From assembly GCF_000212395.1 (NCBI RefSeq), contig NC_015499.1:1819001-1883000 (forward strand): a DNA stretch of 64,000 nt, in the 5' to 3' direction. The translations under genes were made by a program, and so were the position numbers. Positions 1-64,000 of this stretch are shown one piece after another. The notes beneath the pieces are model-generated. The model saw only the letters and a program-made list of their open reading frames with translations, was not told the origin of the DNA and ran no database searches. Every line of letters starts with the position of its first letter. Position 1 is the first letter of the stretch. This DNA comes from Thermodesulfobium narugense DSM 14796. GTDB taxonomy: Bacteria; Thermodesulfobiota; Thermodesulfobiia; Thermodesulfobiales; Thermodesulfobiaceae.

Positions 1-391
1 CATCAATTTCGTTATAAAAAGTATATTTCCCAACTTGCCTGATATCATAGTATCTTCCACTTAGTTTCAAAACATCATTATTCTTTATTGGAAGCCATCC
101 AAAAGAAAAGCAATTATAAACATTAGCATTTTCAGTTTTTATCTTAAATGTTGTATACTCATTTCCTTTTTTGGATGTTTTAAACTTTACATTATATATT
201 GTTCCTTTAACCTCAATATCTTTAAATTCCTTAGGTTGTTTGGTGTTTTCATAGTTATTTTTAGCATAGTTATTGCTCTCTTGATAAAAATTGTTTCTGT
301 TTCCACTAAAGTTTCTGTAAAGAAATAGACCTGCTATAAGGAACAAAACAATCAGTATCAAAAAAATTCTTTTATTCTTTAAGAAAGACAT
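1..391 (-). CDS. OB-fold membrane-anchored protein, 3' end beyond window
   Basis: The gene starts at an ATG at 391 and runs off the left edge, so the C-terminus is missing. About 130 residues are visible. The N-terminus is a short basic stretch followed by one hydrophobic helix (about residues 9-24), which fits a signal anchor. A polar Asn/Tyr-rich linker follows, then a beta-rich stretch (about 57-130) with alternating VKGTIYNVKF and YTTFKIKT strands, typical of OB-fold domains. A strong ribosome binding site (GGGGGA) lies about 6 nt upstream of the ATG. The next gene is divergent. I do not recognise a specific family. OB-fold binding is an inference from strand pattern only, and the protein is probably exported and tethered. 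Confidence 0.6.
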   Translation of the reverse strand, partial: MSFLKNKRIFLILIVLFLIAGLFLYRNFSGNRNNFYQESNNYAKNNYENTKQPKEFKDIEVKGTIYNVKFKTSKKGNEYTTFKIKTENANVYNCFSFGWLPIKNNDVLKLSGRYYDIRQVGKYTFYNEID

Positions 392-560
392 TTAATCTTC
401 CCCCAAACGTTTTTGTTTTCTAAAATATAATTTCAATCATTCTAATACTAAAACAAAAAAAATACATCGTTTAATTTAGTAATTTAGCTAGAACACAGAT
501 AATGGCAGTAGTTTTCTGGATTTTTTAAAATTACAGACAACAATTTAATTCAATTTTAAT

Positions 561-589
561 TTGAAAAAAGTATATTTTTTTGTTAAAAT
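561..589 (+). promoter_or_regulatory. Sigma-70-type promoter for the tlpA-htpX-fol cluster
   Basis: A -35 box TTGAAA (561-566) is followed after 17 nt by TAAAAT (584-589). The start codon of the thioredoxin-like lipoprotein lies about 30 nt downstream. This is the only good promoter seen before the forward cluster. An overlapping TATAAT at 589-594 has poorer spacing. Confidence 0.5.
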
Positions 590-619
590 ATAATAACTGA
601 AAAGTAGGAGATATTTGCT

Positions 620-1168
620 TTGAAATACATCCTTTTTACCTTGTTGTTAATTGGAATTTTAGCTTTATCTGGATGCGGCCAAAGGGTTGAACAAAAAGAA
701 ACTACCAGAAATGAAAGCGAAAACCAACTAATTGGAAAATTAGCTCCAAACTTCAAACTAAAGGACATGGCTGGTTTTGAAGTAAATTTATCGCAGTATA
801 GAGGAAAACCAATTTTGTTGGTCTTTTGGGCAACATGGTGTCCACATTGTAGAGTAGAAATGCCTCAAATTAACAACCTATATAAATCATTTAAAGAAAA
901 AGTATTGGTTTTTGGGATAAACGAAGAAGATGAAGAAAGCAGGATTTTGAAGTTTATGAGCGATTATCCTTTATCGTTTCCTATACTTCCTGACAAAAAC
1001 GGTGAAGTAGCAAGGTTATATAAAGTTAATTCAATTCCTGCAGTATTTTTTGTTGACCCATCCGGAGTTATAAGGGACGTCGACGTAGGCGAAACAAGCG
1101 TAACTACTATTGAAAATTGGTTAAAACCATATGTAGAGGAGGTAAAATCAAATGGGAGATCAAATTAA
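620..1168 (+). CDS. TlpA/ResA-like thioredoxin-fold lipoprotein
   Basis: A periplasmic, membrane-anchored thiol-disulfide oxidoreductase of the TlpA/ResA group, 182 residues. Residues 1-18 form a lipoprotein signal ending in LSGC, with Cys19 as the predicted lipidated residue. The AhpC/TSA-Redoxin fold starts near residue 38 (LAPNFKL), and the active site is WCPHC at 73-77. A cis-Pro is present in NSIPAVFFV. Family members reduce cytochrome c apoproteins or repair disulfides; the substrate here is unknown. The start is TTG, with GGAG about 9 nt upstream (607-610). The 3' end overlaps htpX by 17 nt, suggesting coupling. Confidence 0.88.
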   Translation: MKYILFTLLLIGILALSGCGQRVEQKETTRNESENQLIGKLAPNFKLKDMAGFEVNLSQYRGKPILLVFWATWCPHCRVEMPQINNLYKSFKEKVLVFGINEEDEESRILKFMSDYPLSFPILPDKNGEVARLYKVNSIPAVFFVDPSGVIRDVDVGETSVTTIENWLKPYVEEVKSNGRSN

Positions 1169-2006
1169 AACCTTCTTACTTCTTGGACTGTTAAGCGTTA
1201 TTTTAATTAGCATGGGTGGTTTAATAGGCGGAAAAAGTGGCCTTTTGATAGCCTTTTTAATTGCATTAAGTATGAACTTTATTTCTTACTGGTTTTCTGA
1301 CAAAATTGTTCTAAAAATGACAGGCGCTAGAGAAGTATCAAGAGATGAGGCACCAATACTTCACGACATCGTTGAAGAGCTTTCATACAGGGCAAATATC
1401 CCAAAACCAAAAATATACATTACCGATGACCCCTCACCTAATGCCTTTGCAACAGGTAGGGATCCTGAGCACTCAGCAGTAGCAGTAACAAGTGGTATAC
1501 TAAGAATCCTTAATGCAAGGGAACTAAAGGGAGTTTTAGGACATGAAATTGGACACATAAAGCACAGAGATATTTTAATATCCAGCCTTGCAGCTGTGTT
1601 GGCTTCTACAATAACCTTTGTAGCAGACATGGCAAGATGGGCAATGTTTTTTGGCGTTGATAGAGAAAGAGATGACAATAATAATCCTATAGCCCTTGTT
1701 GGAAGTATATTAATGCTAATACTTGCTCCAATAGCAGCTATGCTCATTCAATTTGCCATTTCAAGATCTAGAGAATTTCTTGCTGACGAAGAAGGGGCAA
1801 AACTCTCACGCGATCCTGATGCTTTAGCCGATGCATTAGAGAAATTACACAGAGGAGTAGAGTTAGTCCCGTCAGATACCTCCCCTGCACTCTCTCACAT
1901 GTATATAGTAAATCCTTTAAAAGGCGACTTTATTTCCAACCTATTCAGCACTCACCCACCTTTTGAAGAGAGAATAAAGAGGTTAAGAAATATGAGAATT
2001 TACTAG
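1152..2006 (+). CDS. htpX: HtpX zinc metalloprotease
   Basis: An M48-family membrane protease that degrades misfolded membrane proteins, 284 residues, the usual HtpX length. Two N-terminal membrane helices (about 5-25 and 30-48) precede the catalytic domain. The zinc motif HEIGH is at 131-135, and the third ligand Glu lies in SRSREFLADEEGA, as in HtpX. Two further hydrophobic segments lie between these motifs (about 142-165 and 181-203). The ATG is preceded by GGAGG (1138-1142) inside the end of the upstream gene. Its role in envelope quality control fits the thioredoxin-like neighbour. Confidence 0.95.
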   Translation: MGDQIKTFLLLGLLSVILISMGGLIGGKSGLLIAFLIALSMNFISYWFSDKIVLKMTGAREVSRDEAPILHDIVEELSYRANIPKPKIYITDDPSPNAFATGRDPEHSAVAVTSGILRILNARELKGVLGHEIGHIKHRDILISSLAAVLASTITFVADMARWAMFFGVDRERDDNNNPIALVGSILMLILAPIAAMLIQFAISRSREFLADEEGAKLSRDPDALADALEKLHRGVELVPSDTSPALSHMYIVNPLKGDFISNLFSTHPPFEERIKRLRNMRIY

Positions 2007-2052
2007 ATTTCTTTAGCACTTAAAATTAATATTTCATTTAAGGAGAATAATT

Positions 2053-2619
2053 TTGGATCAAGAAAAAATAAAAAGAGCAATTTACGATATATTGGTAGCA
2101 ATTGGGGAAGACCCAAATAGAGAAGGCCTTAAGGACACACCTGAGAGGATAGCAAGGATGTATGAAGAAATATTTTCAGGCATAAACGAAGACCCCCTCT
2201 CAGTGCTCAACGTAGAATATCACGAAAATACCGACGAAATGGTACTTATAAAAGATATACCGTTTTATTCCATCTGTGAGCACCATCTCATTCCTTTTAT
2301 AGGGAGAGCACACGTTGCCTATCTTCCAAAAGATGGCAGGGTTGTTGGACTCTCTAAGATCGCAAGGGTTGTAGACATACTATCAAAAAAACCTCAACTT
2401 CAAGAAAGATTAACATCAGAAATTGCCAGAACAATAATGAAAGGGCTAAACCCTTTGGGAGTGGCAGTTGTAGTAGAAGCCGAGCATCTTTGCATGAGCA
2501 TGAGAGGGATAAAAAAACCGGGGCACACTACTGTTACCTCTGCTTTAAGGGGAGCCTTCAAGGCTTCTTCTTCTACAAGATCTGAAGTTCTTAGTTTGAT
2601 CTTCGGAAGGCTTATATGA
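2053..2619 (+). CDS. folE: GTP cyclohydrolase I
   Basis: Converts GTP to 7,8-dihydroneopterin triphosphate, the first step of tetrahydrofolate synthesis. The protein has 188 residues. Zinc ligands are visible as Cys75 and His78 in ICEHHLIPF and Cys147 in [10 protein letters not shown], matching the type IA enzyme. The start is TTG (2053) behind an AAGGAG at 2040-2045. The 3' end overlaps folP by 4 nt (ATGA), so the genes are translationally coupled in a fol operon. Confidence 0.97.
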
Positions 2620-3455
2620 TATTTAAAGCACGTAACAGAAGTTTTGATTTGAAAAAAACTATTATCTTTGGAATTTTAAACGTAACGCCCGATTCATTTT
2701 ATGACGGCGGCAGGTGGTGTGAACCCGATATAGCAATAAAGAGAGCCTTCAAAATGATTGAAGAAGGCGCAGATATAATTGACTTAGGCGGGGAATCTAC
2801 AAAACCTTTTGTTGATCCTACCCCGCTAGATGTAGAAATAGAAAGAATTCTGCCAGTTTTAAAGGAATTGGTCAAAAATGATATAAGCGTTTCAGTTGAC
2901 ACCTACAAGCCAGAGGTGGCAAAAATTGCTCTGGAAGAAGGCGCTATCATAATTAACGATATCTTTGGCCTTAGATCTGAGGGCATGTTAGAAACAATTT
3001 CTTCATTTAATCCTAAGCCTGGCATAATTATAATGCACATGAAAAAGAATCCTAAAGAAATGCAGATTAATCCTGAGTATGACAACATCTTTAACGAAAT
3101 CTCAGAATTTCTGCACGCTCAAGCTAAAAAGGCCATCAGTGCTGGTTTTACAAAAGAAAATATACTCTTAGATGTTGGACTTGGCTTTGGGAAGAGTTTT
3201 AAGGATAATTTGAAACTGTGCTCAAATTATGAAAGGTTTTTAAAAGACAATTTCCTTCACCTCATAGGCCCTTCTAGAAAAAGTTTTACTGGACTTGTTT
3301 CAAAGGGCGTTCCTACTGAGGATAGATTGCCAGCAACTATTAGCGTATCCAGCATATGTGTTTACAAGGGAATACATGCACTTCGAGTCCACGATGTAAA
3401 AGAAATAAGACTTGCTTGTGATATGGCAGAAGAAATGAGAAAATTAAATATTTAA
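2616..3455 (+). CDS. folP: Dihydropteroate synthase
   Basis: Joins p-aminobenzoate to 6-hydroxymethyl-dihydropterin pyrophosphate. The 279-residue TIM barrel shows the family signatures in order: LNVTPDSF (21-28), DLGGEST (57-63), [10 protein letters not shown], the GLGFGKS pterin-site segment, GPSRKSFTG and a C-terminal RVHDV. Overlap with folE (4 nt) and folK (1 nt, TAATG) places it in the middle of a tight fol operon. No folB (dihydroneopterin aldolase) lies beside it. Confidence 0.97.
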
Positions 3456-3961
3456 TGCCATTTGCATATTTGTCTCTTGGATCAAACATTGGATATAGGA
3501 AAAAATATTTAAAAAAAGCAATAAAGTTTTTAAGAAAAAACTGCTGTGAATTGCTAGCTGTTTCGAATATATACACTACAGAACCTCTTGAGGTTACCAA
3601 TCAACCATATTTTGCAAACTGTTTGATAAAAGTCAAAACAAAGCTTTCACCCATCTCTCTCCTTCATTTGTGCAAACACATAGAAAAGGAAATAGGGAGG
3701 TTTAAAACATTTAGATATGGGCCAAGAGTTATTGACATTGATATATTAAGTTATAATTATTGTATAGGAAGTAATGATATGATAGAAATATTAAACCATT
3801 CTTATAATGTAGCAAATAAAGAATTGACCATCCCACACCCAAAAAGTGTGGAAAGGGATTTCATTAGAGTCTTATTTGATGAAGTTCTCGGAAATTCTTA
3901 TAAGAAATTACAAGGAGTGAACAGAGGGGATAAAATTGGCCACAGAGCTAGTAGAAGTTAA
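3455..3961 (+). CDS. folK: 6-hydroxymethyl-7,8-dihydropterin pyrophosphokinase (HPPK)
   Basis: Transfers pyrophosphate from ATP to 6-hydroxymethyl-dihydropterin, supplying the substrate of FolP. The 168-residue protein begins AYLSLGSNIG and carries the metal/ATP segment YGPRVIDIDIL and the C-terminal IPHPKSVERDFI typical of HPPK. The ATG overlaps the folP stop by 1 nt. The C-terminus overlaps the next gene by 26 nt. It lacks an N-terminal aldolase domain, so it is not a FolB-FolK fusion. Confidence 0.95.
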   Translation: MPFAYLSLGSNIGYRKKYLKKAIKFLRKNCCELLAVSNIYTTEPLEVTNQPYFANCLIKVKTKLSPISLLHLCKHIEKEIGRFKTFRYGPRVIDIDILSYNYCIGSNDMIEILNHSYNVANKELTIPHPKSVERDFIRVLFDEVLGNSYKKLQGVNRGDKIGHRASRS

Positions 3962-4436
3962 GGTTTTAGGCGTAACGATCGACCCGACCAACAACCAAAC
4001 TGTTGTAATACTAAAAGAAATTGACTCAGATAGAGTTTTGCCAATATGGGTAGGCCCGTTTGAGGCCGGGGCAATCGCTATGGCTATAGAAAAGATAAAA
4101 CCCCCAAGACCCATAGCATACGACCTTATAAGTGATATTATGCAAGTATTTGATCTAAATGTAGTAAAAGTAATTATAGAATCTTTAAAAGACGGCGTCT
4201 TTTATGCTCAAATAGTAATTTCTCAAAATGATAGGGAAGAATATTTAGATTGTAGACCATCTGACTCTATTGCAATTGCAGTGAGACTTCTTGCTCCAAT
4301 ATACGTCAAAAGAGATCTTTTTGAGTCTTCATCGGTAAGCTTTATAAAAAAGGAAATAGATGATGAGGAGGAGGAAACAAAAAAGTTTAAAGACTTCATA
4401 AAAAATCTAAAACCTTCCGATTTCAAATGGCATTAA
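3936..4436 (+). CDS. DUF151 bifunctional nuclease-family protein
   Basis: A 166-residue DUF151 (bifunctional nuclease, BFN) protein. The hallmarks are VEVKVLGVTIDP at the start, LPIWVGPFEAGAIA (about 34-47), and the RPSDSIAIAVRLLAPIYV segment near 103-120. Plant members have DNase/RNase activity; the bacterial role is poorly defined. The C-terminal tail is acidic, with EEEE around residue 147. The start is TTG (3936) behind AGGGGA, inside the end of folK. It also overlaps tamB by 10 nt, so it is embedded in the cluster. Confidence 0.88.
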   Translation: MATELVEVKVLGVTIDPTNNQTVVILKEIDSDRVLPIWVGPFEAGAIAMAIEKIKPPRPIAYDLISDIMQVFDLNVVKVIIESLKDGVFYAQIVISQNDREEYLDCRPSDSIAIAVRLLAPIYVKRDLFESSSVSFIKKEIDDEEEETKKFKDFIKNLKPSDFKWH

Positions 4437-7400
4437 AATGTCTTAAATATGCCAGTACGTGTAGCTTTATATTATGTATATTTTGTTTAATCCTCTTCCT
4501 AAATATCGATAATGTAAAAAAAACCTTTATATATCCTATAATAAGTTCAAATTTACCAGAAGGAACAAGTTTTGAATCAGCTGACATTAGCCTTAACAAG
4601 ATCATAATTCATAACGCAAGCATCAATAATGACTTTAAAGCAAAAAAGGTTTATGTAAGCTTTTCTATTTCTCTAATACCTTTTAAAATAACACCAACTG
4701 AAATTAAGCTTTACGACGCTTCGCTAAATTTGATATTCACCAAAAATAAGGGTTTTTCTTTGCCTGAAGATGTTTTAAAAGCGTTTACCCCAAAAGAAGG
4801 CGTCCCACCTGCCAATTTTATACTGGATGCCTATAACTCTACTCTAATTATAAAAAATAGCATGATAACTCTTCCTGTAAATGCCTTCGGTTTTGTCGAA
4901 AACAATTCGTTAAACCTTAAAGCAGTTTCAAATTCAAATTACGGAGATATAAATTGCACAGTAAAAATTGAGCCAGATAAAAAAGAGTTTTTATTTTATG
5001 CCCACAACGTAGAAGCCAAAGAACTACTACAATTTATTAACCTTGACAAAAGAATAGCACTAAAGTCAGGCAAAATTTCAGCAAATGGCAGTTTTATATT
5101 AGAAAAAGAAAAGCCCTTAACTAACATTTATATCACATCAAATAATATATCAACAGAAGTAGACAACCAAGCCCTTGCCGGTCCTCTTGAGCTATATATT
5201 AATTACCCATCTTTGAATTTAAACTATTTTTCAAGGAAGTCTAATTTTGGACCAATAAAAGTGAGCCTATCATATAATTTGGAGTCTGATGGAAAAGCTC
5301 AAATATTTTTGCCGCAATACCCTTTGAAAGACCTTAACTGCACTGTAAGCGCTTATTTATATACAGATAGCATTAACTCTCCTTATTTTTATGGCAGGTT
5401 TAATGCCACAAACATGTCTTTTAACGATATTGAGTTAAAAAATGTAAGCGGTAAAATTAATACAGACGGATATTCTTCACATGGAACTTTAGAAGCTTCA
5501 CTCTTTGGCTATCCAATATCTGGAGGATATGCTATAAGCGCTGACAAATTTGCATTTGTGGGAAATTATAGAAACGTTAACTTTACCCTTCACAAAATAA
5601 ATAACCTGGCTCAAATTCAGGGCAATTTTTTGTTTAATTATAGGCAGATCTCCTTTAATTCGATCATTAACTTATCAAGTAACCCTATAGACTTCTCAGG
5701 AACATTAGGTTCAGGAAATTTTTCAGGAAGCATCGTAAAAAACACACTTTTATCAAAGGTTGAATTAAATCTTAAAGATTTTTTGGACGTAGAAAGCGGC
5801 AACGCAAAACTCAATATAAATTATTCTTCAAACACTGGTCTAAATACAAAGGTCAACTTTGCAATGCTAACGAGGTATGGAGCTTCCTTAAAGGGGATAG
5901 GATCTATTTGTGCCAAAAACTCTAGCAACATAGAATTCGATTTTTCTTTATTTTCAGGTACAAATGAAGCATACATCAAAGGCAACCAAAACAAATTTGT
6001 TGCAAGCGGAAAAGATATTTCCATTGACGCATTATATCAACTCTCTCCCTTTACCTTTGAGGAAGGGAAGTTGATTAAAAAACCAAATTTAAAATTTTTA
6101 TACGACATCGGAATTATAAGAGGCTTTCCAACACCCCCATCAAACAAAATTCTATATCAGGTATATTCAGTAGATTTAAACAAAGGCACTACGATACTCT
6201 CGCCCGAGTCATATCTTTCATTTTATCAAAGCGTTATAAAAAGCATAAAACCCTATCAACCGCCAACTTATCTTGAAGGCACTACATCATTTGAGATAAC
6301 TTATGACAATGGTAGTTGGAAGGGAGAAACAAGTATAAAAAATTTTTACTCAAATTTTTATTCATTTTCCAGCGCAAATGTTAAATTTCATGGCAATAAC
6401 AATGAATTCTTTATTGACGATGCAAGTATTTACAAGGATTCAGGAAGATTAAATTTTTCAGGTTTTATAGCCCCTGTCTTAAATATCAGTGGAAAAACGA
6501 AAAATTATCCGGTAGACTTTGAAGGTTTTAGTTTACTAGCTGACTCTACATTTAGCTTTTATCATTCAGAATCCTCTACCAGAGGCACAATAAATCTTAC
6601 TTCTGACAACATTTCTTACAACGGAAAGAGCGGCGGTAAATTGTCTATGGACGTATCCTTAGATTATCCATTTCTAAAAGTAAACGAACTCTCATTAGAA
6701 CATGATGGGCATACAGCAATCCTTAAGGGCACTCTTCCAATGAACAAAGAAGCGCTCAAAAGCAGTGAAGCCACTGACTTAAAGCTTTCAATATCAAACT
6801 CAAGCATTGCACTACTTTCCTTTTTGTTACCAAAAAATATGTCTATAAAATCAAGTGAAGGAGATATAAATCTTCAAGTCTCTGGTAGCTTTGATTCACC
6901 AACCCTTAGTGGAAGCGCCAACATACCTAATATGACAATACTTCTAGACAATCAAGAGATCAAGCTAAAAGATTTCAGCGCAAAGCTTGCGGGCAACGAA
7001 ATAAATCTGGCAGGGTATCTTATTGAAAACGGTGGTATTGCAAGCTTAGATGGACATATAAACAGCAGAACAAAGGATCTTGATATAAATATTTTAGGAA
7101 AAAACTTTCCTGCAAATCTTGGAAAAGCTTATAATGGATTGGCAGACTTTTACTTAAATTTAGGTGGAAATGTATTTGACCCAATCTTAAAGGGCAACAT
7201 TAATTTAACAAAAGGGCATATAGGCTTTTCAAATAGCAGTGCTTCTGTCTTGCCAAATATTAAATTAGATCTTAGTGTAAACATTGGAAAAAATGTTGAT
7301 TTTCAAAACGATTTTTATACTTTGTATCCTTCTGGAAATGTCAAAGTAGCAGGCACATTAAACAATCCAATTATATTTGCAGACCTGAATATTAATTCGG

Positions 7401-7963
7401 GTAGAATTTCTGTTTTCGATCAACCATTTCAGGTTACAAGAGGACACATTAAGTATACTCCACTTAGTCATACTGTAAATATTTTAGCCCAAAGCAGCAT
7501 ATCAGAATACAAAGTATACCTTACAGTAAGCGGACAACTAGAGAGTCCAAAGCTTTCCTTCTCGTCAGTGCCAGAACTAAGCGAATCTCAGATAATAGCC
7601 CTAATTGGCACTGGCAAAAATCCTGTTACTTATGCTTCAACAGTAGCGGCAATGTCACCTATAACTGCCGTATCACAGGCACAGGGAATATTGTTTGAAC
7701 CGATAAAGCAGGCATTAGGATTGTCTCGACTATCCTTTGGAATGTCTGTAGACGGCAAACCAGAAATCACAATTTCAAAATCCTGGAATGAAAAAATTTC
7801 AACTTCTGTCACCTATACGCTTGGAGTAAAACCTCAAGCCACCTATCAAGCTGATATGCAACTTTCAAAGGTTACTTCTTTTGTTATTAGAAACTCAATA
7901 ACAGACAACACATCGTTCGATAGAGGTACATTTGTCGGTTTGTATTACAGATTGAGATTTTAA
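4427..7963 (+). CDS. tamB: TamB/YtfN-family envelope protein (AsmA-like, DUF490)
   Basis: A very large (1178-residue) protein with one N-terminal membrane helix (about 10-26) and a long beta-rich body of repeated amphipathic strands. This is the pattern of TamB and the bridge-like lipid transport proteins. The C-terminal DUF490 region (roughly 850-1178) has the family features: repeated GNINLTKGHIGF- and PIIFADLNINSGRI-like segments, LSESQIIALIGTG, and a beta-barrel-like ending in YYRLRF. Such proteins span the periplasm and move phospholipid to, or help assemble, the outer membrane. No TamA/BamA partner is in the window. It overlaps the DUF151 gene by 10 nt. Confidence 0.88.
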   Translation: MALKCLKYASTCSFILCIFCLILFLNIDNVKKTFIYPIISSNLPEGTSFESADISLNKIIIHNASINNDFKAKKVYVSFSISLIPFKITPTEIKLYDASLNLIFTKNKGFSLPEDVLKAFTPKEGVPPANFILDAYNSTLIIKNSMITLPVNAFGFVENNSLNLKAVSNSNYGDINCTVKIEPDKKEFLFYAHNVEAKELLQFINLDKRIALKSGKISANGSFILEKEKPLTNIYITSNNISTEVDNQALAGPLELYINYPSLNLNYFSRKSNFGPIKVSLSYNLESDGKAQIFLPQYPLKDLNCTVSAYLYTDSINSPYFYGRFNATNMSFNDIELKNVSGKINTDGYSSHGTLEASLFGYPISGGYAISADKFAFVGNYRNVNFTLHKINNLAQIQGNFLFNYRQISFNSIINLSSNPIDFSGTLGSGNFSGSIVKNTLLSKVELNLKDFLDVESGNAKLNINYSSNTGLNTKVNFAMLTRYGASLKGIGSICAKNSSNIEFDFSLFSGTNEAYIKGNQNKFVASGKDISIDALYQLSPFTFEEGKLIKKPNLKFLYDIGIIRGFPTPPSNKILYQVYSVDLNKGTTILSPESYLSFYQSVIKSIKPYQPPTYLEGTTSFEITYDNGSWKGETSIKNFYSNFYSFSSANVKFHGNNNEFFIDDASIYKDSGRLNFSGFIAPVLNISGKTKNYPVDFEGFSLLADSTFSFYHSESSTRGTINLTSDNISYNGKSGGKLSMDVSLDYPFLKVNELSLEHDGHTAILKGTLPMNKEALKSSEATDLKLSISNSSIALLSFLLPKNMSIKSSEGDINLQVSGSFDSPTLSGSANIPNMTILLDNQEIKLKDFSAKLAGNEINLAGYLIENGGIASLDGHINSRTKDLDINILGKNFPANLGKAYNGLADFYLNLGGNVFDPILKGNINLTKGHIGFSNSSASVLPNIKLDLSVNIGKNVDFQNDFYTLYPSGNVKVAGTLNNPIIFADLNINSGRISVFDQPFQVTRGHIKYTPLSHTVNILAQSSISEYKVYLTVSGQLESPKLSFSSVPELSESQIIALIGTGKNPVTYASTVAAMSPITAVSQAQGILFEPIKQALGLSRLSFGMSVDGKPEITISKSWNEKISTSVTYTLGVKPQATYQADMQLSKVTSFVIRNSITDNTSFDRGTFVGLYYRLRF

Positions 7964-7990
7964 AAATTTATAGGGACATAATAAAACGAA

Positions 7991-9862
7991 TCATTTCTTA
8001 GGTGTTTTTTGAGGGAAAAATTCCATCTTGAATTCAAATTTTGGGTAAATGGTCGGTAGTCTCAAGATATGATAAGTTCTTAAACCCATAGCAACCCTTT
8101 CAAGCCAGGAAGAAGTAGGCCAGCCCAGATGAACAACTATCCTTCTGTCCGGAAAACTCTCCTGCAATAAGCCAAGCAAGCCATTTATGCCGCCGTCAAT
8201 CCCCCAAAAATGATTGACCGGAATTATAAAATGATTATTTGATATTCGTTTAGGTATGCTTTGCCTGGACATAAAAAACGTTACAAAAATTTTTGAAGAG
8301 TCATCGATTCTTTCTGATGTACGTTCCATAGGCCTTCTAAAATAGATATGAATATTGGATATATCATTTTCCTTTATGTAGTTTATCACGTCTTGGGGCT
8401 TCTCTGTTGATATCTTGACAGCTTTATCAATATTCTTACTTCTTATAATAATAGTTCCAAATATCAAGAAGACAATTAACGAAGAGAGCCATAAAAGAGC
8501 ACCATCAGGCTTGTCTTTAAGTAAAAATATAAAGCTTCCCAAAAACAATATGAAAAGGAAACTATTTAAAAGTATGCTTGTAGAATATTCTTTTACATCT
8601 TCTCTACCCCTGTACGCCCTATATACTATAAGGTTAAAAAGGTTTATTACAAATGTGGCTACAAGACCTATTGCGTACATCTGTGCTACAGTATGCTGAT
8701 TGCCGGATGTTATCAAAATTATCGAAATAAATGCAGTAGACATAATAATAATTATTCTATACGCTGCACCAAATCTATTGGTTTTCGTTAGCGGTTTAAA
8801 TTTATACTTTTCCGCAACCCTATCAAGAAGCTCAACAGACGCTACCATCGCAGTATTTACAGCAAATATCAAAGTAACAGCTGCGAGTATTACTACTATT
8901 ATTGCTAGTGGTAAGCCGCCTAACATACGTGAAAAAAAGGTTATAAGATCTTCTGAGTGATCTATTGGATTTGGTACTTGTGAGAGGGCAAGCGTTCCAA
9001 CCAACGGTATTATAATCCCAACTGTTAAAGCAAGCGTAATATATGCCTTTTTGATAGTTTTCCAATTTTCTACTAGTGAATGCGTCTGCAATACAGATTC
9101 GATACCTGAAAAAGCAAGTATAGTAGCCGACATATTAAAAGTAATAGACGTGTATGAGTGGATCGGATTGGAAGTTAAAATATCTTTTAAGCTAGCATGA
9201 TATGCATCAATAAGAAAAGGCAATCCTGTATTGATATTAAAAAGTCCTAGAATTGCAACGTTCACCAATACGACAGCTGCAATTACAAATATAGAATAAG
9301 TTACTTTAACATTTTCCTTAATGCCTATCAAATTAAGGAAGGCAATAAACAATATAATCGAAACTTCAAATATTATCTTTAGTTCATGGGGAAATGCTAG
9401 GAGAGAGTGTATATTGTCTATAGCAGAAACGCTTGACATTGCTGCAGTCGTAATATAGTCAACTATTATAGAAGCAACAGCAACAAAAGAAAAGGTCTGA
9501 CCAAGAACCAAATAAGAAAAATTATATACTCCGCCACCTTTAAGATTATTTTTTTCAAGAATTTCAGCAACTTCAGTTAGAGAAAAGGAATATAAAGTTA
9601 CCATTGCAAAAGTAAAAACAAGGTAGAAAACAGCATGTTTGCCAATAAAGTGAAAAGCCTCACCGGGAGCATAAAATATAGACGTTAATTCGTCCATCAT
9701 TGTAATTACTGCAACCCCCATAAAACCTAAGAAAAGCATTCCACCTTTTTTATAGTATAAAATCCTTTTTCTCTTTGTAAGGTAAAACAGCGCTGCAAGA
9801 AGCAAAGCATTACAAAAGATCATAATTAAGATCTTGAACGTATCTAAACCAGTTACAGTCAA
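7991..9862 (-). CDS. APC-superfamily amino acid permease with C-terminal soluble domain
   Basis: A 623-residue transporter with about 12 hydrophobic segments spread over residues 1-485. The family region GGGVYNFSYLVLG (about 109-121) resembles the substrate-binding G-rich segment of APC permeases. The C-terminal 130 residues (about 490-623) are hydrophilic, with alternating alpha/beta character, and may be regulatory. The substrate is unknown; amino acid uptake or exchange is the family role. The start is TTG at 9862 with GAGGAG about 13 nt upstream, so a slightly different start is possible. It converges on tamB with only 27 nt between the stops. Confidence 0.82.
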   Translation of the reverse strand: MTVTGLDTFKILIMIFCNALLLAALFYLTKRKRILYYKKGGMLFLGFMGVAVITMMDELTSIFYAPGEAFHFIGKHAVFYLVFTFAMVTLYSFSLTEVAEILEKNNLKGGGVYNFSYLVLGQTFSFVAVASIIVDYITTAAMSSVSAIDNIHSLLAFPHELKIIFEVSIILFIAFLNLIGIKENVKVTYSIFVIAAVVLVNVAILGLFNINTGLPFLIDAYHASLKDILTSNPIHSYTSITFNMSATILAFSGIESVLQTHSLVENWKTIKKAYITLALTVGIIIPLVGTLALSQVPNPIDHSEDLITFFSRMLGGLPLAIIVVILAAVTLIFAVNTAMVASVELLDRVAEKYKFKPLTKTNRFGAAYRIIIIMSTAFISIILITSGNQHTVAQMYAIGLVATFVINLFNLIVYRAYRGREDVKEYSTSILLNSFLFILFLGSFIFLLKDKPDGALLWLSSLIVFLIFGTIIIRSKNIDKAVKISTEKPQDVINYIKENDISNIHIYFRRPMERTSERIDDSSKIFVTFFMSRQSIPKRISNNHFIIPVNHFWGIDGGINGLLGLLQESFPDRRIVVHLGWPTSSWLERVAMGLRTYHILRLPTIYPKFEFKMEFFPQKTPKK

Positions 9863-9974
9863 ATTGATCTAACACTCTCCTCAAAGTAAATAAATATATC
9901 TACTTATTTTAACATTCAAAGTTAGCTGTAATTATTTCTAAATAATATTGCATAAATATAAACATTTATAACTT

Positions 9975-11660
9975 TTAGGATCTTAAAATTTCAATAAGCA
10001 ATTTTAAGCACAATAGAATCGCTAAAACAAAACCTAAAAATCCAGGCAAAGGATAGCCAAATATTTTAAGGTTCGTTTGAAATTGAAAAAGTATTGATGA
10101 ACCTATCACCAACGATGCAATTATGATAGCAAGACTAAGACGATTTCCTAATTTATCAATGTGATTGATAAGACTTTCTAATCCCTTGTGATCGAATCTA
10201 ATTGTAAGATTGTCATCTCTAAGTTTTGAAAGAATCTCTCTTAAATTAGAAGGGAGTTCCTTAAAGAGTGAAGTTGTATCTCCAAGGATAAAAGAAAAAT
10301 CTTTAGAAATTCTAGAAAGATTTATGTCTTTTAACATTAGGTTTTTAATATGAGATCTTAAGTATTCTATCATGTTAAATTCTGGATAAAGTACTCTACC
10401 AATGCCTTCATGAATTACTAAAGCTCTTAGCATTAATACTAACGTGGTTGGGAAACGAATCTTATATTTTCTAATTATGTCTAAAAATTCTTCAATCAGC
10501 GTCCCCACGTTAAGATCTTTTAAAGGGACTTCATAATATCGTTCCAAAAAATCAAATAAATCAATTCTAAAGTTTATTATATCTTTTGGTTGAGGAGCTA
10601 TGTTAAGACTTAAAATAGCCTTTATCAATAAATTTACATTTTTATCTAAAATAGCTCTCAAGACACTGATAAGCCAATCTACAATAGTATCATCAAGAAT
10701 GCCTACCATCCCAAAATCTACAAAGGCCATAACGTTGTTATTTAGAAGAAATATATTTCCAGGATGAGGATCCGCATGAAAAAAATGACATTCAAAAATC
10801 TCTCTTAGGATAAAATGAGCACCGTTAAGAGCAACGCTCTTTTTGTCCACATTTAGATCGGGAAAGTTATCAACCTCAGAGAGCTTATATCCATTTATAT
10901 ATTCCATTGTCAAAACTTTTGGTGCAGTTAAATCCCAGTAAACCTTTGGAAAATAAACTGTCTTATCGTTTTTAAAACATTTACTAAATCTCTCAATATT
11001 GCGCCCTTCTCTAATAAAGTCTAATTCTTTTCGAATAGTCTTCGCAAATTCCTCAACAATTCTATCAGGCTCATAATAACCGATTTCTGAAAAGTGTTTT
11101 TTCAATAAAATAGCAAAGTCGTATAAAATTTTGATATCTGATTCAATAATCTTTTCTATTCCAGGCCTTTGGACTTTAACAGCTACCTCTTTTTTAGTTT
11201 TAGTTATAGCTTTGTGTACCTGGGCCAAAGAACCTGCTGCTATGGGAGTTTCATCAAAAGATGTAAACATCTCTTCAAGGGGCCTTTTAAACTGGCTTTC
11301 TATGACTTCTCTAACCTTTATAAAAGGAAACGGGGGGACATTGTCTTGTAATTTGCTTAACTCTTCTATAAATTGATTCGAGAGAAGGTCAGGTCTACAG
11401 CTCAATATCTGACCAAATTTTATAAAAGTAGGCCCAAGTTCCTCTAAAACTAAACGTACTCTTTCTGGCGTAGAAAGACGTTCTATACCAGTTTTTTCCT
11501 TTCTAACAGTTCCCCTTTGCCAGAAAATAAAAAATCTAAACCCTAGGCGCCCTTCAACCTTATCAAGAATATCTTCAAAGCCATAGCGAATTAAAACTGA
11601 AAATATTGTTAAATAGCGCTTTAACTCTCTATAACTTCTCCCTATTTTAAGTAAAAACAC
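9975..11660 (-). CDS. UbiB/AarF/ABC1-family atypical kinase
   Basis: A 561-residue UbiB-family protein-kinase-like ATPase. It has the KFGQ motif (81-84), the Ala-rich nucleotide loop AAGSLAQVH (141-149), Lys162 in VAVKVQRPG, HADPHPGN (295-302) and DFG (315-317). One or two C-terminal membrane helices (about 508-525 and 535-557) anchor it. In aerobes these proteins support ubiquinone synthesis; here the role is probably lipid or quinone handling, but no quinone gene is in the window. It lies 16 nt after the phasin-like gene on the same strand, a pairing I recall from other bacteria. Confidence 0.9.
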   Translation of the reverse strand: MFLLKIGRSYRELKRYLTIFSVLIRYGFEDILDKVEGRLGFRFFIFWQRGTVRKEKTGIERLSTPERVRLVLEELGPTFIKFGQILSCRPDLLSNQFIEELSKLQDNVPPFPFIKVREVIESQFKRPLEEMFTSFDETPIAAGSLAQVHKAITKTKKEVAVKVQRPGIEKIIESDIKILYDFAILLKKHFSEIGYYEPDRIVEEFAKTIRKELDFIREGRNIERFSKCFKNDKTVYFPKVYWDLTAPKVLTMEYINGYKLSEVDNFPDLNVDKKSVALNGAHFILREIFECHFFHADPHPGNIFLLNNNVMAFVDFGMVGILDDTIVDWLISVLRAILDKNVNLLIKAILSLNIAPQPKDIINFRIDLFDFLERYYEVPLKDLNVGTLIEEFLDIIRKYKIRFPTTLVLMLRALVIHEGIGRVLYPEFNMIEYLRSHIKNLMLKDINLSRISKDFSFILGDTTSLFKELPSNLREILSKLRDDNLTIRFDHKGLESLINHIDKLGNRLSLAIIIASLVIGSSILFQFQTNLKIFGYPLPGFLGFVLAILLCLKLLIEILRS

Positions 11661-11676
11661 AGATTAACAATTATCT

Positions 11677-11967
11677 TTAAGAATTTTTCTTCTCTATCTC
11701 ATCAAGTCTCCTTAAAATTTTTTCCATATCATCTTTGGTAGGCACACCCATTTCGGATATAGTTTTTTTAACTACTTCAGAAACCTTTTGCGTCAATTCC
11801 TTTTCATGCTTATCTATCTGATCAAGAAGATTGTTTACTACCTTATACTTTTCTTCCTTTGCAACTTCACCTCTCTTAACTAATTCATCAACTAATTTCT
11901 CAGCTTTTTCTCTAGTAATATCCATCACGCCAAGTCCCATTAGTAAGGCCTTGTTAATTAAATTCAT
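11677..11967 (-). CDS. Phasin-like / PhaI-PhaF helical protein
   Basis: A 96-residue, almost wholly alpha-helical, highly charged protein with heptad-like spacing, resembling the short phasin (PHA granule-associated, TIGR01837-type) family. The typical signature is a start around KALLMGLG followed by a KAEKLVDELVKRGE helix. Granule binding is not proven, since no PHA synthase is in the window. The ATG has AAGGAGGG about 6 nt upstream. It is divergent from the SRP RNA gene and upstream of the UbiB-like gene, in one probable operon. Confidence 0.7.
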   Translation of the reverse strand: MNLINKALLMGLGVMDITREKAEKLVDELVKRGEVAKEEKYKVVNNLLDQIDKHEKELTQKVSEVVKKTISEMGVPTKDDMEKILRRLDEIEKKNS

Positions 11968-12153
11968 CTTTTTCCCTCCTTAAGATAGAACTAAAAAATT
12001 AGCTAAACTACTTTAACTTTTAATTTTACTACCAGTATATTAGTTTTAAATAAGATTAAAAATAATATCAAAAATATAAAATGAATAGTGTAACTTTCTT
12101 TGCTATAAATAGATAGATAACATATTTACCCTTACTTCATGTTAGAATATTAT

Positions 12154-12430
<277 letters not shown>

Positions 12431-12476
12431 TTAATTATATTATTTTTTAATATTTAATATTTTGAGAAAGGACGTT

Positions 12477-12869
12477 ATGTTGATAGCAGATGATTGGTGT
12501 TTTGCTTGTGGAAGGGCTAACCCATTAGGACTTCGTCTTGAGATATCTCAAGACAATGAAGGCGTATTTACCACATTTCAATTTCAAAAAAACCACCAAG
12601 GATGGAATAATATTGTGCACGGCGGAATAATATCAACGCTTCTAGATGAATTAAGCACCTGGGCAGCGGTTAAATTAGGGCACAACGTAGTAACAGCTCA
12701 GCTAATAGTAAAATTCAAAAAACCTATCACTATAGGCACCTATGTAAGGGTATTTGCTAAAGTAACTGAAGACAAGGGTCGCCTAATTTATGCAAAATCT
12801 CAAATAGAAAGCCTCGATAAAACTATATTATATGCTACAGGACTAGCCACTTTATCAGTTATAAGATGA
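12477..12869 (+). CDS. PaaI-family hotdog thioesterase
   Basis: A small hotdog-fold acyl-CoA thioesterase (130 residues). The N-terminal WCFACGRANPLGLRL segment and the catalytic-helix region VHGGIISTLLDELSTWA are typical of the PaaI/YbgC-like group. I choose the ATG at 12477 because GAGAAAGGA ends 4 nt before it; an upstream in-frame TTG at 12462 has no such site. The 3' end overlaps smpB by 4 nt (ATGA). The physiological substrate is not apparent. Confidence 0.85.
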   Translation: MLIADDWCFACGRANPLGLRLEISQDNEGVFTTFQFQKNHQGWNNIVHGGIISTLLDELSTWAAVKLGHNVVTAQLIVKFKKPITIGTYVRVFAKVTEDKGRLIYAKSQIESLDKTILYATGLATLSVIR

Positions 12870-13312
12870 GTAGTTTTTCTCCTATAATAGAAAACAGAAA
12901 AGCACGATACGAATATGAGATACTGGAAACCCTTGAAACTGGAATAGAACTTAAAGGCACAGAAGTAAAATCGCTTCGACTTGGCAAAGCTTCTTTTTCT
13001 GGATCGTATTGTCAGGTTGAAAGGGGCGAGCTTTGGATTTATGATTTTCACATATCCCCATATGAACAGGGGAACATTTTCAATCTTGATCCGAAAAGAA
13101 AAAGGAGACTCCTTGCTCACAGAAGTGAAATACTTAGGTTATACAATGCTGTAAAGCGTAAAGGGCTCACATTAATACCACTAAAGTTATATTGGAAAAG
13201 AGGAATAGCAAAAGTCCAAGTTGGACTCGCTAGAGGCAAAAAATTATATGATAAGAGAGAGACTATTAAAAAGAGAACAATGGAAAAAGAAAGTAGGAGA
13301 GGAGAATACTAA
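12866..13312 (+). CDS. smpB: SsrA-binding protein SmpB
   Basis: Binds tmRNA and delivers it to stalled ribosomes for trans-translation. The 148-residue length and sequence match the family: NRKARYEYEILETLETGIELKGTEVKSLR at the start (quoted in parts: NRKARYEYEI, GIELKGTEVKSLR), the IPLKLYWKRG and KVQVGLARGKKLYDKR core, and a basic C-terminal tail. It overlaps the thioesterase by 4 nt and is followed 20 nt later by sppA. No tmRNA gene is in the window. Confidence 0.97.
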   Translation: MSSFSPIIENRKARYEYEILETLETGIELKGTEVKSLRLGKASFSGSYCQVERGELWIYDFHISPYEQGNIFNLDPKRKRRLLAHRSEILRLYNAVKRKGLTLIPLKLYWKRGIAKVQVGLARGKKLYDKRETIKKRTMEKESRRGEY

Positions 13313-13331
13313 ATTATGAAGAGAGTCAAAA

Positions 13332-14201
13332 ATGCTTAAAAGACTTAGTCTAGCCCTTATATTTCTTTTGATATTAACTATTGTTTTTTCTTTGGGCTAT
13401 ATGGCAGCAAAGTTTAAGCCAGCAGGCGCTAAAGTCGGTTATATCGAAATAAATGGAACGATAAACGATCAAACCAGCGAATCAGTATCATCAGCTATCA
13501 GGAGAGCTAAGCAAGACCCAAATATTAGGGGAATACTTTTAAGGGTAAATAGTCCCGGAGGGTCGGTTGGTGCTAGCCAGGAGATATTTGAGACCCTAAT
13601 GAACTACAAAGAAAGTACAGGAAAGCCTATTATTGTTTCTATGGGAGATGTGGCCGCTTCTGGTGGTTATTATGTTTCTTTAGCGGGCGATAAAATTTTT
13701 GCCCTGCCGTCCACTCTCACTGGAAGCATAGGCGTAATCGCTAATATATTAGATATCCATGAACTTATGAAAAACATTGGCATAAAGGAAGAAACCTTAA
13801 AAACTGGAGAATATAAAGATACAGGTTCTATGTTCAGGTCTCTCACCCCAAAAGACAAAGAATATTTAATGGGCCTTATTGGAGATTCATATGGTCAATT
13901 TTTATACGACGTTTCAACAAGACGCAATATCCCTCTTGACAAGCTAAAAAGTATAGCAGATGGAAGAGTTTTTTCTGGGGCAAAAGCAAAGTCGCTTGGA
14001 CTAATAGATGAACTTGGTACTCTTAACGACACTATAGATTACATGAAAAATCTACTGGGGGTTAAAAAGATTACATTAGAAAAGCTAAACAGCAAAAATA
14101 TTTTAGAAGAACTGATGAACACTTCATCAAAAACTGATGTAGAACAAAAAAACTTTTTGATGTATATTCTTCCTTTTTTTAAAAATAATTTATTAAAATA
14201 A
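13332..14201 (+). CDS. sppA: Signal peptide peptidase SppA, short form
   Basis: A 289-residue single-domain SppA that cleaves leftover signal peptides in the membrane. Residues 5-25 form the membrane anchor. The serine protease domain shows VNSPGGSVGAS (72-82), the nucleophile Ser110 in VAASGGYY and the general base Lys162 in GEYKDTGS, the Ser/Lys dyad. The length fits the short Bacillus-type enzyme rather than the double-domain E. coli form. It is followed by two cupin genes. Confidence 0.94.
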   Translation: MLKRLSLALIFLLILTIVFSLGYMAAKFKPAGAKVGYIEINGTINDQTSESVSSAIRRAKQDPNIRGILLRVNSPGGSVGASQEIFETLMNYKESTGKPIIVSMGDVAASGGYYVSLAGDKIFALPSTLTGSIGVIANILDIHELMKNIGIKEETLKTGEYKDTGSMFRSLTPKDKEYLMGLIGDSYGQFLYDVSTRRNIPLDKLKSIADGRVFSGAKAKSLGLIDELGTLNDTIDYMKNLLGVKKITLEKLNSKNILEELMNTSSKTDVEQKNFLMYILPFFKNNLLK

Positions 14202-14224
14202 AAAATAAATTTTAGGAGGTTATA

Positions 14225-14575
14225 GTGGCTAAAATTGGAAATTCCTTTGAAGTTGAAAACAAAAAAATGGAGGTAGATGGCGCTAAGGGTGCAAGTATTA
14301 GATGGCTTATAACGCCTGAAGACGGCGCACCTAATTTTGCAATGAGGATGATCACCATTGAACCAAATGGACAAAGTCCTGCTCATTCACACGATTTTGA
14401 ACACGAGATGTTTGTATTAGAAGGAGAGGCAACTGTAGTCTCAGATAATTCAGAGACAAAGGTATCAGAAGGGTCCTTCATTTTTATAAAACCTGGTGAA
14501 TTTCATACTGTTAAAAATACCGGTACAAAAGTTTGCAGGTTTTTGTGCATGGTACCAAACTATTCCATAAAGTAA
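14225..14575 (+). CDS. Cupin-domain protein with complete metal site
   Basis: A 116-residue single-domain cupin. The first motif supplies His54, His56 and Glu61 (HSHDFEHE), and the second motif supplies His94 (GEFHTV), so all four metal ligands are present. The start is GTG (14225), 6 nt after AGGAGG. Function is unknown; such small cupins range from sugar-binding to dioxygenase-like. It is followed 10 nt later by a second, degenerate cupin. Confidence 0.82.
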   Translation: MAKIGNSFEVENKKMEVDGAKGASIRWLITPEDGAPNFAMRMITIEPNGQSPAHSHDFEHEMFVLEGEATVVSDNSETKVSEGSFIFIKPGEFHTVKNTGTKVCRFLCMVPNYSIK

Positions 14576-14585
14576 GGGTGAAATA

Positions 14586-14966
14586 ATGCTACCAAGACTA
14601 AAAAATTTAAACAAACTCGCTTTCGAAAGAAAAAACGGCATAAACAAAAAGATCGTATTTTCTCCAAACACTGATGGCAATCATTTTTTGTCACTGCATC
14701 TTTATGAGGGTGTGCCAGGAGAAGAAATCAAACTTGACACAGAGGTGGGCGATGAAATAATTGTTGTAATCAATGGCAGTCTAAAAGTAAACATTAATGA
14801 CGTTGAATATCATGTAAAAAAGGACATGTCTATCCTTTTACCCTCAGGCGCAAGCTATCAGCTTATAATTGAAGGAGGGGAACCGCTAAAGGCTTTTGTA
14901 ATAGGCTGTGAACAATGTATTCTTGCAAGCGACTTGAAAAAAGAATTTGAATCGGTAACAGAATAA
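14586..14966 (+). CDS. Degenerate cupin-like protein
   Basis: A 126-residue protein whose beta pattern (EIIVVINGSLKVNIND, then LLPSGASYQLIIEGG) follows the cupin barrel. The metal-binding His residues are missing: the HxH position reads as LDTE. It may be a non-catalytic partner of the adjacent intact cupin, which it follows by 10 nt on the same strand. One Cys-containing loop (GCEQC) lies near the C-terminus. No specific function can be assigned. Confidence 0.65.
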   Translation: MLPRLKNLNKLAFERKNGINKKIVFSPNTDGNHFLSLHLYEGVPGEEIKLDTEVGDEIIVVINGSLKVNINDVEYHVKKDMSILLPSGASYQLIIEGGEPLKAFVIGCEQCILASDLKKEFESVTE

Positions 14967-14976
14967 GAATAGAAAT

Positions 14977-15570
14977 ATGTTTACTGGTATCATAGAAGAT
15001 GTTGGCCAAATAATTTCCTTTTCTCCACAAGGATATGGCTATAAAATTAAAATTTCTTTTAAAAAACAATTTGATGATTTAAAAATTTCTGATTCTATCG
15101 CAGTTGATGGTGTTTGTCTGACGGTAACAAAAATAAACGGTCAATCCTTTGAAGCCGATATCTCAAAAGAAACTGTTTCTGTTACTACTTTTAAACATTT
15201 GAAAGCTGGAATGAAAGTGAATCTTGAAAGAGCAATGAAACACGACTCAAGATTTGGAGGACACATCGTGCTTGGTCATGTAGATGCTGTGGGGAAAATT
15301 GCATCCATCAAGAGTGAAAAGTTGAATACAATACTTACTGTAGAATTCCCTCTCCAACTAAAAAAATATATAGCTCATAAAGGCTCTATCGCTATAAACG
15401 GAATAAGCTTAACTATAGCTGCAGTAAAAGAAAATTCTTTTGACGTGGCGCTCATACCTCTAACTATAAAGGAAACTTCTCTTTCAGACAAGAAAGTAGG
15501 CTCACTCGTTAATATTGAAGTCGACGTTATATCAAGATATATTGAAAATCTGCTGAAGTATAAGGATTAG
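14977..15570 (+). CDS. ribE: Riboflavin synthase, alpha chain
   Basis: Dismutates two 6,7-dimethyl-8-ribityllumazines to give riboflavin. The 197-residue protein consists of two homologous lumazine-binding domains: MFTGIIEDVG ... GVCLTV in the first, and HIVLGHVDAVG ... GISLTI in the second. No other rib genes and no FMN riboswitch are visible around it. It ends directly before the DNA glycosylase start codon. Confidence 0.96.
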   Translation: MFTGIIEDVGQIISFSPQGYGYKIKISFKKQFDDLKISDSIAVDGVCLTVTKINGQSFEADISKETVSVTTFKHLKAGMKVNLERAMKHDSRFGGHIVLGHVDAVGKIASIKSEKLNTILTVEFPLQLKKYIAHKGSIAINGISLTIAAVKENSFDVALIPLTIKETSLSDKKVGSLVNIEVDVISRYIENLLKYKD

Positions 15571-16236
15571 TTGACAAAAGAAATTGATCTTTTAAAAAAT
15601 TATGAAATTTTATATGATACTTTTGGCCCTCAGGGCTGGTGGCCAGCTGATAGTCCATTGGAAGTTATAGTTGGTGCTGTTTTTACTCAAAACACTTCGT
15701 GGAAAAATGTAGAAAAGGCTATCTTCAAATTAAAACAGGAAAATTTATTGACCCTTAATAAATTGGTTGATATTGAACAGGACAAACTTGCAATGTTTAT
15801 TAAGTCTGTTGGATATTACAACATAAAAGCCAAAAGATTAAAAAACCTTATATCAGAAATATATAGAAATTTCAAAAAAATCGAAGAGGTTAAAAAATTA
15901 GATTTAATCGATGCAAGAAGATTTCTTCTCGGTATAAACGGCATTGGATATGAAACTGCTGATTCTATTCTTCTTTATGCTCTTGAATACCCCATATTTG
16001 TAATTGACACATACACTCTAAGATGGCTCGAAAGGCTTAATATAAAATTTTCTGGTAACAAAAAGGAGATTTATCATAAATCACAAGATTTCTTTATGAA
16101 GAATTTGCCAAATGAAACTGAATTGTTCAAAGAATATCACGCTCTAATTGTAAAACTTGGAAAAGAATTTTGTAAGAAGAAACCAGATTGCAAAGAATGC
16201 CCTTTTCTTGTCAAAGCTCAACAACACTTTCTATAA
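15571..16236 (+). CDS. MagIII-like HhH-GPD DNA glycosylase
   Basis: A 221-residue base-excision glycosylase of the endonuclease III superfamily. The helix-hairpin-helix is LLGINGIGYETA (119-130) and the catalytic Asp is Asp146 (VIDTY). The lysine that makes Nth a lyase is replaced by Glu128 (GYETAD), as I recall for Helicobacter MagIII (GKESAD), so this is likely a monofunctional alkyl-base glycosylase. Only three C-terminal Cys (201, 207, 210) remain of the usual four Fe-S ligands. The start is TTG, directly after ribE. The tail overlaps the convergent efflux gene by 26 nt. Confidence 0.82.
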   Translation: MTKEIDLLKNYEILYDTFGPQGWWPADSPLEVIVGAVFTQNTSWKNVEKAIFKLKQENLLTLNKLVDIEQDKLAMFIKSVGYYNIKAKRLKNLISEIYRNFKKIEEVKKLDLIDARRFLLGINGIGYETADSILLYALEYPIFVIDTYTLRWLERLNIKFSGNKKEIYHKSQDFFMKNLPNETELFKEYHALIVKLGKEFCKKKPDCKECPFLVKAQQHFL

Positions 16237-17842
16237 CCTTTGAATCTTCTTTATTCTTTAGCTTATCAGGTCTAGTATCTCTAATTAGAAAGCTAAACAA
16301 AGTAGCTACAATAAATAGAAAGAGTATCCAAAAAAACGTAGTATTATAAGCCATAATAGCTGCATGACGGTCAATATAATTGCTCAAAATCGCAAAAGTC
16401 TTGTCCGGCAAATCAGCAGGTGTAGAGCCCGCATTTTGCATCAAAGCTCCACTTAGGCCAGCAAACCAAGTGCTAAGTATTGGAGACGTAGTAGCAGGGC
16501 TAACCAAAGAGCTTTGCGTATAAAATGGGTTGTTTGTAACGATGTGTTCTACCATATATGCTCTGTTTATAGTTGTGGAGTTTTCAAGCATGGTAGCAAA
16601 AACAGCTATCCCAACGCTGCCACATACAGTTCTTATAAGATTAAAAAGTCCAGATGCTCCAAACATATACCTTTTTTCAACAGTCATTAGAGCTGCAGTG
16701 CTCAAGGACACAAATATAAAAGCAAAGGCAACTCCCTGAATTAACTGAGGAACCAGTATATCCCAAGCATTAGTGTTAAGATTCATTACAGTTAGAGGGT
16801 AAAAGCTAATTGTAGCCAATACTGTAGCAATAAAAATCATCTTTTTTGGTCCCAAAAAATTATATATTCTTCCTGCAAGTGGCATGGCAAAAGCCATAGC
16901 AAGGCTTCTTGGCATAAGAGCCAAGCCAGATTCCATCACCGAATAACCAAGAAGGCTCTCAAAAAGCATCGGCAATAAAAACAAGCTCCCGAAGAGACCC
17001 ATGCCAAAAATCCCACCAAGTGCAGTAGCACTGGTAAAGGATAGGTCCTTTAAAACCCTTAACTCAACAATAGGTTTATCAGTTTTTAACTCCCAAATTA
17101 TAAACAATATAAGAGAAACTGCACTGGTAACAGCAAGTCTTACTATAAAATCAGACTCGAACCAAGAATTTTCCTGGCCTTTTTCGAGCATTATCTGTAG
17201 GGTTGAAAGGCCTATCGTCATTAATATAAGTCCTATATAATCAATTTTACCGGTATGTCTCTCTCGATCAGAAGACTCTTTTAAAAAGAAAGAGATTAGT
17301 ATTAGGTTCAATATTATAAATGGCATATTTATATAAAAAATCCAGTTCCAGCTATAGTTATCAGTAATATAGCCGCCGAGTGTAGGTCCAATACCGGGTC
17401 CCAAAACAACCCCCATACCAAAGATACCCATAGCCTTTCCTTGTTCTTCTGGAGGAAACGTTTCTCTGAGAATTGCCTGTGACATAGGAATTAGAGCGCC
17501 GCCGCCCACCCCTTGGATAACTCTAAAAAAGATCATCGATTCCATATTCCAAGCAAGGCCGCACAAAAATGAACCTACTCCAAAAATAATCACGCTAAAC
17601 GTGAAGAATCTTACTTTGCCAAACAAGTCGCTTAAAAAACCAACCGCGGGCATCACAACCACATTTGATAACATATATGCTGTTGAAACCCAGGTAATTT
17701 CAGTAACTGACGCACCAAGAGAACCCCTCATATTCGGCAAAGCAACGTTTACAATACTGGTGTCAAGGGCGGCTACCAGCGTGCTTATCATTATTGTAAG
17801 TGTTACCATCCATTTATTCGGTAAAGCAGTATCTGTAGACAT
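16211..17842 (-). CDS. DHA2-family (EmrB/QacA) drug efflux transporter
   Basis: An MFS proton-coupled exporter with 14 predicted membrane helices. The N-terminal ALDTSIVNVALP helix, the motif A-like GFLSDLFGKVRFF, and the motif C segment GVVLGPGIGPTLGGY are characteristic of DHA2 pumps. I favour the ATG at 17842; the frame stays open to 17890, and AAGGA lies about 15 nt upstream of this ATG, so the start is uncertain. It follows a membrane-fusion protein gene by about 130 nt, forming an EmrAB-type pump. The outer membrane partner is not in the window. Confidence 0.92.
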   Translation of the reverse strand: MSTDTALPNKWMVTLTIMISTLVAALDTSIVNVALPNMRGSLGASVTEITWVSTAYMLSNVVVMPAVGFLSDLFGKVRFFTFSVIIFGVGSFLCGLAWNMESMIFFRVIQGVGGGALIPMSQAILRETFPPEEQGKAMGIFGMGVVLGPGIGPTLGGYITDNYSWNWIFYINMPFIILNLILISFFLKESSDRERHTGKIDYIGLILMTIGLSTLQIMLEKGQENSWFESDFIVRLAVTSAVSLILFIIWELKTDKPIVELRVLKDLSFTSATALGGIFGMGLFGSLFLLPMLFESLLGYSVMESGLALMPRSLAMAFAMPLAGRIYNFLGPKKMIFIATVLATISFYPLTVMNLNTNAWDILVPQLIQGVAFAFIFVSLSTAALMTVEKRYMFGASGLFNLIRTVCGSVGIAVFATMLENSTTINRAYMVEHIVTNNPFYTQSSLVSPATTSPILSTWFAGLSGALMQNAGSTPADLPDKTFAILSNYIDRHAAIMAYNTTFFWILFLFIVATLFSFLIRDTRPDKLKNKEDSKVIESVVEL

Positions 17843-17972
17843 TATTAGTTTTTTCACATCCTTAGAATTGAAAATAAAGTATAAGCACAATAAATTAAAG
17901 TTTGTTTAATTCTTCATTTAGGAATGAAAACTTTAAACTAACTAATTAAAGTTGTTCAAAAAGGTCTGTTAA

Positions 17973-19058
17973 CTAAAATCCTGTATCCACATAAGGATTT
18001 ACAGAAAGCCCAGGATAAAGAGGATGTTTAGGATCATATGGGCTATCAATTGCTATCCTCACAGGTACCCTCTGAACAACTTTGACGAAGTTTCCTGTAG
18101 CGTTCTCGGGTGGCAAAAGACTAAATACTGCTCCTGTGCCTGGTTGGAAACTTTCAACGTGCCCTTCAAACTTAATTCCAGGGTAAGCATCAACGTATAT
18201 ATCTACCTTTTGACCCACTCTCATCTTGTCAAGCTGAGTCTCTTTAAAGTTTGCAGTAACCCATAGATCATTCTTTTTTACTAAAATGAACAAAGTCTGA
18301 CCCGGCACAGCATAGTTTCCTACTTCTGCAAACTTTTTTGCAATATAGCCGTCTTCTGGAGCATAAATTTTCGTTCTCTTAACGTTAACAAGGGCTTGAT
18401 CCAGATTTGCCTTAGCTTGTTTAATAGCATATAAAGCTGTAACCTTTTGGGCCCTGATGGTGTCTAGAGCCGCCTTAGCCTGAGCAACGGCTTTTTTTGC
18501 GGCTTCCATTGCAGCTACAGCAGTCTTTTCCTTGGTAACATAGGTATCATAAACGTCAGCTGAGACTGCATCTTGTTTGTAAAGATCTTCATACCTCACC
18601 TTTTCCTTTTGTGCAAGCTCTGCCTGTGCTTTAGCTGATGAATAGTTATCCATTGCTTGTTGCAAGGCAGCTTCAGCTTGTTTTTCAGAACTTTCGAGTT
18701 CATTGATTGTTGCCTTAGCTTTGTTTAGTGTAGCCTCGTTGAGATTAAGGGCATTTGTATAATCAGAAGTTTCAATTTCAGCTAGAACTTGACCTTTTTT
18801 CACTTCTTGATATCTCTCTACATTTACTGCAACAATCTTGCCTGATATCTCAGGAGAAATATAAATATACGTGCCTTCAACATATGCATCGTCTGTGCTC
18901 TGGTGGGTAAGAGAATAAACTATCTTTTGGTAAGCAAAAGGAGAAAGTATTACAAGCACAACTAAGAGAAATATAAGAAAACCCTTTTTGGAAGGCTTTT
19001 TTGGCTGTGGGAGTTTAAACTTAGCCTTGATATTGTTTTCTTTAAGTTGGTCTGACAT
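17973..19058 (-). CDS. HlyD/EmrA-type membrane fusion protein
   Basis: The periplasmic adaptor of the adjacent DHA2 pump, 361 residues. A cytoplasmic Lys-rich start is followed by one membrane helix (about 26-42), a first lipoyl half (YIYISPEISGKIVAVNV), a long Ala/Lys/Gln-rich coiled-coil hairpin (about 95-215), a second lipoyl half (IYAPEDGYIAKKF) and a beta-barrel domain. A clear promoter with a palindrome lies upstream (19095-19123). AGGAGG lies about 4 nt before the ATG. Confidence 0.93.
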   Translation of the reverse strand: MSDQLKENNIKAKFKLPQPKKPSKKGFLIFLLVVLVILSPFAYQKIVYSLTHQSTDDAYVEGTYIYISPEISGKIVAVNVERYQEVKKGQVLAEIETSDYTNALNLNEATLNKAKATINELESSEKQAEAALQQAMDNYSSAKAQAELAQKEKVRYEDLYKQDAVSADVYDTYVTKEKTAVAAMEAAKKAVAQAKAALDTIRAQKVTALYAIKQAKANLDQALVNVKRTKIYAPEDGYIAKKFAEVGNYAVPGQTLFILVKKNDLWVTANFKETQLDKMRVGQKVDIYVDAYPGIKFEGHVESFQPGTGAVFSLLPPENATGNFVKVVQRVPVRIAIDSPYDPKHPLYPGLSVNPYVDTGF

Positions 19059-19094
19059 AATTCCTCCTAAATAGTTTCTTATTGATAAAGTATT

Positions 19095-19123
19095 ATTTTA
19101 GTAAATACTGACCAATCAGTCAA
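19095..19123 (-). promoter_or_regulatory. Promoter of the efflux operon
   Basis: On the reverse strand TTGACT (19123-19118) is followed after 17 nt by TAAAAT (19100-19095), 37 nt before the adaptor start codon. The spacing and boxes fit a strong sigma-70-type promoter. Confidence 0.65.
19109..19122. promoter_or_regulatory. Operator-like palindrome over the efflux promoter
   Basis: The 14-bp imperfect palindrome TGACCAATCAGTCA has outer TGAC/GTCA arms. It covers most of the -35 box and the start of the spacer. Shape and place suit a TetR/AcrR-family repressor. No such regulator gene is in the window, so the repressor would act from elsewhere. Confidence 0.5.
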
Positions 19124-19260
19124 CCACATAATTTTATGTGAAAAATAGTCTAATTTAAAGATATATATAATTAAAAATGACAGAGTTTCATCTTTGATAG
19201 TTGGTTGTTATAAATAACTTAATTTTTTGGATACAGAAAGAATTCTAATGAAAAAAGGTA

Positions 19261-19287
19261 TTTACAAATTATTTAAAGTGATATAAT
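19261..19287 (+). promoter_or_regulatory. Possible promoter of the universal stress gene
   Basis: A perfect TATAAT (19282-19287) lies 33 nt before the uspA-like ATG. The best upstream box, TTTACA (19261-19266), gives a short 15-nt spacer, so the -10 is convincing and the -35 is not. Confidence 0.38.
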
Positions 19288-19320
19288 TTAGTTAGTAAAT
19301 ATTTTAAGGAGGCGTTTGAC

Positions 19321-19737
19321 ATGGATCGGAAGTCTGTTTTGGTAGCCTTTAAGAACTTTAATGTAGACAGATCTGTCTTGAAAGAGGCTACAAGGATTGC
19401 AAGGTCAAATAATGCTGTCGTTTATCTTCTGAACATAGTCGAGCGCTCTAGTTTCCTTGGGGTATATAACCCTAATGCTGAAGAAGAACTTCTTAAAAAA
19501 GCAGAAAGCGAGATTGCAAAGGCAAAAGACTATCTCAGATCAGAAGGTGTCGAAGCGTTTGGACTTGTAAGATTTGGCGAAAGAAGTGAAATAATATGCG
19601 ACGTTGCTAAAAAAATAAAACCAGTAAGAATTGTAATTGGAAACAGAGGGCTTAAAGGTATAAAGAGATTTTTGTTTGGTGGAGTACCAGAAAGAGTAGT
19701 AAAAACTTCGCCTTGCCCTGTATATGTTGTAGAATAG
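19321..19737 (+). CDS. UspA-family universal stress protein
   Basis: A 138-residue single-domain Usp. It begins with the usual SVLVAFKNFNVDRS strand-loop and ends in the nucleotide-loop region GNRGLKGIKRFLFGGVPE. The family pattern G-x2-G-x9-G-S/T has Gly where Ser/Thr is expected, so ATP binding may be altered. AAGGAGG lies 8 nt before the ATG. It is monocistronic, with its own promoter and terminator, between divergent efflux genes and convergent alaS. Confidence 0.9.
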   Translation: MDRKSVLVAFKNFNVDRSVLKEATRIARSNNAVVYLLNIVERSSFLGVYNPNAEEELLKKAESEIAKAKDYLRSEGVEAFGLVRFGERSEIICDVAKKIKPVRIVIGNRGLKGIKRFLFGGVPERVVKTSPCPVYVVE

Positions 19738-19757
19738 TTTAGAGAAAACAAACTTTG

Positions 19758-19790
19758 CCCCCGAAGTAAATTTTCGGGGGTTTTTATTTT
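19758..19790 (+). terminator. Rho-independent terminator of the usp gene
   Basis: CCCCCGAA (19758-19765) pairs perfectly with TTCGGGGG (19773-19780) across a 7-nt loop, followed by a T-rich run. On the reverse strand there is no T-run after the hairpin, so it serves the forward usp gene and not alaS. Confidence 0.93.
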
Positions 19791-19796
19791 TTATAT

Positions 19797-22361
19797 TTAT
19801 ACAGTTTTCAAAAAATCTTTTAAAGCAATGATAGCAGAGTTAAGTTTGTTAATATTTTTAATCCCACCTTGTGAAACCTTGTCTCGACCACCAGCTCCTC
19901 CACCCGTAACACTTGTAATGACCTTCGCTAATTCCTTTGCACTCAAACTTTGTGACAATTTGTCTGAAATCGACAATACGAAACTGGCGCTTTGATTATT
20001 AACCGAATAAATAAACAATATCAAATTATCAAAACGATTTCTTGCCAAATCAACAAAAAAAAGCATATCTTCGCTAGCAAAACCATCTAAATTTTCAGAG
20101 TATAAGGAAAATTTCCCAATCTCTTCTACAGTAAGGTTGTTAGCTTTCATTCTCAAATAATTCATGGTAACTTCTCTAAGTCGCTTTTTAGTTTCATCAA
20201 AATCTTTCAAAATAGAAAGTGACTTTTTCAGCGGAGAACCGCTTGCATCCAAAATTTTATCTATTTCATCAAGGTCTTTTCGTTTTTGTTGAAAATATTT
20301 TAAAGCTTTAAGTCCAGTAAACGCTTCAATCCTCCTAACAGAACTTGCAATAGACTCTTGTTTCACAATAACAAATGTACCAATTTCACCAGTCATTTTC
20401 ACATGAGTACCACCACACAGTTCTGAAGAAACGCTGTCAATACTTACCACTCTAACCCTGGACTTATATTTGTCTGAAAACAAAGCTATAGCACCTGATT
20501 TTATTGCATCCTCAAGATCCATTTCCTGAACTATAACTTTAAAATTTTCCATTATTATTTTGTTTACAGATCTTTCAATATCAGCAATATCTTCATCAGA
20601 CAAAGCATTTGAAAAAAAGTCAAATCTTAATAGTTCATCTGAAACAAACGAACCTTTTTGTTTAACAGTCTCACCAAATTTTTCTCTAAGTACAGCATGT
20701 AGAATATGAGTACAGGTATGATTGCTTGAAGATAATCTTCTACGCTTTATATCAATTTCTGCCTCTACATAATCCCCAGCGCAAAAGCTTCCAGATTCTA
20801 CCTTCCCAAAATGAAATATTGCATCCTTTTCCCTTTGCACACTTGTTACTCTAAATGTAGAATTTTCTGATACAATATAGCCGATATCAGAAACCTGACC
20901 ACCGCTCTCCGGATAAAAAGGAGTCTTATTCAGGATAATATAGCCTTCTTCCCCAGCTAATAGGCTTCTTACTTCATTATTATTTTTGTATATACCAAGT
21001 ATTTTTGAATTAGTTTTAAGGTTATCATAACCAACAAATTCTGAAGTAAAAGAAGTAGTTATAATTTCGTCTACAAACTGGGACCCCTGTCTAGAAAGAT
21101 TCTTTCTTTGCATCAACAGTTCGTTAAATCCCTCAATATCAACCCCTATATTGAATTCTGCAGCCATTTCTTTAGTTAACTCAACAGGAAAGCCATAAGT
21201 ATCATAAAGCAAGAATGCAATTTCTCCAGAAATAATACCATCTTTTTTAATTTGAGGCATTAATTTGTTAAACATGCTTAAACCATCTTTGAGACTCTGA
21301 GAAAATTTTTCTTCTTCCGATCTTATAGCATCTATAATATAATCTTTTTTCTCAAAGAGTTCAGGATATGAATGACGGTAAATGTTAGAAACGGTTGGAA
21401 CTGCCTTATATATGAATGGAGTCTGATATCCTGACAAGTGTGAAAAGGTAAGAGCCCTTCTCAGAAGTCTTCTGACTACATAGCCCCTCCCTTCATTCGA
21501 AGGAAGTACCCCATCTGAAATTGCAAAAACAGCACCTCTTAGATGATCAGACATAACTCTTAATGGAATAATCCCTTTTCCTTTGTATTCTATTCCCGTA
21601 ATAGAAGAGAGCTTTTCAATAATAGGATATATTAAGTCTGTCTCATAATTAGAATCCTTTCCTTGTAAAACTGAGGCTATCCTTTCAAGTCCCATTCCGG
21701 TATCTATACCCTTTTTACTAAGTAAAGTTAAGTTAGATTCTTCATCTCTATTGTACTGCATAAAAACAAGATTCCAAATTTCAAGAAACCTATCACAATC
21801 ACATAGAGGCGAACAATCAGGTCTCTTACAACCAAAATTTTCTCCTCTATCATAGTATATTTCAGAACAGGGGCCACAAGGACCTACGGGTCCAGCAGAC
21901 CAAAAATTATCCTTTTCACCTGATCGATAAATCTTTTCAGCAGGTATGTCTAAAGACCTCCAAATCTCATATGACTCATCGTCATCCTTGTATATAGTTA
22001 TAAAAAGCCTTTCCTTTTGCAAATGTAAAACTTCTGTAACAAAAACCCACGCAAAAGGGATAGCTTTCTCTTTAAAGTAGTCGCCAAAGGAAAAGTTACC
22101 CAACATCTCAAAAAACGTATGATGTCTGGCGGTTTTTCCTACCTCTTCAATGTCATTGGTTCTCAAACATTTCTGAGAAGTGGTTGCTCTTTTGAAGGGC
22201 GGTTCTTCTCTTCCTAAAAAATATGGCTTGAATGGAACCATTCCTGCAATTGTAAACAAAATTGTTGGATCTTCTGGAACAAGCGAAAAACTTGGTAAAA
22301 CAGTGTGGCCTCTCTCTTTAAAATAATTTAAAAAAAGGCGTCTAATGTCATCTGAAGTCAA
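19797..22361 (-). CDS. alaS: Alanyl-tRNA synthetase
   Basis: Charges tRNA-Ala with alanine. The 854-residue full-length enzyme shows the class II catalytic core (FTIAGMVPFKPYFLG, the HHTFFEMLGNFSFGDYF segment), the editing domain with zinc ligands in HTCTHILH and CGGTH, and the C-terminal DHHA1 domain with GGGAGGRDKVSQGG. The start is TTG (22361) with GGAGG 8 nt upstream. Confidence 0.98.
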   Translation of the reverse strand: MTSDDIRRLFLNYFKERGHTVLPSFSLVPEDPTILFTIAGMVPFKPYFLGREEPPFKRATTSQKCLRTNDIEEVGKTARHHTFFEMLGNFSFGDYFKEKAIPFAWVFVTEVLHLQKERLFITIYKDDDESYEIWRSLDIPAEKIYRSGEKDNFWSAGPVGPCGPCSEIYYDRGENFGCKRPDCSPLCDCDRFLEIWNLVFMQYNRDEESNLTLLSKKGIDTGMGLERIASVLQGKDSNYETDLIYPIIEKLSSITGIEYKGKGIIPLRVMSDHLRGAVFAISDGVLPSNEGRGYVVRRLLRRALTFSHLSGYQTPFIYKAVPTVSNIYRHSYPELFEKKDYIIDAIRSEEEKFSQSLKDGLSMFNKLMPQIKKDGIISGEIAFLLYDTYGFPVELTKEMAAEFNIGVDIEGFNELLMQRKNLSRQGSQFVDEIITTSFTSEFVGYDNLKTNSKILGIYKNNNEVRSLLAGEEGYIILNKTPFYPESGGQVSDIGYIVSENSTFRVTSVQREKDAIFHFGKVESGSFCAGDYVEAEIDIKRRRLSSSNHTCTHILHAVLREKFGETVKQKGSFVSDELLRFDFFSNALSDEDIADIERSVNKIIMENFKVIVQEMDLEDAIKSGAIALFSDKYKSRVRVVSIDSVSSELCGGTHVKMTGEIGTFVIVKQESIASSVRRIEAFTGLKALKYFQQKRKDLDEIDKILDASGSPLKKSLSILKDFDETKKRLREVTMNYLRMKANNLTVEEIGKFSLYSENLDGFASEDMLFFVDLARNRFDNLILFIYSVNNQSASFVLSISDKLSQSLSAKELAKVITSVTGGGAGGRDKVSQGGIKNINKLNSAIIALKDFLKTV

Positions 22362-22438
22362 GGGGCAAACCTCCTACATTTCAATCTAAGCAAGAATTTA
22401 AATATTTTAAATATTATATCTATATTATATAAACAAAG

Positions 22439-23077
22439 TTACATAAAGCGTAGCACTTCACTAACGCTTTTGCGTTTTGGTGGAACCAGATCTTTTATTG
22501 CAGGTTTTCCTAAAGGTATAGTAGCAACAATCTTATCATTTTCTTGAATCCCAAGAATCTTGCCCATTTCCTTTCTTGCAATATTTGGTGCAGTCATCCA
22601 ACAACTTCCATAACCTAATATATGTGCAGCAATCTGAAGTTGCAAAATACTTGCTGAAACGCTTTGTATTGATGCCTCGTAGGCAAAAGAAGGTTCATCT
22701 TCTTCTACAAAGTACTCATTTATAAAATCCATTACAGACTTGTATGGTTTCGCAATAGCAAATATTACAACGGGAGCCTCTTTAAAGAAGGTAAAATAAA
22801 AACTCGATTTTGAAATGAGTTTTATCTGCCTGGCATCCTTTTCTTTATCAAGAGTAGATGCTAGAAATTCAAGCTTTTTGAGAACTGCATTTGCAAGCTC
22901 TTCCTTTACACCATTATCATACACCGCGACATATTCCCACGGTTGAGAATTAGTTGCAGATGGAGACATAGTTGCGATATATATAATTTTTTCAATATCC
23001 TCTTTTGGGACTGAATCAGGTAAAAATTTTCTATGAGATCGCCTACTCAAAAGAACTTTAACAAAATCTTCTTGCAT
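22439..23077 (-). CDS. Nitroreductase-family flavoprotein
   Basis: A 212-residue FMN-dependent oxidoreductase. The FMN-contact region SRRSHRKF (9-16) and the SPSATNSQPWEYVAV segment are characteristic. A second FMN segment is HILGYGSCWM. I choose the third of three tandem ATGs (23077), 6 nt from GGAGG; the frame extends to 23119 without a better site. The physiological substrate is unknown. It stands between alaS and the slipin gene on the same strand. Confidence 0.88.
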   Translation of the reverse strand: MQEDFVKVLLSRRSHRKFLPDSVPKEDIEKIIYIATMSPSATNSQPWEYVAVYDNGVKEELANAVLKKLEFLASTLDKEKDARQIKLISKSSFYFTFFKEAPVVIFAIAKPYKSVMDFINEYFVEEDEPSFAYEASIQSVSASILQLQIAAHILGYGSCWMTAPNIARKEMGKILGIQENDKIVATIPLGKPAIKDLVPPKRKSVSEVLRFM

Positions 23078-23147
23078 CATCATCCTCCATCTTATATTTT
23101 TACAAAAGAGATATCTCAAATGTGCAGATTTTGAAATTTTAAAATGC

Positions 23148-23954
23148 TTATTTATCCTCTTTTTCTACACTTTGTAAATATGCAGGATTGAAAATGTGGC
23201 TCAAGAGGTTTATTGGAATAGGAAGTATAGTAGTTGTGTTTCTCTCAGGAGAAATATCAGCAATTGTTTGTAAAAACCTTAGCTGAATGGTTAAGGGGTT
23301 CTGCGCCATAACTTCGGCAGCCTGTTTTAGTTTCTCTGATGCCTGAAATTCTCCATCTGCGATAATAACCTTTGCTCTTCTGAGCCTTTCCGCTTCAGCC
23401 TGTTTAGCTATAGCCCTTTGCATCTCTTGAGGTATTTCAACGTCTTTTAACTCAACTACGCTTACTTTAATGCCCCATGGGTTAGTTTGTTCGTCTATAA
23501 TTTGTTGAAGTCTGTGGTTTATGGCTTCTCTTTGTGACAACATTTCATCAAGCTCAGATTGACCAAGAACTGATCTCAAAGTAGTTTGTGCAATTTGAGA
23601 TGTGGCTCTCACAAAATTCTCAACTTTAAGCACTCCAAGTTCAGGATCAACTAATCTAAAATATACTACTGCATTTACCCTCACAGGAACATTATCCTTT
23701 GTAATGATCTCTTGTGGAGGGACGTCCATTGTAATAGTTCTTAAATCTACCTTTACCATTCTTTCAACAAAAGGAATTAAAAGTATAAGACCTGGTCCTC
23801 TCACTCCTACAAATCTTCCTAATCTAAAAACAACACCTCTTTCATACTCCTGAGTAATTCTTATAGCACTTGGAAGAACTATTGCAATTACAAATATTAC
23901 AAATAAAATAAAAATTAAAACTGAACTAAAAGCAAATCTAACAATCTCGTACAT
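23148..23954 (-). CDS. Slipin (stomatin/SPFH family) membrane protein
   Basis: A 268-residue stomatin-like protein: an N-terminal membrane helix (about 5-30) followed by the SPFH/Band 7 domain ([21 protein letters not shown] in parts: [21 protein letters not shown]) and a charged helical [17 protein letters not shown] region. Family partners are the NfeD proteases, which cleave stomatin tails, and an nfeD gene lies 49 nt further upstream on this strand. This pair is likely an operon. AAAGGAGG lies about 5 nt before the ATG. Confidence 0.93.
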
Positions 23955-24003
23955 CTTAACCTCCTTTCAAAACTTTTTAATATAGTTTAGTTAATTATAT
24001 AAC

Positions 24004-25305
24004 TTAAGTTGTTTCTACTTTTCTCACTTTAAGCACAATACCTTCTTTCCCTACTATTTTTACCATATCGCCAACTTTATAAATTTGATCGTCTACTGGT
24101 TTTGCACTCCAAAGTTCTCCATCGAAAAAAACTAAAAGCAATTTTGTGCCTTCTCTGACATCTTTTACTTCGACTTCCTTGTCAATAATATTGGAAAAAT
24201 CTATAAATGGCTTTTTTCTTCTGGTTCCTAGAACAAGATAAAAAAGCATAGCTATCAATAAACCAGTTAATATAGCAGCCGGGATTGCAACTGTAAGAAC
24301 TGATGGATAGCCCAATCTTTCAGAAGGTTCAAAAAGCATGAACATCCCAAAAACTAAACTTATAATACCACCTATAGTCAAAATACCGAAAGAGGATACA
24401 AAAATCTCTGTAACAAAAAGAACAACAGCAAATCCTATAAAAAGTAGTCCTGTGATATTAAATGGTATATTCCCAAGCGCAAAAAATGATAACACAACGC
24501 ATATGAAACCAATAATTCCTGGAAAAATTAACCCAGGACTTGCCAACTCAAATATAATTCCATAGATTCCGATCATCATTAATATACTTGCCACAGTAGG
24601 ATTTGAAATAAGATGTAAAAAATTTTCAAAAAAAGACATTTTATAATACACAAAATTTGGCTCTAAATTTAAGGTCACTTTATTATTATCAGCTACAACT
24701 GTCCTACCATTCGCTTGAGAAACTAAAGAATCTAAATCTTTAGCCACCATATCTACTGCACCTTCTTTAAGTGCCTCTGAATCGTTTAGACTTTGACTAT
24801 TTAATACCGAGTTTTGAGCCCAATTTTCATTTCTTCCATGAATTTTCGCAAGACTCCTAATATATGAAGCTGCATCTTGAGCTGCCTTTTCAAGTAGGGT
24901 CTTATCATTTCCCCCTCCAATCATCACAGGATGAGCAGCGCCTATAGAAGTATTGGGAGACATAACAGCCAAAGAGGACGCTTCTACAATAAAAGTACCT
25001 GCAGATGCTGCCCTTGCACCAGATGGGTATACAAAGCTTGCAACAGGCACCTTTGATTTTAAAATAGATTGAACTATCTCTCTCATAGATTGATCAAGCC
25101 CCCCAGGCGTATCAAGTTCTATTACTATAAGTGACATATTATTGTTGTTTGCGCTATCAATACCACTTTTTATATACCTTGCCACCACGGGGTCTATTGC
25201 ACCATTAACCTGTAGAACTAAAATTCCTCCTGCATAAGCTTTATGAAAAAAAGACAAAGTAAAACAAAACAAAAAAGTTATGATTATAAGATTAAAATAT
25301 CTCAT
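24004..25305 (-). CDS. nfeD: NfeD membrane-bound serine protease
   Basis: A 433-residue long-form NfeD (1510-type ClpP-class protease). A signal peptide (1-25) leads to the protease domain, with LDTPGGL (65-70) and the nucleophile Ser101 in ARAASAGTFIVEA. Several membrane helices (about 235-355) follow, and the C-terminal NfeD OB-fold domain (about 370-433). Archaeal relatives cleave the C-terminus of the partner stomatin, and the neighbouring slipin is the likely substrate. Confidence 0.94.
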   Translation of the reverse strand: MRYFNLIIITFLFCFTLSFFHKAYAGGILVLQVNGAIDPVVARYIKSGIDSANNNNMSLIVIELDTPGGLDQSMREIVQSILKSKVPVASFVYPSGARAASAGTFIVEASSLAVMSPNTSIGAAHPVMIGGGNDKTLLEKAAQDAASYIRSLAKIHGRNENWAQNSVLNSQSLNDSEALKEGAVDMVAKDLDSLVSQANGRTVVADNNKVTLNLEPNFVYYKMSFFENFLHLISNPTVASILMMIGIYGIIFELASPGLIFPGIIGFICVVLSFFALGNIPFNITGLLFIGFAVVLFVTEIFVSSFGILTIGGIISLVFGMFMLFEPSERLGYPSVLTVAIPAAILTGLLIAMLFYLVLGTRRKKPFIDFSNIIDKEVEVKDVREGTKLLLVFFDGELWSAKPVDDQIYKVGDMVKIVGKEGIVLKVRKVETT

Positions 25306-25307
25306 AA

Positions 25308-26501
25308 CTAATTAACCATTATTTGAATGTGTAAGGGACCAATTGCATAAGTATCTTCTGCTGCAAGAATACTAACCTTGACTTTACTCTGATAGGATAA
25401 ATTTTTAATATTTCTTATCGCATTATAAAGAACAGGATATGATACGTTCCCAACAGTTCCGGTTAAAGGATCTGGAACAATCCCCCTTAACTTCGCTACG
25501 TGATTGGTCTCTTGTAACAAGAGTCCTAGTTTAGCAAGAAGCAAATTGCTGTCAAGATTTGGATCTATTTCAGCAGATACTATTGTTTCATCCTTTCTAA
25601 AAACAAGATTGTTTTCAAAAACTTGAAGAGAGGCAAGAATATGTTTCTCACCAACCACAACGTTGCCCTCAGAAAGTATCCTCACCGCAAATTGAATATT
25701 GTTTCTTGCCATCAAGTTAATAGAATCAACAATATTTTGCTTTGGGATAAAAAGAACAGTATCAGTATTTTTTAGCCCCAATTCATTTACAAGAATAGAG
25801 TTGGTCCTTTGTATAAAATCATTTAGTTCACTTTCACACATCGTTTTGTCTCCGCCCTGAATTATTGTTTGAGCAATTATTTGATGTGCCTCAAATTGAA
25901 GCTTGCCTGTCCTAAGAGACTGAATTGATGTTTTTAGCTTATCTAGCAAGGCTCTCGAAGAACTAATATCGTTTAATAAATTTTCTTTTTCAGAATTTAA
26001 AGAAGCAATTTTTTCATCCAGCAAGGATTTTTGATATTCCATTTCTTTTATATGAGAAAGAGCTAGTTTATTTTCGTTTTTTAGATTTATAGTATCTAAA
26101 ATAAGTTTTCGCTTTTCATTATTGACGTTATCTAGATCAAGCTTAAGATTTTTCAATTCATCTGAACTTTTATTGTACTCCTGTAAAAGCCTATCCTTTT
26201 CTTGTGCCAAATTATTTTTTTCTTTTGTGAGAACAGAAATCTCTTCTTTTAAGGTCTGAAGACCAAAAAGAGCTACTCTCGCATTTTGAGAAAGAGAAAG
26301 CATAACAACAACAGTTATTGCAGCTATTAAAATTCCTGAACTAACAGACATAAAGGTTGCAGTATGTTTAGGTCTTAGACCAAAAATAGAAAGCTTTTTT
26401 TTGCCAGCTTTTTTCCCTAATTTATCTGCGATGTAGGCAACTACCGCGCTAAGAACAAGAAGAATTGGTATAAAATAGAACCCTAATTCTAAGTGTCCCA
26501 C
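25308..26501 (-). CDS. DUF3084 coiled-coil membrane protein
   Basis: A 397-residue DUF3084 protein. Two membrane helices (about 9-26 and 52-71) flank the signature LGKKAGKKKLSIFGLRPKH segment. A long coiled coil (about 83-205) and a globular domain follow. I know of no experimentally established function. The start is GTG (26501), overlapping the LptF/LptG gene by 13 nt; nfeD begins 2 nt after its stop. The place inside an envelope operon suggests a cell-envelope role. Confidence 0.88.
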   Translation of the reverse strand: MGHLELGFYFIPILLVLSAVVAYIADKLGKKAGKKKLSIFGLRPKHTATFMSVSSGILIAAITVVVMLSLSQNARVALFGLQTLKEEISVLTKEKNNLAQEKDRLLQEYNKSSDELKNLKLDLDNVNNEKRKLILDTINLKNENKLALSHIKEMEYQKSLLDEKIASLNSEKENLLNDISSSRALLDKLKTSIQSLRTGKLQFEAHQIIAQTIIQGGDKTMCESELNDFIQRTNSILVNELGLKNTDTVLFIPKQNIVDSINLMARNNIQFAVRILSEGNVVVGEKHILASLQVFENNLVFRKDETIVSAEIDPNLDSNLLLAKLGLLLQETNHVAKLRGIVPDPLTGTVGNVSYPVLYNAIRNIKNLSYQSKVKVSILAAEDTYAIGPLHIQIMVN

Positions 26502-27586
26502 TTGACAACCATAAATATCCCAAAGATTGTAATTAATATGTCCGCTCCGAATGAAGCTATAAAGGGAGGAAGGTAACTCATATAACCTAGGGTTGTAAAC
26601 AGGCTAAAAATTAGATAATAGAAAAGAACAGTAGTTATAGCAATGCCAAAACCTATAGCAGATGACTTTCTTTCAGAAGCTATTCCAAAAGCTACACCTA
26701 TACATGCAAAAGCAAAACACGCAAATGGAAGAGAAAGTTTGTTATATAAATCAACGTACAAAGACTTATCGACAATGTCTTTGGAATTTGAAAGATAGCT
26801 CAATAACTCAAAAAAGCTCATATCTCTAGGCTTTTTTGTAGGCAAAGCCTTTACAGTTTGAGGCAAAACCCCAAGAGGAACAATTAATTTTTCGAAATCA
26901 AGTCTCCCCACAATAATTCCATCCTTTGAAAATTCATAAGACAATCCCTTTGATGCTACCCATCTGTTACCTGTAAATGAAAGTTCACTTGAATAAATTG
27001 TTCTTTTCAAAAACTCATTGTCAAATTCCTGAATATAAACGTCTTGTAAAGACATTGTAGCAGGTTTATAGTCTTTTGCGAAGATTATAAATTTTGGTTG
27101 AGGGCTATCAGGAGGCAACTTAAATAAAACATTTTGCCTTTCGGTATTAAGCTCTTTTTTTAGGTCCTTTGCAATAATATATCTACTTTTATCTAACAGA
27201 GGATAGGCTAGTTTTTCAAATGTAAAAAAAGAGACTGTTGAAAAAATAATGCCAATTATTATAAAGGGCAAAGAAAATTTGAAAATAGACAAGCCTGCAG
27301 ATCTTAAAGCTACAAGCTCCCAATTTGATGAAATCCTGGAAACTGCCATCAAAACACCTAAAAGAGTTGCCATTGGAAAAGCAAACGCTATAGAATAAGG
27401 CAGCCCACAAGCAGCAAGTTTTGCGCCTGTCAAAAACGACCCTTGATTATCAGCAACTAATTTTATGGTTCTCATTGATTCCCCAGCCAACATCAATCCA
27501 GAAAACGCAAGAAGGCCAAAGAAAAAAAAAGGTAAAAAATCTTTCAATATATAAGACCAAAAAAGTTTATTTAAAAGAAGCCTCAT
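26489..27586 (-). CDS. LptF/LptG-family LPS export permease
   Basis: A 365-residue inner membrane permease of the LPS ABC exporter. Three N-terminal helices (about 12-30, 55-80 and 98-120), a periplasmic beta-jellyroll (about 130-260) and three C-terminal helices follow the YjgP/YjgQ plan. Only one LptF/G gene is present here; the second copy and lptB are not in the window. It overlaps the lptA-like gene by 4 nt. The start is ATG at 27586. Confidence 0.9.
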   Translation of the reverse strand: MRLLLNKLFWSYILKDFLPFFFFGLLAFSGLMLAGESMRTIKLVADNQGSFLTGAKLAACGLPYSIAFAFPMATLLGVLMAVSRISSNWELVALRSAGLSIFKFSLPFIIIGIIFSTVSFFTFEKLAYPLLDKSRYIIAKDLKKELNTERQNVLFKLPPDSPQPKFIIFAKDYKPATMSLQDVYIQEFDNEFLKRTIYSSELSFTGNRWVASKGLSYEFSKDGIIVGRLDFEKLIVPLGVLPQTVKALPTKKPRDMSFFELLSYLSNSKDIVDKSLYVDLYNKLSLPFACFAFACIGVAFGIASERKSSAIGFGIAITTVLFYYLIFSLFTTLGYMSYLPPFIASFGADILITIFGIFMVVKWDT

Positions 27587-28149
27587 TGTCCTGTGTTTGT
27601 ATTAGTTTCAGAAGAATTGTTCGTATCTTTTTTTGAAGAAGTTTCTACGTTGGCTGACTTCACGTTTGTTCCTTCAATCTTACCTGTTTTTAAATTTATA
27701 GAAAACTTATCACCTGTCATTCTGGAAGAAGAAGAACCAATTGAAGCGTTTCCAATTAATGTAGCTATATCATCAGACAAAGTTAGCTCGTTACAGGAAA
27801 AAGAATATTCTTTATAAACTCCGTCTTTAACGTTAAAGGCATCTACATTAGTTTTGTTATCTGATTTCTTCAAAATAATTTTTTTCGCTAGAAAACTTAC
27901 ATCTTTTCCACTTAATTTGCCATTAAAAAGGTCTAGGACAGATGTATTAGGATAATATTCTGCCTTTTCACCAGTAAACTCGTAGTCCTTGTAAGTAATT
28001 ACAACATTTCCCTCGGCAACCCAAGTGCCAGAGCCAAAATCAAGATATACTTGATCTGCTTTTACATTTGGAGTTTCAGCAAAAGAAATGCCTGTAAGCA
28101 AAAACAATGTTACAAAAAAAACTAAAAAAATTCTTATAAAATTCAACAT
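27583..28149 (-). CDS. lptA: LptA/OstA-like periplasmic LPS transport protein
   Basis: A periplasmic beta-jellyroll bridge for LPS, 188 residues from the chosen ATG. A signal peptide with likely cleavage after SFA precedes the OstA-like repeats (ADQVYLDFGSGTWVAEGNVVI, in parts ADQVYL and AEGNVVITYKDYEFTGEKAEY). The C-terminus is Ser/Thr/Asn-rich. I choose the ATG at 28149, just after GGAGG; the frame is open to 28200, and the TTG at 28146 is an equal candidate. The gene heads a reverse operon lptA-lptF/G-DUF3084-nfeD-slipin. Confidence 0.84.
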   Translation of the reverse strand: MLNFIRIFLVFFVTLFLLTGISFAETPNVKADQVYLDFGSGTWVAEGNVVITYKDYEFTGEKAEYYPNTSVLDLFNGKLSGKDVSFLAKKIILKKSDNKTNVDAFNVKDGVYKEYSFSCNELTLSDDIATLIGNASIGSSSSRMTGDKFSINLKTGKIEGTNVKSANVETSSKKDTNNSSETNTNTGQ

Positions 28150-28305
28150 TCCCTCCAAAATTAAGGTTTTAATTTTAAAGCTATTATTTTTAGCTATCAA
28201 CTATATTAAATACATTATATATTATAAATGAAATAAGATTAGATTAATTTTAAAAAAGCATAAGCTTTACACTTGAACAATTATAAATATCCTTTTAAAC
28301 ATCTG

Positions 28306-28321
28306 GTTGACAAAAACCAAC
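28306..28321. promoter_or_regulatory. Palindromic box 1 at the feo promoter
   Basis: GTTGACAAAAACCAAC is a 16-bp imperfect palindrome that includes the whole -35 box (TTGACA). It matches box 2 at 11 of 16 positions, 36 bp away. A metal-dependent repressor (DtxR-, MntR- or Fur-like) is likely by context. Confidence 0.5.
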
Positions 28322-28335
28322 AATTATACTAAACT
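28307..28335 (+). promoter_or_regulatory. feo operon promoter
   Basis: A consensus -35 TTGACA (28307-28312) is followed after 17 nt by TAAACT (28330-28335). The first start codon, at 28373, lies 38 nt downstream. Both palindromic boxes overlap or abut it, so repression by steric block is likely. Confidence 0.65.
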
Positions 28336-28341
28336 TTAATT

Positions 28342-28357
28342 GTTAGTCAAAACTAAC
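28342..28357. promoter_or_regulatory. Palindromic box 2 at the feo promoter
   Basis: GTTAGTCAAAACTAAC is a perfect 6+6 palindrome around CAAA, placed at the expected transcription start. It repeats the pattern of box 1. Confidence 0.58.
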
Positions 28358-28372
28358 TTTGGAGGAAAAATT

Positions 28373-28549
28373 ATGGATATTTTATTTATTTTATTAGTAG
28401 GCATTGTTTCCTTTTTTGTGTTATATAAAATTTTCTCAAAAAGAAAAACTATATGCGACAGTTGTCCCAACAAAGCTTGTAAAACAAAAGATTTTAACTG
28501 CTGTGATCTAGAAACCTTTCCCAAGGAGGAAAAAGATGGTTCTAAATAA
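28373..28549 (+). CDS. FeoB-associated Cys-rich membrane protein
   Basis: A 58-residue protein: one N-terminal membrane helix (MDILFILLVGIVSFFVLY) and a cytoplasmic Cys cluster CDSCPNKAC ... NCCDLE. It resembles the small FeoB-associated Cys-rich proteins of feo operons. The ATG at 28373 is preceded by GGAGG at 28361, 7 nt away; the frame opens earlier, but without a site. It overlaps feoA by 14 nt. Its role may be iron binding or FeoB assembly, by context only. Confidence 0.8.
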   Translation: MDILFILLVGIVSFFVLYKIFSKRKTICDSCPNKACKTKDFNCCDLETFPKEEKDGSK

Positions 28550-28763
28550 GGCATTAAAAAACAAAAAGTATAGAGTAATTGACATAAAACTAGATGAAAA
28601 GCTTGCAAGAAGACTTCAAGAGTTGGGAATAGTAAAAGGCGGAAAAATTCACATGATAAGAAAGGCTCCTCTAGGAGATCCTATACACATCTGCGTAAAC
28701 GGTCAAAATATTTCGCTAAGGAATTCGGTTTGTTCAGGCATCGTTATAGAAGAAGACAAATAG
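28536..28763 (+). CDS. feoA: Ferrous iron transport protein FeoA
   Basis: A 75-residue SH3-like FeoA protein that modulates FeoB. The hallmarks are the LARRLQELGIVKGGKI core and the C-terminal VCSGIVIEE strand. It overlaps the upstream Cys-rich protein gene by 14 nt, and feoB starts 34 nt before its stop. AAGGAGG lies about 6 nt before the ATG. Confidence 0.94.
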   Translation: MVLNKALKNKKYRVIDIKLDEKLARRLQELGIVKGGKIHMIRKAPLGDPIHICVNGQNISLRNSVCSGIVIEEDK

Positions 28764-30892
28764 CCAACTTAAGCGAAAAAATCGTAAAGGTCGCTTTTGT
28801 AGGCAACCCAAATGTGGGAAAATCTGCACTTATAAACGCACTTTCCGGATCGAATCTAAAGGTTGGCAATTGGCCGGGAGTTACAGTCGAAAAAAAGGAA
28901 GCAAACATTATTATAAATAACCAGATGTTTTCACTGGTAGACTTGCCAGGTGCATATTCTTTAAACCCTTTTTCTTTAGAAGAAAAAATAACAAGAGATT
29001 TCTTAATCAAAGAAAGACCAGATGTAATAGTAAACGTAGTAGATAGTAATCAACTCGAAAAAAGTCTTTTCTTAACTTTTGCTTTATCAGAATTTGAAAT
29101 ACCTATGGTAATAGCTCTAAACTTTTTTGACGAAATGATCAAAAACAAAACAGAAATAGACATTAAAAAATTAAGAGACATTTTATCAATAGAAGTAGTT
29201 CCTACATCAGGAATAAAAGGAATAGGAATAGATGAGCTTAAAAAAGCGATTTACAAAAGTGTAAGCGAAAGAGATTTGCCAAATATCTTATTCGAAGAAA
29301 AACTCGATAAAAGATTTAAGCGAATTAAAGAAATATTATCTGATAAGAAAGAGAAATTGGGTTATCCTTTATCTTTTGTAGCTGCAAGAATTCTAGAAAA
29401 CGATCAGCAAGTGATAAGTGAGCTAAACGACAAAAAGCTTCTCGATAAAGGTATTTTAGAGCTTGCTGTTGACAACACAACATATATCGAATCAAGATAC
29501 AAACTTATATCCTCAATATGCAAAAAGATTTTGGTAAGACACAAAGACAGCAATGAAATAACTCAAAAAATTGATTCAATACTTTTGAATAAATTTTTCG
29601 GCTTGCCACTCTTTTTCATAATGATGTTTATAGTATTCAAACTTACCTTTGATCTGTCAAAACCATTTGTAGACTTTACCAGTTATTTCATAAATGACTA
29701 CGTTGGAAAGTATACAATTTATCTTCTCTGGTTTTTGCCAGATATACTCAAATCACTTATAAAGGAAGCCATTATAGGCGGTGTAGGTTCGGTAATAAGC
29801 TTTTTTCCACTAATAGGGGTATTTTTTTTGTTTATATCAATTCTTGAAGAAAGCGGTTACATGACGAGAGCAGCTTTTCTTATTGACAAACTCATGAGTT
29901 CAATTGGTCTAAGTGGCAAAGTTTTTATTCCTCTTATACTTGGTTTTGGATGTAATGTTCCTGCTATTTACGCCACAAGAGGTCTTGATTCCCAAAAGGA
30001 TAGGCTTCTTGCTGGTCTTATGATACCTTTAATGTCTTGTTCAGCAAGATTGCCAGTATATCTTTTGTTTACTGCTGCTTTTTTTGAAAACTTTAAAGAA
30101 TTAGTAATACTTTGTCTATACTTCCTGGGAGCCTTTATTGCAATAATACTTGTCATATTACTACAACTTGCAGTCCCATCTCTAAAGATGGACTCCACGC
30201 CGTTCATATTAGAACTTCCACCATACAGAATCCCTCCTCTAAAATTTCTCTTGAAACTCACAGGTTTTAGAGTAAAGTCTTTCGTAAGAAAGGCCGGGTC
30301 GGTAATACTATTCACAATGATACTTGTGTGGAGCGTAAATTCTTTACCATACAACGCACCTAGCGGCGAAAGTTATCTTGCACAAGGTTCAAAAGCAATT
30401 TCGTTTATATTTGCTCCTGCAGGTTTTGATAAATGGGAAGCGGTCGCAACCCTTTTGCCAAGCGTAGTTGCCAAAGAAGCGGTCATTGGAACTCTGGGTC
30501 AGATACTTGAAGGAGAGCAAGGAAATTCAAATACAGCCAAAGATTCGGAAGAATACAATTTTCTAAGCGATACTTCAAAGGTAGCTGTAAGGTTTAAGGA
30601 TTCTTTTATTGAAGCTGCTTCAAATCTCTTAAATTTCTTTACAATTCAATCATTTCAGGAAAAAGAAAAAGATGAAGGACTTATCAACAGGCTAAAAACT
30701 TTATTTACCCCACTTTCAGCTCTTTCATTTATGATATTCATTTTACTCTTTGTACCATGCATTGTTACTATTAGCGTTTTAATTCAAGAATACGGAATAA
30801 AATGGACTATATTTGAAATCTGTATGCTACTGTTTATTTCATATAGCGTTTCTACCCTTGTTTATCAAGCTGGGAAATTATTTGTGCACTGA
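28730..30892 (+). CDS. feoB: Ferrous iron transporter FeoB
   Basis: Imports Fe(II) with an N-terminal GTPase. G1 is GNPNVGKS (25-32), G3 DLPG (71-74) and G4 NFFD (131-134). The GDI-like helical region follows to about residue 265. The Gate/membrane domain contains LGFGCNVPAIYATR and the second gate LKLTGFRVKSFVRKAG. The 720-residue length fits the family. The start TTG (28730) has AAGGA 7 nt upstream, which explains an unusual Arg-rich N-terminus, MFRHRYRRR. The tail overlaps comF by 15 nt on the opposite strand. Confidence 0.96.
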   Translation: MFRHRYRRRQIANLSEKIVKVAFVGNPNVGKSALINALSGSNLKVGNWPGVTVEKKEANIIINNQMFSLVDLPGAYSLNPFSLEEKITRDFLIKERPDVIVNVVDSNQLEKSLFLTFALSEFEIPMVIALNFFDEMIKNKTEIDIKKLRDILSIEVVPTSGIKGIGIDELKKAIYKSVSERDLPNILFEEKLDKRFKRIKEILSDKKEKLGYPLSFVAARILENDQQVISELNDKKLLDKGILELAVDNTTYIESRYKLISSICKKILVRHKDSNEITQKIDSILLNKFFGLPLFFIMMFIVFKLTFDLSKPFVDFTSYFINDYVGKYTIYLLWFLPDILKSLIKEAIIGGVGSVISFFPLIGVFFLFISILEESGYMTRAAFLIDKLMSSIGLSGKVFIPLILGFGCNVPAIYATRGLDSQKDRLLAGLMIPLMSCSARLPVYLLFTAAFFENFKELVILCLYFLGAFIAIILVILLQLAVPSLKMDSTPFILELPPYRIPPLKFLLKLTGFRVKSFVRKAGSVILFTMILVWSVNSLPYNAPSGESYLAQGSKAISFIFAPAGFDKWEAVATLLPSVVAKEAVIGTLGQILEGEQGNSNTAKDSEEYNFLSDTSKVAVRFKDSFIEAASNLLNFFTIQSFQEKEKDEGLINRLKTLFTPLSALSFMIFILLFVPCIVTISVLIQEYGIKWTIFEICMLLFISYSVSTLVYQAGKLFVH

Positions 30893-31504
30893 GTTTTTAT
30901 AATTTTCCCAAAAAACTGGTGAAACAGCAAAGGTCAAAGAATAAACTATTTTAGAACCTGATCTGGTTAGCTCTTTATATGCGCTTCTTAAGGTTGCTCC
31001 TGAAGTAATAACGTCATCAATTAGTAATATTTTTTCAGGGCTAAATTCTGCCTTAAAGCAGTTTTCTACGTTAAGGCGTCTTTCACCAAAGTACAAAAGA
31101 TGTTGTTTTTTCGTTTCCTTTATCTTCTGAAATCTATATATAGGAAGCTTTTTCTCTCTAGAAATATTATTTACAATTCTGTCAAGATGTGAGCGTCCAA
31201 ACCTGTCATCAGGAATACACGAAATATAAAACCCTTCAAACTTTTTGTCCTTTAGAAATTTCAGAACTAACTTAGATATCACTTCCATTGCTATCGTGTT
31301 TGACTTTGCTTTTATCACTAAATCTTTAAACTTGTCTTTATATATCCCAATAGCAAAAGACTTCCGAAAGGGGGGATAAAAAAATTCAAATGCGTTTTCA
31401 AACGTTGAAACACAGTTTGGGCAAACATATTCAAGGCTTAAATCGTCACATAAAATACAATGCCCTCCAAATAGGAGGGCAAAAAAATCTTTTAAGGCTT
31501 TCAA
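30878..31504 (-). CDS. ComF-family phosphoribosyltransferase-like protein
   Basis: A 208-residue ComF protein: an N-terminal four-Cys zinc finger (Cys16, 19, 28, 31) and a C-terminal type I PRTase domain with the PRPP loop ILLIDDVITSGAT (about 163-175). ComF proteins act in DNA uptake or DNA metabolism; their enzymatic activity is unclear. It follows metK on the reverse strand, with 22 nt between, and converges on feoB. Confidence 0.88.
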   Translation of the reverse strand: MKALKDFFALLFGGHCILCDDLSLEYVCPNCVSTFENAFEFFYPPFRKSFAIGIYKDKFKDLVIKAKSNTIAMEVISKLVLKFLKDKKFEGFYISCIPDDRFGRSHLDRIVNNISREKKLPIYRFQKIKETKKQHLLYFGERRLNVENCFKAEFSPEKILLIDDVITSGATLRSAYKELTRSGSKIVYSLTFAVSPVFWENYKNSVHK

Positions 31505-31526
31505 GGTTAAACTCTGGATTTAAACT

Positions 31527-32720
31527 CTAATTTAAACCCTTCTTAAGTTCCTCAACCTTGTCTAATTTCTCCCAGCTAACCCCCAGATCAACTCTACCCA
31601 TATGACCATAAGCAGCAAGTGGCCTATATATGGGACGTCTGAGATCTAACTGATTGATAATAGATCTTGGTCTAAAATCAAAAACATCCCTAACTAGTTC
31701 TTCTATTCTCTCCTCTGGCACATTATTAGTGCCAAAAGTATCTATCATTATAGAAAGCGGATTAGCTTTCCCTATAGCATAGGAAACTTGAATCTCAACC
31801 CTTGATGCAAGTCCTGCAGCCACAATGTTTTTCGCTACGTATCTTGCATAATATGCACCAGATCTATCAACCTTTGTAGGATCTTTGCCAGAAAAAGCTC
31901 CTCCTCCATGTCTAGCCATACCTCCATAAGTATCAACAATTATTTTTCTACCAGTCAAACCAGAATCTCCTTGCGGACCGCCAATTACAAACCTTCCAGA
32001 GGGATTAATTAATATCTTCATTGAATCATCTCTTAAATTCTCTGGAATTACTGGCATAATAACCTTTTCTATAACTTCTTTTTCAATTTCTTCATTTTCA
32101 ATATCGGGCTTATGCTGAGTAGATATTAGAACGGTATCAACTCTTATTGGCCTAAAACCCTCGTACTCTACAGTAACCTGAGTTTTGCCATCAGGTCTTA
32201 AAAAGGGAATTATTCTATTTTTCCTGACAAAAGCTAGTCTTTTGGCCAAATTATGGGCAAGTGTAATCGGGAGTGGCATATATTCTTCTGTCTCATCACA
32301 GGCAAATCCGTATACCATTCCCTGATCGCCTGCTCCAAGCTCTTCTTCAGGCGCACTCACTTTTTCACCACGTTTTTCTAAAGCCACGTCAACTCCATGA
32401 GCTATATCGGGTGATTGTGGATCTATAGAGGTCAGAACCGCACAGGTTTCGCTATCAAATCCGTACTTTGCCCTAGTATAACCAACCTCTTTGATAGTCT
32501 TTCTGATAATACTAGGAATATCCACATACGTCTTTGTAGTGATCTGCCCAACCACTAGCACCAACCCTGTAGCAACAGTAGTCTCAGCCGCAACTCTCCC
32601 CGCTGGATCATCTTCTATTATTGCGTCCAGAATGGCATCAGAAATTTGATCTGCAATCTTATCTGGGTGGCCTTCTGTAACAGATTCTGAGGTGAAAAAA
32701 TAATGCTTGTTTTGGATCAA
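31527..32720 (-). CDS. metK: S-adenosylmethionine synthetase
   Basis: Makes SAM from methionine and ATP. The 397-residue protein shows [19 protein letters not shown] (in parts [16 protein letters not shown]), the [12 protein letters not shown] loop and the [16 protein letters not shown] segment. The start is TTG (32720) behind AGGAGGT. I see no SAM riboswitch in the 115 nt upstream. It may be co-transcribed with comF. Confidence 0.98.
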
Positions 32721-32835
32721 TTTTTGTACCTCCTGAAGATTAAATTTTAATTCACATTATCAAATATTTATTACAAAATTGCAAGCATTACAATTTATTT
32801 GTGTTAATAGAATTCGCATTTCAAGTAAACTAGCC

Positions 32836-34086
32836 CTATTCTGTTGCCCAATTATTAATAGCGTTGTTTATGTCAGGCCAGACCTCAGGAACTAAGTCAG
32901 AAAGAACCTTCCCCTCTTCAAAGAGAATTTGTTTCCTAGTGACCCACGTTTCGTTTTGGTGTAAATGAAAAGATATTTCTTTTTTTATCTCGTCTGACCA
33001 AACTGTTCTCCCTTCCACATCAATCAACTTGAAGTCCACGTTCATAAGAATCTTCTTTTTTGGAGATAAAGACAAAAATCTTCCAACCCACCAGGAGCCA
33101 CCAAAAGATGGTAGACTTAAAAGATCAAGAATAGCTCCAGGACTTGATGCTATTGGCTGGGGCAATAAAAGAGGTTGAGGAAAGTTTGGGACGTGAGATA
33201 TAGTTGTGACCAAAAAGAGCGTTTCTTCAGGCTTAAAGCCCATTTTGTCTGCTATAAAGGCTCTTGAATCAGTAGTCATATTCACAGGATTAAATGCTGC
33301 AACATCTTGAAAGGATAAAAGCATAACATCACTTTTATATTTTTTTAAAGAATCTACAAACATCTTCATAGGAAAAGGTATTTCTTCATAAGAAGCAAGA
33401 TATATTCCATTTTTTGCTTGCGGGGGAAAAACTATAATTGATGGTACAACTCCCGAAGTCTTTTTCTCGAGAGGATAATATGGAGCATTTAGTATCCTAA
33501 CTCCAGACAAAAAAGGCTTTAATGCGGTTTTTATCTCGCTGTGTAAGTATTGAAGATATTCTATCTCTCTAATCCTTTGTGGAAATCCACCAGGCAAATA
33601 TTTGACAGGACCAGAATTAAAAGTTTTTATATTCCTTTGAGCTACTCCATAAATTAAATCTCCAGTCTTTGCGTTATAAATTCTTATTTCAAGCCATATA
33701 TTGATTTCATATTTATCAAAAATTAAATTTGGAAGACTAACAATATCAACAAGGTGTATAATTGGCAATACTACTATATCGTCATTCTTAACACTTCCTA
33801 AGGCAAAGTATGCGCAAGACATAATAAATTCCTTATTTATCCCTTTAAATTTCTTTTCAAACAATTTAACATCATCAGCATCCACGTATTTAAGAGAATA
33901 TCCAGGAAGTGTGTTGTCAAAAGCTCTTATTTGCGATTCAGAGTATCCAGGATCTTCGTCCAAAAAAGTCGTCTCAGCAAGATAAGGAAGTATTACAGCC
34001 TTTTTCCCATCAATAGGACCTGCATTAGCCTTTGGAACAAGGGTGTAAAAAACTAAAAATACTATTAACAAAATTTTCAATCTCAT
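32836..34086 (-). CDS. Secreted protein of unknown function
   Basis: A 416-residue protein with a clean signal peptide (1-22, likely cleavage after ANA). No membrane helix follows. The body is mixed alpha/beta, with segments such as DDIVVLPIIHLVDIV and KKILMNVDFKLIDVEGRTVWS, which resemble beta-strands of envelope proteins that bind other factors. I do not recognise the family. It is monocistronic, between metK and a divergent chemoreceptor gene. Confidence 0.6.
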   Translation of the reverse strand: MRLKILLIVFLVFYTLVPKANAGPIDGKKAVILPYLAETTFLDEDPGYSESQIRAFDNTLPGYSLKYVDADDVKLFEKKFKGINKEFIMSCAYFALGSVKNDDIVVLPIIHLVDIVSLPNLIFDKYEINIWLEIRIYNAKTGDLIYGVAQRNIKTFNSGPVKYLPGGFPQRIREIEYLQYLHSEIKTALKPFLSGVRILNAPYYPLEKKTSGVVPSIIVFPPQAKNGIYLASYEEIPFPMKMFVDSLKKYKSDVMLLSFQDVAAFNPVNMTTDSRAFIADKMGFKPEETLFLVTTISHVPNFPQPLLLPQPIASSPGAILDLLSLPSFGGSWWVGRFLSLSPKKKILMNVDFKLIDVEGRTVWSDEIKKEISFHLHQNETWVTRKQILFEEGKVLSDLVPEVWPDINNAINNWATE

Positions 34087-34256
34087 GTTAGTATTTTATC
34101 AAAAAAAGTTAAAAATTAATTAAGATATATATTAACTATTCTGAATATTTAGAAAACTTAACTTTTTGTAGTATACCAAGATTAGATGTTAAAATTCATT
34201 AAGTAACTTATTAATTAAAATATTTTATATTTAATAAAAGCTATTAGGAGGAGTAA

Positions 34257-35354
34257 ATGTCGTCAGAAGAAAGATTGAAAGAGGCAATAAGTTATTTTGG
34301 AGAAGAAGAGCTAAAATTATCAAAGTTACTTACAGAGGAAGAAAAGAAATGGATATACGATTTTTTTGATAAACTTTCAAGAGAACTTGATTTTGCGGTA
34401 ACGGTATCAGACCCAGAGGGCACTCCTGTTATACCTGTGATAAACCATTCTGACCTGTGTGGCAAAATTATACGCGGCACTGAGAAGGGATTGGCAAGAT
34501 GCAAGCAAGAAGCGGCAAAGCGCGGAAAAGACGCAATGGAACAAGGCAAACCTCAATATTACTTTTGTCATGCAAATATTCAAGATTTTATAGTTCCAAT
34601 TTTGCTTTATGGCAAAAGAATTGGAAATATTGCAGGGGGACAGTGCCTGCCAAAACAACCTGACGAAGAAATGACAGAACACTTTAGAAGGTATTTTGCT
34701 GAAATTGGAGTTGAAAACGTAGAAGAAGCACTTAAAACTTTAAAAACTGCCCACATAAATCCAAGAGAGAGAATAGGAAATTTTACTGTAATGTTTGACG
34801 CTCTTGGAAAAATCATCTCAAATTATCTCATGTTTCAGGTAGAAGCAAGAATAGAAGAAATGAAATTATTTGAAACTATAAACAAAAACCAAAAAATATC
34901 TTCTTCATTAACCCAAACGCTTAGCTCACTATCGGCAAGTTCTGAAGAACTAGCTGCGTCAAGCGAAGAAACAGCAGCAATCGTTCATGAAGCAAGAAAC
35001 AAATTGGACGAAACTGACGCAATAAATACTTTTATCAAAAAGATTGCGAATCAAACAAGACTCCTTGGTTTAAACGCAGCAATAGAAGCATCTAGAGCAG
35101 GCGTTCATGGCAAGGGCTTTGGGGTTGTAGCCAGTGAAATACAAAAGCTTGCTACTGAGTCGATGAAATTTGCAAATAAGATAAACGAAACATTAAACGA
35201 AATAAGCATGTCTGTAAAACAAATTCTTGAAAGTTCTCAAAATATAGCCAAAGTGTCAGAAGATCAAGCAATGTCTATAAATGAATTATCAAAAGTAGCA
35301 GAAGATTTATACGCAATCTCAGAAAAACTTTTAAAAATGAGAAACGCTAAATAA
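34257..35354 (+). CDS. Soluble chemoreceptor with PocR sensor domain
   Basis: A 365-residue cytoplasmic methyl-accepting chemotaxis protein with no membrane helix. Residues about 30-190 form a PocR domain with four Cys (68, 82, 104, 130) in contexts such as DLCGK and [10 protein letters not shown]. The C-terminal signalling hairpin (about 215-365) contains the conserved tip [20 protein letters not shown]. PocR domains sense small molecules or metals, possibly through the Cys cluster. AGGAGG lies 6 nt before the ATG. The stop codon abuts that of the opposite-strand gene. Confidence 0.88.
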
Positions 35355-35957
35355 TTACCTTTTTTCTAATTTTTTATACAGTTCGTGAAGTGAATTATAA
35401 AAACTTTCGTTCGGATCTTTACATACCAGATTTTTCATAAAACCAGCTAAGGTGCCAGCGCTTTGGTCGTCAACTACATCAACGTCGTCTGGTCTGTAAG
35501 CGGCTGTATATCCCAGACCCCATATCAGTGCATATCCTACAAGGTCGTCTGAGGTTGTGTCGCTTGAATTAAGAGAGCTTAAGAACGCTTTACATGTATA
35601 CCTTTTTGGGTTAAATATTGCTACATTTTCACCCTTTTTTGAACTTCCTACATATTTAAAAGTAAAATATTTTCTGACAAATTCAATAAAAGATGCGTCT
35701 AAATTTTGAGAACAGCCTTCACTTAGTTCGTTAGTTAAAGACTTTAACATATCGCTGTTTAAAGACATAAGACTTTCGTCTTTAAATGTTAGAAAACCCC
35801 ATGCCCACAGTGTCTGCAAAGCAACGCTGCCAGAATCATTTGAATAGCTTTGAACAAAGTCCCTACAGGTATAAATATTTGGATCAAATCCTTGAGCACA
35901 AGCATTAGAATTGACAATAAAGCAAAAGAACAAAATCAATAATATTATTTTTTTCAT
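35355..35957 (-). CDS. Exported protein with two HdeA-like repeats
   Basis: A 200-residue protein with a signal peptide (1-22). Two related halves follow: FDPNIYTCRDFVQSY ... LWAWGF (about 24-56) and FNPKRYTCKAFLSSL ... IWGLGY (about 115-150). Each has the Tyr-Thr-Cys-x-x-Phe start and a later Cys (SEGC and LVCK) that could form the single disulfide of HdeA-type acid chaperones. HdeA assignment is by motif only. It is the last gene of the reverse molybdopterin-DsrE cluster, 20 nt after DsrE. Confidence 0.6.
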   Translation of the reverse strand: MKKIILLILFFCFIVNSNACAQGFDPNIYTCRDFVQSYSNDSGSVALQTLWAWGFLTFKDESLMSLNSDMLKSLTNELSEGCSQNLDASFIEFVRKYFTFKYVGSSKKGENVAIFNPKRYTCKAFLSSLNSSDTTSDDLVGYALIWGLGYTAAYRPDDVDVVDDQSAGTLAGFMKNLVCKDPNESFYNSLHELYKKLEKR

Positions 35958-35977
35958 TTTTGCTCCCCCTTTAATAT

Positions 35978-36328
35978 TTACGGCTTTATATATGAAAAGC
36001 CTAACTCTTGAAGCCTTACTATCTCAGTAATACCAGCCTTAACAACCTTAGCCCAATCAAATACTAATTTTTTATCTATCTTGTAAAGATTTAGAGCGTT
36101 ATTGCAAAATTCAAAGATAACCCCCTTATCAGACAATTTTTTCATAGTAGGTTCAAGCTCACTTCTTAGTTCATTTGTTAAAATTAATACTCCTGCCGAG
36201 TTAGCTACAACCTTTATATCAAATTCACTTTCGTCTGATATATCATTAATAAAATTATTAATATTTTTTAAGGCAACCGGCCAGTCTTCAAGTTTTGAAA
36301 CGTGAAAACACACTTTGAATTGATTCAT
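35978..36328 (-). CDS. DsrE-family sulfur-relay-like protein
   Basis: A 116-residue DsrE/DsrF-like protein. It has the FKVCFHVSKLEDWPVALKNI start, the VVANSAGVLIL strand and the CNNALNLYKI segment, where a Cys occupies the usual active-site loop position. Such proteins carry sulfur or act as redox partners. It overlaps the upstream molybdopterin-binding gene by 4 nt, which suggests a link to the molybdenum cofactor. Function is otherwise unknown. Confidence 0.75.
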   Translation of the reverse strand: MNQFKVCFHVSKLEDWPVALKNINNFINDISDESEFDIKVVANSAGVLILTNELRSELEPTMKKLSDKGVIFEFCNNALNLYKIDKKLVFDWAKVVKAGITEIVRLQELGFSYIKP

Positions 36329-37305
36329 CTTAATAAGCCTCCATGCCCAGAATGTCTAATCATCTCATAGGTAATCCTCAAACCAGCAAAGGCAACTTGA
36401 CCAAACAAGTCAAATGCCCCAGGATCAAATCTAAGTGCACCTCCAGGAATACCAAAAATTGGGATGTCACCAAGATAGGCCACAAGAAACATTGCACCAG
36501 GTGAAAGTGGTGCACCATAACTTACTACAGATGCGCCAGATCTTCTTATACCTTCGGCAGAAACATCATCTGGGCTCATCCCACCTGTTATAATTATGAT
36601 CTGAACTTTATTTCGAACAAATTTTAAAATAGCATTAGATATTAGATCAGGATCATCTGGTAAACATTCTCTCATAACTACTTCAGAGTTAAACTTTGCT
36701 ACTTTACTAACAATTAGCGGCGTAAATGAATCCTCTTTTCTGCCATAATAAATCTCAGAACCAGTAACAATCAAACCTACTCTCATTTCTATAAATGGAT
36801 AAAGGGTTAGAACCTTTCCAAGATTTTTACACTCACCCTCAATTAATTCTATTTCTCTTTTCTTTATAACCAGTCCTTGAACCTTCGCCTTTGCAACAAC
36901 CCTGCCTTCTTCAACCACAGTATTGTTCCTCAAAGTGGCAACAAGTGTATCTCCCCTTGAATTTATAGCATCAAGTTGTCTCACCCTAACTTTAAAAAGG
37001 CCTTTTTTTGCTGCAATCACATCAGCCCAAGCTTCACCAGGCATTTTGACAATTAGATTATCACCCGAAATCGCGCTTGCAAGCCTTAAAGCTGCTTCAT
37101 CCTCATGAAGTTCGTCTTCAGCAATTTTTAAATCCCATATGAAATCTTTTCCGATCTCTTTCAATATAGGTATATCATCTGCAGTAATAACATGTCCTCT
37201 TCGAAAAACAGCCTCTTTGTGCTTGCCAGGAACAATTCTTGTTAGATCGTATCCCAATGTCATACCAACGCTTTCTTCAACCGGCACCTTTTTAGAAGGA
37301 TACAT
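36325..37305 (-). CDS. Molybdopterin-binding (MoaB/Mog-domain) protein
   Basis: A 326-residue protein with an N-terminal MoeA-like segment (SVGMTLGYDLTRI) and a C-terminal MPT-binding domain with IIITGGMSPDDVSAEGIR (in parts IIITGGMSPDD and EGIRRSGA) and FGIPGGAL. It differs from the full MoeA next door and may bind or insert MPT. It lies 2 nt after moeA and overlaps the DsrE-like gene by 4 nt, so the four genes form one operon. Confidence 0.82.
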   Translation of the reverse strand: MYPSKKVPVEESVGMTLGYDLTRIVPGKHKEAVFRRGHVITADDIPILKEIGKDFIWDLKIAEDELHEDEAALRLASAISGDNLIVKMPGEAWADVIAAKKGLFKVRVRQLDAINSRGDTLVATLRNNTVVEEGRVVAKAKVQGLVIKKREIELIEGECKNLGKVLTLYPFIEMRVGLIVTGSEIYYGRKEDSFTPLIVSKVAKFNSEVVMRECLPDDPDLISNAILKFVRNKVQIIIITGGMSPDDVSAEGIRRSGASVVSYGAPLSPGAMFLVAYLGDIPIFGIPGGALRFDPGAFDLFGQVAFAGLRITYEMIRHSGHGGLLR

Positions 37306-37307
37306 TG

Positions 37308-38471
37308 TTAAACCTCCAAAGAAAATTCAAATACCCTTACTTTAGCTCCTATATCCTGTGGAGGACCAGGATTTAACATAGCAATATGAGTCATATCTCT
37401 AAAGCCTTTAAGAGAGTGACTGTGTTGTGAAAATTTTTTAAAATAAAACTTGTTGTCAATTAAAGTACCTCGCAAAAATCTTGCTTCTTTAGAATTTTTA
37501 TTAAAGGCTTCCCCAAGCACGCTCTCAAAAGATTTAAACTTATAATCTTGACCAGAAAGCAAAAATATCAAAGGCCTTATAAAAAGATAGAAACCCAAGA
37601 CAGCAGCCCAAACGTTGCCAGACAAACCAAAATAATACGTTTTATTTTTTTTAAAAGCCATTAAAGATTTTCCGGGTTGCATTTTTACCCTCCAAAAAAT
37701 TGGTTCAAATATTTTTTGGACAACAGGAAAAAGACCATCACTTGAATCAAACGACGCATTTCCAAAAGAAATTATTATGTCTGAATCATCAAGTGCCTTC
37801 TTCAATTCGCCTTCAATCTCATAATTGTTCCTGCATATAATATTTCTTTTAATTTCTATATGAGGCCTTCTTAAAATTTCCTCGAAAGTGGGAGTTAAAA
37901 AATTTTTATAAAGGCCTTCTTCTTCACAACTTACAAGTTCTTTTCCAACTGCCAGTAAAGATATCTTAACCTTTTTAAAAACCTTTACTTTAGTTTTATT
38001 AAGTCTACAAAAAGTAGCAAAATCAAATGGCGAAATCTTTGAGCCATTATAAGAAACAATTGATCCGGCTTCATATTCTTCGCCCATTTTAAAAATATTT
38101 CTTCCCTCTAAAGGCATTTTTTTAATATAAACCACATCAGAACTTACCAACGTGTCTTCGATCAGAACTACAGCATTGCTTCCTTTTGGAAGAACTGATC
38201 CAGTTGAAACTTTTACAGCTTCATTTTGAGAAATCTCCCCCAGGAAGGGTCTCTCCGTTCTGGACTCACCAATTATTTTACACTTGTCATCACATGGCAG
38301 TTTTATTGCAAAGCCATCCATAGCAGACAGGTTTCTAGCTGGCACATCTTCTTCTACTTTAATATCTTCAGCTAGTATTCTGCCTATTGAGTCTTTGAGA
38401 GAGACATATTCCGTTCCCAGAAGAGATGCATTTTGCAGTATCAAAATTTTAGCTTTCTCAACGTCAACCAC
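37308..38471 (-). CDS. moeA: Molybdopterin molybdenumtransferase MoeA
   Basis: Inserts molybdate into adenylylated molybdopterin. The 387-residue protein has the MoeA signatures PARNLSAMDGFAIK (43-56) and the VSTGSVLPKGSNAVVLIEDT stretch (in parts STGSVLPKGSNAVV), and a divergent C-terminal MPT domain with FGNASFDSSDG and GLSGNVWAAVLGF. The start is GTG (38471). Its MPT domain is less canonical than usual, with GNAS in place of GG-S, so it may be a tungsten or lineage variant. Confidence 0.85.
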   Translation of the reverse strand: MVDVEKAKILILQNASLLGTEYVSLKDSIGRILAEDIKVEEDVPARNLSAMDGFAIKLPCDDKCKIIGESRTERPFLGEISQNEAVKVSTGSVLPKGSNAVVLIEDTLVSSDVVYIKKMPLEGRNIFKMGEEYEAGSIVSYNGSKISPFDFATFCRLNKTKVKVFKKVKISLLAVGKELVSCEEEGLYKNFLTPTFEEILRRPHIEIKRNIICRNNYEIEGELKKALDDSDIIISFGNASFDSSDGLFPVVQKIFEPIFWRVKMQPGKSLMAFKKNKTYYFGLSGNVWAAVLGFYLFIRPLIFLLSGQDYKFKSFESVLGEAFNKNSKEARFLRGTLIDNKFYFKKFSQHSHSLKGFRDMTHIAMLNPGPPQDIGAKVRVFEFSLEV

Positions 38472-38501
38472 AATTTAAACCCTTTCTAATCATTTATTTG
38501 A

Positions 38502-39068
38502 TTAAAATTTTTGTTCTGAATTACTAATTCTGTCAGATTTTTTTAATATTACGTGATAAATTGAAGGCGTTAGGTCTTCCATGTGAATCAGATCAAATCC
38601 TGAGAATATTAGAGTACCCAGAAGTAAATCTTCCTCTACCCTAACTACAGCCGGTGGCCCAAAATTCTCTTTTCTTTCCTTTTTCCACTCAATTACAGAA
38701 AGTATGCCTGTAGATCTTAACCACCTGTTTATTCTTTTCAGAATTAAAGGAGCATCTTCTAATTCGTGATATACAGAAGACATTATTACAAGATCAAAAT
38801 ATTCTTCTTGAAACTCTAAGTCTTCAAAACTCGAATTAAGAGCAATTAGATTATTAATATTTTCACTTTTTGCACGATTTAACATTATGTTTAAAACTTC
38901 AGTATTTTTATCAACAGCAAATATTGTTCCCTTGGTAAGCATTTTTGCACATGGTATAGAGATTGCTCCTCCTCCACAACCAAGATCTAATATCCTTAGA
39001 TCATCTTTAATTATTATTTCATCTAAAACTCTTTTAACGTCTATAAACTGCGATATGTCTTTGTGCAA
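38502..39068 (-). CDS. Class I SAM-dependent methyltransferase
   Basis: A 188-residue Rossmann methyltransferase. Motif I is LRILDLGCGGGAISIP (28-42), followed by the acidic motif AVDKNTEV and motif IV-like DLVIMSSVYHEL. The substrate is not evident. The start is TTG (39068) with AGGAGGG 8 nt upstream. It precedes moeA on the reverse strand by 30 nt and may open the molybdopterin operon. Confidence 0.86.
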   Translation of the reverse strand: MHKDISQFIDVKRVLDEIIIKDDLRILDLGCGGGAISIPCAKMLTKGTIFAVDKNTEVLNIMLNRAKSENINNLIALNSSFEDLEFQEEYFDLVIMSSVYHELEDAPLILKRINRWLRSTGILSVIEWKKERKENFGPPAVVRVEEDLLLGTLIFSGFDLIHMEDLTPSIYHVILKKSDRISNSEQKF

Positions 39069-39208
39069 TTCTACTACCCTCCTAAAAAGCCCTTTAAAAC
39101 ATTATAACGCTAAAAACTAAACTGTTTTTTAAAGAAATTTATTAATAAATTTTATTAATTTATAAAATAGAATAACTACTAAGAGGTTCATTTTAAGATT
39201 CAGTAATC

Positions 39209-39236
39209 CTTACATAACAATCTATAGTATTATAAA
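39209..39236 (+). promoter_or_regulatory. Probable thiM-acyP promoter
   Basis: CTTACA (39209-39214) and TATAAA (39231-39236) are 16 nt apart, and the thiM start codon lies 39 nt further on. I see no TPP riboswitch in the 207-nt intergenic region. Confidence 0.42.
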
Positions 39237-39275
39237 ATATAGGATTCTAAAATAAGACTTTAAGGAGCCAAAGAA

Positions 39276-40085
39276 GTGAATGATTACGAATGGATTAAAA
39301 AAATATTACAGAAAATAAAGGAAAGAAAACCCTTGATTCATCATCTTACAAATTACGTCGTAATGAACGATAGTGCAAACATAACGCTTGCAATTGGAGC
39401 TCTTCCAATAATGGCGCTGGAAGAGGTTGAATTAGATGATATAACGAATATGGCTTCAGCAGTATTGCTAAACATTGGAACTCTTAAGCAAGATGAAATA
39501 AATCACATGCTCGTTGCCGGAAAATATGCAAATTTTAAAAACCTCCCCCTAATTTTAGACCCCGTTGGGGCAGGAGCAAGCAAGTTTAGAACAAGAACAG
39601 CAAAAAATCTTTTGCAAAATTTGAAAATAAGTATTATAAAGGGTAATTCCTTTGAGATAGCAACTCTTATTGATTTGCCTGCTGAAGGCATAGGAGTAGA
39701 TGCCACCCCTTCTAACAAAAATTATGCTAATATAGCAAAAGAGGCTGCTAAGAAATATAGAGCCATAGTTTTGGTAACAGGAGAAAAAGACTTTGTTAGT
39801 GATGGTGATAAAGTATTTGAAATTGAGGGTGGAAGCTCTTTGATGTCAAAGGTAACCGGTTGTGGTTGTATGTTAGGATCTATTGTTGCCTCCTTTGCAG
39901 CCATAGAAAGTGATAATTTACTAATGGCTTCTCTTGGAGCAAGCATATTTTTCAAATCAGTTGGAAAGGTAGCCGAGCAAAGAAGCTCATTACCTGGCTC
40001 ATTTAGAAATAACTTAATAGATTCAGCTTACCTAATTGCAAATGATGAGGAAAAATTAAACGCGATTTGGAGGGAAGAGAAATGA
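39276..40085 (+). CDS. thiM: Hydroxyethylthiazole kinase
   Basis: Phosphorylates 4-methyl-5-(2-hydroxyethyl)thiazole for thiamine salvage. The 269-residue ribokinase-like protein has the signatures PLIHHLTNYVVMNDSAN (in parts HHLTNYVVMND), LDPVGAGAS and the catalytic SKVTGCGCMLGS. The start is GTG (39276), with AAGGAG about 10 nt upstream. It overlaps acyP by 4 nt. Confidence 0.95.
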   Translation: MNDYEWIKKILQKIKERKPLIHHLTNYVVMNDSANITLAIGALPIMALEEVELDDITNMASAVLLNIGTLKQDEINHMLVAGKYANFKNLPLILDPVGAGASKFRTRTAKNLLQNLKISIIKGNSFEIATLIDLPAEGIGVDATPSNKNYANIAKEAAKKYRAIVLVTGEKDFVSDGDKVFEIEGGSSLMSKVTGCGCMLGSIVASFAAIESDNLLMASLGASIFFKSVGKVAEQRSSLPGSFRNNLIDSAYLIANDEEKLNAIWREEK

Positions 40086-40351
40086 CCCTATATGCCAAAG
40101 TAATAGGAAAAGTTCAAGGAGTATATTTTAGGGCTTTCACGCAAAAGATAGCTAGAGAATTAGACCTTAGAGGTACAGTTAGAAACCTAAGCGATGGTTC
40201 TGTAGAGGTTGTAGCCGTTGGAGAGGAAGAAAAAATAAATAAGTTAATAAAAGAATTAAAAAAGGGATCACCCGGTTCAAAAGTAATTGACATAGAAATA
40301 AAAAAGGATAAACACGATTTAGACTTTGAAGATTTTAAAATTGTTTACTAA
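40082..40351 (+). CDS. acyP: Acylphosphatase
   Basis: An 89-residue acylphosphatase that hydrolyses carboxyl-phosphate bonds. Catalytic Arg and Asn are seen in GKVQGVYFRAFT and TVRNLSDGSVEVV. The ATG at 40082 overlaps the thiM stop as ATGA and is preceded by GGAGGG about 8 nt upstream; an earlier in-frame TTG (40067) is not needed. It converges on fliY with 12 nt between. Confidence 0.95.
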   Translation: MTLYAKVIGKVQGVYFRAFTQKIARELDLRGTVRNLSDGSVEVVAVGEEEKINKLIKELKKGSPGSKVIDIEIKKDKHDLDFEDFKIVY

Positions 40352-40363
40352 AATAAATATAGT

Positions 40364-41524
40364 TTAAATTTTTTCCAGCCTCTCTCTGGGGCTTATTATT
40401 TCTGTGATTCTTATGCCAAAATTTTCATCTATAACTACCACTTCGCCTCGAGCAATTAACTCATCGTTTATCATTACTTCAAGAGCCTCTCCAGCAAGCT
40501 TATTTAATTCAATAACAGACCCTGACCTTAACTCTAACACGTCTTTTAGCGTCATCTTTGCATTACCAAGTGAAACACTAAGCTCAAGAGGTATATTCAA
40601 GAGATTTTCAATGTTAATCGAATCCCCTTGAGGTGATGGCTGAAGCTGTTGAAATTGGGCTTGAGAAGCCTGTATTTGAGGTTGTTGTTGGTATGTAGGT
40701 GGAGGTGGCGGATAACTATATGGTGGTGGTGGATAATTATAGGGGTTTTGCTGCGATGCTTGTGGCGGATACGAATATGGGGGTTGCTGAACTCCAGACT
40801 GAGGAATTGAAGAATTAACAGCCGTTGAACCCGCAGCACTTAAAGGCTGTGAAGCACTTTGAGGCGACATAGTAGTGCTTTGATTCTCTAAGGAAGAAGC
40901 TTTAGACGCGCTGTCATCTTGGTTTTCAATCATAGCCTTAGCTTTATTAACAGCCATCTGAGCCATTTTTTGGGCTACGGGCTCCGATAATATCATGACC
41001 AACTTCGTTTGAAAAACATTTTCTCCTGTAAAATCAAATAATACCTCTACCGCTTCTTTCCCTGATGCTATCTGCTTCAGCGATTCTACAATCGGCTGTT
41101 CATCAAAATTGACTACACTAGGAGGCATTATATTAATCCTGCCACCTAAAAGGCTAGCAAGAGCCGTTGAAGCTGCTCCCATCATTTGATTCATAGCTTC
41201 CTGCAGAGCCGATTCAGCAAGTTCATCGAATGGAAGCTCTGGATTTCCCTCTCCGCCCATCATAAGATCAGCAATAATTGAACCATCAGTTTTTTTAACA
41301 ACAAGCAAAGAGGAACCTTCCACTTCTCCTTCATAACCTATCATCACGCCGATGGAATTGTCTTCGAAATCAGCTGCAATCTGTTCAATATCGCTTATGT
41401 CAACCATTGGAGAAGTAATCGATATCTTTTTATTAACCAGTTGTGAAAGAGTGGTGGCTGCAGAGCCCATAGCCATATTTAAGACTTCACCAATAGCATC
41501 TATTTGTTCGTCAGTTAGATTCAT
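40364..41524 (-). CDS. fliY: Flagellar motor switch phosphatase FliY (CheC-FliN fusion)
   Basis: A 386-residue FliY. It has two CheC-like phosphatase motifs (EVLNMAMGSAATTL, 13-26, and QEAMNQMMGAASTAL, about 108-122), both keeping the Glu and Asn of the CheY-P phosphatase site. A low-complexity Pro/Gln/Tyr-rich linker (about 235-295) follows, then a C-terminal FliN/SpoA domain. It forms the C-ring with FliM and terminates CheY signalling. It is the last gene of the flagellar operon, 4 nt after fliM. Confidence 0.94.
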   Translation of the reverse strand: MNLTDEQIDAIGEVLNMAMGSAATTLSQLVNKKISITSPMVDISDIEQIAADFEDNSIGVMIGYEGEVEGSSLLVVKKTDGSIIADLMMGGEGNPELPFDELAESALQEAMNQMMGAASTALASLLGGRINIMPPSVVNFDEQPIVESLKQIASGKEAVEVLFDFTGENVFQTKLVMILSEPVAQKMAQMAVNKAKAMIENQDDSASKASSLENQSTTMSPQSASQPLSAAGSTAVNSSIPQSGVQQPPYSYPPQASQQNPYNYPPPPYSYPPPPPTYQQQPQIQASQAQFQQLQPSPQGDSINIENLLNIPLELSVSLGNAKMTLKDVLELRSGSVIELNKLAGEALEVMINDELIARGEVVVIDENFGIRITEIISPRERLEKI

Positions 41525-41528
41525 ACGT

Positions 41529-42500
41529 TCATTCCCTCAACACCTCAGTAATTTTTATTGCCAAATTCTTACCAACCCTTCCAGGCACTCCTAAAAATTT
41601 TTGTTTCTTCTCTATTTTAACATCAAGTGGTTTATCAACCTTCGTATCTAACAATAAAGTGTCACCAACTCTTAAATTAATCAAATCTCTCAAAGGAATA
41701 TGCATATGTCCCAAACATACCTGCAAGTTAACCATTACGTTCAAAACATGTTGATAAACGTATTCTCTTTCTATGTCATTTTCTGCCTTTTTCTTTACAA
41801 AAAATCTTTGAGCAGAAAGGTGATTAACTATTGGTTCTAACAAACTATATGGAATTGCTAAGGACATTATACCACTAAGATCTCCAATGCCTATGTCCAT
41901 AGTAATTAGTACCACCATTTCATTCGCTGGGACAATTTGTGCAAATTCAGGATTTGTTTCTGTTCCTACAAAGGTAAGACTTACAGGGTAAACTGTTCTC
42001 CATGCCTCCTCAAGGGCTACAAGGTGCCTATCAACAAGCTTAGCAATTAAAGCATTTTCTATGTCTGTTGGAGCTCTTGGACTAGGCGGTGGGAGTCCAG
42101 AACCTCCTAACAATCTGTCCACAAGAGCCAAAGTAATGTTCAAATTCATTTCCAAAACCATTGATAGTCCGGTATTTTCCCAACTAATTATTACAATCAT
42201 TGCAGGGGGGATTAGCGAGTTTATAAACTCTTCGTAAGGAACTTGATCTATTGCAGAAAAATCTAACCTCATGCTGCCTCTTACCAGGCTTGAAAGAGAG
42301 GTCGCTACTAACCTTCCATACGTTTCATGGATCAGTTCAAGCGTTCTGAGATGATCTCTAGAAAATTTACTAGGTCTTTTGAAGTCGTAAGTCTTTACGG
42401 TCTTTTCTGGCTCTTTTTCAAGCAGATCAGCGCTAACCTGACCTGTATTAAAGGCATTTAGGATTGCATCTATTTCGTCTTGGCTTAAAACATCAGCCAT
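41529..42500 (-). CDS. fliM: Flagellar motor switch protein FliM
   Basis: A 323-residue switch protein: an N-terminal CheY-P-binding motif LSQDEIDAIL (5-14), the middle CheC-like domain (FDSLRTLELIHETYGRL-type region: HLRTLELIHETYGRLVATSL) and the C-terminal SpoA domain ending ALKITEVL-like (AIKITEVL). It sets rotation direction. The ATG overlaps the motA end by 1 nt, so motA lies directly upstream. Confidence 0.96.
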   Translation of the reverse strand: MADVLSQDEIDAILNAFNTGQVSADLLEKEPEKTVKTYDFKRPSKFSRDHLRTLELIHETYGRLVATSLSSLVRGSMRLDFSAIDQVPYEEFINSLIPPAMIVIISWENTGLSMVLEMNLNITLALVDRLLGGSGLPPPSPRAPTDIENALIAKLVDRHLVALEEAWRTVYPVSLTFVGTETNPEFAQIVPANEMVVLITMDIGIGDLSGIMSLAIPYSLLEPIVNHLSAQRFFVKKKAENDIEREYVYQHVLNVMVNLQVCLGHMHIPLRDLINLRVGDTLLLDTKVDKPLDVKIEKKQKFLGVPGRVGKNLAIKITEVLRE

Positions 42501-43294
42501 TATGCACTAACTCTTTCCTTTTCTTTTTGTGCCTCATACGCTAACCTTAGCGTAGGGGGCAAAAATACCTTCAATTTTTCTTCTATTATTCTTGGATTAT
42601 CCCCTGCCTGTATTGAGAGTATGCCTTCCATTATCATTGTCTTAATTTGCGTTTCCTCTTTGCTCCTAACGCCCAATTTCCCAGCAATGGGCAAAAACAC
42701 AAGGTTAGCTACGCCAACACCATATAGAGTAGCTATAAAGGCGCCAGCAATTGCCTGACTGACGCCACTTGGATCTTCCAAATTTGCAAGCATGTGAACA
42801 AGACCCATAACCGTACCAAGAATACCTAAAGTGGGCGCAAATCCCCCCAACCCTACAAAGAAATTTTCGCCCAATTTGTGTCTCGCTTCCATTATCTCTA
42901 AATCATTTTCTAAAATTGCTCTAACTAGTTCAGGATCAACAGCATCTACTACCAGCTGAACTCCTCTTTTCATAAACATATCATCAACGCCCTCAAGCTC
43001 GGCTTCAAGTGATAGCAGACCTTCTCTCCTGGCCTTTTCAGCAAGCCTTACAATCTGATCTATAACTGTCACAGGATTATCCTTAGGTGCAAAAAAGGCC
43101 TTTCTAACAATTTTTGGAACCATTTTTAATTGATCCACTGTTGTGTTTATGACTACTGCACCAGTAGTTCCACCAAGCACCAACACAAAAGCTGGTAGGC
43201 TCAAATAGTGTGAAAATGACCCACCTTCAATAATGACAGATAACATTATAGAGCCAAAAGCAATGGCAAAGCCTGCAACTGTTGCTATGTCCAT
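42500..43294 (-). CDS. motA: Flagellar stator protein MotA
   Basis: A 264-residue ion-channel stator subunit with four membrane helices, including an N-terminal pair (about 4-22 and 32-50) and a later pair around residues 148-200. The family motif FAPTLGILGTVMGLVHML is present. It needs MotB for torque; no motB follows in this operon, which passes directly into fliM. It overlaps fliM by 1 nt, 3 nt after flbD. Confidence 0.95.
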   Translation of the reverse strand: MDIATVAGFAIAFGSIMLSVIIEGGSFSHYLSLPAFVLVLGGTTGAVVINTTVDQLKMVPKIVRKAFFAPKDNPVTVIDQIVRLAEKARREGLLSLEAELEGVDDMFMKRGVQLVVDAVDPELVRAILENDLEIMEARHKLGENFFVGLGGFAPTLGILGTVMGLVHMLANLEDPSGVSQAIAGAFIATLYGVGVANLVFLPIAGKLGVRSKEETQIKTMIMEGILSIQAGDNPRIIEEKLKVFLPPTLRLAYEAQKEKERVSA

Positions 43295-43297
43295 ATA

Positions 43298-43525
43298 TTA
43301 ACCCTTGTTTTCGGATGTGTTTTGCATTCTGGCCTGGGCAAACCTTAAACCTACCTTTTTATTATACTCGATTATTTTTTCAACTATTTCTTCGGGAGTC
43401 TCCTTTACCATAAATTTTTTTCCTGTAAAAAGAGTTATAGTCGTATCAGGTGAACTCTCTATAGATTCTATCAAATCTGAATTTAAGATAAACTCTGCAT
43501 CGTTTAACTTTGTTAATTTTATCAT
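43298..43525 (-). CDS. flbD: FlbD/SwrD-family flagellar protein
   Basis: A 75-residue FlbD protein, with the typical KLTKLNDAEFILNSDLIESIE start and FTGKKFMVKETPEEIVEKI core. SwrD in Bacillus raises motor torque. It overlaps the upstream hook-family gene by 4 nt and precedes motA by 3 nt, the conserved location. Confidence 0.93.
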   Translation of the reverse strand: MIKLTKLNDAEFILNSDLIESIESSPDTTITLFTGKKFMVKETPEEIVEKIIEYNKKVGLRFAQARMQNTSENKG

Positions 43526-44289
43526 ACTATAAGTCCTATTGCAGTCTGAAGCATACTATCGCTTGTAGTAATAGCTTGAGCGTTTACCTGATAAGTTCTT
43601 TCATAATCGATTAAATTGGCCATCTGAGTTGCAAGGTCAGTATTTGAACCTTCTAAAGCATTTTGGATTATTGAGTAACCGTTGCTTAGCGCTACTGGAT
43701 TTCCAGAATTTACAGATGGACTAAAATTATTTCCTCCTACGTTTATAAGTGCATTTTTGTTTATAAAATCAACTACCATAATTTTCCCATCCAAAACAGA
43801 CTGCCCATTCGAGAAATTTGAATAAACTGAACCGTCCGGCTTAACTGTAAAGTTTACGAAATTTTTAGATGTAGTATCGATATTTATATTACCATTTGTA
43901 CCTTGTACATACAAACCATCTGCAGTTACAAGGTTGCCGTTGCTATCTAGGCTAAAGGATCCATCCCTCGTATAATAGGTATTTGTCCCATCAGAAACAA
44001 CAAAAAATCCGCTACCGCTGATTGCAAAATCTGTAGGGTCGTTAGTAGTTAGAACTGGTCCCTGAGTAAAAGATAGCGACGTAGAGTCAAGCTTAGATCC
44101 TGCTCCGATCTGAAGAGGGTTTGTCCTGGAGGTTGCAAATGAAAGCTCTTGTGACAAGACATCAGCAAAAGTAGGGTTGCTTTCTTTAAACCCCGTCGTA
44201 TTAACGTTTGAAATATTGTTTGCCACTACATCCAGAGCACTCTGGCTGGAGAGGGCACCACTTACAGCAGTAAAAATAGAATTATCCAT
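43522..44289 (-). CDS. Flagellar hook-basal body protein (FlgE/F/G family)
   Basis: A 255-residue rod/hook-family protein. It has the N-terminal SALDVVANNISNVNTTGFKE helix signature (in parts ALDVVANNISNVNT) and the C-terminal LIDYERTYQVNAQAITTSD helix. The middle domain is too short for a full hook protein and fits FlgF or FlgG. It follows flgE by 29 nt and overlaps flbD by 4 nt. Exact subtype is uncertain. Confidence 0.9.
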   Translation of the reverse strand: MDNSIFTAVSGALSSQSALDVVANNISNVNTTGFKESNPTFADVLSQELSFATSRTNPLQIGAGSKLDSTSLSFTQGPVLTTNDPTDFAISGSGFFVVSDGTNTYYTRDGSFSLDSNGNLVTADGLYVQGTNGNINIDTTSKNFVNFTVKPDGSVYSNFSNGQSVLDGKIMVVDFINKNALINVGGNNFSPSVNSGNPVALSNGYSIIQNALEGSNTDLATQMANLIDYERTYQVNAQAITTSDSMLQTAIGLIV

Positions 44290-44318
44290 AACTTTAACCT
44301 CCTAAAATTCACAAACTC

Positions 44319-45998
44319 CTACGGAGCAGCCTTTAGCGATAATAAATCCTGAAGCATTTGATCAGATGTGGTTATAACTCTGGCATTCGCCTCATAACCT
44401 CTTTCAGTAGTAATCAAGTTCGTAAACTGCTGGGAAAGATCTACGTTGGACATTTCAAGGGCACTTGGAATAATCGTTCCTATACCGCCAGAACCAGCAG
44501 CACCAATTTGGGCAGTTCCAGAATTTGAAGAAGTACTATATATGTTCGATCCATTACTGGTTAAGCCTGATGGATTTGGGAAATTAGCTAGTGCAATCTG
44601 ACCTATAGCGTTTGTAAGACCATTAGAATAAGTTCCGGTAATAACGCCTGACTGATCTATAGAATAGCTCTGTAAAGAACCAGAAGAATAACCGTCCTGG
44701 CTAGCAAAGTTTAGACTAGACGATCCTCCGTATTGCGTCATGCCGGAAAAGTTAATTGTGGGAGTCCATGGAGTAGAAGCACCTGTTGACGGATTTATCA
44801 AAAGTGTTGCTGTAGAAGTAGAGGGAGTTGGATAAGTAGTAGTAACATTTGAAAGTGAGCCATTAGAGTTGAATGTTAGTGTACCGTAGCCAGAAGTAGC
44901 ATAAACGTTTGAAACAGGAGTAGTACCTACATCAGATGAAGCATAAGAAAAATTATTAAGCCCTGTAGCAGCTCCTGTTGAACCATCATTCTCAGTGATT
45001 GTTAACCAGTTCGTTCCATAAGTACCAGTCGGATCCACCAATTTTGACTGCAAATTAACGCTACCACTATTATTGCTTGCTACAAAATAATTTTTCAGTA
45101 TTTGATCGTTGTTTATAGCGTTTATGACCTTCTGTTCTATTGTAGAGGTCGTGTCACCATTTTGAACTGTAATAGATATATTGTAGGGCACGTTGTCTCC
45201 AACAATGCTCTGGATTGCATAGCCATTAAAAGAAAGGGTTATGTTCCCTGTTGCAGTAGCAGGTCCACTAGGAGCAGCAGCGGTCTTACTTGGAACATCA
45301 GCAGACGGAAGAGTTGTAAGAGTTCTCCACTTCCATGTGTTTTGAGTACCAGTTGGGGTAATAACTGTGGTAACAGAGTGGGATACGCCAAGAGAATCAT
45401 ATATTGCCCCAGATGACGTAACGGCATACGGAGTAGTAGAAGATGATGTGTTCGCGTACTGGGATGCGTCAAGATTCCCCGTCATAGTAATGTTGTTTGA
45501 CTGTTTTGCAGGCATAGACTGTCCTATTGGAATCTTCAAGTCAGACACAGGACCTGAGGGATTTACTACACCACTAGAATCAGCCTGCCAACCTTGAACC
45601 TTAAGACCTGCACTATTTACAAGATTTCCGTTTGCATCTACGTTAAACGAGCCGTCTCTGGTATAAAAATTTTGAGAGCCGTTGTTCACGATAAAAAAGC
45701 CGTTGCCCTGTATAGCAAGATCGGTATTTACTCCAGTATTTTCAGTAGAAGAACTAGTAAATGGAGTAGAAATAGCAGCGATTTGAGTGCCCAGACCAAT
45801 TTGCATTGGATTGATCCCCCCCAAACCGTTTTGAGGAGCTGACGCTCCGCTGAGAGTTTGAGAAAGCATTTGAGAAAAGGTAACTGTACTCGCCTTAAAA
45901 CCAATAGTATTAACGTTTGCGATGTTATTACCTATTACGTCCATAGCTGTTTGGTTATTTTGTAAACCACTAACAGCAGAAGACATAGCTCTTAACAT
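44319..45998 (-). CDS. flgE: Flagellar hook protein FlgE
   Basis: A 559-residue hook protein. N- and C-terminal coiled-coil segments (AVSGLQNNQTAMDVIGNNIA and LITTERGYEANARVITTSD) enclose a Ser/Thr/Gly/Asn-rich outer region, as expected for D1/D2 domains. It is exported without a signal peptide. A gene for a flagellar operon protein (TIGR02530-like) lies 52 nt upstream, and the shorter hook-family protein follows. Confidence 0.95.
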   Translation of the reverse strand: MLRAMSSAVSGLQNNQTAMDVIGNNIANVNTIGFKASTVTFSQMLSQTLSGASAPQNGLGGINPMQIGLGTQIAAISTPFTSSSTENTGVNTDLAIQGNGFFIVNNGSQNFYTRDGSFNVDANGNLVNSAGLKVQGWQADSSGVVNPSGPVSDLKIPIGQSMPAKQSNNITMTGNLDASQYANTSSSTTPYAVTSSGAIYDSLGVSHSVTTVITPTGTQNTWKWRTLTTLPSADVPSKTAAAPSGPATATGNITLSFNGYAIQSIVGDNVPYNISITVQNGDTTSTIEQKVINAINNDQILKNYFVASNNSGSVNLQSKLVDPTGTYGTNWLTITENDGSTGAATGLNNFSYASSDVGTTPVSNVYATSGYGTLTFNSNGSLSNVTTTYPTPSTSTATLLINPSTGASTPWTPTINFSGMTQYGGSSSLNFASQDGYSSGSLQSYSIDQSGVITGTYSNGLTNAIGQIALANFPNPSGLTSNGSNIYSTSSNSGTAQIGAAGSGGIGTIIPSALEMSNVDLSQQFTNLITTERGYEANARVITTSDQMLQDLLSLKAAP

Positions 45999-46050
45999 AT
46001 TTCACCCTCCTTAACTTTTCGAGGGCCTCCGACATGCGGTCCAGCCCATT

Positions 46051-46404
46051 TTATAATATTATTGCACTATCAATATTTGTAAAAACGTTATCCTTTAAAT
46101 TCTCCTGGCTTACAGCAGTTATAATAGTTTTGCTTTTAGGATTGACTACAAAAGCCCTGTTGTCCATAAGCACAAGAGATTCTCTTGAACCTTTTTTTGA
46201 AAGCTTTTCCATAGCATAGTTCATCTTTGAAATATCTTGAGAACTAAGACTTATACCTCTTGATTCAAGGCGCTTTGAGGCGTGATTTGTAAGGTTTATG
46301 TTACTAAGTTCACTGTTTAAAATCTGGGCAAAACTTGAATCTGACTGAAGTTTTGGAAAACTGCTATTAGAAGTGCCTTGTCCTTGAATTTTATCTATCT
46401 TCAT
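46051..46404 (-). CDS. Flagellar operon protein (TIGR02530-like)
   Basis: A 117-residue protein often placed between flgD and flgE. It has the signature HASKRLESRGISLS (41-54) and a C-terminal AVSQENLKDNVFTNID. Function is not established. It overlaps flgD by 4 nt. Confidence 0.85.
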   Translation of the reverse strand: MKIDKIQGQGTSNSSFPKLQSDSSFAQILNSELSNINLTNHASKRLESRGISLSSQDISKMNYAMEKLSKKGSRESLVLMDNRAFVVNPKSKTIITAVSQENLKDNVFTNIDSAIIL

Positions 46405-46820
46405 GAAACGCTTACTACGCTCGAAAGATTTATAGTAGAACCGTTATCTAATACCAAAGAAGGATTTCCATTTTTTATAGTAACCTGGGTAACTGTAGCG
46501 CTTTGTGTGCTGTTGTCAGCAGCGGTATACTGAATTTTTTTACCTATTAAGTTGGTAGCATACAGATTGTTTATGTTTGTCATAGAATTTTGTACGGAAT
46601 TACTCATGTTTGTCATTTGTTGTGTGGTAGTAAGAGCTGATAACTCGTTCATAAACTCGTTTGTGCTCATAGCGTCAAGAGGATCCTGATTTTTTAGCTG
46701 AGCAATTAAAAGGGTCAAAAAAGCATTGGTGCTTGCCAGGCTATTAGCGCTCGAACTTGAACTGGTATTAGAACTTGCACTAGTACTATTACTCGTTGAA
46801 CCAACGCTTGAAACTGACAT
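46401..46820 (-). CDS. flgD: Flagellar hook capping protein FlgD
   Basis: A 139-residue short FlgD that caps the growing hook. The diagnostic segment is AFLTLLIAQLKNQDPLDAMSTNEFM (in parts FLTLLIAQLKNQDPLDAM). The N-terminus is Ser/Asn-rich, and the usual C-terminal FlgD Ig-like domain is absent, as in some thermophiles. It follows fliK by 17 nt. Confidence 0.93.
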   Translation of the reverse strand: MSVSSVGSTSNSTSASSNTSSSSSANSLASTNAFLTLLIAQLKNQDPLDAMSTNEFMNELSALTTTQQMTNMSNSVQNSMTNINNLYATNLIGKKIQYTAADNSTQSATVTQVTIKNGNPSLVLDNGSTINLSSVVSVS

Positions 46821-46837
46821 TTTAATGCCTCCTTTTT

Positions 46838-48580
46838 CTAAACTCTTATATCAACACCGCTTTTAAGGCTTTGGATACCTGTTATAAGCGCAGTATCTAA
46901 AGAAACATTATTATTATTATCTAAAGGATAAATTACGTGACTGAAATCCTGACTGAATCCTTGGCCTTTTTGATCAGAGTTTACATAGACGTTTACGTTA
47001 TTTGTTGCAAAACCATTTGACTGCAAAATCTGCCTAAAATCTTGCATATTTGACAAAATGGCGTGCTTTGCAAGATCGTCTACAACAAAAAACGTCATGT
47101 TTACAGAGTTTGTAGCCTTATCAAGTGAAACGTTTAATTTTACTTTGCCCAAATCTGGCGGTTCTAGCAAAAATTCTATATCCTTTGGAGAATTAAATCT
47201 CAAATCCTGCATCATATTCTGAATCTTTTGATAAGCGTCGAGTGAAATGGAGTGATAAGATATCCCCTGATTTGGCATCACCATATTACTGCTATTTGAT
47301 ATAGAAACATTAGGCAAGCCTGAAAGAATAGCTTCATTTGTACTTGTTAATTTGCTATCAGGTGAATTAGACAAAGAATTTGTCTGATTAAAGTTGGAGA
47401 TTATTTGTCGGGAGAGAATGTTAGCAGCACTAATTTGAGAGTTCACAGAAGAGGGTATACTTAAGTTGCTGAGTATCTGAGAAGTAATATTGTTTGAGAT
47501 ATTTTGTGCCGCAACCTGATTTTGGTAGATAAAGGCTTCTTGGTTTAGGTTCTGAGAAGATAAAAGAGGTCCTGTAACAGAATTTGGCAAATTTGATTGA
47601 TTTATAACGACTTGCAAATTTGGCATTAACTGTAGGATGCTAGATGATTTGTTAGAAATTGTCTCTAAATTTTGCGAAAGATTTGACAAAGTATTTAAGG
47701 TAGCAGCATTTGCTCCAGAATTATCCTGAGACATACTGCCAGGGGTTTGTAATGTTTGAATATAGCTAAAATTAGGCACAATATTGTTCTGAGCTAGCTG
47801 ATTAGAAAGTGTGGAATTAGCAGCTTGGACAGGTGTACTTTGAGGCGCTGATTGTGCTTGAAAAATATTTAATTGGGTATCTAATAAGAATGGAGTTTGA
47901 TTACTTGTTTGCAAAGTACTTGATACATTAGAGTTACTTTGAGAATTAGTTGCAACACTATTTATTTGAGAATTTGAGACAGGAGGAGAATTTAAAACAT
48001 TTGAAAGTAACTGGTTTATAACAGTGCTTTCAGAAACAGGAACACTAGCAGGCATATTGTCATTATTTATTAAATTACCAAGATCTTTACTTTGGTTTGT
48101 GAGTAAAATATTAGGTGGCTGTATAGAAACTAATTGAACGTCTTGCAGTGGTCCTAGGATCTGGGTATTCGGTTGAGTAAGAGTATTGATGCTTGCGTTA
48201 GTTTGCTCTTTTAAAGAGCTTTGAGTGCTGATTTGATCCTGAGATGAATTTGAGCCCTGAAGAGCAAGAATTTGAACTGGCAAATTTATAATTGGCATTT
48301 GATTTGATACTGAAATTGGCACGACAGAAGGTTGCATTTGTCCTGAAACGCTCTGATCGCTACTTTCATTTCCAGATTGCAATTGAGATTTTGATGTAGG
48401 TGCTTGGACATTGGTTTGTGAGCTTTGAGCTACATTAGTCTCATTTTGAGTAGCTTCGCTAACAATTTGTTCTAAAATCGAAGAGAAGGCTTCGTCCTGT
48501 GAGATAGATGACTGATTCTGATTTGACACAGAATTGCCAGACTGCACTATGGGCAAATTAACTAAAGGCAAGGAATTCAA
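46838..48580 (-). CDS. fliK: Flagellar hook-length control protein FliK
   Basis: A 580-residue ruler protein. The first 430 residues are low-complexity Asn/Ser/Gln-rich; the C-terminal Flg_hook domain carries FLLEPPDLGKVKLNVSL (about 474-490) and ends in a variable tail. The start is TTG (48580) with AGGAGGTG 5 nt upstream. It is the first gene of the flagellar operon and follows a sigma-28-like promoter. Confidence 0.92.
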   Translation of the reverse strand: MNSLPLVNLPIVQSGNSVSNQNQSSISQDEAFSSILEQIVSEATQNETNVAQSSQTNVQAPTSKSQLQSGNESSDQSVSGQMQPSVVPISVSNQMPIINLPVQILALQGSNSSQDQISTQSSLKEQTNASINTLTQPNTQILGPLQDVQLVSIQPPNILLTNQSKDLGNLINNDNMPASVPVSESTVINQLLSNVLNSPPVSNSQINSVATNSQSNSNVSSTLQTSNQTPFLLDTQLNIFQAQSAPQSTPVQAANSTLSNQLAQNNIVPNFSYIQTLQTPGSMSQDNSGANAATLNTLSNLSQNLETISNKSSSILQLMPNLQVVINQSNLPNSVTGPLLSSQNLNQEAFIYQNQVAAQNISNNITSQILSNLSIPSSVNSQISAANILSRQIISNFNQTNSLSNSPDSKLTSTNEAILSGLPNVSISNSSNMVMPNQGISYHSISLDAYQKIQNMMQDLRFNSPKDIEFLLEPPDLGKVKLNVSLDKATNSVNMTFFVVDDLAKHAILSNMQDFRQILQSNGFATNNVNVYVNSDQKGQGFSQDFSHVIYPLDNNNNVSLDTALITGIQSLKSGVDIRV

Positions 48581-48645
48581 TTCTTCACCTCCTTTCTGTC
48601 TTTAGACTATATACTCCTTTATTAAAAAATAATTACTCTATCGAA

Positions 48646-48673
48646 TTATCGACAAAAAAACTAATTTTATTTA
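48646..48673 (-). promoter_or_regulatory. Sigma-28 (FliA)-like promoter for the flagellar operon
   Basis: On the reverse strand TAAA (48673-48670) and GTCGATAA (48653-48646) are 16 nt apart. The FliA consensus is TAAA-N15-GCCGATAA; this differs at one base and one spacer position. FliK starts 66 nt downstream. Confidence 0.5.
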
Positions 48674-48685
48674 AGATAGGTTGAA

Positions 48686-49276
48686 TCAAGTAGATTTTGA
48701 AGTAAGAGTCTTTTCAACCATATCACAAATTATGTGTCCGATCATAATATGACACTCCTGTATTCTTGGCACTTTTTTTGATGGGACGCTTATACAAATA
48801 TCAGATAGTTTTTCCATTTCGTTGCCAGTCATACCTGTAAGTGAAATTGTGCTTATATGATAAAGTTGAGCAATTCTTAAAGCCTTTATTAAATTCTTAG
48901 AATTTCCACTTGTTGAAATTGCAAAAAAGACGTCGCCCATCTCACCCAGTGCCTCAATCTGTCTTGCAAAAACGCTTTCATATCCAAAATCATTTGAAAC
49001 AGCAGTAATAATTGAAGTGTCAGTAGTAAGAGCTATAGCTCTTAGTGCTTTTCTTTCCAATAAGAATCTTCCAACAAACTCTGCTGCAATATGCTGAGAA
49101 TCAGCAGCACTACCGCCATTTCCAGCAATCAAAAGTTTTTTCCCAGATCTTAGCGCTGCAGATATAACTTTAACGCTCATTTTAACAGTTTCTAAAAATT
49201 TATCATCAGAAAGCAGTCTATTTTTTAGCTCCAGCGATTCAGATATTGCTTTTTTAATTTCATCTTTTACAATCAT
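48686..49276 (-). CDS. gmhA: Phosphoheptose isomerase GmhA
   Basis: Converts sedoheptulose 7-phosphate into D-glycero-D-manno-heptose 7-phosphate for LPS core or glycan. The 196-residue SIS protein has AGNGGSAADSQHIAAEFVGRF (51-71, given in parts: GNGGSAADSQHI, AAEFVGRF), with His62 and Glu66, and a C-terminal IQECHIMIGHIICD. It overlaps the glycosyltransferase by 4 nt, so heptose supply and glycosyl transfer are linked. Confidence 0.94.
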   Translation of the reverse strand: MIVKDEIKKAISESLELKNRLLSDDKFLETVKMSVKVISAALRSGKKLLIAGNGGSAADSQHIAAEFVGRFLLERKALRAIALTTDTSIITAVSNDFGYESVFARQIEALGEMGDVFFAISTSGNSKNLIKALRIAQLYHISTISLTGMTGNEMEKLSDICISVPSKKVPRIQECHIMIGHIICDMVEKTLTSKST

Positions 49277-51660
49277 TTACTTTCTCTTTCAAAAAAGTTG
49301 AGCATCTCTTTGGAAAAGTTTTGGACGGAAAACTTTTCCATCACAAAAGCTCTTGCCCTTTCTCCAAGTTCTCTAGCAAAATCTCTATCTTTAGCCAATT
49401 TAATCATAGCACTATACAACTCATCTTCATCAGGGAGCGCCCATTCCCAATCTGGGTTATATCCTGAATTATTCTGACCTATTTTTTCAAACTTATAGCT
49501 TAAAAGTATGGAATTATCTTTATTCATAAACTCAAGATTCCCACCATACGCTGTAGCTATAACTGGCTTTCCAAGCCACATAGCCTCTATTAAAGGAAGA
49601 GCCATACCTTCACAGCTGTGAGGCGAAACATACGCATCAGCAGCATTTAATATTGTAATGTAACCATCTCTATTTGTAGTTTCGTCTACAAACACAACAT
49701 TGTCAATAATATCCAATTCTTTAATGTATTTTGTAAGTTTTACTTGATTTTCAGAATATTTTGCAGCCTGAAAAGTCTTAAAAATTAGATATACATCGCT
49801 ACATTCTCTTACAACTCTCGAGAGAGCCTTCAGAAGCAAAAACGGCCTTTTTCTGTCAAAATCTCTGAAAAAGTCTAAAATAAACATGAAAACAAATGAA
49901 TCATAAAAACCAAAGGTTGCTCGAAGATTCTTTCTGTGTTGTAATATTCTCCAATCGTAAGTGAATGGATATGGGAATTTATATACTTTTTCTCCTCCAG
50001 CTTTTATTAAAGCACCTTTTACAAAATCCGAATAACACATAACTTCATCCACCAAAGAAAAAGCCCTTGGGTCATCAAAATATTTGTCAAATTCCCAATT
50101 CCAGATTGCAGACGTTCTGCCTCTAAAAATATTACTCGATATATCTTTAAGATAAGCCAAATCCTCTGAGTTAATGAAAAATATTGTGTTATTAAATGAC
50201 AGATTATTAACATTAAAGCATGCGATATTTTTAATCTCTTCTTCAGAAACTCTCAAATTTGAAGCAACGGGCAAAAAGAAAAGAGAACATGGAATGCCCA
50301 GTGAAGAGGCCTTTCTAAAAAAAGATCTCGCCTGAACTCCAAGTCCAATTTTTGATTCAAAAAACCCAACAATATTTATCCCAAAGGAACTATGTTCAAT
50401 ACGAGAAGTATAAGTGAGGTTGTAATTAACCCTTAAGATATCCTTCAATGCTGCCGTGTTTATTGTGCCCGTACTGGAAAAAGCTAAGTTTAAATCCTGC
50501 CTCGACTCGATCACACATCTCGCAAACCTGCTTATAGAACTATATTTTGGGTGTAGAAAGGAAAGTATTGCTCTTACGTTCTCACTGTCAGGTAAATATG
50601 GATTTCTAAATCTCTTAAATATTTCTTCTGAGTACCTCTTTCTTACTTCAAGAGGTACTCTTATTTTTGTTAATGGGAGGTATTCGAAATAATATGGCAA
50701 TTCTTCAAACTTTCTTTTGTTCTGGAAAAAGTCTTTATTATAGTATTCATTTATTAACTTTACATATGATTTGTTTATTGATCCAAAAAAGCTCACATGA
50801 TCGAACAAAAATAGGTCATCTAAATAAAATCCACTAAATTCAAAAAGTGACAATTTCCTAAGTTGATTTTTTCTGTTTACAAAATAACTAGATTCTTTAA
50901 ATACGATATCTTCTTTTTTAACGTTATAAAAAGTCAAAGTATACTGCAAATCGTCTAGCTCAAGATATTTAAGCTTTGAAATCTCTTTCTTATGGAAATA
51001 GGAAATATTAGCTTCGGTGTTTTTTAAGGCATATATTGATTCTTTGAAACGAATTACGTCATAATCGTCCAAAAGATCGTATAAGCCCCTTACGTCAGAA
51101 AGGCAAAAAATATTTTTCGATAAGTACAAACTCTTCTTAAAGCCAACATAAGCAAAGTATTCGAAAACATACGGCAAAATCCAGTTTTTCGCTTCGTCCT
51201 TTGTGGATGTCCAAAGAACTTTATGCATATCTCTGCAGGAAATTTCTGACAAAAGCTCACACAAGAAAAAAAATTTAATGCCTTTAGATACTAACTCATT
51301 AAAGAGTCTAAACTCTCTAATATCTTTTAAAAGGTCTACAACTACTACTACAAAATCAATTTCTGGATTATTTCTTAAAAAGCTATCCCTTAAATTAAGA
51401 GCGTAGTGCATCTCGTCTTTGTTAATTATAGTAAACGCAACATCTTTATGTTGAACAGGAATTTTAGGAGAGTAGTCAAAATTTATCTTAACAACTCTTA
51501 GATCTTGCCAGAAATCTTTTGCTTTAAAAATTTCATATTTTATCTTTTCTAAACCTTTACTTAACGAAGTTGCAAAACCTTTTTCCTGATAATTTTTTAA
51601 AGATTTTCTAAATGAAATATATCTTGAAAGAGAACTTTTAAATAGAGTACCCTTAAACAT
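49273..51660 (-). CDS. Two-domain glycosyltransferase (GT8-like + GT4)
   Basis: A 795-residue fusion. The N-terminal region (about 60-330) looks like a GT-A nucleotide-sugar transferase (VAFTIINKDEMHYALNLRDS, in parts TIINKDEMHYALNL; then FKKSLYLSKNIFCLSD), but the metal-binding DxD position reads SKN, so it may be inactive. The C-terminal half (about 430-795) is a GT4 GT-B enzyme, with CEGMALPLIEAMWLGKPVIA holding the two Glu. It starts 1 nt after the second selenoprotein gene and overlaps gmhA. LPS or flagellin glycosylation is plausible. Confidence 0.85.
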   Translation of the reverse strand: MFKGTLFKSSLSRYISFRKSLKNYQEKGFATSLSKGLEKIKYEIFKAKDFWQDLRVVKINFDYSPKIPVQHKDVAFTIINKDEMHYALNLRDSFLRNNPEIDFVVVVVDLLKDIREFRLFNELVSKGIKFFFLCELLSEISCRDMHKVLWTSTKDEAKNWILPYVFEYFAYVGFKKSLYLSKNIFCLSDVRGLYDLLDDYDVIRFKESIYALKNTEANISYFHKKEISKLKYLELDDLQYTLTFYNVKKEDIVFKESSYFVNRKNQLRKLSLFEFSGFYLDDLFLFDHVSFFGSINKSYVKLINEYYNKDFFQNKRKFEELPYYFEYLPLTKIRVPLEVRKRYSEEIFKRFRNPYLPDSENVRAILSFLHPKYSSISRFARCVIESRQDLNLAFSSTGTINTAALKDILRVNYNLTYTSRIEHSSFGINIVGFFESKIGLGVQARSFFRKASSLGIPCSLFFLPVASNLRVSEEEIKNIACFNVNNLSFNNTIFFINSEDLAYLKDISSNIFRGRTSAIWNWEFDKYFDDPRAFSLVDEVMCYSDFVKGALIKAGGEKVYKFPYPFTYDWRILQHRKNLRATFGFYDSFVFMFILDFFRDFDRKRPFLLLKALSRVVRECSDVYLIFKTFQAAKYSENQVKLTKYIKELDIIDNVVFVDETTNRDGYITILNAADAYVSPHSCEGMALPLIEAMWLGKPVIATAYGGNLEFMNKDNSILLSYKFEKIGQNNSGYNPDWEWALPDEDELYSAMIKLAKDRDFARELGERARAFVMEKFSVQNFSKEMLNFFERESK

Positions 51661-51661
51661 A

Positions 51662-51937
51662 TCAAGCTACCACTATAAGTTCTTTGAAAAATAAAAATTT
51701 TTTCAAACCAATTCTTGTCTTATTCTTAAGGTTCAACTCCTTTGGTATATAAATTTCTATTCCCTCCTGTTCAAAAACTTTATAGGCTATACCTTCAAGT
51801 GGTTCTCCCGCTCTAACTGAGGGAGGCAAAGGAACCCTACTTCAAGAAAAACATGATGAAGCATTTATAAAAAAAATCTTTGAACCCTTTGATTTTATAT
51901 ATTCTTTAGCTTCTTTATCAAATTCAAATTTAGGCAT
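51662..51937 (-). CDS. Selenoprotein 2, CxxU motif, TGA recoded at codon 32
   Basis: A 91-residue protein when the TGA at 51844-51842 is read as selenocysteine. The motif is Cys29-Phe-Ser-Sec32 (SSCFSU), followed by PPSVRAGEP and EGIEIYIPKELN, and a GLKKFLFFKELIVV end. It aligns to selenoprotein 1 at IxxKGxKIF..., the CxxU, PSVRxGxP and YIPK. The ATG overlaps the upstream gene by 8 nt and has GGAGGT 4 nt away. The stop lies 1 nt before the glycosyltransferase ATG. It resembles small 'CC/Se motif' redox proteins known from databases, as I recall. The function is unknown; thiol-selenol redox chemistry is likely. Confidence 0.88.
51805..51825 (-). promoter_or_regulatory. Bacterial SECIS element of selenoprotein 2
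   Basis: Hairpin CTCCCTC-AGTTA-GA(GC)GGGAG, where a GC pair of nucleotides bulges on the 3' side. It begins 16 nt after the TGA, and its loop begins 23 nt after it. The loop has G at position 2, as bSECIS elements favour. The coding content here is PPSVRAG. Confidence 0.82.
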
Positions 51938-52232
51938 CTTTACCTCCATCTAAAGCATATATAAAAATATATTCCTTGCCATAAGAGCTTCTCTTTGCAT
52001 CGACCACTAGATCTTTGTCGTAAGAAAAATTTTTCGGTATATAAACTACAATATCATTAAAATACATACAAACATACTTATCAAATTCTTTCTTAGGTCT
52101 TCCCCATCTAACTGATGGGATTCCTGAACCAGTTCCTCAAGTGCTACACAACAAATCCCTCGATGGCAAGATATATATTTCTTTGCCGCTACTTTCAATT
52201 AGTTTTATTGCCTTTTTAGTTAAAGATATCAT
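51930..52232 (-). CDS. Selenoprotein 1, CxxU motif, TGA recoded at codon 32
   Basis: A 100-residue protein when the TGA at 52139-52137 is read as selenocysteine. The motif is Cys29-Ser-Thr-Sec32 (LLCSTU), followed by GSGIPSVRWGRP and VVYIPKNFSYDK. The N-terminus (MISLTKKAIKLIESSGKEI) recalls the start of HesB/IscA-type proteins, so a remote link to that fold is possible. No other stop interrupts the frame. The ATG lacks a good ribosome binding site; a -10-like TAATAT lies 15 nt upstream, so a very short leader is likely. The next gene starts within its last 8 nt. Function is unknown; a redox role is inferred. Confidence 0.88.
51942..51947 (-). promoter_or_regulatory. Ribosome binding site of selenoprotein 2
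   Basis: GGAGGT ends 4 nt before the ATG of the second selenoprotein gene, inside the end of the first. It supports the overlapping, coupled start and shows that this ORF is translated independently of being a remnant. Confidence 0.8.
52103..52119 (-). promoter_or_regulatory. Bacterial SECIS element of selenoprotein 1
   Basis: Perfect hairpin CCCATC-AGTTA-GATGGG. It begins 17 nt after the TGA and its 5-nt loop begins 23 nt after it, the same as in selenoprotein 2. The G at loop position 2 and the distance fit the known E. coli fdhF arrangement. Confidence 0.85.
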
Positions 52233-52247
52233 TATATATATTAAATC

Positions 52248-52275
52248 ATATTAGCTCCTAAGAGTGAAGATCCAA
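52248..52275 (-). promoter_or_regulatory. Possible promoter of the selenoprotein operon
   Basis: TTGGAT (52275-52270) and TAATAT (52253-52248) on the reverse strand are 16 nt apart. A transcript from about 52241 would have a leader of only some 9 nt before the ATG, which would explain the missing ribosome binding site. Confidence 0.35.
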
Positions 52276-52366
52276 AAAATATTGTTTACACAAACTTCTA
52301 CACAAATTTAAAAAAATAAGATAGTATTTATAAAGTGAGTTAGTAAATAAAATTTTTGGAGGAATT

Positions 52367-53236
52367 ATGTCATTAACCAATTACAAAGAAAAGCTACAAA
52401 ATGCCGTTGACTTAGTCAACAAAAACGAGCTCGACCAAGGAAGGGAAGTGTTACAAGAATTAATTGATGAGCTTTATGAAAGTCAAACAAACGAAGAAAA
52501 AGACATTCTTGCAACTGCACTGGATATACGAAGTCTTATTAGAGCCTATGGCAGAGATTTTGAAGGTTCAATGAAAGATCTTGATGAATCGATTTCTCTT
52601 AGAAGGTTTCTTTTTAGCGAAAATTTTAGTAAAAATCAGGAAGATATTGCTCGGTTATTAACGCACAAGGGAATAAACTTAGGACAGATGGGCAAGCTTG
52701 ATGAAGCCCTTTCTCAAATCAAAGAAGCAATTAAGTTATATGAAGAATGCTACAAAAATGGCTCTCTTTCCAATGCCGGACTCTATACTCATGCTCTAAA
52801 TCAGCTTGCAATTACACAAAAAAATATGAACAATTTTGAATCTTCTTTTGAAGCCTTTAACAAGGCCATAGATATTTTAGAAAAAGAAACAAAAGTTGAC
52901 AGTTCTCTTAACTTAGACCTTGCTATAACTTATATGAACAGAGGTATAAACAACGTAGAGGTAGCAAAAACTCAAGATTCAATTGACGATTTCAGAAAAA
53001 GTATCGATATTGTTATAGATTCTTTAAAAGAAAGGCCAGAACTTGTTGGACTTTACTCGAGATTAGTCTATTATTCCATTCTCTCGATGGCAAGATCAGG
53101 CCTTATATTGCCAGATAAGATGGAAAAATTTAAAACAGAATCAGAATACGTGTTTAATACGTATGGCATGACTGAGGAAGCAGAATTTTGGATGACTAAA
53201 ATCGGTGAATTATTTGCTCCACCACAAAGTTCCTGA
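52367..53236 (+). CDS. Tetratricopeptide repeat protein
   Basis: A 289-residue, all-helical protein with no signal peptide. At least four TPR units are seen, for example AYGRDFEGSMKDLDESISLR, GKLDEALSQIKEAIKLYEEC and MNNFESSFEAFNKAIDILEK; these suggest a cytosolic scaffold. GGAGG lies 6 nt before the ATG. Two hairpin terminators follow. It is monocistronic and divergent from the selenoprotein operon, sharing a 134-nt upstream region. The partner is unknown. Confidence 0.85.
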   Translation: MSLTNYKEKLQNAVDLVNKNELDQGREVLQELIDELYESQTNEEKDILATALDIRSLIRAYGRDFEGSMKDLDESISLRRFLFSENFSKNQEDIARLLTHKGINLGQMGKLDEALSQIKEAIKLYEECYKNGSLSNAGLYTHALNQLAITQKNMNNFESSFEAFNKAIDILEKETKVDSSLNLDLAITYMNRGINNVEVAKTQDSIDDFRKSIDIVIDSLKERPELVGLYSRLVYYSILSMARSGLILPDKMEKFKTESEYVFNTYGMTEEAEFWMTKIGELFAPPQSS

Positions 53237-53252
53237 GGACCGGGCTGCTAGT

Positions 53253-53274
53253 CCCTTGGTCTAAGGGTTTTTTG
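53253..53274 (+). terminator. Rho-independent terminator after the TPR gene
   Basis: CCCTT (53253-53257) pairs with AAGGG (53263-53267), followed by six T. A second, stronger hairpin follows 12 nt later. Confidence 0.7.
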
Positions 53275-53285
53275 GAATACAAAAA

Positions 53286-53316
53286 AAAGAAGAGACAATG
53301 CTCTCTTCTTTTTTTT
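53286..53316 (+). terminator. Second terminator after the TPR gene
   Basis: AGAAGAGA (53288-53295) and TCTCTTCT (53302-53309) form a perfect stem with a 6-nt loop. An A-run precedes and a T-run follows, so it could act on both strands. Confidence 0.85.
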
Positions 53317-53375
53317 GTTACTATTAGCATATTCTTAACGTACTTTATAAAAAAGTGTGAGTTCGGAGGTAAAAG

Positions 53376-54050
53376 ATGTGCAATGTGTGCAGCAGAAGAT
53401 CTTTTATTAAAAAACTTATTGGTAGCTTTGTTGCTTTCAAGTTGTTTTCAATTAGCTCAGATTCACTTGCGGATTCATCTAGCGAGGTGTGGGGTCAATG
53501 CCCAAAAGGGCTTCAATATGACCCATATCCTGGCAAATGCTCAAGATACATTGACACAAACAACGATGGCTACTGTGACTATTCAGAGCCACCTCCAAAA
53601 TCTACATCCAATATAAATCCATCTTATTCACCCAATACAGACGAAAACTTTAAAAGCACACAACCATTGTTTGGTGACGACATAGCTGAAGCAGCAAACA
53701 GAGAAAGAAGACGCTCAATTATTGAAAGTTATAATACAGGAACACTGTCCATATTAGCAATTCTTTTTTCCTTAGTATCTAGCTTTTTAGTACAGAAGAA
53801 AATAATAAAAAAACAAACACTTCTAAAAATATGTAACTTTGTCTTAGCAATATCTTTTGTAATATCTGCAACTCTTGGAATGATCCTTTCACTTAAATAC
53901 GATGGTCTTATAAGCCTTCTTTTACCGTCCTGGGTTTTGTTTTTGCACGTAGAATTTGGGATAGTCTTTTGTGTTTTTGCGATTCTACATTTAGTTCTAA
54001 ATTGGAAATCAATGCTTTGCTTGTTTAATCTTAATGGTAAAAAAAATTAG
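53376..54050 (+). CDS. Tat-exported membrane protein with DUF4405-like C-terminus
   Basis: A 224-residue protein. The N-terminus CSRRSFIKKLIG is a Tat motif (SRRxFxK). A periplasmic Cys-bearing region contains DTNNDGYCDYSEPPP, an EF-hand-like acidic loop recalling Ca-binding motifs. At least three membrane helices (about 120-215) follow, with His in LHVEFGI and LHLVLNW, as in cytochrome-b-like DUF4405 domains. GGAGGT lies about 5 nt before the ATG. Heme binding is an inference. Confidence 0.72.
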   Translation: MCNVCSRRSFIKKLIGSFVAFKLFSISSDSLADSSSEVWGQCPKGLQYDPYPGKCSRYIDTNNDGYCDYSEPPPKSTSNINPSYSPNTDENFKSTQPLFGDDIAEAANRERRRSIIESYNTGTLSILAILFSLVSSFLVQKKIIKKQTLLKICNFVLAISFVISATLGMILSLKYDGLISLLLPSWVLFLHVEFGIVFCVFAILHLVLNWKSMLCLFNLNGKKN

Positions 54051-54083
54051 TCTTACCCTCGCTCTTTCAAGGCAAGACTAATT
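54039..54083 (-). terminator. Terminator of the NhaC-like gene
   Basis: AATTAGTCTT (54045-54054) and AAGACTAATT (54074-54083) form a 10-bp perfect stem. On the reverse strand a T-run follows (plus-strand A at 54039-54046), so it ends the antiporter transcript. It overlaps the end of the convergent gene. Confidence 0.75.
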
Positions 54084-54240
54084 ATAGTTAGGGGGTGTAC
54101 TTCACAGTATTTAGTTTTATATTGACTATATTTTTATTATAGACTCAATTACCATAAAACAATATTGTTTTTCCAAAAGGAATAATTATGAATATATTGA
54201 ATTTATTAATGACAAATCAAATTAAAAAAAATTATTTTAT

Positions 54241-55575
54241 TTAATCTTTTTGAGCAAAAAAGCTAAAAAGAAGATTTGTTATCGGTAAGATCCACAAAAG
54301 AAGTGCAAAGGGTATATAATATATTGGCTTAACCCCAAGTAAAATTGCGCATATTTGAGCCAGTAGATTCCAGGGAACAATTCCTGGAAAGACATGCGCG
54401 CTATCTGCAATAACTCTTGACAAAAGAGAGAGGCTAAACGACTTTTTCCATTCATTTCTTAATTGCTGTGCAGCAAGCATTATGGGCAAGGCTTGATTAC
54501 AAAAAAGCATTGAGGATATGAGATTGAGAACTATGACTCTAAAAACTGACTGATTATAGCTTTTAGGGTTTATGATTCTCTTTATAAAGGAGTCTAGAAG
54601 TCTACTCTTCTGAAGCAGTGAATTAAATGCAGAAGAGATACAAACAAGTGCTACCAAGGGTAACATAGAAAAAATACCGTTTAAGTGATTGAATGGCCAA
54701 ATGCTTATTCCATAAAAAATATATTGCATAAGATTAATGTTAAAACTTACACTACTTATAATGAGGGCAAATATAGATGAAAGAAGAAAAGAGAAAAAAA
54801 GTGGCACTTTCTTCATAAACAAAACAAGCAAGATTAAAATAGGAAGCAATTTAAAATAGGAAATTTTTGACAAATAATTAATATTTAAGTTAACTGAATT
54901 AATGGAAAGTTCAAAAAAAAGAGGCAAAACTAATGAATAAAAGATTAAAATTAAAATAACAGAAATTATCGTAGTAGGTAAAATTGCCATAAAGTGAGTT
55001 TTCACATCAACCCCCACACATATTGCAGTCAATCTAAGCGCAGAAGAAAAAACAGAAGTTCTATCCCCTAGCATTGCACCAGAAACTAGAGCACCTGCCA
55101 CCAAATAAGATGGGTAGTGTACACTATTTGAAAGCGCCATAATTGGAGCAGAAAGAATACACAAAGCACCAGTAATGCTTCCAACAATCAAAGAAAGAAT
55201 TGATGCAAATATAAACGAAAACAAAGCTAGATATCTTGGATTTAAGGTAGATATAAAAATATTTAGTATTTCGTTTAGAGTCCCAGACAGTGCGAATGAA
55301 GGAAGCATTATTCCAACACCTATAAGTATACCCACTACCTCTTTTACCATCAGTACCCCCTCTAATGAAACAAAAAGTAGTTGGATAAAGCCATTTTTTA
55401 AAGCTAAAAGGTAAACAAACAAAATACAATATGCAGGTATTAATCCTAAAAAGAGTGGTAAAGAAAAAAATATGCATGTGCCTATTCCAAAAAGGATGAA
55501 CAAAACCAGGGTAAGTAAGACAAATTCTGATCTATAATTATTGAGTGTTTTAAACATATAAATATTATAAATCAC
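54241..55575 (-). CDS. NhaC-like Na+/H+ antiporter-family transporter
   Basis: A 444-residue protein with about 11 membrane helices. The region GALVSGAMLGDRTSVFSSALRLTA (in parts GAMLGDRTSVFSSA) resembles the conserved loop of NhaC antiporters. The true substrate is unproven: NhaC family members exchange Na+/H+ or malate/lactate. The start GTG (55575) has no visible ribosome binding site and the ATG at 55557 is an alternative. Its 5' end lies only 27 nt from the divergent bioA. Confidence 0.78.
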   Translation of the reverse strand: MIYNIYMFKTLNNYRSEFVLLTLVLFILFGIGTCIFFSLPLFLGLIPAYCILFVYLLALKNGFIQLLFVSLEGVLMVKEVVGILIGVGIMLPSFALSGTLNEILNIFISTLNPRYLALFSFIFASILSLIVGSITGALCILSAPIMALSNSVHYPSYLVAGALVSGAMLGDRTSVFSSALRLTAICVGVDVKTHFMAILPTTIISVILILIFYSLVLPLFFELSINSVNLNINYLSKISYFKLLPILILLVLFMKKVPLFFSFLLSSIFALIISSVSFNINLMQYIFYGISIWPFNHLNGIFSMLPLVALVCISSAFNSLLQKSRLLDSFIKRIINPKSYNQSVFRVIVLNLISSMLFCNQALPIMLAAQQLRNEWKKSFSLSLLSRVIADSAHVFPGIVPWNLLAQICAILLGVKPIYYIPFALLLWILPITNLLFSFFAQKD

Positions 55576-55602
55576 TACAATAATTATGCTTTAGGAGGTA
55601 TT

Positions 55603-56928
55603 TTGTTGATACAAATTTGGCATCCTTGTACACAGATGAAAGACCACGAAAAATATCCATTAATAAAGATAAAAAACGCAAAGGGGGTGTATCTTTACGA
55701 CTTTGAAGGTAATTCTTACATTGACGGAATATCCTCCTGGTGGGTAAACCTCTTTGGACATTCCAATGAAAGATTAAACAGAGCTATTTCTAATCAGATT
55801 GCTTCACTTGAGCAAGTAATTTTTGCCGGCTTTACACACGAACGAGCTTTAGAACTAGCAAAGCTTCTTTCAGAAGTTGTGCCGGACAATCTTTCTAGAA
55901 TGTTTTTTGCAGAAATTGGTTCAAGTGCAGTAGAAATTTCACTTAAGATGAGCTTTCACTACTTTCAAAACATAGGTCAAAGAAAAAGAAAAAAATTTGT
56001 ATCATTAAAAAATGGTTATCACGGCGAAACTATAGGCGCGCTTTCTGTTAGCGGTGAAGATTTATACAAAAAGGCTTATAAAAATATTTTGCCAAAAAAT
56101 ATTGTTTCCCCTTCTCCAGATTGTTATAGGTGTAAATTCGGATATTCAAGAGAGACCTGCAATACAGAATGCTTTTCAGATATCGAAAAAATATTGATGT
56201 CAAACAGCGAAAAGATATGCGCTGTAATAGTTGAGCCTCTAGTACAATTTGCAGGCGGTTTCAAAATTTATCCCGCTGAATACTTGGTAAAATTAAGAAA
56301 TCTTACCTCAGAACTTGGAATTCATTTAATCCTTGACGAAATTGCAACTGGCTTTGGAAGAACAGGTAAGATGTTTGCGTGTGAATGGGCAAATGTTAAA
56401 CCGGATTTTATGTGCCTTTCAAAAGGAATAACAAGCGGCTATCTACCTCTTTCAGTAGTGCTTACAACCGAAGAAGTTTATAAAGCTTTTTATGATGATT
56501 ATATAACTCTTAAAGCCTTCCTACACAGTCACAGCTATAATGGCAATGCCATATCCTCTGCTGTAGCTGTTGAAACCTTAAAAATATTTAAAGAAGAGAA
56601 TGTCCTAGAGAAAAACAAAGAAAAGTACAAATATATGAGAAGCCTTATAGAAGATAAATTTTGTGAATTAAGTCATGTAGGAGAAATTAGACATATTGGA
56701 TTTATTAGCGCTGTTGAAATTGTAGAAAATAAAAAAACAAAAAAGCCCTTTAATTGGAAAAGAAGAATTGGATTTAATATCTACAGAGAAGCGCTTAAGA
56801 GAGGCGCCTTACTTAGAAACTTAGGAGATATAATTTACTTTCTTCCACCATATATAATAGAGCCGCATCAAATTGAAGCCTTGGTTGAGGCGGCACACCA
56901 ATCATATTTGGAGGTATTAAATAGATGA
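55603..56928 (+). CDS. bioA: Adenosylmethionine-8-amino-7-oxononanoate aminotransferase
   Basis: Transfers an amino group from SAM to KAPA to give DAPA in biotin synthesis. The 441-residue class III aminotransferase shows GEIGSSAVEISLK-like FAEIGSSAVEISLK, LDEIATGFGRTG (Asp245) and the PLP Lys274 (LSKGITSGY). A four-Cys insert (174, 177, 186, 190) matches a feature I recall in Bacillus-type BioA. The start is TTG (55603), with AGGAGG 5 nt upstream; a second TTG at 55606 is possible. It overlaps bioD by 4 nt. Confidence 0.95.
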   Translation: MLIQIWHPCTQMKDHEKYPLIKIKNAKGVYLYDFEGNSYIDGISSWWVNLFGHSNERLNRAISNQIASLEQVIFAGFTHERALELAKLLSEVVPDNLSRMFFAEIGSSAVEISLKMSFHYFQNIGQRKRKKFVSLKNGYHGETIGALSVSGEDLYKKAYKNILPKNIVSPSPDCYRCKFGYSRETCNTECFSDIEKILMSNSEKICAVIVEPLVQFAGGFKIYPAEYLVKLRNLTSELGIHLILDEIATGFGRTGKMFACEWANVKPDFMCLSKGITSGYLPLSVVLTTEEVYKAFYDDYITLKAFLHSHSYNGNAISSAVAVETLKIFKEENVLEKNKEKYKYMRSLIEDKFCELSHVGEIRHIGFISAVEIVENKKTKKPFNWKRRIGFNIYREALKRGALLRNLGDIIYFLPPYIIEPHQIEALVEAAHQSYLEVLNR

Positions 56929-57491
56929 TTTTTTTTATAAGCGCTACAGATACTGGAGTAGGCAAAACTTATTTTTCCTATCTCCTAGCAAAAAAATTTT
57001 TAAGTGAGGGAAAGAAAACAAAATATATTAAACTAGTTCAAACTGGTTACCCCGAAGATGATGACAGTGCCTTTGTGTCAAAATCAAAAGCTGAAGCAAA
57101 AACATTGTATTTTGGAAAAGAACCCCTAGCTCCATATTTCATCTTTAAAAATTTTCCAGTAGATGAAGCAATATCTCGACTCAAAAGCGAGGAAGTTGAT
57201 TATACAATTGTAGAAGGCTCTGGCGGCTTACTAGTGCCTTTAGACAAAAATAACTTTATAGTTGATATACCAAAAAGAATGAACCTAAGAACTATTGTAG
57301 TTGTGCCAAACAAACTTGGATGTATAAACCAAACGTTACTAAACTTATATTATTGTGAAAAAGAAGGCATAAATTTATATGGTTTTGCGCTAAACGACTT
57401 TTTTATGACAACATTTGACAATTTTGATGTTTTAGAAAAACTTACTCGCAAAATCAAGTATAGATTTAAAGATGACATAATAACAATATAA
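56925..57491 (+). CDS. bioD: Dethiobiotin synthetase
   Basis: Closes the ureido ring of dethiobiotin with ATP and CO2. The 188-residue P-loop protein has ATDTGVGKTYFS (7-18) and the VEGSGGLLVPL segment. It starts 4 nt before the bioA stop (ATGA), and a PNPOx-like gene follows 11 nt later. Confidence 0.95.
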   Translation: MIFFISATDTGVGKTYFSYLLAKKFLSEGKKTKYIKLVQTGYPEDDDSAFVSKSKAEAKTLYFGKEPLAPYFIFKNFPVDEAISRLKSEEVDYTIVEGSGGLLVPLDKNNFIVDIPKRMNLRTIVVVPNKLGCINQTLLNLYYCEKEGINLYGFALNDFFMTTFDNFDVLEKLTRKIKYRFKDDIITI

Positions 57492-57502
57492 ATGGGAAAA
57501 AG

Positions 57503-58126
57503 ATGAGAAGAAAGGAATTTTTAATCTCAGACTCTGTAGAAATACACAATTTATTAAATAAAATAGAATATGGGGTTTTGTCTTTAGTTGATTTGAACAA
57601 TAAGCCGTATTCAGTAGCTTTAAGCTTCCTTTATTCTGAAAATAATATTTTCTTTCATAGTGCAACAAAAGGGAAAAAGGTTGATATCATAAGGAAAAAT
57701 CCACTAGGTTGTTTTTTAGCAGTAAAACCCTATTCTTTTTTGCCGTCTTATTTTAAAAATGAAAAAAAAGCATGCTTTGCAGGTCAATTATATGCCTCAA
57801 TTTATTTAGAGGGCGAAATAAATGAAATAGAAAATAGTCTCAAAAAATGTGAGTATCTAAATCTCTTAATGAAAAAGTATCAGCCCGAAGGACGCTTTGA
57901 CCCTATTACTATAGAAGATATAAAATACTTAAAGGTCATAGAAAATGTATTGTTATTTAAGCTAAAAGTTTCTTTTATCAGCGCTAAATTTAAGTTTGAT
58001 CAACACAGAAGCTATTTAGATAACAAAAATCTAATTGAAAAATTAAAAACAAGAGGTACAAAAATCGACTTAGAAACTGTAAAAATGATAGAAAAGTTTT
58101 CGTTAAACAATTCTGATCATTTATAA
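57503..58126 (+). CDS. Pyridoxamine 5'-phosphate oxidase-like flavin protein
   Basis: A 207-residue split-barrel FMN-binding protein of the NimA/PNPOx-like group. Signatures are YGVLSLVDLNNKPYSVALSF (residues 24-43) and FHSATKGKKVDIIRKNP. The substrate is unknown; it sits directly behind bioAD, 11 nt away, and converges on bioC with 10 nt overlap. A biotin role is only suggested by location. Confidence 0.82.
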   Translation: MRRKEFLISDSVEIHNLLNKIEYGVLSLVDLNNKPYSVALSFLYSENNIFFHSATKGKKVDIIRKNPLGCFLAVKPYSFLPSYFKNEKKACFAGQLYASIYLEGEINEIENSLKKCEYLNLLMKKYQPEGRFDPITIEDIKYLKVIENVLLFKLKVSFISAKFKFDQHRSYLDNKNLIEKLKTRGTKIDLETVKMIEKFSLNNSDHL

Positions 58127-58884
58127 AAACCAGCAATAAGATAACTGTAAGTTGTGTATATTCTATCTTTAGTCTTAAAATTTTTTTCATAAAAATCACA
58201 AAATTTTTTAAATTTTTCTTTAGGGCAAAGTGAATTAAAATTTGTAAATCTTGCACCAGAAGCCTTATGAAATCTTAGAAATTCAATCGGATTTTGAAAG
58301 TATAGCTTTTTGGTGCAAACGTATTTATAAATCAAATTTAAATCTTTGAAAATATCTAGGTAAAACCTTTCATCTTTAAGTTTCAATGTAGAACCAAAAC
58401 CAGAAAAAATGCTTGTTAGTTGCATTTCTTTAAAAGTGGGTTCAATAAAAACTCCAAAATGTATCTGACCCATATCTTTCAAAAGATATATAAACTTTTT
58501 CAAAGTTTTTTCAGGGTAAAGAAGCCACTGTATAGAGGAAGAAGATAAAATCAAGTCAAATTGTTTCCCAGAGAAGTCGTAATTTTCTACATCATCAGTT
58601 ATAAAATCAAAGCCATTTCGATTCTTAAGTTTGCTTTTCAGTCTATTTAAGGCTTTATCTGAAATATCAATACATGTGTAATTATTGAAGCCAATAGTTA
58701 CACATTGAGTCAAATGTCCTGTTCCAGCGCCAACTTCTAAAACGCTCTCAAAATATTCTGATCCAATATTTAGCGAGATTAAATGTGCTATCTCCTTTTG
58801 TATAGGAGTATGGCTTTCATAAAGAATAGCTCTATCAAATGAATTCTTGGTAAAATTTTTTATAGATTGCATTTTCTGGATCAT
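58117..58884 (-). CDS. bioC: Malonyl-ACP O-methyltransferase BioC
   Basis: Methylates malonyl-ACP to start pimelate synthesis. The 255-residue protein has the typical NFTKNSFDRAILYESHTPIQ start and SAM motif VLEVGAGTGHLT (48-59). Its ATG overlaps the end of the bioG fragment as ATGA. A second in-frame ATG at 58872 (MQSIKNF) is possible. It depends on the BioG-type esterase whose gene is split next door. Confidence 0.9.
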   Translation of the reverse strand: MIQKMQSIKNFTKNSFDRAILYESHTPIQKEIAHLISLNIGSEYFESVLEVGAGTGHLTQCVTIGFNNYTCIDISDKALNRLKSKLKNRNGFDFITDDVENYDFSGKQFDLILSSSSIQWLLYPEKTLKKFIYLLKDMGQIHFGVFIEPTFKEMQLTSIFSGFGSTLKLKDERFYLDIFKDLNLIYKYVCTKKLYFQNPIEFLRFHKASGARFTNFNSLCPKEKFKKFCDFYEKNFKTKDRIYTTYSYLIAGFYK

Positions 58885-59047
58885 ATATTTTCAAAAATAA
58901 TCTTTTCTAAAATTTTCTCTTCAACGTAGTGATTTGAATATATCTTAATAAGTCCTCCAGAAATCTTTTTGTGAACGTCCATAAAGGCCTTAAGGGGCAA
59001 GATTTTATCATTTGTTAAAGCTATAGTCAATATATTTTTCTTATGGG
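58881..59047 (-). pseudogene. bioG 3' fragment, cut by IS
   Basis: The C-terminal part of the BioG-like esterase: LTIALTNDKILPLKAF ... SGGLIKIYSNHYVEE. It holds the likely catalytic His (SNHYVEE). It lies downstream of the IS, and the frame joins the 5' fragment exactly when the IS and one target copy are removed. A 63-codon ORF starting from a GTG inside the IS (59072) could read it, but this is not a native start. Confidence 0.85.
59031..59047. repeat. Left 17-bp target site duplication of the IS
   Basis: TATATTTTTCTTATGGG, identical to 60524-60540 and directly at the left IS end. It is part of bioG codons (HKKNI). Confidence 0.93.
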
Positions 59048-59072
59048 TGTCAAGGGACACTGATTTTGTCAC
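59048..59072. repeat. Left terminal inverted repeat of the IS
   Basis: Starts TGTCAAGGGACACTG and matches the right end reversed at 21 of 25 positions. It contains the 17-bp unit GACACTGATTTTGTCAC (59056-59072), which occurs again at 59092-59108. Confidence 0.85.
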
Positions 59073-59084
59073 TACAAAAGTAAA

Positions 59085-60470
59085 TTAATGAGACACTGAT
59101 TTTGTCACCCCTCTTTTATCAAATAATGATGAATTGTCATTGCTATTTGAATTTGAATTAGAACTTGAATTAGAATTTGAATTAGGTCTTTTAAACTTGT
59201 TGATAACCATATGACGCCAGGGGTGGTCTGCAGCAGGTATATAAGGTTTTTTGGTTGAAGTGTTTTTAGAGCCATTCTTTACTTTTTCTTTAGGTGGTAT
59301 GAGTAATTCTTGTAGTAAGTAATATTTATCAGCGTATAATGCGCTGAATGATCCATCTAGATGAGTTAGAACTTTTACTGTACTTTTAGGAGTTAAAGGT
59401 ATTACCTTGCCATTAGAATCTACTAATTGATAGATATGACCCAGGTAAGATATATAAGAGCCGTGAGATGCCTTGCGTTCTTGATGCCATGACAGAATCT
59501 CTTCTAGTTTGTCTAATGAAGGGCAAGGGCTATAAGTTAACTTGGGGTTATCTGGAACAACAGCGAACCTTTGATTAAACCTTTTAATAAAGTCTGGTAG
59601 AAATTCATTTGCTGCTTCAATAGTAGATATACCTGCCATACGCAGTTCAATTGTTAGTCTCTTTTGTAATGTGCCCCAAAGACGTTCAATACGTCCTTTG
59701 GCCTGTGGAGAACGAGCGGGTATATGTCTAATCCCTAATTCTGAAATAGCTCTGCCAAACTGAGTTAAGGGAACAGTTTGCCCAGATAATTCTTCTGAAA
59801 TTGATAACTTATCCTCTTTAGGTGAAAAGAAAATGGTATGACGATCACTGTATATGCTTTTAGGTATTCCAAAGTTCTGTGCTACTTGTTGAATAAGTTT
59901 TAAGTAACCAAAAAGACATTCATGAAGTTCAAAATGTAATCCCTGAACCTTACTAGTAGCATCATCAATAGAACCGTGCAAAGAAAGCATTGGTCCTCTA
60001 TCTTCAAGCCATTCAAAAGGACTGGCGTCTATTTGAGAAAGTAGACCTTCCTGAGGTAAACGTTTACGTGACCTCTTAAGCTTAGATGACCTGTGCGTAT
60101 GACTTAATGGAATATTATTTTTCTTTAAGATACGATTTACTGTCTTGGATGAAACATCTATGTTATAAAACTCTTCAAGTATTTCAGCTATTTGCTGACA
60201 ACTGGCATTGTGAAGACTATCCTGAGCTAATTTAACAATCCTTTCTCTAGTTTCTTTAGGTATTCTCTGTTTTGATTCTCTGCCTCTATTTTTGTGAACC
60301 AGACCAGTAACGCCTTCTGTTTTCACCCTCTCCTTCAAACGAATAATTTGACGTTTACTTAAGCCTAAAACTTCAGCTGCCTGTCTATTAGTGATATTGC
60401 CTTCAATTGCTTGTTCAATTACAAAAACTCTGCGTGATTCCTTAACACTCAAAAATATCTCTCCCATCAT
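59085..60470 (-). CDS. ISNCY-family DDE transposase
   Basis: A 461-residue transposase. An N-terminal helix-turn-helix (about 24-55, ITNRQAAEVLGLSKRQIIRL) and a second HTH region (85-125) bind the ends. The catalytic triad is Asp148 (QIDASPFEWLEDRG), Asp209 (YSDRHTIFF) and Glu262 (GRIERLWGTL). A Ser/Asn-rich low-complexity stretch (about 435-452) lies near the end, and the last residues are encoded by the inner left repeat. The start is the first ATG (60470); a TTG at residue 7 has a better ribosome binding site. Confidence 0.93.
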   Translation of the reverse strand: MMGEIFLSVKESRRVFVIEQAIEGNITNRQAAEVLGLSKRQIIRLKERVKTEGVTGLVHKNRGRESKQRIPKETRERIVKLAQDSLHNASCQQIAEILEEFYNIDVSSKTVNRILKKNNIPLSHTHRSSKLKRSRKRLPQEGLLSQIDASPFEWLEDRGPMLSLHGSIDDATSKVQGLHFELHECLFGYLKLIQQVAQNFGIPKSIYSDRHTIFFSPKEDKLSISEELSGQTVPLTQFGRAISELGIRHIPARSPQAKGRIERLWGTLQKRLTIELRMAGISTIEAANEFLPDFIKRFNQRFAVVPDNPKLTYSPCPSLDKLEEILSWHQERKASHGSYISYLGHIYQLVDSNGKVIPLTPKSTVKVLTHLDGSFSALYADKYYLLQELLIPPKEKVKNGSKNTSTKKPYIPAADHPWRHMVINKFKRPNSNSNSSSNSNSNSNDNSSLFDKRGVTKSVSH

Positions 60471-60498
60471 AGTGACATTATTACTGTCTTCTTAAGGG

Positions 60499-60523
60499 GT
60501 GACAATATCACTGTCCGTTAACA
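60499..60523. repeat. Right terminal inverted repeat of the IS
   Basis: Ends ACGGTTAACA-like (plus strand CCGTTAACA). It includes the unit GTGACAATATCACTGTC, and a further related copy is at 60472-60488. Confidence 0.85.
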
Positions 60524-60958
60524 TATATTTTTCTTATGGGGGTATTCTTTAAAACTGTTTCTCTCTTTAAGAAATATTAAACCATCTTTAAGAGAACTGC
60601 TTATTTTTGTTTTTATATCCATTTTAATGCCTATTCTAGTCCAAAAGTCGCTAATACACCTTTTTTTATTTTCTTCAAAAGCTCGAATCATAAGATTTAC
60701 AATTCTTTCATTAACGTAATCAGTAAAATTCAAAAAGGGCGCTATGAGAATTATTTTTTTTGCATTTAATTTATCAATATCTCTTAAGATTAAGTTCGCT
60801 CCCAAAGACCACCCTACAATCATATCCTCTTCGCGCTTTATCTCATCTAAGTACCAATCCAAAAAATTATAATCTTGAAAAGGAACAATGAATTTAGACC
60901 TTTTAGATATTTCAGGATATATTTCGCTAAAACCGCTCCAACCAGATAAAAATATCAA
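60518..60958 (-). pseudogene. bioG: bioG 5' fragment (pimeloyl-ACP methyl ester esterase), cut by IS
   Basis: The N-terminal 145 residues of a BioG/DUF452-like alpha/beta hydrolase, which demethylates pimeloyl-ACP methyl ester. The nucleophile Ser51 is in GWSLGA (49-54). After residue 145 the frame enters the IS and stops at 60518. The native gene would have 194 residues. It overlaps bioF by 4 nt, and originally overlapped bioC by 4 nt, making bioF-bioG-bioC. The lost C-terminus holds the likely catalytic His, so the product should be inactive. Confidence 0.86.
60524..60540. repeat. Right 17-bp target site duplication of the IS
   Basis: TATATTTTTCTTATGGG, identical to 59031-59047. The direct distance between the copies is 1493 nt. 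Confidence 0.93.
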
Positions 60959-62106
60959 ATTTTGCCTGCCAGTGAAGTAAATGCTTGCTTTATAAGTTTA
61001 ACTTCATCTAAGTTTAGATCGGATCTGAGAGAAATTCTAAGTCTTGCAAAATTTGTTGGTACAGTTGGCTCTCTTATCGCTGCTACAAACAAGCCCATAT
61101 CAAACAACATTTCTTGGGCTCTCAAAGTCTTCTCGCTATCGCCCAAAACTATAGGAATAATTTGGGAAGACGAGTTTAGTGTTTCAAAACCCAAAGATTT
61201 TAAATAATTTCTAACATCATCAGATATCTGAAGAAGCACTGCCCCACAAGATGGGTTTTCTCTGATAAATTTTAATGCCGCAAGATTGGCAGCTATAACA
61301 GATGGGGGGAGAGCAGTAGTATATATGAGAGATCTTGCAAAATTAATAAGATATTCTATAGTAACTTTATCCCCAGATAAGTATCCACCTAAACTTCCAA
61401 GCGCCTTTGAAAAGGTTCCTACATTAAGATGAACGTCATTCTCCAAAGAATATTCATGTGCCAAACCTCTTCCATTCCCAAATATTCCAGTAGCATGTGC
61501 TTCATCTAAAATCAGGAAAGCATCGTATTCTTTTGAAAGCTTAACCAAATTAACTAAATCACATTTGTCTCCGTCCATACTAAATACGCTTTCTGTAACA
61601 ATTACTTTCTGATTATTTGAACTCTTTAGCATTTTCTCCAGGTGATCTAAATCATTATGTTTAAACCTGTGAAACCTTGCTCCTATAAGAATAGCACCAT
61701 CTATCAAGCTTGCATGGCAAAGTCTATCCATAAAGATGTCACAATTCTTTGCGATGGATAAAGCCGCAAGATTTGCGCAATATCCGCTGTTTAACACTAA
61801 AGAGTTTTGTTTATTTTTAAAATCAGAGATCTCTCTTTCAAGTTCATCATATAAAATGTTGTTACCTGTGATAAGCCTTGAAGAAGAGGCCCCTGTACCA
61901 AACCTTTTTATCCCTTCAATTGACATATTTTTTATTACTTTGTTATTTGTTAAGCCCAAATAGTTATTAGACGCAAGATTAAGAAGTTTTTTGCCATCTA
62001 TAGTTATATATTTTTCGGCGCCATTTGAAATAGATCTTATAGATCTAAAGTTAAAGTTCGACCTTAGATCAAAGAGTTTGTTTTCAAGAACCTTTAAAAA
62101 CTCCAT
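60955..62106 (-). CDS. bioF: 8-amino-7-oxononanoate synthase
   Basis: Joins pimeloyl-ACP and alanine to form KAPA. The 383-residue alpha-oxoamine synthase shows LNLASNNYLGL (41-51), ILDEAHATGIFG and the PLP-Lys segment TFSKALGSLGG. It overlaps the bioG start by 4 nt. Together with bioA, bioD and bioC, only bioB is missing from this window. Confidence 0.95.
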   Translation of the reverse strand: MEFLKVLENKLFDLRSNFNFRSIRSISNGAEKYITIDGKKLLNLASNNYLGLTNNKVIKNMSIEGIKRFGTGASSSRLITGNNILYDELEREISDFKNKQNSLVLNSGYCANLAALSIAKNCDIFMDRLCHASLIDGAILIGARFHRFKHNDLDHLEKMLKSSNNQKVIVTESVFSMDGDKCDLVNLVKLSKEYDAFLILDEAHATGIFGNGRGLAHEYSLENDVHLNVGTFSKALGSLGGYLSGDKVTIEYLINFARSLIYTTALPPSVIAANLAALKFIRENPSCGAVLLQISDDVRNYLKSLGFETLNSSSQIIPIVLGDSEKTLRAQEMLFDMGLFVAAIREPTVPTNFARLRISLRSDLNLDEVKLIKQAFTSLAGKI

Positions 62107-62109
62107 ATG

Positions 62110-62568
62110 TCATTCTAAATTTTCATATATGTCTTTATCAATTACCCTTTCATAGTCTAACACTTCATCCTCTTCGAAGAAGATCTTGATTTCTCTCTCA
62201 GCTGAATATACTGAGTCAGAACCGTGTATCACATTTCTGCCCAAATCCATCGCAAAATCTCCTCTTATTGTGCCTGGAGCAGCATCTCGAGGATTTGTTG
62301 TTCCCATCATAGTTCTTACCACAGTAACCGCATCTTTTCCTTCTAACACTATAGCTACTATTGGACCAGAAGTAATAAAAGAAACAAGGTTGTCAAAAAA
62401 TGGCTTTTTCTTATGCTCTGCGTAGTGTTCCATCGCCTTTTCTTTAGAAAGCTGCATAAGTTTAAGACCAACTATCTTTAATCCCTTATCCTCAAATCTT
62501 GAAAGTATCTTGCTTGTAAGCTGCCTCTTTACGGCGTCAGGCTTAATTAATACTAAAGTTCTTTCCAA
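62110..62568 (-). CDS. ndk: Nucleoside diphosphate kinase
   Basis: Equalises nucleoside triphosphates by a phospho-His. The 152-residue protein has the active-site His115 in NVIHGSD and the N-terminal RTLVLIKPDAVKR. The start is TTG (62568), with AGGAGG about 8 nt upstream. It ends 3 nt before bioF on the same strand. Confidence 0.97.
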   Translation of the reverse strand: MERTLVLIKPDAVKRQLTSKILSRFEDKGLKIVGLKLMQLSKEKAMEHYAEHKKKPFFDNLVSFITSGPIVAIVLEGKDAVTVVRTMMGTTNPRDAAPGTIRGDFAMDLGRNVIHGSDSVYSAEREIKIFFEEDEVLDYERVIDKDIYENLE

Positions 62569-62612
62569 ATATTTTTCCTCCTTAAGAAATTAAATTTTAA
62601 AATTATTACAAG

Positions 62613-63512
62613 TTAATCCTCGAGCCCATAAATACTAAAAATCTTTTCGACAAGACTGTCGAGCTCCTCCTTCGAGTAAAACTCGATGACAAAACGTCCA
62701 ACATTACCGGAGAATGATATATGAACTGGAGTTTTAAGTTTTTTTGAGATTTCAATTTCAATAAACTTAAGCTCTTCATCTTGTTTCACCTCTTTTTGGC
62801 TTTTTAAAGGCCTAGACTTGCTTTTAATGCTTTTAGATAAACCCTTAATGCTATCTTTATTTGAAATAAATTCTAGTTTTAACTCTTCGGCAACTTTTAC
62901 CGGTATGCCATCCTTAACAATTCTTCTTGCAAAGTTTAATATTTCTATCTCATCCTTCAACGAAAGCAGCACCCTTCCGTGAGCAGGACTTAAAGTATTG
63001 TTCTCTATATATTTTATTACTTCATCAGGCAGTTGAAGAAGTCTAATTGTATTGGTAACATATGATCTTGATTTCCCAACTGAATTCGCTATCTCTTCAT
63101 GAGTCATAGAAAACTTATCTTGAAGTTCAACATATGCCCGAGCTTCGTCAATTGCAGAAAGATTTTCTCTTTGCAAGTTTTCAACTAAAGCAAGTATAGC
63201 CATTTGCTCATCGGTTACTTCTTTAACTATTGCAGGTATCTCTGAGATCCCTATCCTTTCACAGGCCTTAACCCTTCTTTCGCCAGATATTAGCTCATAG
63301 AGTTGTCCCTTTTCTCTTACTACTATTGGCTGAAGCACTCCGTGTTCTTTTATTGATTCAGATAGTTTCAAAATACTCTCTTCATCAAAACCTTTTCTTG
63401 GCTGATATGGATTTGGAAGTATCTTTTCAAGCGAAATAAGTTTTAAAATTTTATCAGATTTATCGTCTCCCAACAGGGCATCAAGACCTCTACCCATACC
63501 TCTTTTAGACAT
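62613..63512 (-). CDS. parB: Chromosome partitioning protein ParB (Spo0J)
   Basis: A 299-residue ParB CTPase that binds parS sites. It has RGLDALLG at the start, ILPNPYQPRK and the CTP-site LISGERRVKA (about 75-84), the HTH SVGKSRSYVTNTIRLL (about 145-160) and a C-terminal dimer domain. It overlaps parA by 8 nt. A parS-like site is not evident in the window. Confidence 0.96.
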   Translation of the reverse strand: MSKRGMGRGLDALLGDDKSDKILKLISLEKILPNPYQPRKGFDEESILKLSESIKEHGVLQPIVVREKGQLYELISGERRVKACERIGISEIPAIVKEVTDEQMAILALVENLQRENLSAIDEARAYVELQDKFSMTHEEIANSVGKSRSYVTNTIRLLQLPDEVIKYIENNTLSPAHGRVLLSLKDEIEILNFARRIVKDGIPVKVAEELKLEFISNKDSIKGLSKSIKSKSRPLKSQKEVKQDEELKFIEIEISKKLKTPVHISFSGNVGRFVIEFYSKEELDSLVEKIFSIYGLED

Positions 63513-64000
63513 TTTTTTCTATCTCCTGTAAAAGTTCTCTAAAAGCATTGCTAACTACTGACCTGGGGTCAAAAGTTATCATTGGTTTGCCAAAACTTTG
63601 CGATTCTACTACTCTCACACTTCTTGGAATAATCGTTTTAAAAACTTTATTTTTAAAGTGTAATCTTAAATCGTTTAGCACTTCATTTGAAACAACTAAC
63701 CTTTGCATAAACATATTAACTATAATACCTAACAAATTTAATTCAGGATTAAGTCTGGATTTAATTCTCTCATAAGTATTAATTATCATGCTAAGACCTT
63801 CCAGGGCATAAAATTCAGCCTGCATTGTGATAATTAAATCCCTTGCTGCAGCAAGCCCGTTAATGGTCAATATGCCCAAAGATGGCGGTGTATCAATAAT
63901 TATTACGTCAAAATTGCTGTAATTTTCTAATTTTTTTCTCAATTTTAAGTTCCTATCAGTATCATCTACCAGTTCAATTTCTGCTCCAGCAAGATCTGGG
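63505..64000 (-). CDS. parA: ParA ATPase, 5' part beyond window
   Basis: The C-terminal 165 residues of a ParA/Soj partition ATPase. Walker B is VIIIDTPPSLG, followed by LNPELNLLGIIVNM and the ESQSFGKPMITFD-type ending. The N-terminal Walker A lies beyond the right edge, and the frame is open to 64000 (PDLAGAEIELV). It overlaps parB by 8 nt; parAB in this order often lies near the replication origin. Confidence 0.94.
   Translation of the reverse strand, partial: PDLAGAEIELVDDTDRNLKLRKKLENYSNFDVIIIDTPPSLGILTINGLAAARDLIITMQAEFYALEGLSMIINTYERIKSRLNPELNLLGIIVNMFMQRLVVSNEVLNDLRLHFKNKVFKTIIPRSVRVVESQSFGKPMITFDPRSVVSNAFRELLQEIEKNV

Follow-up and report, generated by a model that had tools for sequence, protein, structure and literature searches.

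Two overlapping reading frames interrupted by TGA

Two overlapping frames on the reverse strand of the Thermodesulfobium narugense DSM 14796 genome (a single contig of 1,898,865 bases, G+C 34.5%) are each interrupted by one TGA triplet, which raises the question of whether they are decayed genes or genes for selenoproteins, and what such products might do. Both lie in the 64,000-nucleotide stretch that was analysed as a whole, referred to here as the window. Gene A (51930-52232, minus strand; ATG at 52232, TAA at 51930) was predicted to encode a 100-aa selenoprotein with a CSTU motif (C29, U32), the in-frame TGA being located at 52137-52139. Gene B (51662-51937, minus strand; ATG at 51937, stop at 51664-51662) was predicted to encode a 91-aa selenoprotein with a CFSU motif (C29, U32) and an in-frame TGA at 51842-51844. 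The two reading frames share 8 bp.

The first-pass annotation had described overlapping reverse-strand frames with a single TGA at codon 32 and a Cys at codon 29 in each, and both features were seen in the two translations. It had also stated that neither frame held any other stop, which was correct for the interior of both, while the terminator of gene B is itself a TGA (TAA in one ortholog). The products are homologous as had been proposed, with 29% identity over 86 positions (E 2e-7); they are paralogues, and the description of the pair as two independent genes was therefore abandoned. The occurrence of the TGA at the same codon position in both is attributable to the common ancestry of the paralogues.

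A group 1 glycosyltransferase gene (49273-51660, minus strand) comes next after gene B and starts 1 bp past its stop, so that it is probably co-transcribed with the pair, and nothing was found in it that points to a function in common with genes A and B. The neighbouring genes, including the glycosyltransferase, a SIS-domain sugar isomerase and a TPR protein, gave no functional lead. A search of the window against Rfam returned an SRP RNA only, and the window is without tRNA genes. Elsewhere in the window (53376-54050, plus strand) is a gene for a 224-aa protein with a Cys-rich start (MCNVCSRRSFIKK...), which matched no Pfam family and is kept in a contig of a metagenome-assembled genome (MAG), L039.

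Conservation and selection on both sides of the TGA

A phylum-wide search covered the source genome and three other genomes, all from one genus (n=4). Gene A followed by gene B was present in the same order in all four, with both TGA triplets at codon 32. The MAG contig L039 carried the same pair in the same gene neighbourhood, and a profile search of genome contigs (alignment A2) returned this locus only.

Selection on both genes is purifying on either side of the TGA, with Nei-Gojobori dN/dS values between 0 and 0.29. Values for gene B were 0-0.09 before and 0-0.10 after the TGA, and those for gene A were 0.14-0.29 before and 0.11-0.28 after. Selection thus persists downstream of the TGA, which argues that the triplet is not a dead stop.

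Paralogues and distant relatives

Gene B matched the NCBIfam family NF041239 (Moor_selen_rel, "CC/Se motif family (seleno)protein") at 59.5-59.6 bits, over the curated cut-off of 40 bits, and is a member. Gene A scored 32.2 bits (E 8.7e-8), below the cut-off, and can be regarded as a divergent relative only. NF041239 is listed in a 2026 review as a known selenoprotein family with a CxxU motif, a hypothetical protein predicted in Moorella thermoacetica (PMC13188914). The earlier suggestion of a new gene family that pairs two selenoproteins consequently fails as far as the family is concerned, since gene B belongs to one already recorded; the part of it that concerned the tandem pair may stand, as no description of such a pair was found in the Thermodesulfobium and Moorella selenoprotein literature searched, though an earlier mention elsewhere is possible. 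Pfam searches assigned A, B, the relatives and the Cys paralogue described below to no family, and weak matches such as YcxB were below cut-off.

Two further paralogues were identified in the source genome. Gene C (L001, G000:C1:1155437-1155712), located between two tRNA genes, has Cys at the U32 column, no interior stop and no partner Cys at position -3. Gene D (L004, G000:C1:1530165-1530380, minus strand; coding frame about 1530100-1530440) is a third selenocysteine paralogue of 114 aa with a CGAU motif, present in three of the four genomes and situated next to phoU and a gene of the universal-stress type. It is longer and divergent (24.8 bits against NF041239, below the cut-off), is under strong purifying selection and has a significant hairpin. 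A recent tandem duplication was considered as the origin of genes A and B and rejected, as the tree placed A, B, C and D on deep separate branches and so gave it no support.

Members of NF041239 were also found in three other phyla by a search of 290 genomes selected as relatives, extended to the phyla of three matches. In an alignment of 13 members, including relatives from these three phyla, the U column held Cys or TGA in all 13; Cys was found in C, L040, L041 and L046 and TGA in A, B, D and L042-L044. Random residues at this position had been named as an outcome that would speak against selenocysteine, and the relatives showed only Cys or TGA, with Cys homologues among them. The partner Cys was variable in position, lying at -3 in A, B and D and at -2 in L042-L044, and is missing from the Cys forms, which suggests that the CxxU pair is a trait of some selenocysteine-containing members rather than of the whole family. 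L042, L043 and L044, from another phylum, have CTU or CSU (CxU, not CxxU), are located upstream of a membrane-protein gene and can form an almost perfect hairpin of 8 bp, which spans +10..+29 from the TGA. One genome (G297) contained two Cys-type members, L048 and L046, about 300 kb apart.

Decoding of UGA

The genes required for selenocysteine insertion, the absence of which had been proposed as grounds for rejecting the selenoprotein reading, were all found in the genome. They comprise selA (531.3 bits), selD (323.4 bits), a tRNA-Sec gene (selC; 74.3 bits, anticodon tca) and, directly downstream of the latter, selB (366.7 bits). The selD gene (L052, G000:C1:1602705-1603628) is probably a selenoprotein gene itself, having a CAGU motif and one in-frame TGA in all four genomes. 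UGA also serves as a genuine stop, ending gene B and the Cys paralogue C, so that a general change of code is unlikely.

Two alternatives to selenocysteine were weighed. If the TGA were a true stop, genes A and B would be pseudogenes or products of sequencing error, and under translation table 11 there is indeed no long ORF in either frame. The same TGA nevertheless recurs across four genomes and in a MAG contig with an intact frame downstream, and the low dN/dS after it in both genes is difficult to reconcile with decay; the claim that a shared in-frame stop is hard to explain by error or decay was thereby upheld. The conservation data refute this alternative, which was dropped as having next to no probability. 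The UGA could otherwise specify a different residue (Trp, Gly or Cys) through an altered code or a suppressor, as readthrough by itself does not name the residue inserted. The use of UGA as a stop, the complete set of selA, selB, selC and selD, and the relatives with Cys at the U column stand against this, and a changed genetic code was likewise set aside, with decoding as a residue other than selenocysteine judged very improbable. Taken together, the conserved TGA triplets, the purifying selection, the selenocysteine machinery and the Cys-or-TGA column in relatives make it very likely, as judged from sequence, that genes A and B encode selenoproteins.

Each gene has a SECIS-like hairpin shortly after the TGA. 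In gene A (52102-52120, minus strand) this is TCCCATC-AGTTA-GATGGGG and in gene B (51805-51825, minus strand) it is CTCCCTCAGTTAGAGCGGGAG, the latter being weaker in the ortholog L034. The AGTTA loop lies at +24..+28 from the TGA in both, with G-U in the loop. Hairpin loops in gene D, selD and the distant relatives lay between +18 and +31 after the TGA. The hairpins of A and B were not stronger than those of synonymous-codon shuffles (z -1.4 to +0.5), and codon conservation within the hairpin (6/7 in A, 3/7 in B) was without clear excess. The hairpins of D, selD and the distant relatives exceeded the shuffles (z -2.1 to -3.8), and the Cys paralogue C gave no hairpin signal against them (z +0.3, +0.6). 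It is plausible that the A and B hairpins are SECIS elements.

Predicted fold

AlphaFold models of A and B were built on four-sequence alignments of the window and L039 proteins and had mean pLDDT values of 78 for A and 83 for B, the C29/U32 loop being the least confident part of both. Foldseek gave IscA, SufA and their relatives as the top matches of both models, with weak best E values (5.9e-3 and 1.6e-2). Among the ten VIA-align matches listed per model, all were IscA, SufA, DsrR or other A-type or Fe-S-biosynthesis-like proteins, or models of that size class. The best was IscA (1r94) in both cases, with Z 8.8, rmsd 3.2 A and 89 aligned positions for model A and Z 8.5, rmsd 3.3 A and 84 aligned positions for model B. 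An hhalign comparison of the family with IscA, SufA and two relatives placed U32 on IscA Cys35 (probability 54%, E 1.3e-4). Cys99 and Cys101 of IscA were invariant in alignment A6, and no counterpart of the C-terminal CGC was found in A, B, C or the aligned distant relatives. These comparisons predict an IscA/SufA/HesB (A-type) fold for A and B.

Proposed function of the pair

We consider it highly probable that genes A and B are translated as selenoproteins of the NF041239 type, with an A-type fold, a thiol or selenol role and products that are probably made together. Under this model SelB and tRNA-Sec would decode UGA at codon 32 as selenocysteine, probably with the aid of the hairpin just downstream. 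The products would be small, single-domain proteins with selenocysteine in the loop that follows the second strand, the site taken in IscA by Cys35, its first cluster ligand. The most likely role would be thiol/selenol chemistry on the A-type fold, either as a C29-U32 selenenyl-sulfide redox switch or as a transient carrier of metal, sulfide or persulfide; a standard Fe-S cluster scaffold is less favoured. The overlapping frames would be translated in succession, so that A and B are probably produced together. We infer that selenocysteine at the first-ligand position has a redox or carrier role and that A and B act together.

Two other functional readings share parts of this model. Thioredoxin-like oxidoreductases would operate through a C29-U32 selenenyl-sulfide, which would agree with the CxxU motif of A, B and D and with the entry of the family as CxxU in PMC13188914. 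The fold matches listed were IscA-like with thioredoxin in none, however, and the shift of the partner Cys from -3 in A, B and D to -2 in L042-L044, together with its absence in the Cys forms, weakens the idea of a CxxU redox pair, so that this reading is possible but doubtful. As ordinary A-type Fe-S cluster carriers, A and B would have selenocysteine in place of a cluster ligand, consistent with the fold of the predicted models and with the IscA Cys35 position assigned by hhalign. The C-terminal CGC is absent from A, B, the Cys paralogue and the aligned distant relatives, though, and the additional Cys29 is not characteristic of A-type proteins; we regard an ordinary carrier as unlikely.

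A bolder extension of the preferred model, with a thiol or selenol role on an A-type fold, would be an obligate complex of the two selenoproteins A and B, built on an IscA-type fold. Such a complex, specific to Thermodesulfobium, could use selenocysteine to carry sulfur, selenium or metal or to act on them as a redox unit, and would work alongside the Cys paralogue and the CGAU paralogue of the cell. This is speculative and we would give it only a small chance of being correct.

Relevance and comparison with known systems

Three aspects of the locus may be new, namely the conserved tandem pair, the presence elsewhere in the genome of a distant third selenocysteine copy (CGAU) and a Cys copy, and the match of the predicted models to the IscA/SufA/HesB fold with the selenocysteine column on IscA Cys35 and no CGC. 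The pair illustrates that conservation and machinery together allow the confident recovery of a gene with an in-frame stop, and as A and D fall below the NF041239 cut-off, a pipeline based on that cut-off could miss both. A link between the CC/Se family and the IscA fold, with selenocysteine at the first-ligand site and the other ligands missing, would provide the first testable mechanism for this family. Both the conserved tandem pair and this link may be worth following up.

The HesB-like selenoprotein family TIGR01911 resembles A and B in being a small selenoprotein, and its name suggests a relation to IscA/HesB. It differs in having a UxGP motif (PMC13188914) in place of the CxxU of A and B, and was not among the NCBIfam matches at E up to 1 for any of the 13 members. 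The likeness to IscA, SufA and DsrR (2k4z) lies in the predicted fold and in U32 at the first-ligand position of IscA Cys35, while A and B differ from IscA and SufA in lacking the C-terminal CGC, in an identity of about 10% and in having no Pfam Fe-S_biosyn match. NF041239 is matched over the whole length by B, and A, C and D also give matches to it, with selenocysteine or Cys at the same column. The locus differs from that family as recorded in that two selenocysteine members are located side by side, that A (32 bits) and D (25 bits) are below its cut-off, and that one genome combines a Cys member with selenocysteine members beyond a single copy (A, B and D).
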